The notes beneath the pieces are model-generated. The model ran no database searches. It saw only the letters and a list, made by a program, of their open reading frames with translations, and was not told where the DNA came from. From NCBI GenBank assembly GCA_902569975.1, contig CACFWD010000009.1, forward strand, positions 1 to 37,203: 37,203 bases of DNA, given 5' to 3'. Of the stretch, positions 1 through 37,203 are shown one piece after another (position 1 is the stretch's first letter; the number at the start of each line of letters is the position of its first letter). The position numbers and the translations under genes are program-made. Source of the DNA: an uncultured Pelagibacteraceae bacterium. Lineage in GTDB: Bacteria > Pseudomonadota > Alphaproteobacteria > Pelagibacterales > Pelagibacteraceae.

Positions 1-40
1 AGACAGCTGGCCTTTTAATACTTAATTCTGTAATGAACAT
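1..40 (-). CDS. RND efflux pump, N-terminal fragment (window edge)
   Basis: Only the first 13 codons are in the window; the gene runs off the left edge. Read on the minus strand from the ATG at 40-38 the peptide is MFITELSIKRPAV. This is the characteristic start of HAE/AcrB-type RND transporters, a short amphipathic segment with an IKRP motif just before the first membrane helix. The ATG directly abuts the stop codon of the adaptor gene at 41-43, which is the usual adaptor-pump operon order. Such pumps use the proton gradient to export hydrophobic compounds across the envelope. The family call rests on the start motif and the adaptor neighbour, and the substrate is unknown. Confidence 0.75.
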   Translation of the reverse strand, partial: MFITELSIKRPAV

Positions 41-910
41 TTAATTTTTAATTGGTTTAATCTTTCCTCTTGGTCTCACTTTTTTTAGACCCTCTGCAAC
101 TATAAGGTCACCTTCATTTATACCTGAGATAATTTCTACTTTACCATCCCCTCTTAAACCTATTTCAACCTCAATTTTATTTGCTATATTGTCATCAGAG
201 ACAATATAAATAAAAGATTTTTCACCTTCCATCATAATACTTGTGTCTGGCACACTTAATGAGTTTCTTAAATTAAATTTGACCGTAATTTCTAGCAGAG
301 ATCCAGATAATAATTCTAAATTATTATTATTAATCTTAATTCTTGATAACAAACTTCTGGTGTCAGCATTTATTCTACTTGAAATAAAATCTATCTCACC
401 AGTAAAAATTTTATTTTTATAGCTAGATACTTTCGCTTCAACTGGCAATCCTTTTTTAATGAATGCTGAATAACTTTCAGGAACTTTTATATCTGAATAA
501 ATTGTTGAATTATCATCGAGTGTAATTATAAAAATATTATCTGAAACAAATATATCTTCAGTTAATCCAGTATATCCTAATACTCCATCGAAAGGTGCTA
601 ATATACTTCCACTTTTAAGGTTAAGAATTAAATCACCTTTTTTTACTTTATTCTTTAGATTTAATTCACCCTGAACATCATCTTTCCTAATTTTAAATGT
701 TTTGTTTTTATTTGAAATTGCAGTACCAAAAGTCTCCAATTTTTCTGAAAATTGATCAATTATAACATTTGTAACGATTATTCCTGGAGGTGGAATTTTA
801 CTGAATTTTTTTTTGAAATGATTCCCAATCATTGTTCTTGCAGTAATAACAATCGCTATGATGAGAAAAAAACTTGTGACAATAGTTATAATTTTTGTAG
901 ATCTTTTCAT
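41..910 (-). CDS. RND efflux periplasmic adaptor (membrane fusion protein), short form
   Basis: A 289-aa protein with one N-terminal membrane anchor (about residues 7-26). It then has the lipoyl/barrel-sandwich halves (VKKGDLILNL, then ILAPFDGVLG), a beta-barrel domain and a membrane-proximal domain ending in a GINEGDLIVAEGL-type segment, as in the AcrA/MexA/HlyD family. It should link the inner-membrane RND pump encoded immediately downstream to the outer-membrane exit duct. It is clearly shorter than typical AcrA-like adaptors (about 370-400 aa). The reason is visible: the two lipoyl halves are joined by only a few residues, so the coiled-coil alpha-hairpin that normally touches TolC is missing. 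It lies 5 bp after the sulfurtransferase gene, so it may belong to the same transcript as msrA-sseA. Family assignment is firm; substrate and partner duct are unknown. Confidence 0.85.
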   Translation of the reverse strand: MKRSTKIITIVTSFFLIIAIVITARTMIGNHFKKKFSKIPPPGIIVTNVIIDQFSEKLETFGTAISNKNKTFKIRKDDVQGELNLKNKVKKGDLILNLKSGSILAPFDGVLGYTGLTEDIFVSDNIFIITLDDNSTIYSDIKVPESYSAFIKKGLPVEAKVSSYKNKIFTGEIDFISSRINADTRSLLSRIKINNNNLELLSGSLLEITVKFNLRNSLSVPDTSIMMEGEKSFIYIVSDDNIANKIEVEIGLRGDGKVEIISGINEGDLIVAEGLKKVRPRGKIKPIKN

Positions 911-915
911 TTTAT

Positions 916-1728
916 TTAAATAATTCCGTATTCAGACCATGAACCATCATAAATACAAGGAAGATATTTATCATTTATTAGAGAATATGCTAGTGCCAAT
1001 ACACTTGCCGTAACTCCTGAGCCACAAGAAAACACAAGATTTTTACTGTAGTCAACTTTAAGTAAATTAAATTTATCTTTGATTTTTTCTTTGCTAATAA
1101 ATGTACGATCTTCATTTATTAACTCAGAGTAGGGTAAACAAAAAGAATTTTCAATTGAGCCACTTCTTAAACCTTTTCTGGGTTCAGCAACTTTTCCTTC
1201 AAATCTCTCTCTACTTCTAGCATCAATAACAGTAAATTCATTTTTATATATATTTTCATCTATTTGTTTTTTATTTTTTACAAGGTTTATATTTTCTTGA
1301 CATGAATATTCAGAAGTTTCAATAACCACTTTATTTCTATCTGTAGTTTTTTTTTCTTTTTTCCATTTTTTAAATCCTCCATTTAGCACATGTACCAGAT
1401 TTGGATTATGACCAAAGTAGATTAAGTTATACCAACATCTACAAGAGCTAATAACATCGGAGTTATCATAAATTACTATTCTATCTTTATTTTTTATACC
1501 CATATTGCTCATTATTTTTTGCCACAACTTTATACTTGTCAACATATGAGGTAAATCTGTATCAAGTTTTGAATTTTTATCTAAATCAAAAAAAATTGCA
1601 TTTGGTATATGATCCTCTTTATATTCCTCAAAGCCATTTCTTTTAGTTTGAGGCATGTGCCAAGAACTATCAATAATTTTCACATTATCAAAATTCTCTT
1701 CTAACCAATTAGTTTCTACTAAAGACAT
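916..1728 (-). CDS. sseA: 3-mercaptopyruvate/thiosulfate sulfurtransferase (two rhodanese domains)
   Basis: A 270-aa two-domain rhodanese. The N-terminal domain (about 1-125) is the inactive copy. The C-terminal domain carries the catalytic loop CGSGVTA with the cysteine at about residue 235, the EPRKGLRSG segment, and the YDGSWSEYG ending typical of SseA-like enzymes. The CGSGVTA form favours 3-mercaptopyruvate over thiosulfate (CRKGVTA in classical rhodanese). It moves sulfur from 3-mercaptopyruvate to acceptors such as cyanide or thiols in the cytoplasm. An in-frame start 16 codons upstream exists (1776), but it would overlap msrA by 46 bp and adds a basic non-family extension. The ATG at 1728, 2 bp after the msrA stop and starting MSLVETNWL, matches the family start. 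Its pairing with msrA suggests a sulfur/redox operon. Confidence 0.9.
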   Translation of the reverse strand: MSLVETNWLEENFDNVKIIDSSWHMPQTKRNGFEEYKEDHIPNAIFFDLDKNSKLDTDLPHMLTSIKLWQKIMSNMGIKNKDRIVIYDNSDVISSCRCWYNLIYFGHNPNLVHVLNGGFKKWKKEKKTTDRNKVVIETSEYSCQENINLVKNKKQIDENIYKNEFTVIDARSRERFEGKVAEPRKGLRSGSIENSFCLPYSELINEDRTFISKEKIKDKFNLLKVDYSKNLVFSCGSGVTASVLALAYSLINDKYLPCIYDGSWSEYGII

Positions 1729-1730
1729 CC

Positions 1731-2174
1731 TTACTTTTTTTCTAAATATTTTTGATGATATTCTTCTGCTGGACAATAATTTTTTATTAGAGATATTTTT
1801 GTTACAACTTTTCCTGATAATCTTGAATTTGTTTCTTGGAGTACTTTTTCTGCAATTTTTTTTTGATTATCATTAATATAAAATATCTCACTTCTATACT
1901 GGGTTCCAAAATCTGGACCTTGTGAGTTAAGTGTTGTAGGATCATGAATTTGAAAGAAAATTTTTAGAATTTTTTCATATGTTATAATTTTTTCATCAAA
2001 ATCAAGTTTAACAACCTCAGCATGATTTGTATTACCAGTACAAACTTCTTTATAGTTTGTTACGGAGCTATTTCCACCACAGTATCCAACCTCTGTTTTG
2101 ATAATACCATTAATTTTACTAAATTTAATTTCTGGTCCCCAAAAACATCCAAGTGCTAAAACTGCTATTTCCAT
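1731..2174 (-). CDS. msrA: Peptide-methionine (S)-S-oxide reductase
   Basis: A 147-aa MsrA. The catalytic GCFWGPE motif is at residues 9-15 with the nucleophilic Cys10. The family segments GY-CGG, T-H-AEVV-, FF-IHDPTT-N-QG-D-GTQYRS and PAEEYHQ-YL are all present in order. It reduces methionine S-sulfoxide in proteins and free methionine, using thioredoxin-type reductants. It is slightly shorter than many MsrA proteins (about 160-210 aa), lacking the long C-terminal tail with extra resolving cysteines. A cysteine in YCPAEEYHQ, near residue 134, could serve that role instead. It heads a minus-strand run with sseA and the RND pair, divergent from the DMT exporter across a 35-bp gap. Confidence 0.93.
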   Translation of the reverse strand: MEIAVLALGCFWGPEIKFSKINGIIKTEVGYCGGNSSVTNYKEVCTGNTNHAEVVKLDFDEKIITYEKILKIFFQIHDPTTLNSQGPDFGTQYRSEIFYINDNQKKIAEKVLQETNSRLSGKVVTKISLIKNYCPAEEYHQKYLEKK

Positions 2175-2209
2175 TGATTATGTATTAAATTAATTTACAA
2201 ATTATTCAT

Positions 2210-3094
2210 ATGCTTAGTAAAAATCAATTGGGTTTTTTGTACATGTTTTTGTCTATATGTGCATTTTCCCTTATGGATGTAATAGTAAAATGGTCTGTAG
2301 AATATCCTATAGGGCAAGTATTATTTTTTAGAGGCTTTTTTGGAATAATTTTTTATTTTTTTATAATTCCAAGAGAGCGTCTCCATAATTTTTATAAAAC
2401 AAAAAGACCAGGTTTACACTTTCTAAGATGTGCATCAGGATTAATTGCCCTAGTTGCAATTTTCATAGCTTTGAGGAAATTACCTCTTGCTACTGTTGTA
2501 AGTATTTCTTTTGCAGCACCAATTTTTACAACAATTTTTTCAATATTTTTACTTAGTGAGAAAGTTGGAATTTTTAGATGGTTGGCAGTAATTATTGGAT
2601 TTTTTGGGATTTTAATTATAACTGAGCCAGGAATAAGTCAGCTAAATATCTATTATTTATTCCCAATAATTTTTTGCTTAGGGTTATCTTATGTTGCAAT
2701 AACAATTCGACAACTTTCTACAACAGAACCTGTATGGTTAATTTCTTTTTATTTTTCACTTTCTATAACTTTGTTGAGCTTTTTAACAATTCCTAAGGGC
2801 TGGGTAATGCCAAGCTTAAATCATTTAATTTTATTATCTTTTATTGGTATTTTTGGAGGTGTTGCTAATCTATGGTTGAGTCAATCATATAAATACTCTG
2901 AAGTCTCCTTAGTAACTCCGCTTAAATATCTTGCGTTAGTTTTTGCAATAATATTTGGTTATTTTATTTGGGGAGAGGTTCCAACAGTAAAAACTATTAT
3001 CGGAGCCTTTCTGGTGATTATTTCAACTTTGATCATTTTTAGAAGAGAAATTTATAATAAAAAAATTATTGGTTCAACAACAGTAAATGACTAA
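2210..3094 (+). CDS. EamA/DMT-superfamily transporter
   Basis: A 294-aa integral membrane protein with about ten predicted hydrophobic helices arranged as two EamA repeats (roughly residues 8-140 and 150-282). The repeats show typical features: an early FSLMDVIVKW segment, RGFFG, a VSISFAAPIFTTIFSIFLLSE helix in repeat 1, and LVTPLKYLALVFAIIFGYFIWGE closing repeat 2. Drug/metabolite transporters of this type usually export amino acids, nucleobases or other small metabolites. The substrate cannot be read from sequence. Its stop overlaps the start of the downstream glycosylase gene by 8 bp, so the two are probably translationally coupled, though no functional link is obvious. Confidence 0.88.
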   Translation: MLSKNQLGFLYMFLSICAFSLMDVIVKWSVEYPIGQVLFFRGFFGIIFYFFIIPRERLHNFYKTKRPGLHFLRCASGLIALVAIFIALRKLPLATVVSISFAAPIFTTIFSIFLLSEKVGIFRWLAVIIGFFGILIITEPGISQLNIYYLFPIIFCLGLSYVAITIRQLSTTEPVWLISFYFSLSITLLSFLTIPKGWVMPSLNHLILLSFIGIFGGVANLWLSQSYKYSEVSLVTPLKYLALVFAIIFGYFIWGEVPTVKTIIGAFLVIISTLIIFRREIYNKKIIGSTTVND

Positions 3095-3722
3095 GGCCCC
3101 AAAATATTGGAGTAAAGCAAAAAATTACTTATCTAAAAAAGATAAGATAATGTCAAAATTAATAAATAGCTACAAGAGTCCATCAGAAACCATATTGACA
3201 TCCAGAAAGGATATTTTTTTTTCATTATGCAAGAGTATAATAGGACAACAGATCAGTGTTGCAGCTGCCAACTCTGTTTTTTATAAATTTAAAAAAAAAT
3301 GTAATTATAAAATTAATGCTAAAAATGTTTCTAAACTTACTTTTGGGCAGTTAAAAAGTTGTGGTTTGAGTAGACAAAAGGTTTTAGGAATCAAAAACTT
3401 GTCAAAGCAAATATTAAATAAATCTTTTAATCCTAAATTAATAAGTAAAATGAGCGATGAGGATGCAATAATTTATTTATCAAATCTAAGACAAATAGGT
3501 AGATGGTCTGCAGAAATGATACTACTTTTTACCTATAACAGATCAAATATTTGGCCCACACAAGATATTGGACTTTTAAGAGCTATTTCAAAAAATTATA
3601 ATAAAAAATATTTACCACCTATGAAATTTGTTAATTTGCTTCAAAAAAGATATTCGCCTTATTGCTCTGTAGCAACATGGTATTTATGGCGTAGCATTGA
3701 TCCAGAACCTATTCAATACTAA
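3087..3722 (+). CDS. AlkA-like DNA-3-methyladenine glycosylase (HhH-GPD)
   Basis: A 211-aa HhH-GPD superfamily DNA glycosylase. The conserved IIGQQISVAAA segment is at about 51-61. The helix-hairpin-helix LRQIGRWSAEMILL lies at about 134-147, followed by WPTQDIGLLRA with the catalytic aspartate at about residue 160. This pattern matches the AlkA/Mag subfamily, which removes alkylated purines such as 3-methyladenine to start base excision repair. It has no N-terminal TBP-like domain (compare about 280 aa in E. coli AlkA), so it resembles short Mag-type enzymes. No iron-sulfur cysteine loop is seen at the C-terminus, arguing against Nth/MutY. It overlaps the DMT gene upstream by 8 bp and the convergent DUF1330 gene by 14 bp. 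Confidence 0.87.
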   Translation: MTKAPKYWSKAKNYLSKKDKIMSKLINSYKSPSETILTSRKDIFFSLCKSIIGQQISVAAANSVFYKFKKKCNYKINAKNVSKLTFGQLKSCGLSRQKVLGIKNLSKQILNKSFNPKLISKMSDEDAIIYLSNLRQIGRWSAEMILLFTYNRSNIWPTQDIGLLRAISKNYNKKYLPPMKFVNLLQKRYSPYCSVATWYLWRSIDPEPIQY

Positions 3723-4008
3723 AACCTTCGACTATTTGCATATGTCGTAAAGTTGTCTTTTTAGCGATAGCCCATCCTGCTTGATACTCTTTTGATTTAT
3801 GACACTCAACAGCTTTTTGATAATTTGGAAACTGCCAAATTACAGTTCTTATGAAACTATCACCATCAAAAGCTTCATATTTGCCGCCCCTTACTAAAGC
3901 AACCCCACCATAACTTTTAATAATTGGTGTTACAGTCTCTGCATATTTTTTTAAATTTTCCTGATTATCTATTTTGGTGTATAAACTAATCCAATACGCT
4001 TTTTTCAT
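3709..4008 (-). CDS. DUF1330 family protein
   Basis: A 99-aa protein with the dimeric alpha/beta-barrel (ferredoxin-like) pattern of DUF1330: AYWISLYTKI at the start, a Y---V-P-I--YGG--LVRGG segment, then VIWQFPNYQKAVECHKSKEYQ. The FP----A---Y-S-EY signature is clear. The biochemical role of the family is not established. The protein is probably cytoplasmic, since no signal peptide is seen. It directly follows the GT17 gene (gap 0 bp) and converges on the glycosylase gene with a 14-bp overlap, so there is no room for a separate terminator. Confidence 0.82.
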   Translation of the reverse strand: MKKAYWISLYTKIDNQENLKKYAETVTPIIKSYGGVALVRGGKYEAFDGDSFIRTVIWQFPNYQKAVECHKSKEYQAGWAIAKKTTLRHMQIVEGFSIE

Positions 4009-4899
4009 TTAGTCAATCCATTTTTTAAATTTATTTAAATTGTTATTTATATAAGATGGTAACTTATCTAAATCACATCTTTCTAATAAGTTTCCGGCTC
4101 CCATTTTTTGATTTCTCTTATCAATTGTAAGATCATAAATTGCTTTTCTACTTTTAATTAAATTCTCAATTTCTTCAATTGATAACGGATTTATTTCAAA
4201 CTCTCGATGATGTAAATATGATTTTAGTTTGAATCTTATCTCTTCAGGAGATTTGATATTAGTAAAATGCCAACCTCCATTGTTAATAAATTTTATGTTT
4301 GAATACTTAGTTTTTGAGAAAAAAATATCAAGTCTATAAAAAGGATAATTTCTTACTTTTATATTTCTTAACCATTGTGGAGATTTTAAATATTTTTTTT
4401 TGCATGATCTCGTACCAACCCAATTTTGACTCGGTAATTTCAGATTAAATTTATAATAAAACATTTCTTGATTAAAAAAAAATAACTTTTCTTTAAAGTT
4501 TTTAAATTTGACCTCTTTTAAATTAGGTATTTCATCAACATCTGAAATTAATATAATATCATCATCATCTGCATGATTTAGACCATTAGTTATAAAGTTT
4601 CTTTGACCATTTTCCCTGTAAACAGCATTAAAAATATACTTTATTGATTTTTCTTTTTCGGTATCACCACTGTTTATAGTTTTAATTTCAGAGGGTTCAT
4701 TATCGTAAATTAAGTATATTATTTTATCTTTAAATTTTGAAAAATTTTTAATATCAAAATTTAAATTTCTTTGTTCGCCCTTATGAGTAAATAAACTTTC
4801 AACAATTACAAAATAGTCTACATACTGATTTAATGTATTTAGCCTAACATCAAGCACTACGTTCTCATCAAAATACATAAAGCAATCAAATATTTTCAT
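4009..4899 (-). CDS. GT17 family glycosyltransferase
   Basis: A 296-aa protein resembling glycosyltransferase family 17 (the beta-1,4-mannosyl-glycoprotein GlcNAc-transferase type). It starts with MKIFDCFMYFDE, continues with YFVIVES--TH-G----L-F, and has an ILISDVDEIPN metal-binding region (DVDE at about residues 120-123). A later GGWHFTNI segment is also typical of the family. Bacterial members presumably add sugars to surface polysaccharide or to small acceptors; the substrate here is unknown. No membrane helix or signal peptide is visible, so it should act in the cytoplasm. The gene abuts the DUF1330 gene and is divergent from the phosphoribosyltransferase. It is not next to a polysaccharide cluster, so its pathway cannot be inferred from neighbours. 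Confidence 0.83.
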   Translation of the reverse strand: MKIFDCFMYFDENVVLDVRLNTLNQYVDYFVIVESLFTHKGEQRNLNFDIKNFSKFKDKIIYLIYDNEPSEIKTINSGDTEKEKSIKYIFNAVYRENGQRNFITNGLNHADDDDIILISDVDEIPNLKEVKFKNFKEKLFFFNQEMFYYKFNLKLPSQNWVGTRSCKKKYLKSPQWLRNIKVRNYPFYRLDIFFSKTKYSNIKFINNGGWHFTNIKSPEEIRFKLKSYLHHREFEINPLSIEEIENLIKSRKAIYDLTIDKRNQKMGAGNLLERCDLDKLPSYINNNLNKFKKWID

Positions 4900-4947
4900 A
4901 ATCGTTTTTTGGTCTTTTTTATTTTGTTTAATATGATAAATGAATTT

Positions 4948-5466
4948 ATGGCAGATAAATTAATTATTTCTTTTGAAGAGTATACAAAAATAGTTGAAAA
5001 ATTAGCTATTCAAATACATAAAAATTACAAACCAACAGTTTTAGTTGGTATTATGAGGGGCGCTGCTCCGATTATAGATATTTTATCCAGAATATTGAAA
5101 CTACCAATAGCTTATATTGTAATCCAAAGTTATTCAGGTGAGGGTCTTGAGGATAAACAGGGGCAGTTAATGTTTGCTAGGGAAATAAGCTCTTTAGCAA
5201 AAGATAAAGATTTCAAAAAAGTATTATTAATTGATGATTTATCAGACACAGGTCTCACATTAAATAAAAGCATTGAATGGCTCAAAAACTACGGACCCAC
5301 AAAAAACTTTATTCAAGAGGTCAAAACAGCATGCCTATGGAAAAAAAAATCTTCAACTTTTGAGCCTGATTTTTGTCCTATTAGATTAGATACTGATCCT
5401 TGGATTGTTCAACCAACTGAACATTATGAAGAGTTAAGTATAGAGGAAATAATTAAGAAAAATTAA
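4948..5466 (+). CDS. Purine-type phosphoribosyltransferase (salvage)
   Basis: A 172-aa type I phosphoribosyltransferase. The PRPP-binding loop VLLIDDLSDTGLTL lies at about residues 92-105. An N-terminal VLVGIMRGAAPI segment carries the PPi-loop arginine. The C-terminal DPWIVQPTEHYEE resembles the WIV-P-E ending of hypoxanthine/xanthine PRTs of the Hpt1/COG2236 type. It would convert a purine base plus PRPP into its nucleotide in the cytoplasm. I chose the ATG at 4948 (MADKLIISFEEY) because the longer reading from 4909 begins with a hydrophobic non-family stretch; 4933 is also possible. No Shine-Dalgarno is visible. The convergent neighbour is a purine permease, which supports uptake plus salvage. 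The exact base is unproven. Confidence 0.82.
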   Translation: MADKLIISFEEYTKIVEKLAIQIHKNYKPTVLVGIMRGAAPIIDILSRILKLPIAYIVIQSYSGEGLEDKQGQLMFAREISSLAKDKDFKKVLLIDDLSDTGLTLNKSIEWLKNYGPTKNFIQEVKTACLWKKKSSTFEPDFCPIRLDTDPWIVQPTEHYEELSIEEIIKKN

Positions 5467-5491
5467 TAGGGCTAGATAACTCTAGCCCTAT
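5466..5491. terminator. Bidirectional hairpin terminator between PRT and permease genes
   Basis: A perfect 11-bp inverted repeat, ATAGGGCTAGA (5466-5476) and TCTAGCCCTAT (5481-5491), around a 4-nt TAAC loop. It sits exactly in the short gap between two convergent genes. It is far more GC-rich than its surroundings, and A/T-rich flanks on both sides provide weak U-tracts in either direction. The first base is the last base of the phosphoribosyltransferase stop codon. Confidence 0.85.
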
Positions 5492-5500
5492 CAAAATATT

Positions 5501-6811
5501 TTAAGAAACTACAAAACTAATAACACTTAAAATTGCAATTACCCATATTGCTGGTGAAGTGCTTGAAAATTTACCAGTGAATATTTTTATCAAAGCATAT
5601 GACACAAACGCAAGAGCAATACCATTGCTGATGCTATAAGTTAACGGCATAGTTATCATTGCTAGAATTGCAGGAGCTGACTCAGAAATGTCTTTCCATT
5701 CTATGTCAGTAATATTTCTAATAAACAAAACTGAAACAAAAAGTAAAGCTGCGCCATCAATCTGTTTAGGTAAACTTGTTGCAAGAGGTGCAAAAAATAT
5801 ACATGCTAAGAAAAGTAATCCAATTACAAGCGAAGTCATTCCAGTTTTTCCACCAGCTTTAACTCCAGCACCAGACTCTACATAACTTGTAACTGTTGAT
5901 GTTCCCATCATTGCACCAGCGACAGTACCTACGCTATCTGAGAGCATGGCTTTATTAATGTCTTGAACTTTTCCATTCTTATCAACTTTTCCTGCAACAT
6001 TAGCAACAGAAGTTAATGTCCCTGCTGTATCAAAAAAATCAATAAAGAGTAAAGTGAATATTACTGTAGACATTCCAGCAGTCATTGCAGCTGAAAGGTC
6101 AAATTCAAATAAATATGTCATTGGTGGAGGTGAACTTGCAATTCCATTAAATTTTGCAAGACCAGTTGCCCAAGCAATAATACTAAATGCTAAAATTCCA
6201 ATAATAATATTTCCTTTAACATTCATTTTTTCCAAAACAATTATTGCGATAAAGGTTGCGCATCCTAGAAGAACTAATGGATCACCAAGATTTCCTAATT
6301 GGACTAAGGTCACAGGATTATCAACTACAACTTCCATTATTTGAAGACCAATGATAGCTAAAAATAATCCTATTCCAGCTCCAATTCCAAGTTTTAAACT
6401 TTTAGGAATTGAATTAATTAACCAAGCTCTTATCGGAGTAAGTGATATTATTAAAAAAAGTACACCTGCAACAAGAACAGCACCCAAAGCCTCTTGTGGT
6501 GTATAGCCCATTCCAGCGCAGACCCCAAAAGCAACAAAAGCATTTATACCCATTCCTGGAGCAAGACCAATTGGCCAAGTTTTTCCATAAAAAGCCATAA
6601 TAAAACAAGCTAGTGCTGTTGCTAGAATTGTTGCTGTATAAACGGCTCCAAAATCGAAAAAGCCTTTTTCTGGTCCAGCAAATTCACCAGATAAAATAAA
6701 TGGATTTAAAAACATAATGTAGGCCATTGTTAAAAATGTAGTAACACCAGCGATTACTTCTGTTTTGAAATCAGTATTGTGTTTTTTATAATTAAAATAA
6801 TTATCGAGCAT
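5501..6811 (-). CDS. NCS2/AzgA-type purine permease
   Basis: A 436-aa polytopic membrane protein with the layout of AzgA/GhxP/PurP permeases. It starts FNYKKHNTDFKTEVIAGVTTFLTMAYIMFLNP, shown here as NTDFKTEVIAGVTTFLTMAY and the following NP. It also has GLAPGMGINAFVAF, GIGAGIGLFLAIIGLQ, FDTAGTLTSVA and MGTSTVTSYVESGAGV. About 12-14 hydrophobic helices are visible. Members are proton symporters for adenine, guanine or hypoxanthine; the exact base is not deducible. A strong AGGAGG Shine-Dalgarno sits 5 nt before the ATG, unusual in this window, and the 126-bp upstream gap contains a bulged hairpin and a palindrome. Convergence with a purine phosphoribosyltransferase supports a purine-uptake role, in line with recycling of dissolved nucleobases. 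Confidence 0.9.
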   Translation of the reverse strand: MLDNYFNYKKHNTDFKTEVIAGVTTFLTMAYIMFLNPFILSGEFAGPEKGFFDFGAVYTATILATALACFIMAFYGKTWPIGLAPGMGINAFVAFGVCAGMGYTPQEALGAVLVAGVLFLIISLTPIRAWLINSIPKSLKLGIGAGIGLFLAIIGLQIMEVVVDNPVTLVQLGNLGDPLVLLGCATFIAIIVLEKMNVKGNIIIGILAFSIIAWATGLAKFNGIASSPPPMTYLFEFDLSAAMTAGMSTVIFTLLFIDFFDTAGTLTSVANVAGKVDKNGKVQDINKAMLSDSVGTVAGAMMGTSTVTSYVESGAGVKAGGKTGMTSLVIGLLFLACIFFAPLATSLPKQIDGAALLFVSVLFIRNITDIEWKDISESAPAILAMITMPLTYSISNGIALAFVSYALIKIFTGKFSSTSPAIWVIAILSVISFVVS

Positions 6812-6837
6812 AATTCCTCCTAGTTGTTTGATAATTA

Positions 6838-6867
6838 TTAGATTCTTTAAGAATATACTCTTTCTAA
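6838..6867 (-). promoter_or_regulatory. Bulged hairpin in the permease 5' leader
   Basis: On the minus strand this reads TTAG, a 9-nt bulge, ATTCT, a 3-nt loop, AGAAT, CTAA. The two stacked stems are an outer TTAG/CTAA and an inner ATTCT/AGAAT. It lies about 15-20 nt before the AGGAGG of the permease gene. It could be a regulatory leader structure or chance in AT-rich DNA. No known purine-riboswitch core is recognisable. Confidence 0.3.
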
Positions 6868-6889
6868 TTAAGGGTTATTCACATTATTC

Positions 6890-6901
6890 AACTTATAAGT
6901 T
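6890..6901. promoter_or_regulatory. 12-bp palindrome in the permease/lipoprotein divergent region
   Basis: AACTTATAAGTT is a perfect 12-bp palindrome placed near the middle of the 126-bp divergent gap between the purine permease and the small lipoprotein gene. It could be an operator or part of overlapping promoters. No second copy was noticed in the window, so the role is a guess. Confidence 0.25.
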
Positions 6902-6937
6902 TATATTTATGCCATATTTTTTGACTAATATTAAAAA

Positions 6938-7243
6938 ATGAAAAAAACTTTTTTAATAATAATTTTTTGTGTCCCACTTTTTATCTTTTCAGGATGTCAG
7001 ACGGTTAAAAATAAAACTGACGCAATTGTTGAGAAAGAAAATGAAAAGTTAAGCAAATATATCGGAAAATCCTCAAATGAGTTAAGACTAGATCTTGGTA
7101 AACCAGATGAAGATTTTAGCAATGAAAAAGGTAATCTCGAGCTAGTTTATAAGACTAAAAAATATGGGATTTTATGCGAAAGAAGATTTGAAATTGATTC
7201 AAATTATGTAGTTATTGGATTTGTTTCTAATGGATGTTTTTAG
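6938..7243 (+). CDS. Small lipoprotein, possibly BamE/SmpA-like fold
   Basis: A 101-aa protein with a lipoprotein signal: a basic start, a hydrophobic stretch and the lipobox FSGC, giving an acylated Cys at about residue 20. A short helical segment follows (TDAIVEKENEKLSKY). The C-terminal part, IGKSSNELRLDLGKPDEDF then LELVYKTKKYGILCERRFEID, resembles the G-s--ev---LG-Pd pattern of SmpA/BamE-type domains, where a helix precedes two or three strands. Two cysteines (GILCERR and SNGCF) could form a disulfide. It is expected in the periplasm or outer membrane. It is monocistronic and ends at a hairpin shared with hsp20. BamE-like homology is a suggestion from the motif only. Confidence 0.78.
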   Translation: MKKTFLIIIFCVPLFIFSGCQTVKNKTDAIVEKENEKLSKYIGKSSNELRLDLGKPDEDFSNEKGNLELVYKTKKYGILCERRFEIDSNYVVIGFVSNGCF

Positions 7244-7250
7244 TTCACTC

Positions 7251-7269
7251 GCGGAGATTATATCTCCGC
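7251..7269. terminator. Hairpin between lipoprotein and hsp20 genes
   Basis: A perfect 8-bp stem, GCGGAGAT (7251-7258) and ATCTCCGC (7262-7269), with a 3-nt loop. It is conspicuously GC-rich in an AT-rich region and lies in the 42-bp gap between two convergent genes, so it probably ends both transcripts. The U-tract on either side is poor, so termination strength is uncertain. Confidence 0.72.
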
Positions 7270-7285
7270 AAGCAAGGTTATTTAC

Positions 7286-7732
7286 TTATTTTATCTCAAT
7301 AAGTTTTTTCTTTTTGTGCTCTGGCAGAATCCTTTCACAAGAAATTGTTAAAAGACCATCTTTTAGTTTAGCTTCACCTACTTTCACATCATCTGCAATT
7401 GTAAATGATCTAGAAAACTGTCTTTGAGAAATTCCTTTATGAATTATTTCTACATCAGAGTTATCATTTTCTGATTTATTTAACTGTTTGGTCTTCACAG
7501 TTAATAAATTATCTTCAAATTCGACTTCAACATCATCCTTTGAAAAACCTGCCAAAGCAACTTCAATCGCATAATTATCTTTACCAGTTTTTCTTATGTT
7601 GTACGGTGGATAATTAGATTGCATTGTCAAATGTCCATTATCCAACATATTTTCAAATTGGTCGAACATATCATCAAAACCAATTGAAAAAGGTCTTAGT
7701 GAGTTAAAGATAGATAAATCCTTACTTGTCAT
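7286..7732 (-). CDS. Small heat-shock protein (Hsp20/alpha-crystallin family)
   Basis: A 148-aa IbpA-type chaperone. A short N-terminal arm (FDDMFDQFENML) precedes the alpha-crystallin domain (about residues 43-133), which begins YPPYNIRKTGKDNYAIEVALAGF. The domain also contains ISQRQFSRSFTI and the family motif A-LKDGLLTI. The C-terminal tail carries ERILPEHKKKKLIEI. It holds unfolding proteins in a refoldable state as an oligomer in the cytoplasm. A strong GGAGGA Shine-Dalgarno lies 4 nt before the ATG. The upstream region has a heat-shock promoter-like element identical in spacing to that of groES, and a leader able to form a ROSE-like thermometer, so both transcriptional and translational heat control are likely. 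Confidence 0.92.
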   Translation of the reverse strand: MTSKDLSIFNSLRPFSIGFDDMFDQFENMLDNGHLTMQSNYPPYNIRKTGKDNYAIEVALAGFSKDDVEVEFEDNLLTVKTKQLNKSENDNSDVEIIHKGISQRQFSRSFTIADDVKVGEAKLKDGLLTISCERILPEHKKKKLIEIK

Positions 7733-7790
7733 TATATCCTCCTTTTTTTAAGCAAGTTTATTTATAGTAAGCCCCATTAGGCGACTTACA
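7733..7790 (-). promoter_or_regulatory. Candidate ROSE-like RNA thermometer in the hsp20 leader
   Basis: The leader has two possible hairpins. The 5' one (7789-7767) pairs GTAAG with CTTAC and extends with a G-U pair, a C-G pair and a mismatch around a CTAATG-type loop. The 3' one pairs TTGCT (7755-7751) with AGGA (7743-7740) across a 7-nt T/A loop, covering the Shine-Dalgarno. In known ROSE elements the conserved U-U/C-GCU sequence pairs with the Shine-Dalgarno in this way, leaving a bulged or non-canonical G. Sequence match and position fit; folding was not computed. Confidence 0.5.
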
Positions 7791-7795
7791 GACAT

Positions 7796-7824
7796 TATTT
7801 AGTAACTAAATAAAATTTTTCAAG
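7796..7824 (-). promoter_or_regulatory. Candidate sigma-32 (RpoH) promoter of hsp20
   Basis: Minus-strand CTTGAAA (7824-7818), a 15-nt spacer, then CTAAATA (7802-7796). The layout and spacing match the groES upstream element (CTTGAAA-N15-CTATATG) and the alphaproteobacterial heat-shock promoter pattern. Part of it overlaps a 15-nt inverted repeat, ATTTAGT-a-ACTAAAT (7797-7811). A start near 7790 would give a leader of about 57 nt. Confidence 0.62.
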
Positions 7825-7834
7825 AGCTTGGTAA

Positions 7835-9910
7835 TTAAATTTTTTTTGAAATTTTTAGTGCAAATGCATAATCAAGTGCAACTTCTTCGATTGCACTATC
7901 TCTTCCTGATTTTCCACCATGACCTGCGTTCATTTCAGTTTTAAGAAGAAGTAAATTATTATCTGTTTTGTGATCTCTTAACTTTGCAGTAAATTTAGCA
8001 GGCTCATCAAAAAGAACTCTGTTATCACTTAAACTTGTTGTAATTAAAATATTAGGATAGTCCATTTTTTTTATGTTATGGTAAGGAGCGTAAGAATAAA
8101 TATATTCAAAGTGCTCTTTATTATTTTTCGCGTTTCCAAACTCATCAAATTCCCCAATAGTTAATGGTAAAGAATGATCAAGATTAGTAGTCAAAGAATC
8201 TACAAAAGGCACTGCCATTATAATTCCAAGAAAAAGCTCTGGAGCTTGATTTGTTACGGCTCCCATAAGCAGACCACCTGCAGATCCTCCCATTCCAATA
8301 ATTAGTCCTTTTGATGTATATTTTTTTTCAATTAAATATTTTGCAGCATGAATATAGTCCTCAAATGTATTTTTTTTATTTGTCAGTTTTCCTTCCTTCC
8401 ACCATTTCATTCCTTTTTCCATACCACCTCTGATGTGCGCAGTTGCCCAAATAACATTTCTATCGATTAAGCTTAAGCGTGATGATGAAAATACAGGACT
8501 CATTGAAAGTCCATAAGATCCATAACCATAAAGAAGCACGTTTGCTGAGCCATCAATTTTAGTTTTCTTATGTCTAGTAATCGTCAAAGGAACAAGTCTT
8601 CCATCATGAGATTCAAAGTCAAATCTTTCAACAATATAATTATCTTTATTATGACCTGATGGAATTTCTTGTTCTTTAACTAATTCTTTTGATTTATTAA
8701 ATAAATTATATTTATAGACCCTAGATGGTGTTTTCGGAGATGAATATGATAAGTAGATTTCATTCGTATCTCTATTTTTTTGTGTTAATGATACTCCGGG
8801 GACATATACGTTTTCATTAGAAAAAATTAACTCTTCTTCAAAATTTGTTTGAGTATTTCTTACAAATAATTTATCTAATGCATTAGAAGTTTCGCCTCGA
8901 ATAATCCAATTATTTAGAAACGTTAATCCATGAATTAAAACTTCATCCTTGGCTGGTAAAAATGTTTTCCAATTTTGATTTTCCAAATTATCACATACAT
9001 CAATTTTAAAGTCTTCAGCATTTTTATTTGTATGATTATAAAATTTACCATTCCATGAACTAACGTTGTAAAGAATCCCTTTTTCTCTTTTAATAATTAA
9101 TTTTGGGTGTGGCTTTTCTTCACTAGATCTAAAATAATACTGTTCTGAAGTATTGTGATCAGAAGTAGTAATAAAATAATATTTTTCATCAGAACTTATT
9201 CCAATACTTACTGTAAAAGCTTCATTTTTTTCCTCAAATATAAGTTCATCTTCTTCACTAAAATTTCCAATTTCATGCCTAAAAATTTTTCTTGCTCTAT
9301 GATTTTCATCCAATTTTGAATAAAATATATACTTATCATCTAAGCTAAAAGTTATACCTCCAGTAGTTTCAGTAATTTCTTTCGTGATAATTTGATTAGT
9401 TTTTATATTTCTTACAAAAATTGAATAATACTCAGAACCTTTTAAATCTAAAGAATAGCCAAAATATTTGTCATTATTACTTGCCACTAAATCTCCAACT
9501 CCGAAATATTCAACATTTAACTTTTCTTTTTCTTTATCACCATTCCAAATCTCCTCAATTTCATCAGAATCTATTTTTTTTCGAAGTTTAATAGAATAAT
9601 TTCCCTCAGTAGTAGTTTTGGTCCAGTAATCATATGTATGATCTCTATAGGGAAGAGACTCATCGTCTAATTTTATTCTTCCTTTAATCTCATCAAATAA
9701 TTTTTTTTGAATAGTTTTAGTATCTTTTAGATGATGTTCAGTATATTCATTTTCTTGGTTAAGATATTCTTCTACTTCAGGATTTAATTTTTTTTTATCC
9801 TTTAAAACCTCCAAAATATTACTTTGATGAATCCAACTATAATTATCTTCCCAAGTTATATTGTGACAAGATTTTACTTCTGGTTTTTTTCTAAGTTGTG
9901 GTATTTTCAT
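7835..9910 (-). CDS. ptrB: Oligopeptidase B / prolyl-oligopeptidase family serine peptidase
   Basis: A 691-aa S9A-family peptidase. The N-terminal two-thirds forms the beta-propeller that restricts access to small peptides. The C-terminal hydrolase domain starts near residue 430. The catalytic triad is visible: Ser543 in GMGGSAGGLLMG, Asp629 in SLSDNRV and His664 in NAGHGGKSG. GYGSYG (about 462-467) is the oxyanion-hole segment. No signal peptide is seen, so it should degrade short peptides in the cytoplasm, cutting after basic residues if it behaves like oligopeptidase B. Length agrees with the family (about 680-700 aa). It lies upstream of hsp20 on the same strand, but hsp20 has its own promoter-like element. 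Confidence 0.9.
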   Translation of the reverse strand: MKIPQLRKKPEVKSCHNITWEDNYSWIHQSNILEVLKDKKKLNPEVEEYLNQENEYTEHHLKDTKTIQKKLFDEIKGRIKLDDESLPYRDHTYDYWTKTTTEGNYSIKLRKKIDSDEIEEIWNGDKEKEKLNVEYFGVGDLVASNNDKYFGYSLDLKGSEYYSIFVRNIKTNQIITKEITETTGGITFSLDDKYIFYSKLDENHRARKIFRHEIGNFSEEDELIFEEKNEAFTVSIGISSDEKYYFITTSDHNTSEQYYFRSSEEKPHPKLIIKREKGILYNVSSWNGKFYNHTNKNAEDFKIDVCDNLENQNWKTFLPAKDEVLIHGLTFLNNWIIRGETSNALDKLFVRNTQTNFEEELIFSNENVYVPGVSLTQKNRDTNEIYLSYSSPKTPSRVYKYNLFNKSKELVKEQEIPSGHNKDNYIVERFDFESHDGRLVPLTITRHKKTKIDGSANVLLYGYGSYGLSMSPVFSSSRLSLIDRNVIWATAHIRGGMEKGMKWWKEGKLTNKKNTFEDYIHAAKYLIEKKYTSKGLIIGMGGSAGGLLMGAVTNQAPELFLGIIMAVPFVDSLTTNLDHSLPLTIGEFDEFGNAKNNKEHFEYIYSYAPYHNIKKMDYPNILITTSLSDNRVLFDEPAKFTAKLRDHKTDNNLLLLKTEMNAGHGGKSGRDSAIEEVALDYAFALKISKKI

Positions 9911-9925
9911 AGAAGCAAGAAATAT

Positions 9926-10429
9926 ATGAATATAATAATTTATACACTAGTAATTTTGACTATTTTTTATTTACTACTAAGGTTCATTAGTAATATTTCA
10001 TCAAAAAAAATATCCAAGGGTTTAAGAATTCTAATAATAATAGGATTAATTTTTTTAGCTATTTTGTTTGCTATAGGGGGCAGATTTTTATTAACCCTAC
10101 CTCTTACTTTAGCAAGTTTAGCATTACTTAAACTTAAAGGTTTATCTATTTTTCAATTAATATCACTTTTTAGACTAATACAAACATTAAGAAGGTCTGG
10201 TAGATTTTCTTTTAATCAGTCAAATCTAAATAATCAATCAACAATTTCTGTTTCAGAGGCATATAAAATTCTAAATTTAGATATTAATAAAAAAATCACT
10301 AAAGACGATGTTAATAAAGCTTATATAAAGATACAAAAAAAAATCCATCCAGATGTTTCTCCAGAGACATCAAGACTTTCTACTATTGTAAATGAAGCTA
10401 AAGATATTGTTTTAAATGATATATCTTAA
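9926..10429 (+). CDS. Membrane-anchored J-domain protein (Tim14/Pam18-like)
   Basis: A 167-aa protein with an N-terminal membrane helix (about 2-20), a second hydrophobic region (about 34-68), and a C-terminal J domain from about residue 109. The J domain has YKILNLDINKKITKDDVNKAY, split here as YKILNLD and VNKAYIKIQKKIHPD; the HPD tripeptide at 141-143 is the Hsp70-stimulating motif. Alphaproteobacteria carry related J proteins considered similar to mitochondrial Tim14/Pam18, which recruit Hsp70 to the membrane. I used the ATG at 9926 because the longer open frame from 9824 overlaps the ptrB start and lacks family character. It ends in a 4-bp TTAA overlap with the convergent GT9 gene. Its specific partner is unknown. 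Confidence 0.82.
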   Translation: MNIIIYTLVILTIFYLLLRFISNISSKKISKGLRILIIIGLIFLAILFAIGGRFLLTLPLTLASLALLKLKGLSIFQLISLFRLIQTLRRSGRFSFNQSNLNNQSTISVSEAYKILNLDINKKITKDDVNKAYIKIQKKIHPDVSPETSRLSTIVNEAKDIVLNDIS

Positions 10430-11385
10430 TTTACTAATTCAATTATTTTATTAAATATTTTTTCAGGATTAATTTTATCTTTACCTAAAGTATTATGTCC
10501 TACTGTATTCTCACCATCTGGTATTATTGGAAACATTTTTGAATTATAGTTTCCATATATAAGTGGTGTATCAGCCATAAGTGTTATTGTCTTTATATCT
10601 AAAGCAGCAGACAAATGACTAAAAGCTGTATCATTACAAATTGATAAGTCACAGCATTTAATAATTGGCAAAGTTTCTTTAATTGTAAAATTATCTAAAC
10701 GATGACAAAAATTTTTAAACTTTGAATTTAATATTTCATTTAAGATTAACTGTTCCTCACTGTTTTTCCCAGTAGCAAGAAAAAATTTACATTTTTTCAT
10801 TTTTAACATTTTATTAATTACATATAAAAATGTTTTTGCTGGAATTCTTTTTGTAGGCCCAGAACCACCAATTCCTAGAAGTATATTTAATTCATTTTTA
10901 TCAATTCCAAATTTATTAATAGAATTTAATATTAATGAATTATCAATTTGTATATTGGGATCTTCATCAACTTCCAAATTGAGTTTTTCTTTCACGAATT
11001 TTTTTGGAACATTTATTATATGTTGATTGGTTTTACTAAATAATGGGTATTGATAGATCTCAGAAATTTTTGAAAGTCGAGCTATTAAATTAAATCTTAA
11101 AGATGAGTTGAAAATAAAAATTTTATCAAAGTTATATTTTTTTATCTCGTTAATTAGATTTAAAATTCCAGTGATACCAACTCTTCTGTTATTATTATTA
11201 TCTTTTTCAAGAAGTATAATTTTATCAATATAATTGGTTTGATATAAATATTGATCAGCTTTGGAATTTTCTCTAACAAGTAAACTTACAGGAGTATTAA
11301 ATTTTTTGTATATAGCCTTAATAAAAGGTAAAAAAATTACAGTATCACCAATACCCATTCTATTTTGAATTGCTAATATTTTCAT
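10426..11385 (-). CDS. GT9 family glycosyltransferase (heptosyltransferase-like)
   Basis: A 319-aa protein with the two Rossmann-like domains of glycosyltransferase family 9 (the WaaC/WaaF/RfaF group). The start MKILAIQNRMGIGDTVIFLP has the family's GDxxxxxP pattern. The second half has LLGIGGSGPTKRIP, the nucleotide-sugar binding entry, and DLSICNDTAFSHLSAALDIKTI, matching the ND-G--H-AAAL- motif. These enzymes transfer heptose or related sugars from ADP- or other NDP-sugars to the LPS core at the inner face of the membrane. The donor here is not proven. It stands alone on the minus strand, divergent from the aldolase gene over 49 bp. Confidence 0.85.
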   Translation of the reverse strand: MKILAIQNRMGIGDTVIFLPFIKAIYKKFNTPVSLLVRENSKADQYLYQTNYIDKIILLEKDNNNNRRVGITGILNLINEIKKYNFDKIFIFNSSLRFNLIARLSKISEIYQYPLFSKTNQHIINVPKKFVKEKLNLEVDEDPNIQIDNSLILNSINKFGIDKNELNILLGIGGSGPTKRIPAKTFLYVINKMLKMKKCKFFLATGKNSEEQLILNEILNSKFKNFCHRLDNFTIKETLPIIKCCDLSICNDTAFSHLSAALDIKTITLMADTPLIYGNYNSKMFPIIPDGENTVGHNTLGKDKINPEKIFNKIIELVN

Positions 11386-11434
11386 ATGGTATTTATAAAC
11401 TTTACTAAGTATATTTTTTATATAAATTTTTATT

Positions 11435-12319
11435 ATGACAAAAATAAGTGGGATCTTCGCAGCTTCTATGTCGGTTATAAATTCTGATTTGAGCTTGAAT
11501 ATTGGAAAAACAATAGATCATGCAGAAAAATTGATAGATCAAGGTTGTCACGGAACAGTAATTTTTGGAAGCACAGGTCAAGCTCAACTAATTTCGATTT
11601 CAGAAAAAATAAAATTATTAAATAAACTATCAGATACTAAATTTAAAAAAAACCACTTAATTGGGACTGGTTTAAATTCATTAAATGAAACAATCAATTT
11701 CATCAAAATAGCAAAATCGTTAAATTTTAAAAAATTTTTGATAATGCCTCCAGCATATTATAAATATAAAGATAAGGATGTTATTAAATTTTACACAAAA
11801 ATTATAGAGTCTGTTACTGAATGTGAAATAATTCTTTATAATTTTGAGAAATTGTGTGGCTATAAATTCAGCAAAGAGTGTATTGAAGAACTCGTTAAAA
11901 GATTTCCAAAGCAAATAGTAGGTGTCAAAGATAGTTCTTATAATTTGTTTGAACAATTAAAATTAGATGATTTTTCTGTAATGCCTGGATCGGAATCAAA
12001 ATTATTAAAAGGCTTAGAACAAGGATGTAGTGGAATAATTACAGCAACCTGCAATGTCACAGCCCAGCTTGCTAGGAGAGTTTATGATGATTTCTTTTCA
12101 GACAAAGTTCAAGTATATAATCAAAAATTAATTGATGTTAGAAATGAATTTGAAAAGTATAATATAATTTCAGCACTTCATACTTTTAAATCTAAAGAAG
12201 ATGAAATCTATCGAAATCTTCTTCCACCATTAGATATTTTAAATAGTGAAGATGATAAAAAATTAATTCAAAATCTTGAAAAACTTAATTTTCAAATTAA
12301 TTCAAAATTGGCGGCTTAA
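11435..12319 (+). CDS. DapA/NAL-family aldolase, substrate unassigned
   Basis: A 294-aa class I aldolase of the dihydrodipicolinate synthase/N-acetylneuraminate lyase family. The Schiff-base lysine is Lys165 in IVGVKDSS, and the conserved tyrosine is Tyr135 in IILYNFE. The GTTGE-type loop is GSTGQAQLIS (about 45-54). In true DapA the tyrosine is followed by a P-RTG arginine that binds the second substrate's carboxylate; here the segment reads YNFEKLCGYKF with no arginine. It is therefore probably not the lysine-pathway enzyme but another retro-aldolase or dehydratase acting on a 2-keto acid. It is followed after 1 bp by the cyclopropane-synthase-like gene, suggesting co-transcription without an obvious shared pathway. 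Confidence 0.83.
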   Translation: MTKISGIFAASMSVINSDLSLNIGKTIDHAEKLIDQGCHGTVIFGSTGQAQLISISEKIKLLNKLSDTKFKKNHLIGTGLNSLNETINFIKIAKSLNFKKFLIMPPAYYKYKDKDVIKFYTKIIESVTECEIILYNFEKLCGYKFSKECIEELVKRFPKQIVGVKDSSYNLFEQLKLDDFSVMPGSESKLLKGLEQGCSGIITATCNVTAQLARRVYDDFFSDKVQVYNQKLIDVRNEFEKYNIISALHTFKSKEDEIYRNLLPPLDILNSEDDKKLIQNLEKLNFQINSKLAA

Positions 12320-12320
12320 C

Positions 12321-13508
12321 ATGCAACTTGCGAGATTTCTTAATAAAATTTTTAAAAAAAACGGCTTTATCTTAGTAGATGCTAATTCAAAAGAATATAT
12401 AATTGGTGATCCTAGAGATAAGCCTATAAAATTAAAAATTTTAAATAAAAATCTTCATTACAAATTATTATTTCATCCTGACTTGTATTTTGGTGAAGCA
12501 TATACAGATGGTGAGATAATAATTGAAAATGGTACGCTGACAGATTTTTTAGATTTAGCTTTAATGAATATTGGAAGAGGAGAGCTAAATTTTTTTAGTT
12601 ATCTCTTAAATAGAATAAGAGGCTCTTATAGATACTTAACAAATTTTAATTTCATTAAAAAATCAAAAATGAATGTGTCTCACCATTATGATATTAAAGA
12701 TGATTTGTATGATTTATTTTTAGATCCAAAGAGACAATACTCATGTGGTTATTTCAAAAATGAAAATGATAGTCTGGAATTAGCACAAAATAATAAAATT
12801 CAACATATTATTAAGAAATTAAATATAAAACCTAATCAAAAAGTTTTAGATATTGGTTGTGGTTGGGGTTCTTTAGCCATTGATATTGCTAAAGGTGCTG
12901 GGTGCGAGGTAACAGGTATTACATTATCAGAAAACCAATTAAATTATTGTATTAAAAAAGCCAAAGAGATGAATTTAGAAAATCAGGTAAAATTTAAATT
13001 AATGGATTACAGAGAATTAAAGGAAAAATTTGATAGAATAGTAAGCGTTGGAATGTTTGAGCACGTTGGAAGAAAATTTTATAAAAAATTTTTTAATCAA
13101 ATACAAAATTTATTAAAAGACGATGGTGTTTCATTAATTCATACAATAGGCTCTGTTAATCCACCTAGAGATCCACATCCTTGGATAACAAAATATATAT
13201 TTCCTGGAGGATATACTCCAAGTTTAAGTGAAGTAACGACACCTATAGAAAATGCTGGTTTAATAGTTACAGATATAGAGGTTTTAAGACTTCATTATGC
13301 TCATACTTTGAGAAACTGGAAAGAAAATTGCATAAAAAATAGAGAAAAAATTATTGAAATGTTTGATGAGAGATTTTTTAGAATGTGGGAATTTTATTTA
13401 GCTGGATGTGAAATGGCTTTTAAATGGGGGGATCAAGTTGTTTATCAATTTCAGCTTGCAAAAAATTATAGGTCAACACCTGTTACAAGAGACTATATTT
13501 ATCAATAA
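12321..13508 (+). CDS. cfa: Cyclopropane-fatty-acyl-phospholipid synthase family methyltransferase
   Basis: A 395-aa SAM-dependent methyltransferase of the Cfa family. An N-terminal lipid-binding-type region (about 1-115) is followed by SHHYDIKDDLYDLFLD and YSCGYF. The SAM motif VLDIGCGWGSLAIDI is at about 175-189. The family segments SVGMFEHVG, FPGGYTPSLSEV and FKWGDQVVYQFQLAK come after. Such enzymes add a methylene bridge or methyl group to unsaturated acyl chains of membrane phospholipids. I used the ATG at 12321, one base after the aldolase stop, since the longer frame overlaps the aldolase and adds a non-family stretch. A hairpin spans its stop codon. Whether it makes cyclopropane or methyl-branched lipids cannot be told from sequence. 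Confidence 0.9.
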   Translation: MQLARFLNKIFKKNGFILVDANSKEYIIGDPRDKPIKLKILNKNLHYKLLFHPDLYFGEAYTDGEIIIENGTLTDFLDLALMNIGRGELNFFSYLLNRIRGSYRYLTNFNFIKKSKMNVSHHYDIKDDLYDLFLDPKRQYSCGYFKNENDSLELAQNNKIQHIIKKLNIKPNQKVLDIGCGWGSLAIDIAKGAGCEVTGITLSENQLNYCIKKAKEMNLENQVKFKLMDYRELKEKFDRIVSVGMFEHVGRKFYKKFFNQIQNLLKDDGVSLIHTIGSVNPPRDPHPWITKYIFPGGYTPSLSEVTTPIENAGLIVTDIEVLRLHYAHTLRNWKENCIKNREKIIEMFDERFFRMWEFYLAGCEMAFKWGDQVVYQFQLAKNYRSTPVTRDYIYQ

Positions 13509-13523
13509 ATAATTGATAAATAT
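13495..13523. repeat. Inverted repeat across the cfa stop codon
   Basis: A perfect 11-bp inverted repeat, ATATTTATCAA (13495-13505) and TTGATAAATAT (13513-13523), with a 7-nt TAAATAA loop containing the cfa stop codon. It is nearly all A/T, so a weak terminator or mRNA 3'-end structure is possible. It lies 14 bp before the Lys-rich gene. Confidence 0.5.
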
Positions 13524-13537
13524 TTGATCTCACACGA

Positions 13538-14734
13538 ATGAAAAAAAAAAATAAAAAATTTAAAAAAAAAAAACTTTTAAAAAAGAAAAAAAATAAAACC
13601 CATACAGTAAAAAAATCAAGAAAAAAAAATTTAACTATTAAAAAATCCAAAAGAAAAAAAAAAATTAATAAACTTAAGAGAATAGATAAAAGACCTAAAA
13701 GATCAAAAAATTTATATAATATTAAGGCAGATAAAAATGAGAGTTTAATTTATAAAATAGTAAAACTACAGTTATCACTTAAACCAAATTTTAGAATTAA
13801 TCTAAATTTTAATCTTGAAAAATATTTTCAAGCATTTTTCGATAGAATTTCTGAAACAGTTACCAATTATAAAATTATAAAAAAAGATGAAAAAAGAAGA
13901 ATCAAATTAAATCAATTAGAGAGTGAAAGACTAGAAAAAATAAAGTTTCAAAAAAGAAAAGAAGAAGAAGAAAAATTAAAATTTAAATTAAAAGAACAAA
14001 CTTTAAAAGATGAAATTAAATTAGAGAAACAATTAAATAAAGATATCAAGCTATTTTTAAGAAAAGAACAAGCATTAATACGAATTGAACAAGCAGAAAA
14101 GCAAAAGCAATTTTTACAAAAATTAAAATTAGATAAACAAATTGAAAAATTTAGAATTAGAGAAATTAAAGAACTTGAGAAATTAGAAAAAGTATCACTA
14201 AAAGAAAAAAGAGAAGATTATTCAGGATTACAACAAAGAATCGAAAAGCTAAAAGAAAAATATCGTATCATCAGAGATCAGAAGATTAGAGAAAGAGTTG
14301 AAGCTCTTGGAGTAAAAATACAAGGTGATGAAGATAGAGAAACTTTATTAAAAAAGGAAAAAGAATATACTATTGCAAGACAAAAAATTGAATTTGCTCT
14401 TGAAAGTTTTTACAGAAGTGCGAGTAGCTTAGTTTTTCAACTTAATAAAAGGCATATTACTCGTCATATGTCTATTTTACGTTGTATCGATAGAAGATTT
14501 GAAACAGGTGAAATTTTTGTTAAGTGGGATGAGTCAGATGATGAAGAGTGGTTGTTATTAATATATATTAAAAATAACTCACCTGATGAAGGAATTGTTA
14601 TTGAGGATAAAACAAATCCCGAAAAAAACATTTCTCATGAGTTTAAAAACAACGAAATATTTAAAGCATCAGATTCGATGGTGGACGCTTTAACGCAACT
14701 AATTGCAAAGAGAAGAGAAAAAAATACTAACTAA
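13538..14734 (+). CDS. Lys-rich coiled-coil protein of unknown function
   Basis: I do not recognise this 398-aa protein. Three parts are visible. Residues 1-58 are extremely basic: about 29 Lys and 5 Arg, with runs such as KKKNKKFKKKKLLKKKK and no acidic residue before the single Asp near position 50. Residues about 105-270 are a long charged helix rich in K/E/L/Q, most likely coiled coil. Residues about 280-398 look globular, with FYRSASSLVFQLNKRHITRH, FVKWDESDDEEWLLLIYI and a final helical DSMVDALTQLIAKRR. The tail resembles nucleic-acid-binding, histone-H1-like extensions, suggesting DNA, RNA or ribosome contact; that is inference. The gene start contains A11 and A12 tracts. It is followed after 27 bp by a small membrane-protein gene, possibly co-transcribed. 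Confidence 0.75.
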   Translation: MKKKNKKFKKKKLLKKKKNKTHTVKKSRKKNLTIKKSKRKKKINKLKRIDKRPKRSKNLYNIKADKNESLIYKIVKLQLSLKPNFRINLNFNLEKYFQAFFDRISETVTNYKIIKKDEKRRIKLNQLESERLEKIKFQKRKEEEEKLKFKLKEQTLKDEIKLEKQLNKDIKLFLRKEQALIRIEQAEKQKQFLQKLKLDKQIEKFRIREIKELEKLEKVSLKEKREDYSGLQQRIEKLKEKYRIIRDQKIRERVEALGVKIQGDEDRETLLKKEKEYTIARQKIEFALESFYRSASSLVFQLNKRHITRHMSILRCIDRRFETGEIFVKWDESDDEEWLLLIYIKNNSPDEGIVIEDKTNPEKNISHEFKNNEIFKASDSMVDALTQLIAKRREKNTN

Positions 14735-14740
14735 TTTGTT

Positions 14741-14762
14741 TGATTAATTGTAAAATTAATCA
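14741..14762 (+). promoter_or_regulatory. Hairpin with GUAA loop touching a start codon
   Basis: TGATTAATT (14741-14749) pairs perfectly with AATTAATCA (14754-14762) around a GTAA tetraloop, which is GNRA-type as RNA. The last paired base is the A of the downstream ATG. There is no Shine-Dalgarno between hairpin and start. It could affect initiation or protect an mRNA end; the stem is A/T-rich, so it may also be chance. Confidence 0.35.
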
Positions 14763-15055
14763 TGATTTTTGGAACTATATTTCTAATTATAATGTATTTA
14801 ATCTTTAAATATGTTTTGGCTTGGATAACATATGTTAATAGCCTAGACTCTAGGCTTGGTGAAAGCACTTGGAGATGGACATATGATTATCAAGTACTTA
14901 GAGATAGAGATTATTCAGATCTAGATGATAAAGATTTCATTAGACTAAGAAGAAGAAAAAATAAGTTAGTGACAATAATGTATTCAATTTTTTTGATAAT
15001 GTTTGTAGCTTTTATGTCTTGGCTAAGTAAATTTTTAATTCTTATTCTTAATTAG
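14762..15055 (+). CDS. Small two-helix membrane protein, unknown function
   Basis: A 97-aa protein I do not recognise. It has a membrane helix at about residues 3-22 and another at about 69-94. The middle loop is charged and tryptophan/tyrosine-rich (GESTWRWTYDYQVLRDRDYS), followed by a basic RLRRRKNK stretch just before the second helix. By the positive-inside rule this suggests the basic flank is cytoplasmic. It follows the Lys-rich coiled-coil gene by 27 bp on the same strand, so they may work together. It overlaps the convergent DCC-family gene by 8 bp. The frame is open, has a plausible start and fits tightly between neighbours, so it is likely a real gene. Confidence 0.7.
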   Translation: MIFGTIFLIIMYLIFKYVLAWITYVNSLDSRLGESTWRWTYDYQVLRDRDYSDLDDKDFIRLRRRKNKLVTIMYSIFLIMFVAFMSWLSKFLILILN

Positions 15056-15398
15056 TATTAAGTTGTTTTCTATTTTTTAAATAAAGAATAAAGGCAATTA
15101 TTTCATATAATAAAGAAAAAACTTGGAATATCACTGGAAGTTTTAAAATTGAGTATAAGAATTTATATTTTGGAATATTTTTCCACACTAATAGAAAAGC
15201 TTTAGCTCCACTAAAAATTTTTCCATTTTTTTCTACATGTAATCTTCTTAAAAGTTCTTTGTAATTTTTATTTGTATCTGATCTAGCTCTTTGATTATCA
15301 GTAATATCTATCCATTTAATTTTTTCGACTTTTTCTTTTTTGTAAAGATTAATTTCAGCTTTACAAATTTTACATGAATTGTTGAAGTAAACTTTCAT
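15048..15398 (-). CDS. DCC-family (DUF393) thiol-disulfide oxidoreductase-like protein
   Basis: A 116-aa protein with the start MKVYFNNSCKICKAEI, where C9-x-x-C12 is the position of the redox motif of the DCC/DUF393 family (usually YDG-C--C). It also has the family's WIDITDN and a late hydrophobic region (about 82-108) that may be membrane-associated. The motif begins with Asn-Ser rather than the usual Asp-Gly, so it is a divergent member. It is presumed to have a thioredoxin-like fold; the substrate is not known. It converges with the small membrane-protein gene (8-bp overlap) and is divergent from tldD across a 93-bp gap. Confidence 0.8.
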   Translation of the reverse strand: MKVYFNNSCKICKAEINLYKKEKVEKIKWIDITDNQRARSDTNKNYKELLRRLHVEKNGKIFSGAKAFLLVWKNIPKYKFLYSILKLPVIFQVFSLLYEIIAFILYLKNRKQLNTN

Positions 15399-15491
15399 AA
15401 CTATTGAATAATTACTAATTAAGTAAAGTCTTGTACATGCGTAAAATACACTAGTTGAAAATTATTTTAAACAACCTAAATATTAAACTCA

Positions 15492-16904
15492 ATGGGTAAT
15501 TTTTTTAAAAATTCTGATTTATCTCGCAGTGATGCTGATAATATTGTATCTGATACATTAAACAAATGTGACGATGGCGAATTATATTTAGAAAATGCTA
15601 AATCAGAGTCCATACTTCTAGATGACAATAAAATAAAAAAATCTAGTTACAACTCAGATTTAGGTTTTGGATTTAGAGCTATTTCAGGTGAAGTTGTTGC
15701 ATATTCTCACTCTAATGAAATATCAAAAAACTCGTTAAAAGCCTCTGCGAACAATTTAAAATCTACATTAAAATCAACTCAAGGGATCTATAATCACTCA
15801 ATTAATAAATCTAATAAAAAATATTATGAGAATATAAATCCTATTGACCAAAAAACATTAAGTGAAAAGATTAAAATTTTAAATCAAGTTAATGATTACC
15901 TAAGATCTAAAAATGAAAATGTTAAACAAGTTACTGCCAATTTTAGTGGAGAACAAAAATCTATAGAAATAATTAGATCAGGTGGAGAGACACTTACAGA
16001 TGTACGTCCATTGATTAGATTTAATGTGTCAGTTATGGTTGAAAAAAATGGAAGAAAAGAAACTGGTGGTTATGGGATTGGTGGAAGACAATCATATGAC
16101 AATTATTTGAAAGATGATAACTGGAAAAATGTGTGCGATGAGGCTCTTAGAATAGCCAATGTTAATTTAGAAAGTAAGCCAGCTCCAGCTGGTGAAATGA
16201 AAGTTGTGCTTGGACCAGGTTGGCCAGCAATATTAATTCATGAAGCTGTAGGACACGGTCTAGAGGGAGATTTTAACAGAAAGAAAACTTCAGCCTTTCA
16301 TAATTTAATGGGTCAAAAAGTTGCGAGTGAAGGAGTAACTATTGTTGATGATGGAACTATAGATAACAGACGAGGAAGTCTCTCGATTGATGACGAGGGG
16401 ACTCCTACAGAGAAAACGGTATTAATTGAAAATGGAATTTTAAAAAATTTTATGCAAGACAGATTGAATGCACGTTTAATGAAAACTAGATCAACTGGAA
16501 GTGGTAGAAGAGAAAATTTCAGACATATTGTCTTACCAAGAATGAGAAATACTATGATGTTGAGTGGCAAACAAACTCAAGAAGAAATGATTAAATCTGT
16601 CGATAGAGGTATTTTTGCAGTCAGTTTCGGCGGCGGTCAAGTTGATATCACATCTGGAAAATTTGTTTTTAATTGTACTGAAGCTTACGAAATAATTAAT
16701 GGCAAAATCGGCTCACCTATTAAGGGAGCGACTCTTATTGGTGACGGTCCCTCAATTTTAAAAGAAGTTTCAATGATTGGTAACGATATGATGTTAGATC
16801 CTGGTATTGGTACTTGTGGAAAAGCTGGCCAAGGTGTCCCGGTTGGAGTCGCCCAGCCCTCAATATTAATAGATAAAATGACGGTTGGTGGTACAAAACT
16901 ATAA
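15492..16904 (+). CDS. tldD: Metalloprotease subunit TldD
   Basis: A 470-aa TldD. The zinc-binding HExxxH is HEAVGH at about residues 250-255, preceded by GPGWPAILI and followed by GLEGDFNRKK. A further conserved region covers GTPTEKTVLIENG, RNTMMLSG and GGGQVDITSGKFVFNCTEAY, seen here in pieces. TldD with PmbA/TldE forms a heterodimeric peptidase that degrades unfolded short peptides and, in some bacteria, matures microcin B17 or degrades the CcdA antitoxin. Length is close to the usual 470-480 aa. pmbA follows with no gap. A TTGAAA-N16-TAAATA sequence (15455-15482) just upstream is a possible promoter that would give an almost leaderless mRNA. No candidate substrate peptide gene is visible nearby. 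Confidence 0.93.
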   Translation: MGNFFKNSDLSRSDADNIVSDTLNKCDDGELYLENAKSESILLDDNKIKKSSYNSDLGFGFRAISGEVVAYSHSNEISKNSLKASANNLKSTLKSTQGIYNHSINKSNKKYYENINPIDQKTLSEKIKILNQVNDYLRSKNENVKQVTANFSGEQKSIEIIRSGGETLTDVRPLIRFNVSVMVEKNGRKETGGYGIGGRQSYDNYLKDDNWKNVCDEALRIANVNLESKPAPAGEMKVVLGPGWPAILIHEAVGHGLEGDFNRKKTSAFHNLMGQKVASEGVTIVDDGTIDNRRGSLSIDDEGTPTEKTVLIENGILKNFMQDRLNARLMKTRSTGSGRRENFRHIVLPRMRNTMMLSGKQTQEEMIKSVDRGIFAVSFGGGQVDITSGKFVFNCTEAYEIINGKIGSPIKGATLIGDGPSILKEVSMIGNDMMLDPGIGTCGKAGQGVPVGVAQPSILIDKMTVGGTKL

Positions 16905-18221
16905 ATGGTTAAAGATCAAGAATATCTCAAAGAAAAAGCTTCATATTGTTTAGATTTTGCAAAAAAATTAGGGGCTACGGATGCAAGTGTAAATGTAGGA
17001 AGTTCAATCTCTGAAACAGTTAATTTTAGGAATAAAAAATTGGAAGAGTCTAATAGATCAGATAATTTGGGTATAGACATCACAACTTACATTGGAAAAA
17101 AAAAATCATCCATATCTTCATCAAATTTATTAGAAAATAATTTGAATACATTAATTGAAAAATGTATTGAAACTACAAAAAATACTCCAGAGGATGAGTT
17201 TAATGCACTTCCTGACGAAGACTTGCTTGCAAAAGAAGTCAAAGATTTAAATTTGTATGACGAGTCTCACTTAGAAAATGATGATAAAATCAAATATTTA
17301 TCAAGATTAGAAGCCTCTGCCTCAAGCGATAAAGCAATAGTAAATACAGAGTCCAGTTTTACTGAGGATAAATCAAATTTTATTTTGGCTAATAGTGATG
17401 GGTTTTGTAAAGGTTTTAAAACCTCTTCATTTGTAGTCTCTAGTGTTGCAGTCGCCAAAGATGACAAAAGCATGGAGAGAGATTATGAATACAATCTTAA
17501 ATGTCATCTAGCTGATATTAAAAGTGCGGAAGAATTAGGCAAAACAGCTGCTGAAAATACTATTAGGAAATTAAGCCCAAAAAAAATTGGTAGTGAAAAA
17601 ATTGCGATAATTTTTGATAAAAGAATTGCAAAAGGAATATTGAGTACTTTTTCAAACGCAATATCATCCTCTGCTATTTCAAGAGGAACTTCTTTTTTAA
17701 AAGATAAGATTGGACAAAAAATATTTTCGGACTCAATAAATATTTTCGATAAGCCTGATATAATCAAAGGATTAGGTTCACAGAGCTTTGATGCTGAAGG
17801 AGTACAAACAGATACATTAAAATTAGTAGAACAAGGGATTTTGAAACATTATTTGATCGACACTTATAATGGAAAGAAATTGAGTCTAAAATCAAATGGA
17901 AGGTGTGGGGGAACAAGTAATCTTTATTTTATCAATGGTGAGATTTCTTATAGGGATCTTTTAAATTCTCACTCTAAATGTCTCTACATAACAGAAACCA
18001 TTGGTCATGGAAGCAACATAATAACTGGAGATTATTCTGTAGGAGCAACTGGTTTTTTAGTTGAAAAAGGTGAATTTAAATATCCTATTAATGAAATTAC
18101 AATTGCTGGAAACTTTAAAGATATGTTTAAAAATATAACTTTAGCTAATGATTTGGAATTTGAATATTCAACAAATTCACCAACAATGATGATAGAAGGC
18201 ATGGTTGTTGCAGGTAAATAA
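16905..18221 (+). CDS. pmbA: Metalloprotease regulator PmbA (TldE)
   Basis: A 438-aa homologue of TldD lacking the HExxxH zinc motif, as expected for the PmbA/TldE partner. Typical parts are LDFAKKLGATDASVNVGSS at the start (within 1-40), an IGSEKIAIIFDKRIAKGIL-like central segment, SSAISRGTSFLKDKIGQKIF, and the C-terminal GHGSNIITGDYSVGATGFLVEKGE and NSPTMMIEGMVVAGK, noted here as fragments. It pairs with TldD to form the active peptidase, shaping the substrate channel. The start codon directly follows the tldD stop, so 1:1 coupled expression is likely. Two tandem stop codons end the gene, 6 bp before the convergent downstream gene. Confidence 0.92.
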   Translation: MVKDQEYLKEKASYCLDFAKKLGATDASVNVGSSISETVNFRNKKLEESNRSDNLGIDITTYIGKKKSSISSSNLLENNLNTLIEKCIETTKNTPEDEFNALPDEDLLAKEVKDLNLYDESHLENDDKIKYLSRLEASASSDKAIVNTESSFTEDKSNFILANSDGFCKGFKTSSFVVSSVAVAKDDKSMERDYEYNLKCHLADIKSAEELGKTAAENTIRKLSPKKIGSEKIAIIFDKRIAKGILSTFSNAISSSAISRGTSFLKDKIGQKIFSDSINIFDKPDIIKGLGSQSFDAEGVQTDTLKLVEQGILKHYLIDTYNGKKLSLKSNGRCGGTSNLYFINGEISYRDLLNSHSKCLYITETIGHGSNIITGDYSVGATGFLVEKGEFKYPINEITIAGNFKDMFKNITLANDLEFEYSTNSPTMMIEGMVVAGK

Positions 18222-18227
18222 TAAAAT

Positions 18228-18905
18228 TTACTCAAAATTTTTAAGACGATATTCCCAGTTACCCATTCTAGAATACGAAACTCTAACTATCATTGAACTT
18301 TTTTTATCATACCATATATCGAAATCTAATCGTTTATCCTTAGGTAGTGATTTATCTTTAGATTCTAATTTAAAACGTTCAACTTCATAAGTTTGTCCAT
18401 ACTGTTTTATTTTTTCTTTGCCAATAAAGGTAACTACCTGTTCTTTTATACTCCCAGAAACTGGACTAATCTGTTTACTTGTCTGTAAGATTTTATGATT
18501 CCACCAATTTCCTATAATACAATCAGAAGATACCTTTCCATTGTAAGAAGAACCTTTAATATCAAATTTTTTTTGATCTTTATCATAAACTAAATTAACA
18601 AATTTTTTTTTGTCATTTTGTAAAGTTTTTGAATTGTAAGAAATTAATTGATCTTTTAAATATTTTTCCTCACCAAAACCCTCAACTTGAAAAATGGTAG
18701 CTCCTAAAACTTTTACAGAAAACTTGATTTGATTCGTAACCTTCGTTTGATTTCCTTTTCTAGAGAAGAAATAATAGTTATATCCAATTATTTCTCCATT
18801 TCTTAAAATATCCATCTCAATTTTATTATAGTTTTTGTAATGCTTCATATGAGCAATAGAATTTGAGTAGAAAAATACAAAAATTAAGATTAAAATTTTT
18901 TTCAT
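18228..18905 (-). CDS. Secreted DUF6134/DUF3108-like protein
   Basis: A 225-aa protein with a Sec signal peptide (MKKILILIFVFFYSNSIA, cleavage near residue 18). The mature part is mainly beta-strand with repeated short amphipathic strands, such as IEMDILRNGEIIGYNYYFFS and FDIWYDKKSSMIVRVSY. The D--R-G--IG-- opening and the late W-D-----V--- strand resemble the DUF6134/DUF3108 group of periplasmic proteins of unknown role. A conserved-looking NWWNHKILQTSKQISPVSG segment sits in the middle. It is probably periplasmic. It lies alone on the minus strand, 6 bp from the convergent pmbA stop and divergent from the YczE-type gene. The family call is from pattern only. Confidence 0.65.
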   Translation of the reverse strand: MKKILILIFVFFYSNSIAHMKHYKNYNKIEMDILRNGEIIGYNYYFFSRKGNQTKVTNQIKFSVKVLGATIFQVEGFGEEKYLKDQLISYNSKTLQNDKKKFVNLVYDKDQKKFDIKGSSYNGKVSSDCIIGNWWNHKILQTSKQISPVSGSIKEQVVTFIGKEKIKQYGQTYEVERFKLESKDKSLPKDKRLDFDIWYDKKSSMIVRVSYSRMGNWEYRLKNFE

Positions 18906-18957
18906 TCAATAATCACAATAATAGACTTTTTATATAATAGAAGTAGTTTATTAAAAA

Positions 18958-19605
18958 ATGTTTTTAAAAATAAAAAAAGTACCCAAAGTAAAATGGAGCT
19001 CTAATAAACCATATAACTTTAAACCTAAATTTTCGACATTATTTTTTTGTTGTTTGGGTTTAATACTGTTTGGTTTAGGTGAAGGATTATTAATAGTTTC
19101 TTATACAGGAGCTTCTCCTTGGAGTGTTTTGGCTCAGGGTATTTCTCTAAATGTAAACTTAAGTATAGGAACAATAACATTGCTGATTAGTATTTCAGTT
19201 TTAATTTTATGGATACCACTTGGTCAAAAACTAGGAATGGCTACTATTTTAAATGCTATAATAGTTGCACTAATGATTGATCTTTGTATAAAATTTGTAC
19301 CGACTCCTTCTAATTATTATAACCAATTACTCTTAGCTGTAGTTTCAGTTATAACAGTTGGTATCGGGGGTGGTATCTATCTAGTCTCTAATTTAGGAGC
19401 AGGCCCAAGAGACGGACTAATGGTGGGTCTACAAATTAAAACAAATTTACCAATTGCCTTAGTACGAGCAATATTAGAGATTTCAGTTGTAACTATTGGT
19501 TGGTATTTAGGTGGAATTGTAGGTATAGGTACTTTATTATTTGCTTTTGGAATAGGTCCGTGTGTTGCTTTGGGGTTATATTTAGTTGATAAAACTTTTA
19601 ATTAG
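18958..19605 (+). CDS. YczE/YitT-type membrane protein
   Basis: A 215-aa protein with a soluble start of about 27 residues and five or six hydrophobic helices. The pattern is that of YczE-like membrane proteins: LFGLGEGLLIVSYTGASPWSV in the first helical hairpin (approximate residues 38-58), LSIGTI, then an internal repeat with GGGIYLVSNLGAGPRDGLMVGL. The two similar G-G--L-----GA-P-D segments suggest an ancient duplication. The role of the family is not established; transport or membrane scaffolding are possibilities. It overlaps the stop of convergent typA by 4 bp (TTAG). Confidence 0.8.
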   Translation: MFLKIKKVPKVKWSSNKPYNFKPKFSTLFFCCLGLILFGLGEGLLIVSYTGASPWSVLAQGISLNVNLSIGTITLLISISVLILWIPLGQKLGMATILNAIIVALMIDLCIKFVPTPSNYYNQLLLAVVSVITVGIGGGIYLVSNLGAGPRDGLMVGLQIKTNLPIALVRAILEISVVTIGWYLGGIVGIGTLLFAFGIGPCVALGLYLVDKTFN

Positions 19606-21428
19606 GCCGCAGCACCTGATTTTTCACTTCTTTTTCTATCATGTGGATCAAGAATTGCTTTTCTTAATCTGCATGAGTCAGGTGTAATTTCAAGAGCTTC
19701 ATCTGTATTTAACATGCTTAATTGTTCTGCAATTGACATTTTTCTAACTGGAGTAAGAACAACATTTTCATCCGTCCCTTGTGTTCTCATATTAGTTAGT
19801 TTTTTGCCTTTCATTACATTAATAATCATATCTCCTGGTTTAGGAGATAAACCAACAATCATACCTGGATAAACTGGATCATTATGAGTTACAAACATCT
19901 CACCTCTCGCTTGCAAGTTAAATATTGCAAATGCAACAGCTTTTCCTTGTTCCATTGATATAAGAGCGCCATTTCTTCTACCCTCCATTTCTCCCTCAAA
20001 TGGACCATACTCGTGAAAAATTCTGTTAATTACACCGTTTCCTTTAGTTAGAGTGAGAAATCTACTTGTGTAACCCATTAAGCCTCTTGTTGGGGCATGA
20101 AATATTAATCTTTTCTTATCTTTTCCTGTATCTTTCAATTCAATTAATTTACCTTTTCTTCTATTCATAGAGTCAATTATTTTTGAAGAATGTTCTTCAT
20201 CTAGGTCCATAGTTATTTCTTCTATTGGTTCTAGCTTATTTCCATTTTCATCTTTTTTATATAATACTTTTGGAGGACTGACTGTCATTTCAAATCCTTC
20301 CCTTCTCATTTGTGTAAGTAAGATCTCTAACATTAACTCACCTCTACCGCTTACAACAAAAGAGTCATTTCCTTCATTTTCAGAAAAAGTGATTCCAACA
20401 TTATTTTGTGCTTCTTGGATCAGTCTATCTCTTATTTGAGTACTGGTAAGCTTTTTCCCCTCTTTACCTGCTAAAGGAGAAGTATTTACAGTAATAGTAA
20501 TGGACATAGTTGGAGGATCAATTGGTGTTGCAGCAATTGGTTCATTAATTTTAATATCACATATTGTGTCTGCTACATTTGCTTTCTCTAATCCTGCAAC
20601 AACTACAATATCTCCAGCTTCACCAACTTCAATTGGAACCTTTTTTGTACCTTCATATCTAAAAATTTTAGTTAATCTACCTTCATCAACTTTTTCACCA
20701 TTTAAATTTATTGCTTTTATTGCTTGATTAGCTTTAGCGGTGCCTTGAGAAATTCTTCCAACTAAACTTCTTCCTAAAAAACTATCTGAGTAAAGAAGCG
20801 TAGAAAGCATAGCAAATGGTTTTGATTTATCTGATACTGCTGGCTTAACATGTTCAATAATCTTATCTAAAAGTGGATTTAAATTCTCTCTAGGCCCATC
20901 TACTTCTGTATCAGCCCATCCTGATCTACCACTTGCGTATAATACTGGAAAATCTAATTGTTCTTCATTTGCATCTAAACTTACAAATAAGTCAAAAGTT
21001 TCATCTAGAACTTCATTTGCCCTCTGGTCTGTTTTATCAAGCTTGTTAATTACAACAATCGGTTTTAAACCTTGTTTTAAAGCTTTTGCTAAAACAAATT
21101 TTGTTTGAGGCATTACACCTTCAGCTGAGTCAATTAATAAAAGAGCACCATCAGCCATACTAAGTACTCTTTCAACTTCAGCAGCAAAATCTCTGTGACC
21201 TGGTGTGTCAATAATATTAATTCTTGAATCTTTCCAATTAATTGAGGCAGGCTTTGCTAAAATTGTTATGCCCCTCTCTTTTTCAAGCTCTCCAGAGTCC
21301 ATAAGCCTCTCATCTACAACTTCATTTTCTCTAAATGAACCACTTTGTTTCATTAAATTGTCGATCAGAGTTGTTTTCCCGTGATCAACATGAGCTATAA
21401 TGGTGATATTTCTTATATCGTTAGTCAT
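19602..21428 (-). CDS. typA: Ribosome-associated GTPase TypA/BipA
   Basis: A 608-aa translational GTPase, the normal TypA length. The G domain shows G1 AHVDHGKTT (about 12-20), the RGITI switch, G3 DTPGH and G4 NKLDK. EF-G-like domains III and V and the TypA-specific C-terminal domain follow, with GRGELMLEILLTQMRREGFE, GPFEGEMEGRRNGALISMEQG and a PRPGDMI-like PKPGDMIINVMKGKKLTNMR, cited as fragments. It binds the 70S ribosome and supports growth under stress or cold, probably in ribosome assembly. A possible promoter (TTTTCA-N16-TATAAG) lies just upstream. The 38-aa basic peptide ORF precedes it on the same strand by 84 bp. No Shine-Dalgarno is seen. Confidence 0.95.
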   Translation of the reverse strand: MTNDIRNITIIAHVDHGKTTLIDNLMKQSGSFRENEVVDERLMDSGELEKERGITILAKPASINWKDSRINIIDTPGHRDFAAEVERVLSMADGALLLIDSAEGVMPQTKFVLAKALKQGLKPIVVINKLDKTDQRANEVLDETFDLFVSLDANEEQLDFPVLYASGRSGWADTEVDGPRENLNPLLDKIIEHVKPAVSDKSKPFAMLSTLLYSDSFLGRSLVGRISQGTAKANQAIKAINLNGEKVDEGRLTKIFRYEGTKKVPIEVGEAGDIVVVAGLEKANVADTICDIKINEPIAATPIDPPTMSITITVNTSPLAGKEGKKLTSTQIRDRLIQEAQNNVGITFSENEGNDSFVVSGRGELMLEILLTQMRREGFEMTVSPPKVLYKKDENGNKLEPIEEITMDLDEEHSSKIIDSMNRRKGKLIELKDTGKDKKRLIFHAPTRGLMGYTSRFLTLTKGNGVINRIFHEYGPFEGEMEGRRNGALISMEQGKAVAFAIFNLQARGEMFVTHNDPVYPGMIVGLSPKPGDMIINVMKGKKLTNMRTQGTDENVVLTPVRKMSIAEQLSMLNTDEALEITPDSCRLRKAILDPHDRKRSEKSGAAA

Positions 21429-21438
21429 TTTTGTGGCT

Positions 21439-21466
21439 CTTATACATAAATAAATTGTTTTGAAAA
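21439..21466 (-). promoter_or_regulatory. Candidate sigma-70 promoter for typA
   Basis: Minus-strand TTTTCA (21466-21461), 16-nt spacer, TATAAG (21444-21439), with the -10 only about 10 bp before the typA ATG. This would make the transcript nearly leaderless, consistent with the absence of a Shine-Dalgarno. Such matches are easy to find in AT-rich DNA, so support is modest. Confidence 0.3.
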
Positions 21467-21512
21467 CTTAAAAAAAACTATATTTGATAAGCATAATTTG
21501 AGTATATTGAAC

Positions 21513-21629
21513 TTAATTAAGCTTTTTTTGTTTTTCTCTCTTAATCTTTCTCTTTTCCTTTAAGCTTAATTTTGCTTTTTTTTTTACACTAGAATCTTTA
21601 AATGATTTTCCACTATAACGTTTAGACAT
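21513..21629 (-). CDS. 38-aa very basic peptide, unknown function
   Basis: A short frame between the groL terminator and typA encodes 38 residues. It begins MSKRYSGKSFKDSSVKKKAK and continues with an LSLKEKRKIKREKQKKLN ending. About half the residues are Lys or Arg. The frame has an ATG and a clean stop, and it fills an otherwise empty 266-bp gap in a genome with almost no empty DNA. The composition resembles small ribosomal or RNA-binding proteins, and the neighbours (GroEL chaperonin, ribosome GTPase TypA) concern protein synthesis and folding. The ATG lies only about 15 nt after the end of the terminator T-tract, so expression may depend on groL readthrough or a promoter inside that region. 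Basic composition alone is also common in AT-rich frames, hence moderate confidence. Confidence 0.6.
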   Translation of the reverse strand: MSKRYSGKSFKDSSVKKKAKLSLKEKRKIKREKQKKLN

Positions 21630-21642
21630 AATTTTTTTTCAT

Positions 21643-21673
21643 AAAAAAAAGGCCATCATTAGAGATGGCCTTT
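21643..21673 (-). terminator. Rho-independent terminator of groES-groL
   Basis: Read on the minus strand: AAAGGCCATC, a 6-nt loop, GATGGCCTTT (10-bp perfect stem), followed directly by a run of further T residues (8 T in total). It begins about 20 bp after the groL stop. This is the strongest classical intrinsic terminator in the window. Confidence 0.92.
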
Positions 21674-21694
21674 AAATTTTTTATCTGGAAGAGT

Positions 21695-23368
<1,674 letters not shown>

Positions 23369-23378
23369 TTAAATTAAA

Positions 23379-23669
23379 TTATTTACCTGAGATACCCATA
23401 ATGTCAGACTCTTTCATTATGCTGTATTCTTTACCATTAATTTTGACCTCTGTTCCTGACCATTTGCCAAATAAAACTTTATCACCAACTTTCACATCCA
23501 TTGGAATAAGTTTTCCATCTTCAGTTTTTGCACCACCTCCCACTGCAACAACTTTTCCTTCTTGAGGCTTTTCTTGAGCTGTATCAGGGATGATAATTCC
23601 ACCAGCAGTCTTTTCACTGCCATCCAAAACTTCGATTAAAACTCTATCGTGTAACGGTTTAAATTTCAT
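23379..23669 (-). CDS. groS: Co-chaperonin GroES
   Basis: A 96-aa GroES starting [20 protein letters not shown]. The mobile loop is [20 protein letters not shown], the main surface that docks on GroEL, and [16 protein letters not shown] is also present. Length matches the 95-97 aa norm. A longer frame from 23708 would add 13 residues not found in the family. The ATG at 23669 is preceded at the right distance by AAGGAG, which decides the start. It is the first gene of the heat-shock operon groES-groL, transcribed from the CTTGAAA-N15-CTATATG element. It forms the heptameric lid of the chaperonin. Confidence 0.97.
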
Positions 23670-23705
23670 AAATTCTCCTTTATAAATCTTTATAAATATG
23701 AGTTT

Positions 23706-23734
23706 CATATAGATATTTCGACGTCTATTTCAAG
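23706..23734 (-). promoter_or_regulatory. Heat-shock (sigma-32/RpoH) promoter of groES-groL
   Basis: Minus-strand CTTGAAA (23734-23728), 15-nt spacer, CTATATG (23712-23706). The -35 is a full match to the sigma-32 consensus and the -10 agrees with the CTATNT form known in alphaproteobacteria. Distance to the groES ATG is about 37 nt from the -10. No CIRCE inverted repeat (HrcA site) is seen nearby. Confidence 0.8.
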
Positions 23735-23801
23735 ATTAGAAACCACCTAAGGTATTAATATTGCTAGGAAATTCGAGATTTTATAGTTTATACCATAAAA
23801 T

Positions 23802-24620
23802 ATGACCAAAAATTTAGATTTTGATGGCCTTAAATCAATAGCTGATAACTATGATCTTTACTACATTGATTTGTGGGGGGTAATCCATAATGGGATACAA
23901 CTTCACGAACAAGCAATAATTGTTCTTAAAGAACTCTTAAAAAAAGATAAAGATTTTGTACTTTTAACTAATGCACCACGACCAAATAAAACAGTTCAAA
24001 ATTTTTTAGAAAAGATGGGCATGGATAAAGTACTCAGAGATCACGTATTTACATCAGGGCAGGCAGCATTGAATTATTTGAAAAAATTTTATTTATCAAA
24101 AAAGTTTTACCACATTGGACCACCTAGAGATTTTGATTTATTTTATTTATTTGAGAAAAATAAGTGTGAAGATATTAATGATAGTGAATATTTATTGTGT
24201 ACAGGATTATTTGATGATCATGATAAGGATTTAAAATTTTACAAAGATTTACTTGAAAAACATATTGCAAAAAAAATGATTTGTACAAATCCAGATTTAA
24301 TTGTTGATCGCGGTGAAGTTAGAGAGTTTTGTGCAGGTTCTGTTGCAATGGTTTTTGAAAAAATGGGTGGAGAAGTAGTATATTTTGGAAAACCAAATCC
24401 AGAGGTTTATAATCAGTCAATTAACAACAGAAATAAAAAGATATTAGCAATTGGTGATAATTTAAATACTGATATCAGAGGTGCAAATCTTTTAAACTAT
24501 GATTCTTTATTAATTAGTAACGGAATACATAGAAATGAAATAAAAAATAAAGGCATTCAAGACGTTTCAAAAGAGTATGAAGCTATAGTTAATTTTATTC
24601 AATCAAATCTAAAATGGTAA
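23802..24620 (+). CDS. HAD-superfamily hydrolase, TIGR01459/NagD-like
   Basis: A 272-aa HAD-IIA hydrolase. Motif I is YIDLWGVIHNG with the nucleophile Asp at about residue 23. Motif II is LLTNAPRPN (about 55-63). The C-terminal motifs are GKPNPEVY and AIGDNLNTDIRGAN, which hold the Mg-binding aspartates. The DLWGV form, in place of DxDGV, is the mark of the TIGR01459 subgroup found widely in alphaproteobacteria. It is a phosphatase of unknown substrate; related NagD/PLP phosphatases act on nucleotides or sugar phosphates. It opens the plus-strand run and overlaps ribF by 7 bp. That coupling hints at a flavin-nucleotide or FMN-related substrate, but this is only inference from position. Confidence 0.85.
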   Translation: MTKNLDFDGLKSIADNYDLYYIDLWGVIHNGIQLHEQAIIVLKELLKKDKDFVLLTNAPRPNKTVQNFLEKMGMDKVLRDHVFTSGQAALNYLKKFYLSKKFYHIGPPRDFDLFYLFEKNKCEDINDSEYLLCTGLFDDHDKDLKFYKDLLEKHIAKKMICTNPDLIVDRGEVREFCAGSVAMVFEKMGGEVVYFGKPNPEVYNQSINNRNKKILAIGDNLNTDIRGANLLNYDSLLISNGIHRNEIKNKGIQDVSKEYEAIVNFIQSNLKW

Positions 24621-25537
24621 AACATTATACAAATTTCAATATTAAAAAATTACACAGAGGATCAATTATTTTAATAGGTAATTTTGATGGTTTGCATTTG
24701 GGGCATCAAAAATTATTTCAATTAGCGCAATCATATAAGAAAAAATATAATTTAAAGATTGGTGTTGTAAATTTTGATCCAATGCCGAAAATGTTTTTTA
24801 ATAAAAAGTTAAAAAACTTTCGACTAACTAATATTGAACAAAAAATTAAATTACTTAGTTCTTTAAAAGTAGATTTTGTTATCACAAAAAAATTTGATAA
24901 AAAATTTTCAAAAACTAAAGCGCTGAACTTTGTTTCTCAAATTCTAAATAAAAAATTACGCTCCAAATTTATTTTTGTTAGCAATAATTTTAGATTTGGA
25001 AATAAAAGAGAAGGTGATGTTAATTTATTGAGAAAATATGAGAAATCATTTAATTATAAAGTTATTAAACCAGAGCCACTAATAAAAAGTAAAAAAATTG
25101 TATCTTCATCTTTAATAAGAATTCTTTTAGAAAAGGGTTTTTTAGAAAAAGCAAATAAACTATTGAACAGAAATTGGACGATACAAGGAGTTGTTAAAAA
25201 GGGAAGACAAGTGGGAAAAAAAATTGGTTTTCCAACTTGCAATATAGATATTAAAGATTATGTCCTAGCAAAACCAGGCGTCTATGCTGTCAAAGTTTCA
25301 AGCAAAAAAGGTAACAAATATCTTAATGGGATTGCTAATCTTGGATATAGACCAACATTTAATCAAAAAAAAATATTATTAGAAGTTCATTTATTTAATT
25401 TTTCTGGAAATCTTTATAATAAGCTTTTAACAGTAGAGTTTTTAAAGTTTATAAGAAAAGAAAAAAAATTTAAAAATGTAAATCAATTAACAGTTCAAAT
25501 AAAAAAAGATTTAAATATTGCAAAAAATACTAAATGA
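24614..25537 (+). CDS. ribF: Bifunctional riboflavin kinase / FAD synthetase
   Basis: A 307-aa RibF with two domains. The N-terminal FMN adenylyltransferase domain (about 1-180) has GNFDGLHLGHQKL, a cytidylyltransferase-type HxGH motif, NFDPMPKMFF and FRFGNKREGDV. The C-terminal riboflavin kinase domain (about 185-305) has GRQVGKKIGFPTCNI, KPGVYAVKV and the GYRPTFNQ segment. It converts riboflavin to FMN and then FAD using ATP in the cytoplasm. Length matches the bacterial family (about 305-315 aa). It overlaps the HAD gene (7 bp) and ileS (ATGA, 4 bp), so it is in one tight transcript. The ribF-ileS-lspA order is common in bacteria. Confidence 0.93.
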   Translation: MVKHYTNFNIKKLHRGSIILIGNFDGLHLGHQKLFQLAQSYKKKYNLKIGVVNFDPMPKMFFNKKLKNFRLTNIEQKIKLLSSLKVDFVITKKFDKKFSKTKALNFVSQILNKKLRSKFIFVSNNFRFGNKREGDVNLLRKYEKSFNYKVIKPEPLIKSKKIVSSSLIRILLEKGFLEKANKLLNRNWTIQGVVKKGRQVGKKIGFPTCNIDIKDYVLAKPGVYAVKVSSKKGNKYLNGIANLGYRPTFNQKKILLEVHLFNFSGNLYNKLLTVEFLKFIRKEKKFKNVNQLTVQIKKDLNIAKNTK

Positions 25538-28248
25538 CTAAATCACAAATAAATCTACCAAAAACAACTTTTTCAATGAAAGCCAACTTACCTACTCGAG
25601 AGCCAGAAATTCTTGAATATTGGAAAAAAATAAATCTTTACAAAGAGTTAAGAAATGAAAGTAAAGGACAAGAGAAATTTGTCCTACATGATGGACCTCC
25701 TTATGCGAATGGAAATATCCATATGGGGACAGCTCTTAATAAAATTCTCAAAGATATAATTGTAAAATTTCATCAAATGGACGGAAAAGACTCTATTTAT
25801 GTTCCGGGCTGGGATTGTCATGGCTTGCCTATTGAGTGGAAAATTGAGGAACAATATAAAAAAAACAAAAAAGACAAAAACGACGTTCCGATAGTTGAGT
25901 TTAGAAAAGAATGTAGAACATTTGCTGAGAAGTGGATTGAAATTCACAAAAACCAATTTAAGAGATTAGGCGTTGTAGGGGATTGGGAAAATTATTACTC
26001 TACTATGAGCTTTGGAGCAGAAGCACAGATAGTTAGAGAGCTTGGTAAATTTTTAAAAGAAGGAAGTCTGTACAGAGGCTTCAAACCAGTTTTATGGTCA
26101 ACAGTTGAGAAGACTGCGCTTGCAGATGCCGAGGTGGAATATCAGGATCATAAATCAGATACAATTTACACATCATTCAAAGTTAAATCATCTGATTTAA
26201 AAGATTTAGTTGGAAGTGAAATAGTTATTTGGACAACGACCCCATGGACGATACCAGCAAATAAAGCTTTAGCGTTTAATGAGTCTCTTGATTATGTCAT
26301 ATTGGATATAAAAGATGAAGGTGATTTTAAAAATAGAAAAATTGTGATAGCAAATGCTTTGATAGAGTCAGTTGTTAAAGAGTGTGAATTAAAAAATTAT
26401 AAAAAAATTCATATATTTAAAGGTAAAAAATTTAAAAACACCATTTGTAGTCATCCATTTTTAAATTTTGGTTATGATCATGATATACCAATGTTGGAAG
26501 CTAGATTTGTAACAACTGAGCAAGGAACTGGAATTGTTCACTGTGCACCAAGCCATGGACCTGATGATTTTAATTTATGTCTGAACAACAATATTAAAGC
26601 TATTGAAACTGTAGATGGAGATGGAAAATACACAAACAATGTTAAATTGTTTGAAGGAATTCATATTTTTAAAGCAAATCCTATTGTCATTGAAAAACTC
26701 AAAGAACAAAAAAATTTATTATTTAATGGTGAGCTAGTTCACTCTTATCCCCATTCATGGAGATCTAAGGCTCCACTTGTTCATAGAGCTACACCTCAGT
26801 GGTTTATTTCAATGGAAAGTCATAAATTAAGAGACAAAGCATTAAAAGCAATTGATGAAACTACTTTTTATCCAAACAAAGGTAAAGAAAGATTAAAATC
26901 AATGATTGAAACAAGACCTGATTGGTGTGTTTCAAGACAAAGAGTTTGGGGTGTACCACTCCCAATTTTTGTAAATAAAAAAACCAAGAAAATTTTAGTA
27001 GATGATGAAGTCATTGAAAATATAGCTTCAATTTATGAAAAAGAGGGATCCGATTGTTGGTTTTCTGATAATCCACAACGATTTTTAGGTGATAAATATG
27101 ATGCTAAGGAATATGAAAAGATGAGGGATATTGTAGAAGTTTGGTTTGATAGTGGATCTACACACTCATTTGTTTTAGAAAAAAGGGAGGATTTGAAATG
27201 GCCAGCTTCAATGTATTTAGAAGGGTCAGATCAACACAGAGGATGGTTTCATTCTTCGTTATTAGAATCTTGTGGAACAAGAGGTAGAGCTCCTTTTGAA
27301 ACTATTCTATCACATGGATTTGTAGTTGATGGTAAAGGCTTAAAAATGTCAAAATCATTAGGCAATGTAATTGCCCCTGAAGATATATTGAAAAAATACG
27401 GCGCAGATATCTTAAGAATTTGGGTAGCTTCATCAAATTATGCTGAAGATTTAAGAATAGATTTTTCAATATTAGATCAACACGCTGAATCTTATAGAAA
27501 AATAAGAAATACTTTTAGATATTTGTTAGGAAATATCAATGACAATTATGAGGAAGTTGATTTAACAAAGATTAATTTAAATGACCTTCCTGAACTTGAG
27601 CAGTTTATGCTTAATAAAATTTATTTGATAAACGAGAATTTTAGAAAAAATTTTAAAGATTATGATTTTCATAATCTCTATAAGGAATTATTGAATTTTT
27701 GTACGGTTGATCTTTCAGCATTTTATTTTGATATTAGAAAAGATTGTTTGTATTGCGATCCTAAAGAATCGAAGAAAAGACAATCAACAATATTAATATT
27801 AAAAGTTATTTTAAATTCGTTATTAAGATGGTTTGCACCAATTTTATCTTTTACAACTGAGGAAATTCATAGAATTATAGGAAGTAAAAAAAGTATTCAT
27901 TTAGAAAAATTTATTAATTTTCCTGAAAGTTTTAAAAATGATAATTTAAACGCTAAATGGCTTGATTTAATTAAAATAAGAGACGAATGTAATCTAAGTA
28001 TTGAGGAAAAAAGAGCTAAAAAAATAATTGGATCAAGTCTAGAGGCATCAATAATAATTAAATTAGATGAGGAAAGATTTAAAGTTTTCAGTGATATTGA
28101 TTTTGCTGAGTTATGTATTACTTCAAATGCGCAACTAGAAAAAAATAAAGATAAAAAAATTTTTGTAGAAACTTTAAAAGCAGATGGAACTAAATGTCCA
28201 GTGTGTTGGAAAATTAGTACTAAACCTTGTTCGAGACATCAAATATAA
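25534..28248 (+). CDS. ileS: Isoleucyl-tRNA synthetase
   Basis: A 904-aa class Ia synthetase. The HIGH motif is HMGT at 63-66 inside DGPPYANGNIHMGTAL. The CP1 editing domain follows (WTTTPWTIPANKAL and GTGIVHCAPSHGPDDF). KMSKS is at 604-608, after DGKGL. The C-terminal zinc-binding segment has CPVCWKIS and a final CSRH. It attaches isoleucine to tRNA-Ile and hydrolyses mischarged valine. It is slightly shorter than E. coli IleS (938 aa). The start overlaps the ribF stop by 4 bp and lspA follows after 4 bp. No T-box or leader control is possible in this packed setting. Confidence 0.97.
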   Translation: MTKSQINLPKTTFSMKANLPTREPEILEYWKKINLYKELRNESKGQEKFVLHDGPPYANGNIHMGTALNKILKDIIVKFHQMDGKDSIYVPGWDCHGLPIEWKIEEQYKKNKKDKNDVPIVEFRKECRTFAEKWIEIHKNQFKRLGVVGDWENYYSTMSFGAEAQIVRELGKFLKEGSLYRGFKPVLWSTVEKTALADAEVEYQDHKSDTIYTSFKVKSSDLKDLVGSEIVIWTTTPWTIPANKALAFNESLDYVILDIKDEGDFKNRKIVIANALIESVVKECELKNYKKIHIFKGKKFKNTICSHPFLNFGYDHDIPMLEARFVTTEQGTGIVHCAPSHGPDDFNLCLNNNIKAIETVDGDGKYTNNVKLFEGIHIFKANPIVIEKLKEQKNLLFNGELVHSYPHSWRSKAPLVHRATPQWFISMESHKLRDKALKAIDETTFYPNKGKERLKSMIETRPDWCVSRQRVWGVPLPIFVNKKTKKILVDDEVIENIASIYEKEGSDCWFSDNPQRFLGDKYDAKEYEKMRDIVEVWFDSGSTHSFVLEKREDLKWPASMYLEGSDQHRGWFHSSLLESCGTRGRAPFETILSHGFVVDGKGLKMSKSLGNVIAPEDILKKYGADILRIWVASSNYAEDLRIDFSILDQHAESYRKIRNTFRYLLGNINDNYEEVDLTKINLNDLPELEQFMLNKIYLINENFRKNFKDYDFHNLYKELLNFCTVDLSAFYFDIRKDCLYCDPKESKKRQSTILILKVILNSLLRWFAPILSFTTEEIHRIIGSKKSIHLEKFINFPESFKNDNLNAKWLDLIKIRDECNLSIEEKRAKKIIGSSLEASIIIKLDEERFKVFSDIDFAELCITSNAQLEKNKDKKIFVETLKADGTKCPVCWKISTKPCSRHQI

Positions 28249-28252
28249 ATAA

Positions 28253-28723
28253 ATGCTAAAAAAAAATATCTCTGTATTTTATATAGCATTTATAACTTTC
28301 ATACTTGATAGATTGAGTAAGTTATATATTTTAAAATTAACTGATCTTGAAAATCAAACGAATATTTTTATCACATCTTTTCTTGATTTAAATTTAGTTT
28401 TTAATAAAGGAATTGCTTTCGGATTATTAGCATTTGATAAAGCGCTTAGTTATAATATCGTAACACTAATTATAATATTAATTACTCTGGTAATTTTAGT
28501 AATGGCTGTAAAATCAACTGGACTTGAGAAATTAGGTTTTTCCTTAATTTTAGGTGGATCATCAGGGAATATTTTTGATAGGTTGTATTATGGAGCTGTT
28601 GTTGATTTTATAGATGTAAATATAAATAATATTCATTGGTTTATATTTAATTTTGCAGATATATTTATAAGTATAGGAGTTATAATACTTATAGTAATTG
28701 AAATTTTTAAAAAAAAAACATGA
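28253..28723 (+). CDS. lspA: Lipoprotein signal peptidase (SPase II)
   Basis: A 156-aa polytopic inner-membrane aspartyl peptidase with four hydrophobic segments. Conserved parts are FILDRLSK near the start, LVFNKGIAFGL, GGSSGNIFDRLYYGAVVDFID and FNFADIFISIGV. The catalytic aspartates are in DF(I)D after GAVV and in the FNFAD motif. It removes signal peptides from diacylglyceryl-prolipoproteins. It sits 4 bp after ileS and overlaps the next gene, a lipoprotein, by 4 bp. That puts the peptidase next to one of its likely substrates. Confidence 0.95.
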   Translation: MLKKNISVFYIAFITFILDRLSKLYILKLTDLENQTNIFITSFLDLNLVFNKGIAFGLLAFDKALSYNIVTLIIILITLVILVMAVKSTGLEKLGFSLILGGSSGNIFDRLYYGAVVDFIDVNINNIHWFIFNFADIFISIGVIILIVIEIFKKKT

Positions 28724-29022
28724 AAAGACTAATTATTTATTTTTTATTTTTAAATTTATTGACGGCTTGTGAGTCAGCAAGAGAAGGTTTTACACTTAAA
28801 AAAAAAGATAATTCAGATGAGTTTTTAGTTGAAAAGAAAAACCCACTAGTAATGCCTCCAAATTATGGAGATTTACCTGAGCCAAAAGATTTTGGCTCCG
28901 AAGTGACAAATAAAAATGATGAAGTGTTTGAAAAAATAATTAAAAGTTCAAAAAATAATGATAATAAAGTTGATAAGAAAAAAACAAGTATAGAACAATC
29001 AGTAATTGATAAAATTAAGTAG
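28720..29022 (+). CDS. DUF3035/BamF-like lipoprotein
   Basis: A 100-aa lipoprotein with a short signal peptide and the lipobox LTAC (acyl Cys at about 17). The mature protein is highly charged, with EKKNPLVMPPNYGDLPEPK, the NPL--PP-fgDLP-P motif of the DUF3035 family. DUF3035 includes BamF, an alphaproteobacterial subunit linked to the outer-membrane beta-barrel assembly complex in Caulobacter. The C-terminal half is Lys/Asp/Asn-rich and probably disordered. It overlaps lspA by an ATGA. The ileS/lspA/DUF3035 arrangement is common in alphaproteobacteria. A direct BAM role in this organism is inference. Confidence 0.82.
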   Translation: MKRLIIYFLFLNLLTACESAREGFTLKKKDNSDEFLVEKKNPLVMPPNYGDLPEPKDFGSEVTNKNDEVFEKIIKSSKNNDNKVDKKKTSIEQSVIDKIK

Positions 29023-29027
29023 TTCTA

Positions 29028-30194
29028 ATGTTAAAAAAATCGATTTTATTTAAAAATTTCCAAAAAAGTTTTTTTATCAAAAACGATAAAAAAAAAATTT
29101 CAAAAATTTTAAATGAGATTTTAAATCAAAATAGTGAAATAATTAAATCATTAGGTCATGATTACAAGAATTCTTTTAAAAAAAAACAACTATCAATTAT
29201 AAAAAAAAAATTTTTTAATTTAAGAATTATTGGTATGGGTGGCTCGATTCTTGGAGCGCAAGCAATATATGATTTTTTAAAACACAAAATAAAAAAAAAT
29301 TTTACTTTCGTTAACAATTTACAAAATAAAAAAAATAATGAAAAAAAAAATTTTATGAATTTAGTCATTTCAAAATCAGGTAATACTATTGAGACACTTG
29401 TAAATTCAAATATTTTAATAAAGAAAAATAATCAAAATATATTTATTACTGAAAATAAGAAAAGTTATCTTAAAACTTTAGCGGAAAAAATGAAATCAGA
29501 GATTGTTCATCATAACAATTTTATAGGTGGAAGATACTCAGTTTTATCTGAAGTTGGTATGCTCCCAGCTGAATTGATGGACTTAAATGTGAATCACTTT
29601 AAGCAATTAAATTCTATAATAAAAAACAAATATTTTTTTAATGCCTTAATTAATAACGTCGCGTCAACATTTTTTTTAATTAAAAAGAAAAGATTTAATT
29701 CGATAATAATAAATTATGACGAAAGATCTGATAATTTATTTAATTGGTACCAACAATTAATTGCAGAAAGCCTTGGCAAGAAAAAAAAAGGTTTATTGCC
29801 GGTATTATCTTCAATGCCGAAAGATAATCATAGTGTAATGCAACTCTATCTAGATGGACCACAAAATAATTTTTTTACATTTTTTTATGTTCATGATAAT
29901 AAAAAAGAAAAGATTAGAAATAAATCAATACTTTCCTCACATAAGTTTTTAAGAAATAAAAGGGTCTCAGATATTATTCATGCTCAAAAAAAAGCTACTG
30001 AAAATATATTTATGAAGAAAAATATTCCCTTTCGAAGTTTTGAAATTTTGCAAAGAAATGAAAAAACTTTAGGAAAATTGTTTTGTTTTTTCATCTTAGA
30101 AACTATTTTACTTGGGAGATTATTAGGTGTGAATCCATTTGATCAACCTGCTGTTGAGTTAATTAAAAAAGAAACAAGGAAAATATTAATTTAA
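29028..30194 (+). CDS. pgi: Glucose-6-phosphate isomerase, short form
   Basis: A 388-aa protein with the sugar-isomerase (SIS) signatures of Pgi. IIGMGGSILGAQAI starts the first SIS domain (about 65-78), followed by ISKSGNTIETL and GGRYSVLSEVG. The NHSVMQLYLDGPQ segment carries a catalytic His, and NPFDQPAVELIKKETRKIL the C-terminal active-site Lys region. It interconverts glucose-6-phosphate and fructose-6-phosphate. It is markedly shorter than typical Pgi (450-550 aa), lacking N-terminal helices and loops, yet all active-site segments remain, so it is probably functional. Lys/Asn richness is extreme and the DNA has many A-runs. It follows the BamF-like gene by 5 bp and overlaps convergent rsmD by 9 bp. 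Confidence 0.88.
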   Translation: MLKKSILFKNFQKSFFIKNDKKKISKILNEILNQNSEIIKSLGHDYKNSFKKKQLSIIKKKFFNLRIIGMGGSILGAQAIYDFLKHKIKKNFTFVNNLQNKKNNEKKNFMNLVISKSGNTIETLVNSNILIKKNNQNIFITENKKSYLKTLAEKMKSEIVHHNNFIGGRYSVLSEVGMLPAELMDLNVNHFKQLNSIIKNKYFFNALINNVASTFFLIKKKRFNSIIINYDERSDNLFNWYQQLIAESLGKKKKGLLPVLSSMPKDNHSVMQLYLDGPQNNFFTFFYVHDNKKEKIRNKSILSSHKFLRNKRVSDIIHAQKKATENIFMKKNIPFRSFEILQRNEKTLGKLFCFFILETILLGRLLGVNPFDQPAVELIKKETRKILI

Positions 30195-30752
30195 ATTAGA
30201 TAAAAATAAAATTTTTGATATTCCATAAACTTTTTTCTCAACTAAATTGTAACTTGAAGGAATTGTATCCATTTCACTTTTATGCCTATGTAAAATAACA
30301 ATTCCATTTTTATCTAATATCTTAATATCATTTATCTCAATTAATAAATCTACTAAATTTTTATCTTTATAAGGTGGATCTAAAAAAATAATATCAAACT
30401 TATAATTCAATTTTGAAAACACGTTATCACCATAAATATTTTTTTCGATTATTTCATAATTTTCAATTGTCTTAAGATTTATTAAGTTTTTTTTGAGAAG
30501 ATGTAAAACTCCCAAATAATTCTCAATAAAAATCACTTTTTTTGCTCCCCTAGATAAACACTCAATCCCAAATGAACCAACTCCAGAAAATAAATCTAAA
30601 ACAAATGAATTAGAAAAGTTAATTTTAAATTTATTTGAATGTTTAATGATGTTAAAAATTGACTCTTTGGTAAGATCTTTTAATGGTCTGGTTTTTTTGT
30701 CATTTGGGGGTAAAATTTTTTTACCTTTAAAAGATCCTGAAATGATCCTCAT
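30186..30752 (-). CDS. rsmD: 16S rRNA (guanine(966)-N(2))-methyltransferase
   Basis: A 188-aa methyltransferase. It starts MRIISGSFKGKKI and has TRPLKDLTKESIFNII, the SAM-binding VLDLFSGVGSFGIECLSRGA (about residues 49-68) and the catalytic FLDPPYKD, a DPPY motif for N-methylation. RsmD methylates G966 of 16S rRNA during small-subunit assembly. Length agrees with the family (about 180-200 aa). It is read after purD on the minus strand, where a TAATG overlap of one base suggests coupled translation. The convergent pgi overlaps by 9 bp. Confidence 0.93.
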   Translation of the reverse strand: MRIISGSFKGKKILPPNDKKTRPLKDLTKESIFNIIKHSNKFKINFSNSFVLDLFSGVGSFGIECLSRGAKKVIFIENYLGVLHLLKKNLINLKTIENYEIIEKNIYGDNVFSKLNYKFDIIFLDPPYKDKNLVDLLIEINDIKILDKNGIVILHRHKSEMDTIPSSYNLVEKKVYGISKILFLSNLN

Positions 30753-32011
30753 TATTGAATAACCTTATAACCAATATCTTTTCTATAAAAACCATTATCC
30801 CAATTAATTTCATTCAAAAGCTTTATAGAATTTTCTCTTGCTGATTTAAAATCATAAGATCTTGTAACAATATTCAAAACTCTTCCACCATTTGATACAA
30901 TTTTATTATCGGTAATTTTTGTTCCAGCATGAAAAATATATTGATTTTTTTTTAAATCTATTTTTTTTAAGTCAATTTCAATATTTTTTTTATAAGCATC
31001 TGGATAACCTTTTGAACATAATACTACACAAAGAGACTTATCTTCATGCCATTCGATATCTAACTTTTGAAGTTTTTTTTCTATACATGAATTTATTATA
31101 ATTGAAAAATCAGTTTTTAATTTTGGTAATAAAGTTTGACACTCTGGATCACCCATCCTCACGTTATATTCAATTAAAAATGGATCTCCATTAACAATCA
31201 TCAATCCCGCATATAGAAAACCTTTATATTCACAATTAAGATTTTTTAAGCCTTCAAGAGTAGGTTTAATAATATTGTTTATTATTTTTTGGGTTAATTC
31301 ATCAGATTCTAATCTTGATGGTGAATATGCTCCCATGCCACCAGTATTTTTACCTTTATCTCCTTCAAAAACTCTTTTGTGATCTTGTGCTGTTCCAAAA
31401 ATTTTAAAACATGTACCATCAGAAATAATAAAAAAACTCATTTCCTCTCCATTCAAAAATTCTTCAATTAGTAAATTTTCTGCTTTACCGAATTTTCCAT
31501 TAAATATTTCATCTACTGCTTTTGATGCATCTGAGTAATTTTCAGAAATATATACTCCTTTACCAGCAGCTAAACCGTCAGCTTTGATCACAATTGGAAA
31601 ACTACATTTTTGAAGAAATGAGGAAGCTGATTTACTATTTAAAAAAATTCCAAATTTTGCAGTTGGAATTTGATATTTTTCGCAAAGTTTTTTTGTAAAT
31701 ATTTTTGAACCTTCAAGCTGAGATGCAACTTTATTAGGACCAAAAACTTTAATATTAAATTTTTCTAAATAATCAACAATTCCATCTACTAACGGTTTTT
31801 CTGGACCAATTATAACAAAATCTATTTGATTTTTTAAAATAAAATCTTTTAGTTTTTTAAAGTCATTTAAATCTATATCTATATTCGTTGCAATTGAGGC
31901 TGTTCCAGCATTTCCTGGAAAACAGAAGACTTCTTTTATTTTGTTTGAATTTTTTAATGAGAAACATATAGCATGTTCGCGACCACCACTTCCTATTACT
32001 CCAACTTTCAT
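30752..32011 (-). CDS. purD: Phosphoribosylamine-glycine ligase (GAR synthetase)
   Basis: A 419-aa ATP-grasp enzyme. It starts MKVGVIGSGGREHAICFSLK. It has PEKPLVDGIVDYL, VIKADGLAAGKGV (ATP binding), the family signature GDKGKNTGGMGAYSP and the NVRMGDPECQ metal-site segment. It joins 5-phosphoribosylamine with glycine in step two of purine synthesis. Length matches the family (about 420-430 aa). It is transcribed ahead of rsmD. Upstream is a 21-bp gap to the divergent DUF2093 gene, so both promoters must be very compact or overlapping. SAR11-type cells are known for unusual glycine requirements, but nothing here tests that. Confidence 0.95.
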   Translation of the reverse strand: MKVGVIGSGGREHAICFSLKNSNKIKEVFCFPGNAGTASIATNIDIDLNDFKKLKDFILKNQIDFVIIGPEKPLVDGIVDYLEKFNIKVFGPNKVASQLEGSKIFTKKLCEKYQIPTAKFGIFLNSKSASSFLQKCSFPIVIKADGLAAGKGVYISENYSDASKAVDEIFNGKFGKAENLLIEEFLNGEEMSFFIISDGTCFKIFGTAQDHKRVFEGDKGKNTGGMGAYSPSRLESDELTQKIINNIIKPTLEGLKNLNCEYKGFLYAGLMIVNGDPFLIEYNVRMGDPECQTLLPKLKTDFSIIINSCIEKKLQKLDIEWHEDKSLCVVLCSKGYPDAYKKNIEIDLKKIDLKKNQYIFHAGTKITDNKIVSNGGRVLNIVTRSYDFKSARENSIKLLNEINWDNGFYRKDIGYKVIQ

Positions 32012-32032
32012 ATAATAGTATATAAACTAAAA

Positions 32033-32221
32033 ATGTTAAAAAAATTAGCAAAAATAAAATATTTGCCTAATAATTTTGAGGTTATTCAAGATGGAGATCA
32101 TGTAATCTGCTCAATCTCTGGAAAGAAAATTCCTTTAGAAAATTTAACCTACTGGAATGTTGAAAAACAAGAGGCTTATTTTTCTTATATTGAAGCTAGT
32201 ATTAAAAGAGAAAATAATTAA
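32033..32221 (+). CDS. DUF2093 family protein
   Basis: A 62-aa protein starting MLKKLAKIKYLPNNFEVIQD. It has the family core GDHVICSISGKKIPLENLTYWNVEKQEAYFS, seen here as GDHVICSISGKKIPL and YWNVEKQEAY. DUF2093 is a small alphaproteobacterial family of unknown role; the C-x-x-(S/T)G-IPL--L-YW pattern looks like half of a zinc-ribbon-like fold, though only one cysteine is present. I used the ATG at 32033 because the longer frame from 31973 runs into purD and adds non-family residues. It sits divergent from purD and ends 1 bp from the lpxL stop. Confidence 0.85.
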   Translation: MLKKLAKIKYLPNNFEVIQDGDHVICSISGKKIPLENLTYWNVEKQEAYFSYIEASIKRENN

Positions 32222-32222
32222 G

Positions 32223-33083
32223 TTATTTCCATCTATTATGAGACCAAATCCATTGATGAGGATTTTTAAGTATCATACTTTCTAACAGTTGATTTAGTTT
32301 TAAAGTTATACTTTCTATAGTTTGATCATCTTCAAAACCCATTGGCTCCATGATCTCTAAAATAAAATTTTCACTATTTTTACGCTCGATATATATAGGT
32401 ACAACTTTACAATTAAATTTTCTTATAAATTGTGCAGGTATAGTAGTTGTTAAGGCCTCCATATTAAATAATGGTGATCTTATACCTTGAGTAACTCTTT
32501 GATCTATCATTAAAGCTACTGAAGTTCCTGATTTAAAATGTTTAAAAATTTCTTTGGTTCCTGAAATTCCTTTTTTTATTTGTTTACGACAAATATATTT
32601 TTTTCTAATATTTTCCATTAAAGGATTTAAGAAATAATTATTAAGTGGTCTATAAACTGCAGCAAGATCAACATTTGATTTTTCTATATGCATTGCCATT
32701 AATTCAAAATTATCAAAATGACCGGATATAAATATTACCGGTTCTTTTGATGATTTGATTTTTTCTAAAATTTCCTGACCTTTTACCTCTAAAAATTTTT
32801 CTGTCTCAATTTTTCTAAAGTTTTTTATAAACATATACTCAGCTAAAATTTTGCCATAGCTTTTCCACATATTTTTACTGATATTATCTTTGAATTTTTT
32901 GTCAGAATTAGAAAATGCATAAGAAATATTTTTTTCAATAATTTTTTTTGATCTAAAAAAAGGTCCAATTATTGATAACAATTTACTAGCTAAAGATCTT
33001 GAAAATTTCAATCCTATAATTTTAAAAATAAAAAATAAAAAAATGATAAATAAAAATTGTAAAAAATATTTTATAAGTTTCAT
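32223..33083 (-). CDS. lpxL: Lipid A late acyltransferase (LpxL/HtrB-like)
   Basis: A 286-aa inner-membrane acyltransferase with one N-terminal helix (about 5-24). The HX4E catalytic box is GHFDNFE (His122, Glu127), followed by AVYRPLNN, a substrate-binding segment, then VALMIDQRVTQG and TTIPAQFIRKF. HPQWIWSHNRWK closes the protein, as in LpxL/LpxM. It adds a secondary acyl chain to Kdo-lipid A or a related precursor. It is the last gene of the ubiA-msbA-waaA-lpxK-lpxL operon and follows lpxK after 1 bp. Which acyl chain it transfers cannot be told from sequence. Confidence 0.88.
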   Translation of the reverse strand: MKLIKYFLQFLFIIFLFFIFKIIGLKFSRSLASKLLSIIGPFFRSKKIIEKNISYAFSNSDKKFKDNISKNMWKSYGKILAEYMFIKNFRKIETEKFLEVKGQEILEKIKSSKEPVIFISGHFDNFELMAMHIEKSNVDLAAVYRPLNNYFLNPLMENIRKKYICRKQIKKGISGTKEIFKHFKSGTSVALMIDQRVTQGIRSPLFNMEALTTTIPAQFIRKFNCKVVPIYIERKNSENFILEIMEPMGFEDDQTIESITLKLNQLLESMILKNPHQWIWSHNRWK

Positions 33084-33084
33084 T

Positions 33085-34017
33085 CTACTTATTTAAAAAC
33101 TCGATTAATTTATTTTCATTTTGAATAATTAAATCAATATTTATAAATTCTATTTCTTTTTTAAATTCTTCAGGAATTTTCATATAATCTTTTTCAGTTG
33201 TTACAATTTTAAGTTTGTTTTTCTTCGCAATTTCTTGAATTTTTTTAAGATCCTTTAAATTATATTGATAATGATCTGGAAATATAATTTCTTTAGCAAC
33301 ATCAAATTTGTTTTCTAACATAATATCTTTAAAATCAGATGGATTTCCTATTCCAGAAAATATGAAATATTTAAATTTTAAATCAAATTTTTGTATATTT
33401 TTTATCTTATAAAAAGTTTTAAAAATTCTAATATGAGGATTTATACTTAAAATTATATCTTTAATTTTTTCAAAATTTTTAAAATTTCCATTCAAAAAAA
33501 CAGCATCAAATTTTTTTAGACTTGAAATTTTTTCTCTTAACGGTCCTGCAGGAATTAATTGACCATTACCAATCCAATTTTTTAATTTGAAACATACAAA
33601 TTTCATATCATAGTCAATTTTTGTTTCCTGCAACCCGTCGTCAAAAATTAGAAATTTGTATTTTTGATTTAATCCTTCTTGAACAGCATTTTTTCTTGAG
33701 TTTGAGATAATTAATGTTGTTTTTTTTTTTAATAAAAGTTGCTCATCTTTTTGATCAGAATAGTATTTTTTTACAGTTGCTACCCTATTATCTAATTTTT
33801 TTAATATTTCATATAATTTAATTGTAAGAGGTGTCTTTCCTGTACCACCAAGATAAATATTACCTACACAAATAGTTTTAATGTTTGGCATTTTCTTTTT
33901 TTTAAAAAAAACAGATAAGAAATTTTTTAAAATTATTGGTACCGTAAATGGAATTAACAAGTAAGAGATTAAATTTGGTTTTGGCAAATCCCAAAACGAG
34001 GGTTTTTTAAAATTCAT
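33085..34017 (-). CDS. lpxK: Tetraacyldisaccharide 4'-kinase
   Basis: A 310-aa LpxK. It has an N-terminal hydrophobic helix region (about 15-37), CVGNIYLGGTGKTPLTIKLY with the P-loop GGTGKT at about 57-62, LIFDDGLQE (the family's DDG-Q motif) and RE--SSLKKFDAVFLNG. The C-terminal part includes FSGIGNPSDF, FPDHYQYN and VTTEKDYMKI. It phosphorylates the 4' position of the lipid A disaccharide at the inner membrane. Length is near the usual 320-340 aa. It overlaps waaA by 4 bp, supporting co-translation within the lipid A operon. Confidence 0.94.
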   Translation of the reverse strand: MNFKKPSFWDLPKPNLISYLLIPFTVPIILKNFLSVFFKKKKMPNIKTICVGNIYLGGTGKTPLTIKLYEILKKLDNRVATVKKYYSDQKDEQLLLKKKTTLIISNSRKNAVQEGLNQKYKFLIFDDGLQETKIDYDMKFVCFKLKNWIGNGQLIPAGPLREKISSLKKFDAVFLNGNFKNFEKIKDIILSINPHIRIFKTFYKIKNIQKFDLKFKYFIFSGIGNPSDFKDIMLENKFDVAKEIIFPDHYQYNLKDLKKIQEIAKKNKLKIVTTEKDYMKIPEEFKKEIEFINIDLIIQNENKLIEFLNK

Positions 34018-35264
34018 ATTTTATTCAAAATTAAATTTATTTCATGTATGTTTTTTTTCAAAATACTTTGACCAATCATGTTTACTTTTAATTTAATATT
34101 TTTTTGCGGTTTTTTAGAATTAAATAGTTTATCTAAAATATTTACAGTTTGATTAACATTATCTATTTTTTTTGAGATTTTTTTGTTACTAAGAAATTTA
34201 TAAATTTCATTAAAGTTTGAAACATGGGGTCCGTGCAAAATATTACAGTTATATCTTACTGCTTCTAGTGGATTTTGCCCTCCATGATTAATTAACGATC
34301 CTCCCAGGAATACATTTTTTAAAATAGAGTAAAATGACTTAGTTTTTCCAAAAGAATTTACTAAGTAGATATCGGTGTCTTTATGAATTTTTGTTTTTGG
34401 TTCGTGCATATGGATTTTTAGACCTAAGTCCAATAATTCGTTTTTTATTTGTTCATTTCTATTTATGTGTCTAGGAATAATAATAGTTAGAAGATTTTTA
34501 TATTTTTTTTTCAATTTATTATGAACAAATCCTACAAATTTTTCCTCAGTATTATGAGTACTGGAAGCACACCAAACTGTTTTTTTTGAAATAAATTTTA
34601 TAGTTTGGTCATCAATTTCAATTTTTTCATTTTCTGATTGGGAATATTTTAGATTACCAAAATATTTAATATTTTTTGCTCCCAGTTTTTTTAAAAAACT
34701 TACAGTTTCTTTATTTGAGCTCAAACAAAGATTAAACTTATTAAAGATTAGTTTTGAAAAATTTTTCAATTTAATCCACCTCATAAAAGATCTTTTGGTA
34801 ATTCTTGCATTAAGAAGTATAGTTGGAATTTTTTCTTCACTTAATTTAAAAATCATGTTAGGCCAAATTTCAGAATCTATAAATAAAGCTATTGACGGTC
34901 TCCAATATTTAATAAATTTTTTTACAATTAAATAATTGTCAATTGGAAAAAATTGATGTGTAATTTTTTTTAGTTTAATTTTTGAAATTATTTTTGAGGA
35001 ACTTAAAGTATTTGAAGTTATTAAAATTTGAGAAATTTTTTTCGATTTTTCTAGTTTTTCTAATAATGGAACAATACTTTGAAACTCACCAACACTTGCT
35101 CCATGAAACCATATTAATTTTCCTTTGGACCTATTTTTCGTAAAAAAACCAAATTTTTCTCTGTACCTTTTAAAGTCCTCTTTTTTTTTAATCAGTCTAA
35201 TTAATATTATAAAAGGGGAAAATAGTAAGATTAAATTTATGAAAATTCTGTAAAAAAAAATCAT
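34014..35264 (-). CDS. waaA: Kdo transferase
   Basis: A 416-aa glycosyltransferase of the GT30 family. It has an N-terminal membrane anchor (about 5-24) and IWFHGASVGEFQSIVPLL, with the conserved catalytic Glu at about residue 60. LFIDSEIWPNMI and LLNARITKRSF also match the family. The C-terminal nucleotide-sugar domain has IPRHINRNEQI, NVFLGGSLINHGGQNPLEA and HGPHVSNF. It transfers Kdo residues from CMP-Kdo to the lipid A precursor. One or more residues may be added; the number is not predictable. It overlaps msbA by 1 bp and lpxK by 4 bp. Confidence 0.95.
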   Translation of the reverse strand: MIFFYRIFINLILLFSPFIILIRLIKKKEDFKRYREKFGFFTKNRSKGKLIWFHGASVGEFQSIVPLLEKLEKSKKISQILITSNTLSSSKIISKIKLKKITHQFFPIDNYLIVKKFIKYWRPSIALFIDSEIWPNMIFKLSEEKIPTILLNARITKRSFMRWIKLKNFSKLIFNKFNLCLSSNKETVSFLKKLGAKNIKYFGNLKYSQSENEKIEIDDQTIKFISKKTVWCASSTHNTEEKFVGFVHNKLKKKYKNLLTIIIPRHINRNEQIKNELLDLGLKIHMHEPKTKIHKDTDIYLVNSFGKTKSFYSILKNVFLGGSLINHGGQNPLEAVRYNCNILHGPHVSNFNEIYKFLSNKKISKKIDNVNQTVNILDKLFNSKKPQKNIKLKVNMIGQSILKKNIHEINLILNKI

Positions 35265-37006
35265 TAAGATCTGCTTAATTGTTTTTCATAAAAATTTTTA
35301 TAAGTTTCAGAGGATTTAATTAACTCATCATGTTTTCCGCAATCAATAACCTGGCCTTTATCTATTACGTATATTATATCTGAATTTAATATTGTTGAAA
35401 GTCTGTGTGCAATAACAATTGTAGTTCTTCCCTTTGTTAAAAAGCTAATTGCTTTCTGTATTTTACTTTCTGTCTCAGAATCTAGAGATGAAGTTGCTTC
35501 ATCGAGTAAGATAATTGGACTTTTCTTAAGTATCGCTCTAGCTATAGATAATCTTTGTTTTTCACCTCCAGAGAGTCTAACTCCATTTTCACCAATTAAG
35601 GTATCGTATTTATTTGGTAATTTTTCAATAAATTCACTCGCGAATGACTGCTCTGCTGCTTTTTTTACATCTGTAATTGAAGCATTAATGTTCGCATAAG
35701 CAATATTATTAAATATTGTATCGTCAAACAAAGTTGTATCTTGGCTTACTAAAGATATATTTTTCCTTAAAGAATATATTGTTGAATTGTAAATCGATTG
35801 ATTATCAATTTTGATATCTCCTAGATCTGCATCGTAAAATCTTGGTATAAGGTTTAAAATCGTTGATTTTCCTGCACCACTATGACCAACCAATGCTGTC
35901 ATTTTTTGGCCTGGAATATTTAAATCAACAGAATTTAAGACACGAGATCCATTTTCATCGTAGTTAAAATCAATTTTTTCAAAATCAATTTTACCCTTAC
36001 TAATTATCAATTCTTTTGCATCTTTTTTGTCTTGGACTTCTGGAATATGATCAATTACTGGAAGAACACTTTTAGCGCCAGCTATACCTTGTTGAATAGC
36101 AATATTTAAGGTTGCTAATGACCTAACAGGTTGGTAGGCCAACATCATAGCTGCCAAAAAAGAAAAAAAATTACTTACCTCAAGTTCATTTTTAGAAATT
36201 AATATTGCTGATATGTAAATTAAAATTGCAATCATTATACCAGTAAGCACTTCCATAATTGGAGAAGGTCTTATAAAAACTACACTAATTTTTCGAGAAG
36301 TTTCTTTAAGTTCAGTGATCATTTTATTCGCTCTTTCTTTTTCGTAATTTTCTCTTTGAAATATTTTAGCAAGTTTATGATTTTTTAAAATTTCCATAAG
36401 ATACGAATTGATAATTCCAGCTTTTTTCATTTGTTGAGTAGTAACTTTACCTATTCTTTTTCCTAGAGTTTTTGCAGCCACCGAAGCAATTGGTATCATT
36501 ATTATAGCAAATAATGATAGTTTCCAATTTTGGTAAAACATTACAGATAACAAACCAATTAGTGTAAGCGTGTCCTTAAAAAGATTTAGAATTCCTGTAC
36601 TGACAAGATTTGTAATCATGCCAACATCATTTGATATATTGCTTATAAATTGTCCAGAGTGTTTATTTTCGATTAATTTGGTATCTGCATTTAAAATTGA
36701 AGAGAATAGATCAAACTGAATATCTTTCGTAACATCAACAGCCACACTTATCATTATAACTTTAGCAATGTATAAAGAGGCCGCCTTAATTGCAAAAGCT
36801 AGAATAATTAAGCCAGGTATTACAAGTATCAAATTTTTCTTTTGTTCAATAAATAACTGCTTAATTGCTGGATCTAATAAATAAGCAACAGCAGAGGTAC
36901 TTCCAGCTAATAGCACTGTAAAAAAAACTGAAACTAAAATTTTTTTAACGTATTTTTTAGTATAATCGTTAAAAAGACGTTTTAAAATTTCAATATCATT
37001 TATCAT
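35264..37006 (-). CDS. msbA: MsbA-like lipid A flippase (ABC transporter)
   Basis: A 580-aa ABC half-transporter. It has a six-helix membrane domain (about residues 15-310) and then an ATPase domain: Walker A GHSGAGKST (about 374-382), Q-loop LVSQDTTLF, the LSGGEKQRLSIARAIL signature, Walker B PIILLDEATSSLD and the switch His in IVIAHRLST. Length matches MsbA (about 580 aa). As a homodimer it flips core-lipid A across the inner membrane. Location in an operon with waaA, lpxK and lpxL supports that role over a drug exporter. It starts directly after the ubiA stop (TAG then ATG, no gap). Confidence 0.93.
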   Translation of the reverse strand: MINDIEILKRLFNDYTKKYVKKILVSVFFTVLLAGSTSAVAYLLDPAIKQLFIEQKKNLILVIPGLIILAFAIKAASLYIAKVIMISVAVDVTKDIQFDLFSSILNADTKLIENKHSGQFISNISNDVGMITNLVSTGILNLFKDTLTLIGLLSVMFYQNWKLSLFAIIMIPIASVAAKTLGKRIGKVTTQQMKKAGIINSYLMEILKNHKLAKIFQRENYEKERANKMITELKETSRKISVVFIRPSPIMEVLTGIMIAILIYISAILISKNELEVSNFFSFLAAMMLAYQPVRSLATLNIAIQQGIAGAKSVLPVIDHIPEVQDKKDAKELIISKGKIDFEKIDFNYDENGSRVLNSVDLNIPGQKMTALVGHSGAGKSTILNLIPRFYDADLGDIKIDNQSIYNSTIYSLRKNISLVSQDTTLFDDTIFNNIAYANINASITDVKKAAEQSFASEFIEKLPNKYDTLIGENGVRLSGGEKQRLSIARAILKKSPIILLDEATSSLDSETESKIQKAISFLTKGRTTIVIAHRLSTILNSDIIYVIDKGQVIDCGKHDELIKSSETYKNFYEKQLSRS

Positions 37007-37203
37007 CTATACTTTACCACATATTAAACTTATCAAAACTAACAAGCCCAGAAAGTTATTAGATTTAAATATAGTCAAACATTCTAAATTGTTTTTTATG
37101 TCGAGTCTTTTAAGTTGAAAAAAAAACATTTGTATTACGGTAAATATAAAAATTAAGTAAAAGAAATTATTTAATTCCATTATGAAACCTGTGAAAAAGA
37201 GAT
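37007..37203 (-). CDS. ubiA: 4-hydroxybenzoate polyprenyltransferase, C-terminal part (window edge)
   Basis: An open frame enters from the right edge and ends with TAG at 37009-37007, leaving about 65 codons. The visible peptide includes LFFTGFIMELNNFFYLIFIF, QLKRLDIKNNLECLTIFKSN and a final NFLGLLVLISLICGKV. The Q---LD------CL--FKSN---G-L pattern is the C-terminal end of UbiA-type prenyltransferases, with two membrane helices around the motif. UbiA adds the isoprenoid chain in ubiquinone synthesis. It abuts msbA. The missing N-terminal part and catalytic Asp motifs lie outside the window, so the call rests on the tail alone. Confidence 0.82.
   Translation of the reverse strand, partial: LFFTGFIMELNNFFYLIFIFTVIQMFFFQLKRLDIKNNLECLTIFKSNNFLGLLVLISLICGKV

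Follow-up and report, generated by a model that had tools for sequence, protein, structure and literature searches.

A putative ROSE-like RNA thermometer in the hsp20 leader of SAR11 bacteria, with related leaders in phages

SAR11 bacteria live at a nearly constant temperature and have few regulators. The question raised by the locus described here is whether the leader of a small heat-shock gene in such a bacterium is a ROSE element, a type of RNA that has reportedly been treated in a 2005 survey and in NMR work, and what such a leader would do there. The window, by which we mean the whole stretch of DNA analyzed (37,203 nucleotides of contig CACFWD010000009.1), is part of the Pelagibacteraceae (SAR11) genome G000, which comprises 863,193 bases and is 62% complete. 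The features on which the argument turns are the following, in the order in which the gene is read; R1 denotes a covariance model that we built from 97 family leaders, and SD the Shine-Dalgarno sequence.

7818-7824, minus strand: -35 element CTTGAAA of a sigma-32-type promoter (from sequence and family conservation)
7796-7802, minus strand: -10 element CTAAATA, separated from the -35 element by a 15-nt spacer
7733-7790, minus strand: 5' leader of hsp20, about 57 nt (from matches to the R1 and ROSE_3 models)
7767-7789, minus strand: hairpin I, GUAAGUC-G-CC / UAAU / GGGGCUUAC, nine pairs with G7782 bulged (from folding and covariation)
7750-7756, minus strand: anti-SD strand CUUGCUU containing the ROSE motif UUGCU, with G7753 unpaired (from motif conservation)
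7737-7743, minus strand: Shine-Dalgarno sequence AGGAGGA, partner of the anti-SD strand (from conservation and outer-pair covariation)
7286-7732, minus strand: hsp20 / ibpA coding sequence, 148 aa, with its ATG at 7732-7730 (open reading frame and PF00011, 64.4 bits)
7721-7727, minus strand: AAGUAAG, the last base of codon 2 plus codons 3-4 of hsp20, a second and mutually exclusive complement of the anti-SD strand

The promoter that the initial annotation had read upstream of hsp20, CTTGAAA-N15-CTAAATA, is present exactly, on the minus strand at 7824-7796; the window has a single match to CTTGAAA-N15-CYAWATA, and 100 shuffled versions have none. Among 100 family leaders the exact CTTGAAA is found in 81 and the 15-nt spacer to the -10 element in 89, the commonest -10 element being CCATATA (36/100). 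The same genome carries the rpoH gene for sigma-32 (359.5 bits against a cut-off of 323.1); a sigma-32 promoter is usual for ROSE-like thermometers without defining them, and here the motif and the rpoH gene point to one. Transcription is predicted to begin 6-8 nt past the -10 element, where hairpin I has its base. In the definition given in PMC3669281, ROSE-like thermometers lie in the leaders of small heat-shock genes, which is the arrangement here, with the Hsp20 reading frame starting at 7732. At the other end of the gene, an inverted repeat, GCGGAGATATAATCTCCGC, lies at window 7251-7269 just past the hsp20 stop, between convergent genes and without a T run.

By protein search, 214 of 297 genomes of the family have hsp20, among them 118 of the 127 near-complete ones. 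From these 214 genomes we read 100 leaders (the 30 closest, 40 chosen by place, and 30 from a further search), which gave an alignment, A1, of 97 distinct leaders and a tree count on 57 sequences; in at least five rows of A1 (L013, L023, L055, L057, L074) the SD is out of register, and these positions are counted as unpaired or changed cells. The motif U(U/C)GCU is present in 100 of the 100 leaders, as UUGCU in 96 and UCGCU in 4, with AGGA 4-9 nt later in every one, so that both partners of the TTGCT/AGGA pairing proposed at the outset are kept in relatives. The U, G, C and U of the anti-SD strand are invariant within an otherwise variable leader. The G that had been described as unpaired in the second hairpin is likewise unchanged in 97/97 aligned leaders, and the fold of the window leader places it opposite a G of the SD, in a 1x1 loop.

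Hairpin I bears the clearest marks of selection on structure. In the alignment 98.6% of its cells are paired and six of the nine pairs have changed on both sides; on the hsp20 tree (57 sequences) there are 13 independent double changes and 34 single changes that keep a pair, against 3 changes to or from the unpaired state, where slid controls give 0-3 double changes and 34-47 changes to or from unpaired. These counts were made by Fitch parsimony on the hsp20 tree, with ties broken by alphabet. The bulged G of the hairpin (window 7782, A1 column 13) is invariant in all 97 aligned leaders, and hairpin I is the stable 5' hairpin that ROSE-like thermometers possess. Around this bulged G the letters YGCC/GGGR, which in genus g9 are UCGCU/AGGG, are similar to the ROSE motif of hairpin II, and to judge by them hairpin I looks like a second copy of the motif placed away from the SD.

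Hairpin II, the 3'-proximal hairpin, sets U(U/C)GCU opposite the SD with imperfect pairing, as in ROSE-like thermometers. Inside SAR11 this hairpin hardly varies, and its five core pairs show no compensatory double change, either in the alignment or on the 57-sequence tree, the sole compensatory change in the hairpin there being one cell of the inner U-A pair, and the RNAalifold consensus of SAR11 leaders omits the hairpin. Support comes from a wider set of 95 distinct segments (42 from SAR11, 20 from phages, 22 from viral contigs and 11 from other alphaproteobacteria), shuffled within these four groups. The set took 54 of 66 viral contigs, omitting eight with CUGUCU and four with too little upstream sequence; two of the 54 entered were too short, and two of 13 alphaproteobacterial loci (L174, L300) were without the core motif. 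The core motif served as the anchor, which guarantees the core pairs of hairpin II, and a test is therefore provided by the outer and inner pairs alone. The pair just outside the core is kept in 91/95 segments, as C-G, U-G, A-U or G-C, against a shuffled expectation of 85.7, and the next outer pair forms in 49/95 against 31.7; none of 1000 shuffles reaches either observed value. The innermost and the third outer pairs are not clearly above chance, being reached by 28 and 56 of 1000 shuffles. When the strands are instead registered with a G-G mismatch, the 95-segment set gives no excess over shuffles, so that a bulged G is favored in hairpin II. Compensatory change, named in the initial annotation as a check on the pairing, is thus strong in hairpin I and absent from the hairpin II core inside SAR11, and appears in the outer pairs of hairpin II in the wider set.

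Taken as a whole, the two-hairpin structure pairs in 95.7% of cells (88.8% in shuffled alignments), contains 90 double-change cells (21 in shuffled), and has a covariation score of 0.315, compared with 0.176 for shuffled alignments, none of 500 reaching it, and at most 0.107 for slid versions. The number of pairs with double-sided change is a weaker measure (7 versus 5.2 shuffled, with 38 of 500 shuffles as high). Folded at 37 C, positions 7792-7721 give -14.0 kcal/mol, an energy equalled or bettered by 9 of 200 shuffles (z -1.89), and both of the hairpins that had been suggested for the leader of about 57 nt are in the minimum-free-energy structure; hairpin II is absent from the centroid of this fold. 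Over the 100 leaders, whole-leader stability has a mean z of -2.09, with 50 leaders below -2.

Closure of the SD behaves differently from the stability of the whole. At 20 C its mean z over the 100 leaders is +0.88, with fewer than 5% of shuffles as tight in 12 of them. For the window RNA ending at the AUG, the cost of opening the SD is 5.64 kcal/mol at 20 C (shuffled mean 4.08; 70/300 shuffles as good) and 3.29 kcal/mol at 37 C (shuffled mean 3.00; 122/300 as good), so that it falls from 5.6 through 3.3 to 1.65 kcal/mol at 50 C. When 12 nt of coding sequence are included, the window SD is closed less firmly, 288/300 shuffles being as tight or tighter at 20 C; the family mean z becomes -0.69, contrary in sign to what a masked SD would lead one to expect, and 10 of 100 leaders lie above their shuffled mean. 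The SD looks more open with the coding sequence because CUUGCUU is complementary also to AAGUAAG. The computed SD opening, the mean pair probabilities and the shares of the two helices all vary with the fragment ends chosen, and the last two measures were given no weight. Of the proposal that the leader folds better than shuffled leaders, then, the part concerning the whole leader stands as an average, and the part concerning SD closure by itself does not.

A search with R1 places the leader throughout the family. The window site itself, at 7730-7794, scores 75.4 bits (E 6.7e-19), the window being one of R1's own sequences, and in a search of the order a strong match (E 3.3e-9 or better) was found in 134 of 144 Pelagibacteraceae genomes. 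None of the ten remaining genomes has a complete hsp20 match: seven were listed without one, two fall outside the protein-search matches, and one has only a fragment at a contig end. R1 matches at E 0.1 or better were obtained in 48 of 385 genomes of the class, of which 43 lie outside the family; 14 of these extra-family loci (E 5.8e-4 or better) were fetched, and 10 precede hsp20.

Among 4227 Rfam families, the best at the site is ROSE_3 (RF02523), which aligns over its full length at 7727-7790 with the same two hairpins and the same unpaired G in hairpin I, at 23.3 bits and E 0.0093. At the gathering threshold no Rfam family matches anywhere in the window, and the site differs from ROSE_3 members at cut-off by its score, the gathering score being 43 bits; the check by a ROSE covariance model is accordingly answered in favor of the family and against the cut-off. 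ROSE_3 reaches E 0.5 in only 4 of 20 SAR11 leaders scanned. A scan of the 297 family genomes with RF02523 under strict filters, which did not report the window's own site, gave none above the cut-off and weak matches (E 0.09-0.96) in 22; those compared with the places of hsp20 (G023, G167, G044) lie on other contigs.

Within the same order the leader is replaced by another design in a sister family, f2. No R1 match below E 0.01 was obtained under strict filters in the 53 genomes of this family in the order search. Its hsp20 gene is present in 13 of the 15 genomes searched, and the 13 leaders are of another design, UCGCUUAAGGAGG, with only 2 nt between UCGCU and AGGA. These f2 leaders (L279-L291) have several inverted repeats plus UCGCUUAAGGAGGAUU directly at the SD. 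With regard to dnaK, an inspection by eye of four SAR11 leaders (G000, G003, G017, G009) found no ROSE-type leader. In a further alphaproteobacterial family, f137, R1 matches lie directly before dnaK in L300 (28.4 bits) and L301 (24.9 bits, CUUGCUUAUUAUAAGGAG), the same loci as L171 and L175, and it is possible, judging from these matches, that f137 dnaK is under ROSE-like control.

The closest known systems are the short ROSE-like thermometers of Pseudomonas ibpA, which, as PMC3669281 describes them, have only two hairpins, a stable hairpin I, U(U/C)GCU against the SD, a sigma-32 promoter and a small heat-shock gene, all of which are seen in SAR11. In the same source (Krajewski 2013), hairpin II of ROSE hides the SD and melts while hairpin I is a stable platform, which in Pseudomonas shows no temperature response. 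Hairpin II of SAR11 is the weaker, with a median of -2.9 kcal/mol at 37 C (range -4.3 to 0.0 over 100 leaders) against -4.1 to -7.6 kcal/mol given for Pseudomonas in PMC3669281, where the stem limits may differ from those of our calculation; if the two calculations are comparable, the weaker hairpin would fit a lower set-point. The SAR11 leader differs from Pseudomonas ibpA also in being AU-rich and in having, in 80 of 100 cases, a second complement of the anti-SD strand in codons 2-4.

Other RNA thermometers, the fourU type and that of cyanobacterial hsp17, also place a hairpin over the SD of a heat-shock gene, and in fourU a UUUU stretch pairs with AGGA. The architecture of the SAR11 leader is of the ROSE type instead. 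A fourU thermometer was considered and rejected, as the strand in the window is CUUGCUU, with no UUUU opposite AGGA. The manA RNA is a structured RNA in potential 5' leaders of ibpA chaperones that some cyanophages carry, according to Weinberg 2010 (PMC2864571); the SAR11 hairpins differ from it in lying directly on the SD. The open-licence PMC literature contains, among the matches listed, no report of a ROSE-like hsp20 element in SAR11 or in phages, and we found in the literature no transcript or temperature experiment on the SAR11 hsp20 leader. The main text of Meyer 2009 on Ca. P. ubique RNAs (PMC2704228) contains none of the terms ROSE, thermometer, hsp20 and heat shock as whole words, and the iron-limitation paper PMC2864753 mentions RNA thermometers once, for cold-shock proteins.

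The leader is found with the gene in viruses as well. In IMG/VR, 66 contigs encode an Hsp20 relative, and R1 (E 0.1 or better) finds the leader at hsp20 in 60 of them (listed among L307-L372); three leaders are cut by the contig end, and three further rows of the R1 listing lie elsewhere. Two of these contigs (L324, L346) have genes for a T4-type gp45 clamp and gp44 clamp loader downstream, as identified by Pfam. Of 62 viral leaders with enough upstream sequence, eight have CUGUCU in place of U(U/C)GCU, six before AGGAGG (L320, L321, L322, L337, L367, L368) and two before UGGAGG (L331, L333); in these, as far as the letters indicate, the unpaired G seems to be shifted by one place with the pairs otherwise the same.

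Among sequenced phages, 507 of 50,697 INPHARED records match hsp20 by tblastn. We fetched 22 named loci (L373-L394), namely four of Pelagibacter phages (HTVC008M, Mosig, HTVC103P and HTVC115P), one of a Methylophilales phage, 16 of Prochlorococcus and Synechococcus phages, one of them from a lake, and one of a Sinorhizobium phage from soil; 14 Synechococcus phages and the Sinorhizobium phage were picked so as to spread down the ranking. R1 matches the hsp20 start in all 22 (14.0 to 42.5 bits, the weakest at E 0.039), and U(U/C)GCU with AGGA is likewise present in all 22, while the hairpin I pattern is counted in 21, the pattern match in L376 being hairpin II. In several of the cyanophage copies the loop of hairpin I is UUCG. 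With ROSE_3, three of the 22 reach E 0.5 (best 34.1 bits) and none reaches the cut-off, and manA RNA gives no match at E 0.5 in these 22 loci; as no SAR11 or phage leader scanned reaches the Rfam curated cut-off, annotation that relies on the cut-off misses them.

In the Hsp20 tree, the proteins of HTVC008M and Mosig fall among SAR11 proteins and those of HTVC103P and HTVC115P elsewhere, and the cyanophage proteins form a clade of their own (0.93); deep supports are modest. The hsp17 thermometer of the cyanobacterial hosts themselves is of a type other than ROSE. The phage copies, if functional, would be ROSE elements outside cellular genomes that move with their gene into hosts such as cyanobacteria.

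Our reading of these data is that the SAR11 hsp20 leader is very probably a short two-hairpin ROSE-like element with a sigma-32 promoter, in which hairpin II hides the SD until it is loosened. The ROSE-like element that the initial annotation had seen in the leader is upheld by a motif present in 100/100 leaders, by the covariation of hairpin I and by ROSE_3 being the best Rfam family, and ROSE-type translational control of SAR11 hsp20 is well supported as a prediction from comparative data. Temperature sensing by the leader is putative, by analogy with what is known of the ROSE family. On the model of that family, RpoH (sigma-32) would initiate hsp20 transcription at the foot of hairpin I, and hairpin I would fold and remain folded. 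CUUGCU would pair with AGGAG of the SD in a weak hairpin II holding one unpaired G, making initiation rare, and heat or another loosening of hairpin II, presumably by melting as in other ROSE elements, would expose the SD and allow Hsp20 to be made. A further and more weakly grounded step is that Hsp20 itself might bind the leader and repress whenever aggregates leave it free, in the manner of E. coli IbpA.

That last step leads to the alternative that we take most seriously. The leader could be a sensor of proteostasis and not a thermometer, kept mainly as an RNA site for self-repression by Hsp20, which aggregates would titrate away at any temperature. One indication comes from Ca. P. ubique HTCC1062, for which the leader L072 (genome G026), presumably its own, contains the ROSE-like element. 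At a constant 16 C, IbpA protein rose 3.74-fold in stationary phase under sulfur limitation, its mRNA showing no change at P <= 0.05; in control stationary phase the protein rose 7.63-fold and the mRNA 3.69-fold (PMC5069961). A rise of protein beyond that of mRNA at constant 16 C fits a role in proteostasis beside heat sensing or instead of it, and the leader may answer stress other than heat too; the same figures would arise if the protein decayed more slowly in stationary phase. The clear selection on hairpin I points the same way, given that its Pseudomonas counterpart does not respond to temperature (PMC3669281).

A second indication comes from the protein. In E. coli, in the account of PMC10474464, IbpA represses its own mRNA through R93, an arginine needed for RNA binding that is common in alpha- and gammaproteobacterial IbpAs, and the repression is lost in K98A; the ibpA leader there is, like that of SAR11, a thermometer-type leader on a small heat-shock gene. 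We mapped the R93 place by the R93/R97/K98 spacing in PMC10474464 and the E. coli sequence, and found Arg in 60 of 60 full-length SAR11 relatives, 58 of which fit G[IV]S.R.[FY].[RK].F, the other two reading GIAKRYFKKSF. The place of K98, by contrast, holds no basic residue and is S or T in the SAR11 motifs displayed, which speaks against repression of the E. coli kind, and our literature search found no binding data for any alphaproteobacterial Hsp20. We consider a proteostasis sensor in place of a thermometer a real possibility, a little short of evenly balanced, and aggregation sensing would, on this analysis, be a serious rival or partner to thermosensing.

Another alternative extends the element into the gene. 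The anti-SD strand could be a bistable switch with two targets, pairing now with the SD and now with codons 2-4, which would make the start of the coding region a part of the element. The CUUGCUU-AAGUAAG helix has 7 bp with one G.U, and at temperatures up to 35 C this alternative appears when the window leader is folded together with 12 nt of coding sequence, although how the prediction divides between the two helices varies with the fragment. In 80 of the 100 leaders the gene starts Met-Thr and codons 2-4 are ACA AGT AAG, with no synonymous change at any of them (80/80 Thr, 77/77 Ser, 78/78 Lys). Where the residue does change, in five sequences (AGT is GGT in three of them and AAG is AGG in two), pairing is preserved, a G taking the place of an A opposite U. 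The two later codons are otherwise scarce in this gene, AGT making up 6% of Ser and AAG 17% of Lys in codons 5-148 of 30 close hsp20 genes.

For comparison we used 270 control frames of a relative, taken from ATG to stop with at least 100 codons in 300 kb, 74 of them with an SD-like word. Their codons 2-5 have AAG for 19/193 Lys, AGT for 23/85 Ser and ACA for 33/61 Thr; AGT and ACA are thus enriched at other gene starts, so that the bias is in part a general habit of gene starts, and AAG is not. Runs of 6 or 7 pairs occur in 80/80 Met-Thr leaders, against at least 6 pairs in 13 and 7 in 3 of the 270 controls. Among the 48 synonymous ways of encoding Met-Thr-Ser-Lys, 5 or 6 would give stronger pairing in the 75 sequences of this type; for the window these are the ones with AGC or ACG. 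At the level of sequence comparison, these data demonstrate a nucleotide-level constraint on hsp20 codons 2-4. Whether this constraint reflects a switch is another matter: the 80 sequences are related and do not represent 80 events, five pairs are not exceeded in 18 of the remaining 20 leaders or in 14 of the 15 loci examined from other alphaproteobacteria, and some other need at the nucleotide level could have frozen the codons. We regard the two-target switch as conceivable and on balance doubtful.

The weakest alternative, a strong SD with a conserved upstream strand that stands there by chance or as plain SD context without regulatory meaning, draws on the failure of folding to separate SD closure in the window from shuffles, but is very improbable and is rejected in view of the invariance of U-G-C-U in an otherwise variable leader, the covariation of hairpin I and of the outer pairs of hairpin II, and the recurrence of the element before hsp20 in other families, viral contigs and phages.

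Returning to the ROSE-like element, its coding-region complement and its phage copies set it apart as a variant of the short ROSE type. The most speculative extension, which we think rather unlikely, is that the SAR11 leader is a portable proteostasis switch, whose anti-SD strand would toggle between the SD and codons 2-4 according to free Hsp20, and which phages of Pelagibacter, Methylophilales and cyanobacteria would have acquired together with hsp20 and would keep so that chaperone synthesis tracks aggregation during infection; if this were true, phage-borne ROSE elements could rank among the most frequent ROSE elements of the ocean. For SAR11 itself, the element appears to have been kept although its marine host sees little temperature change, and a ROSE-type leader in 134 of 144 genomes of an organism without heat shocks makes the role of an RNA thermometer there directly testable. 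The leader would bring a known type of control, ROSE, into an unexpected setting, a small heat-shock gene in bacteria that are among the most abundant in the ocean.
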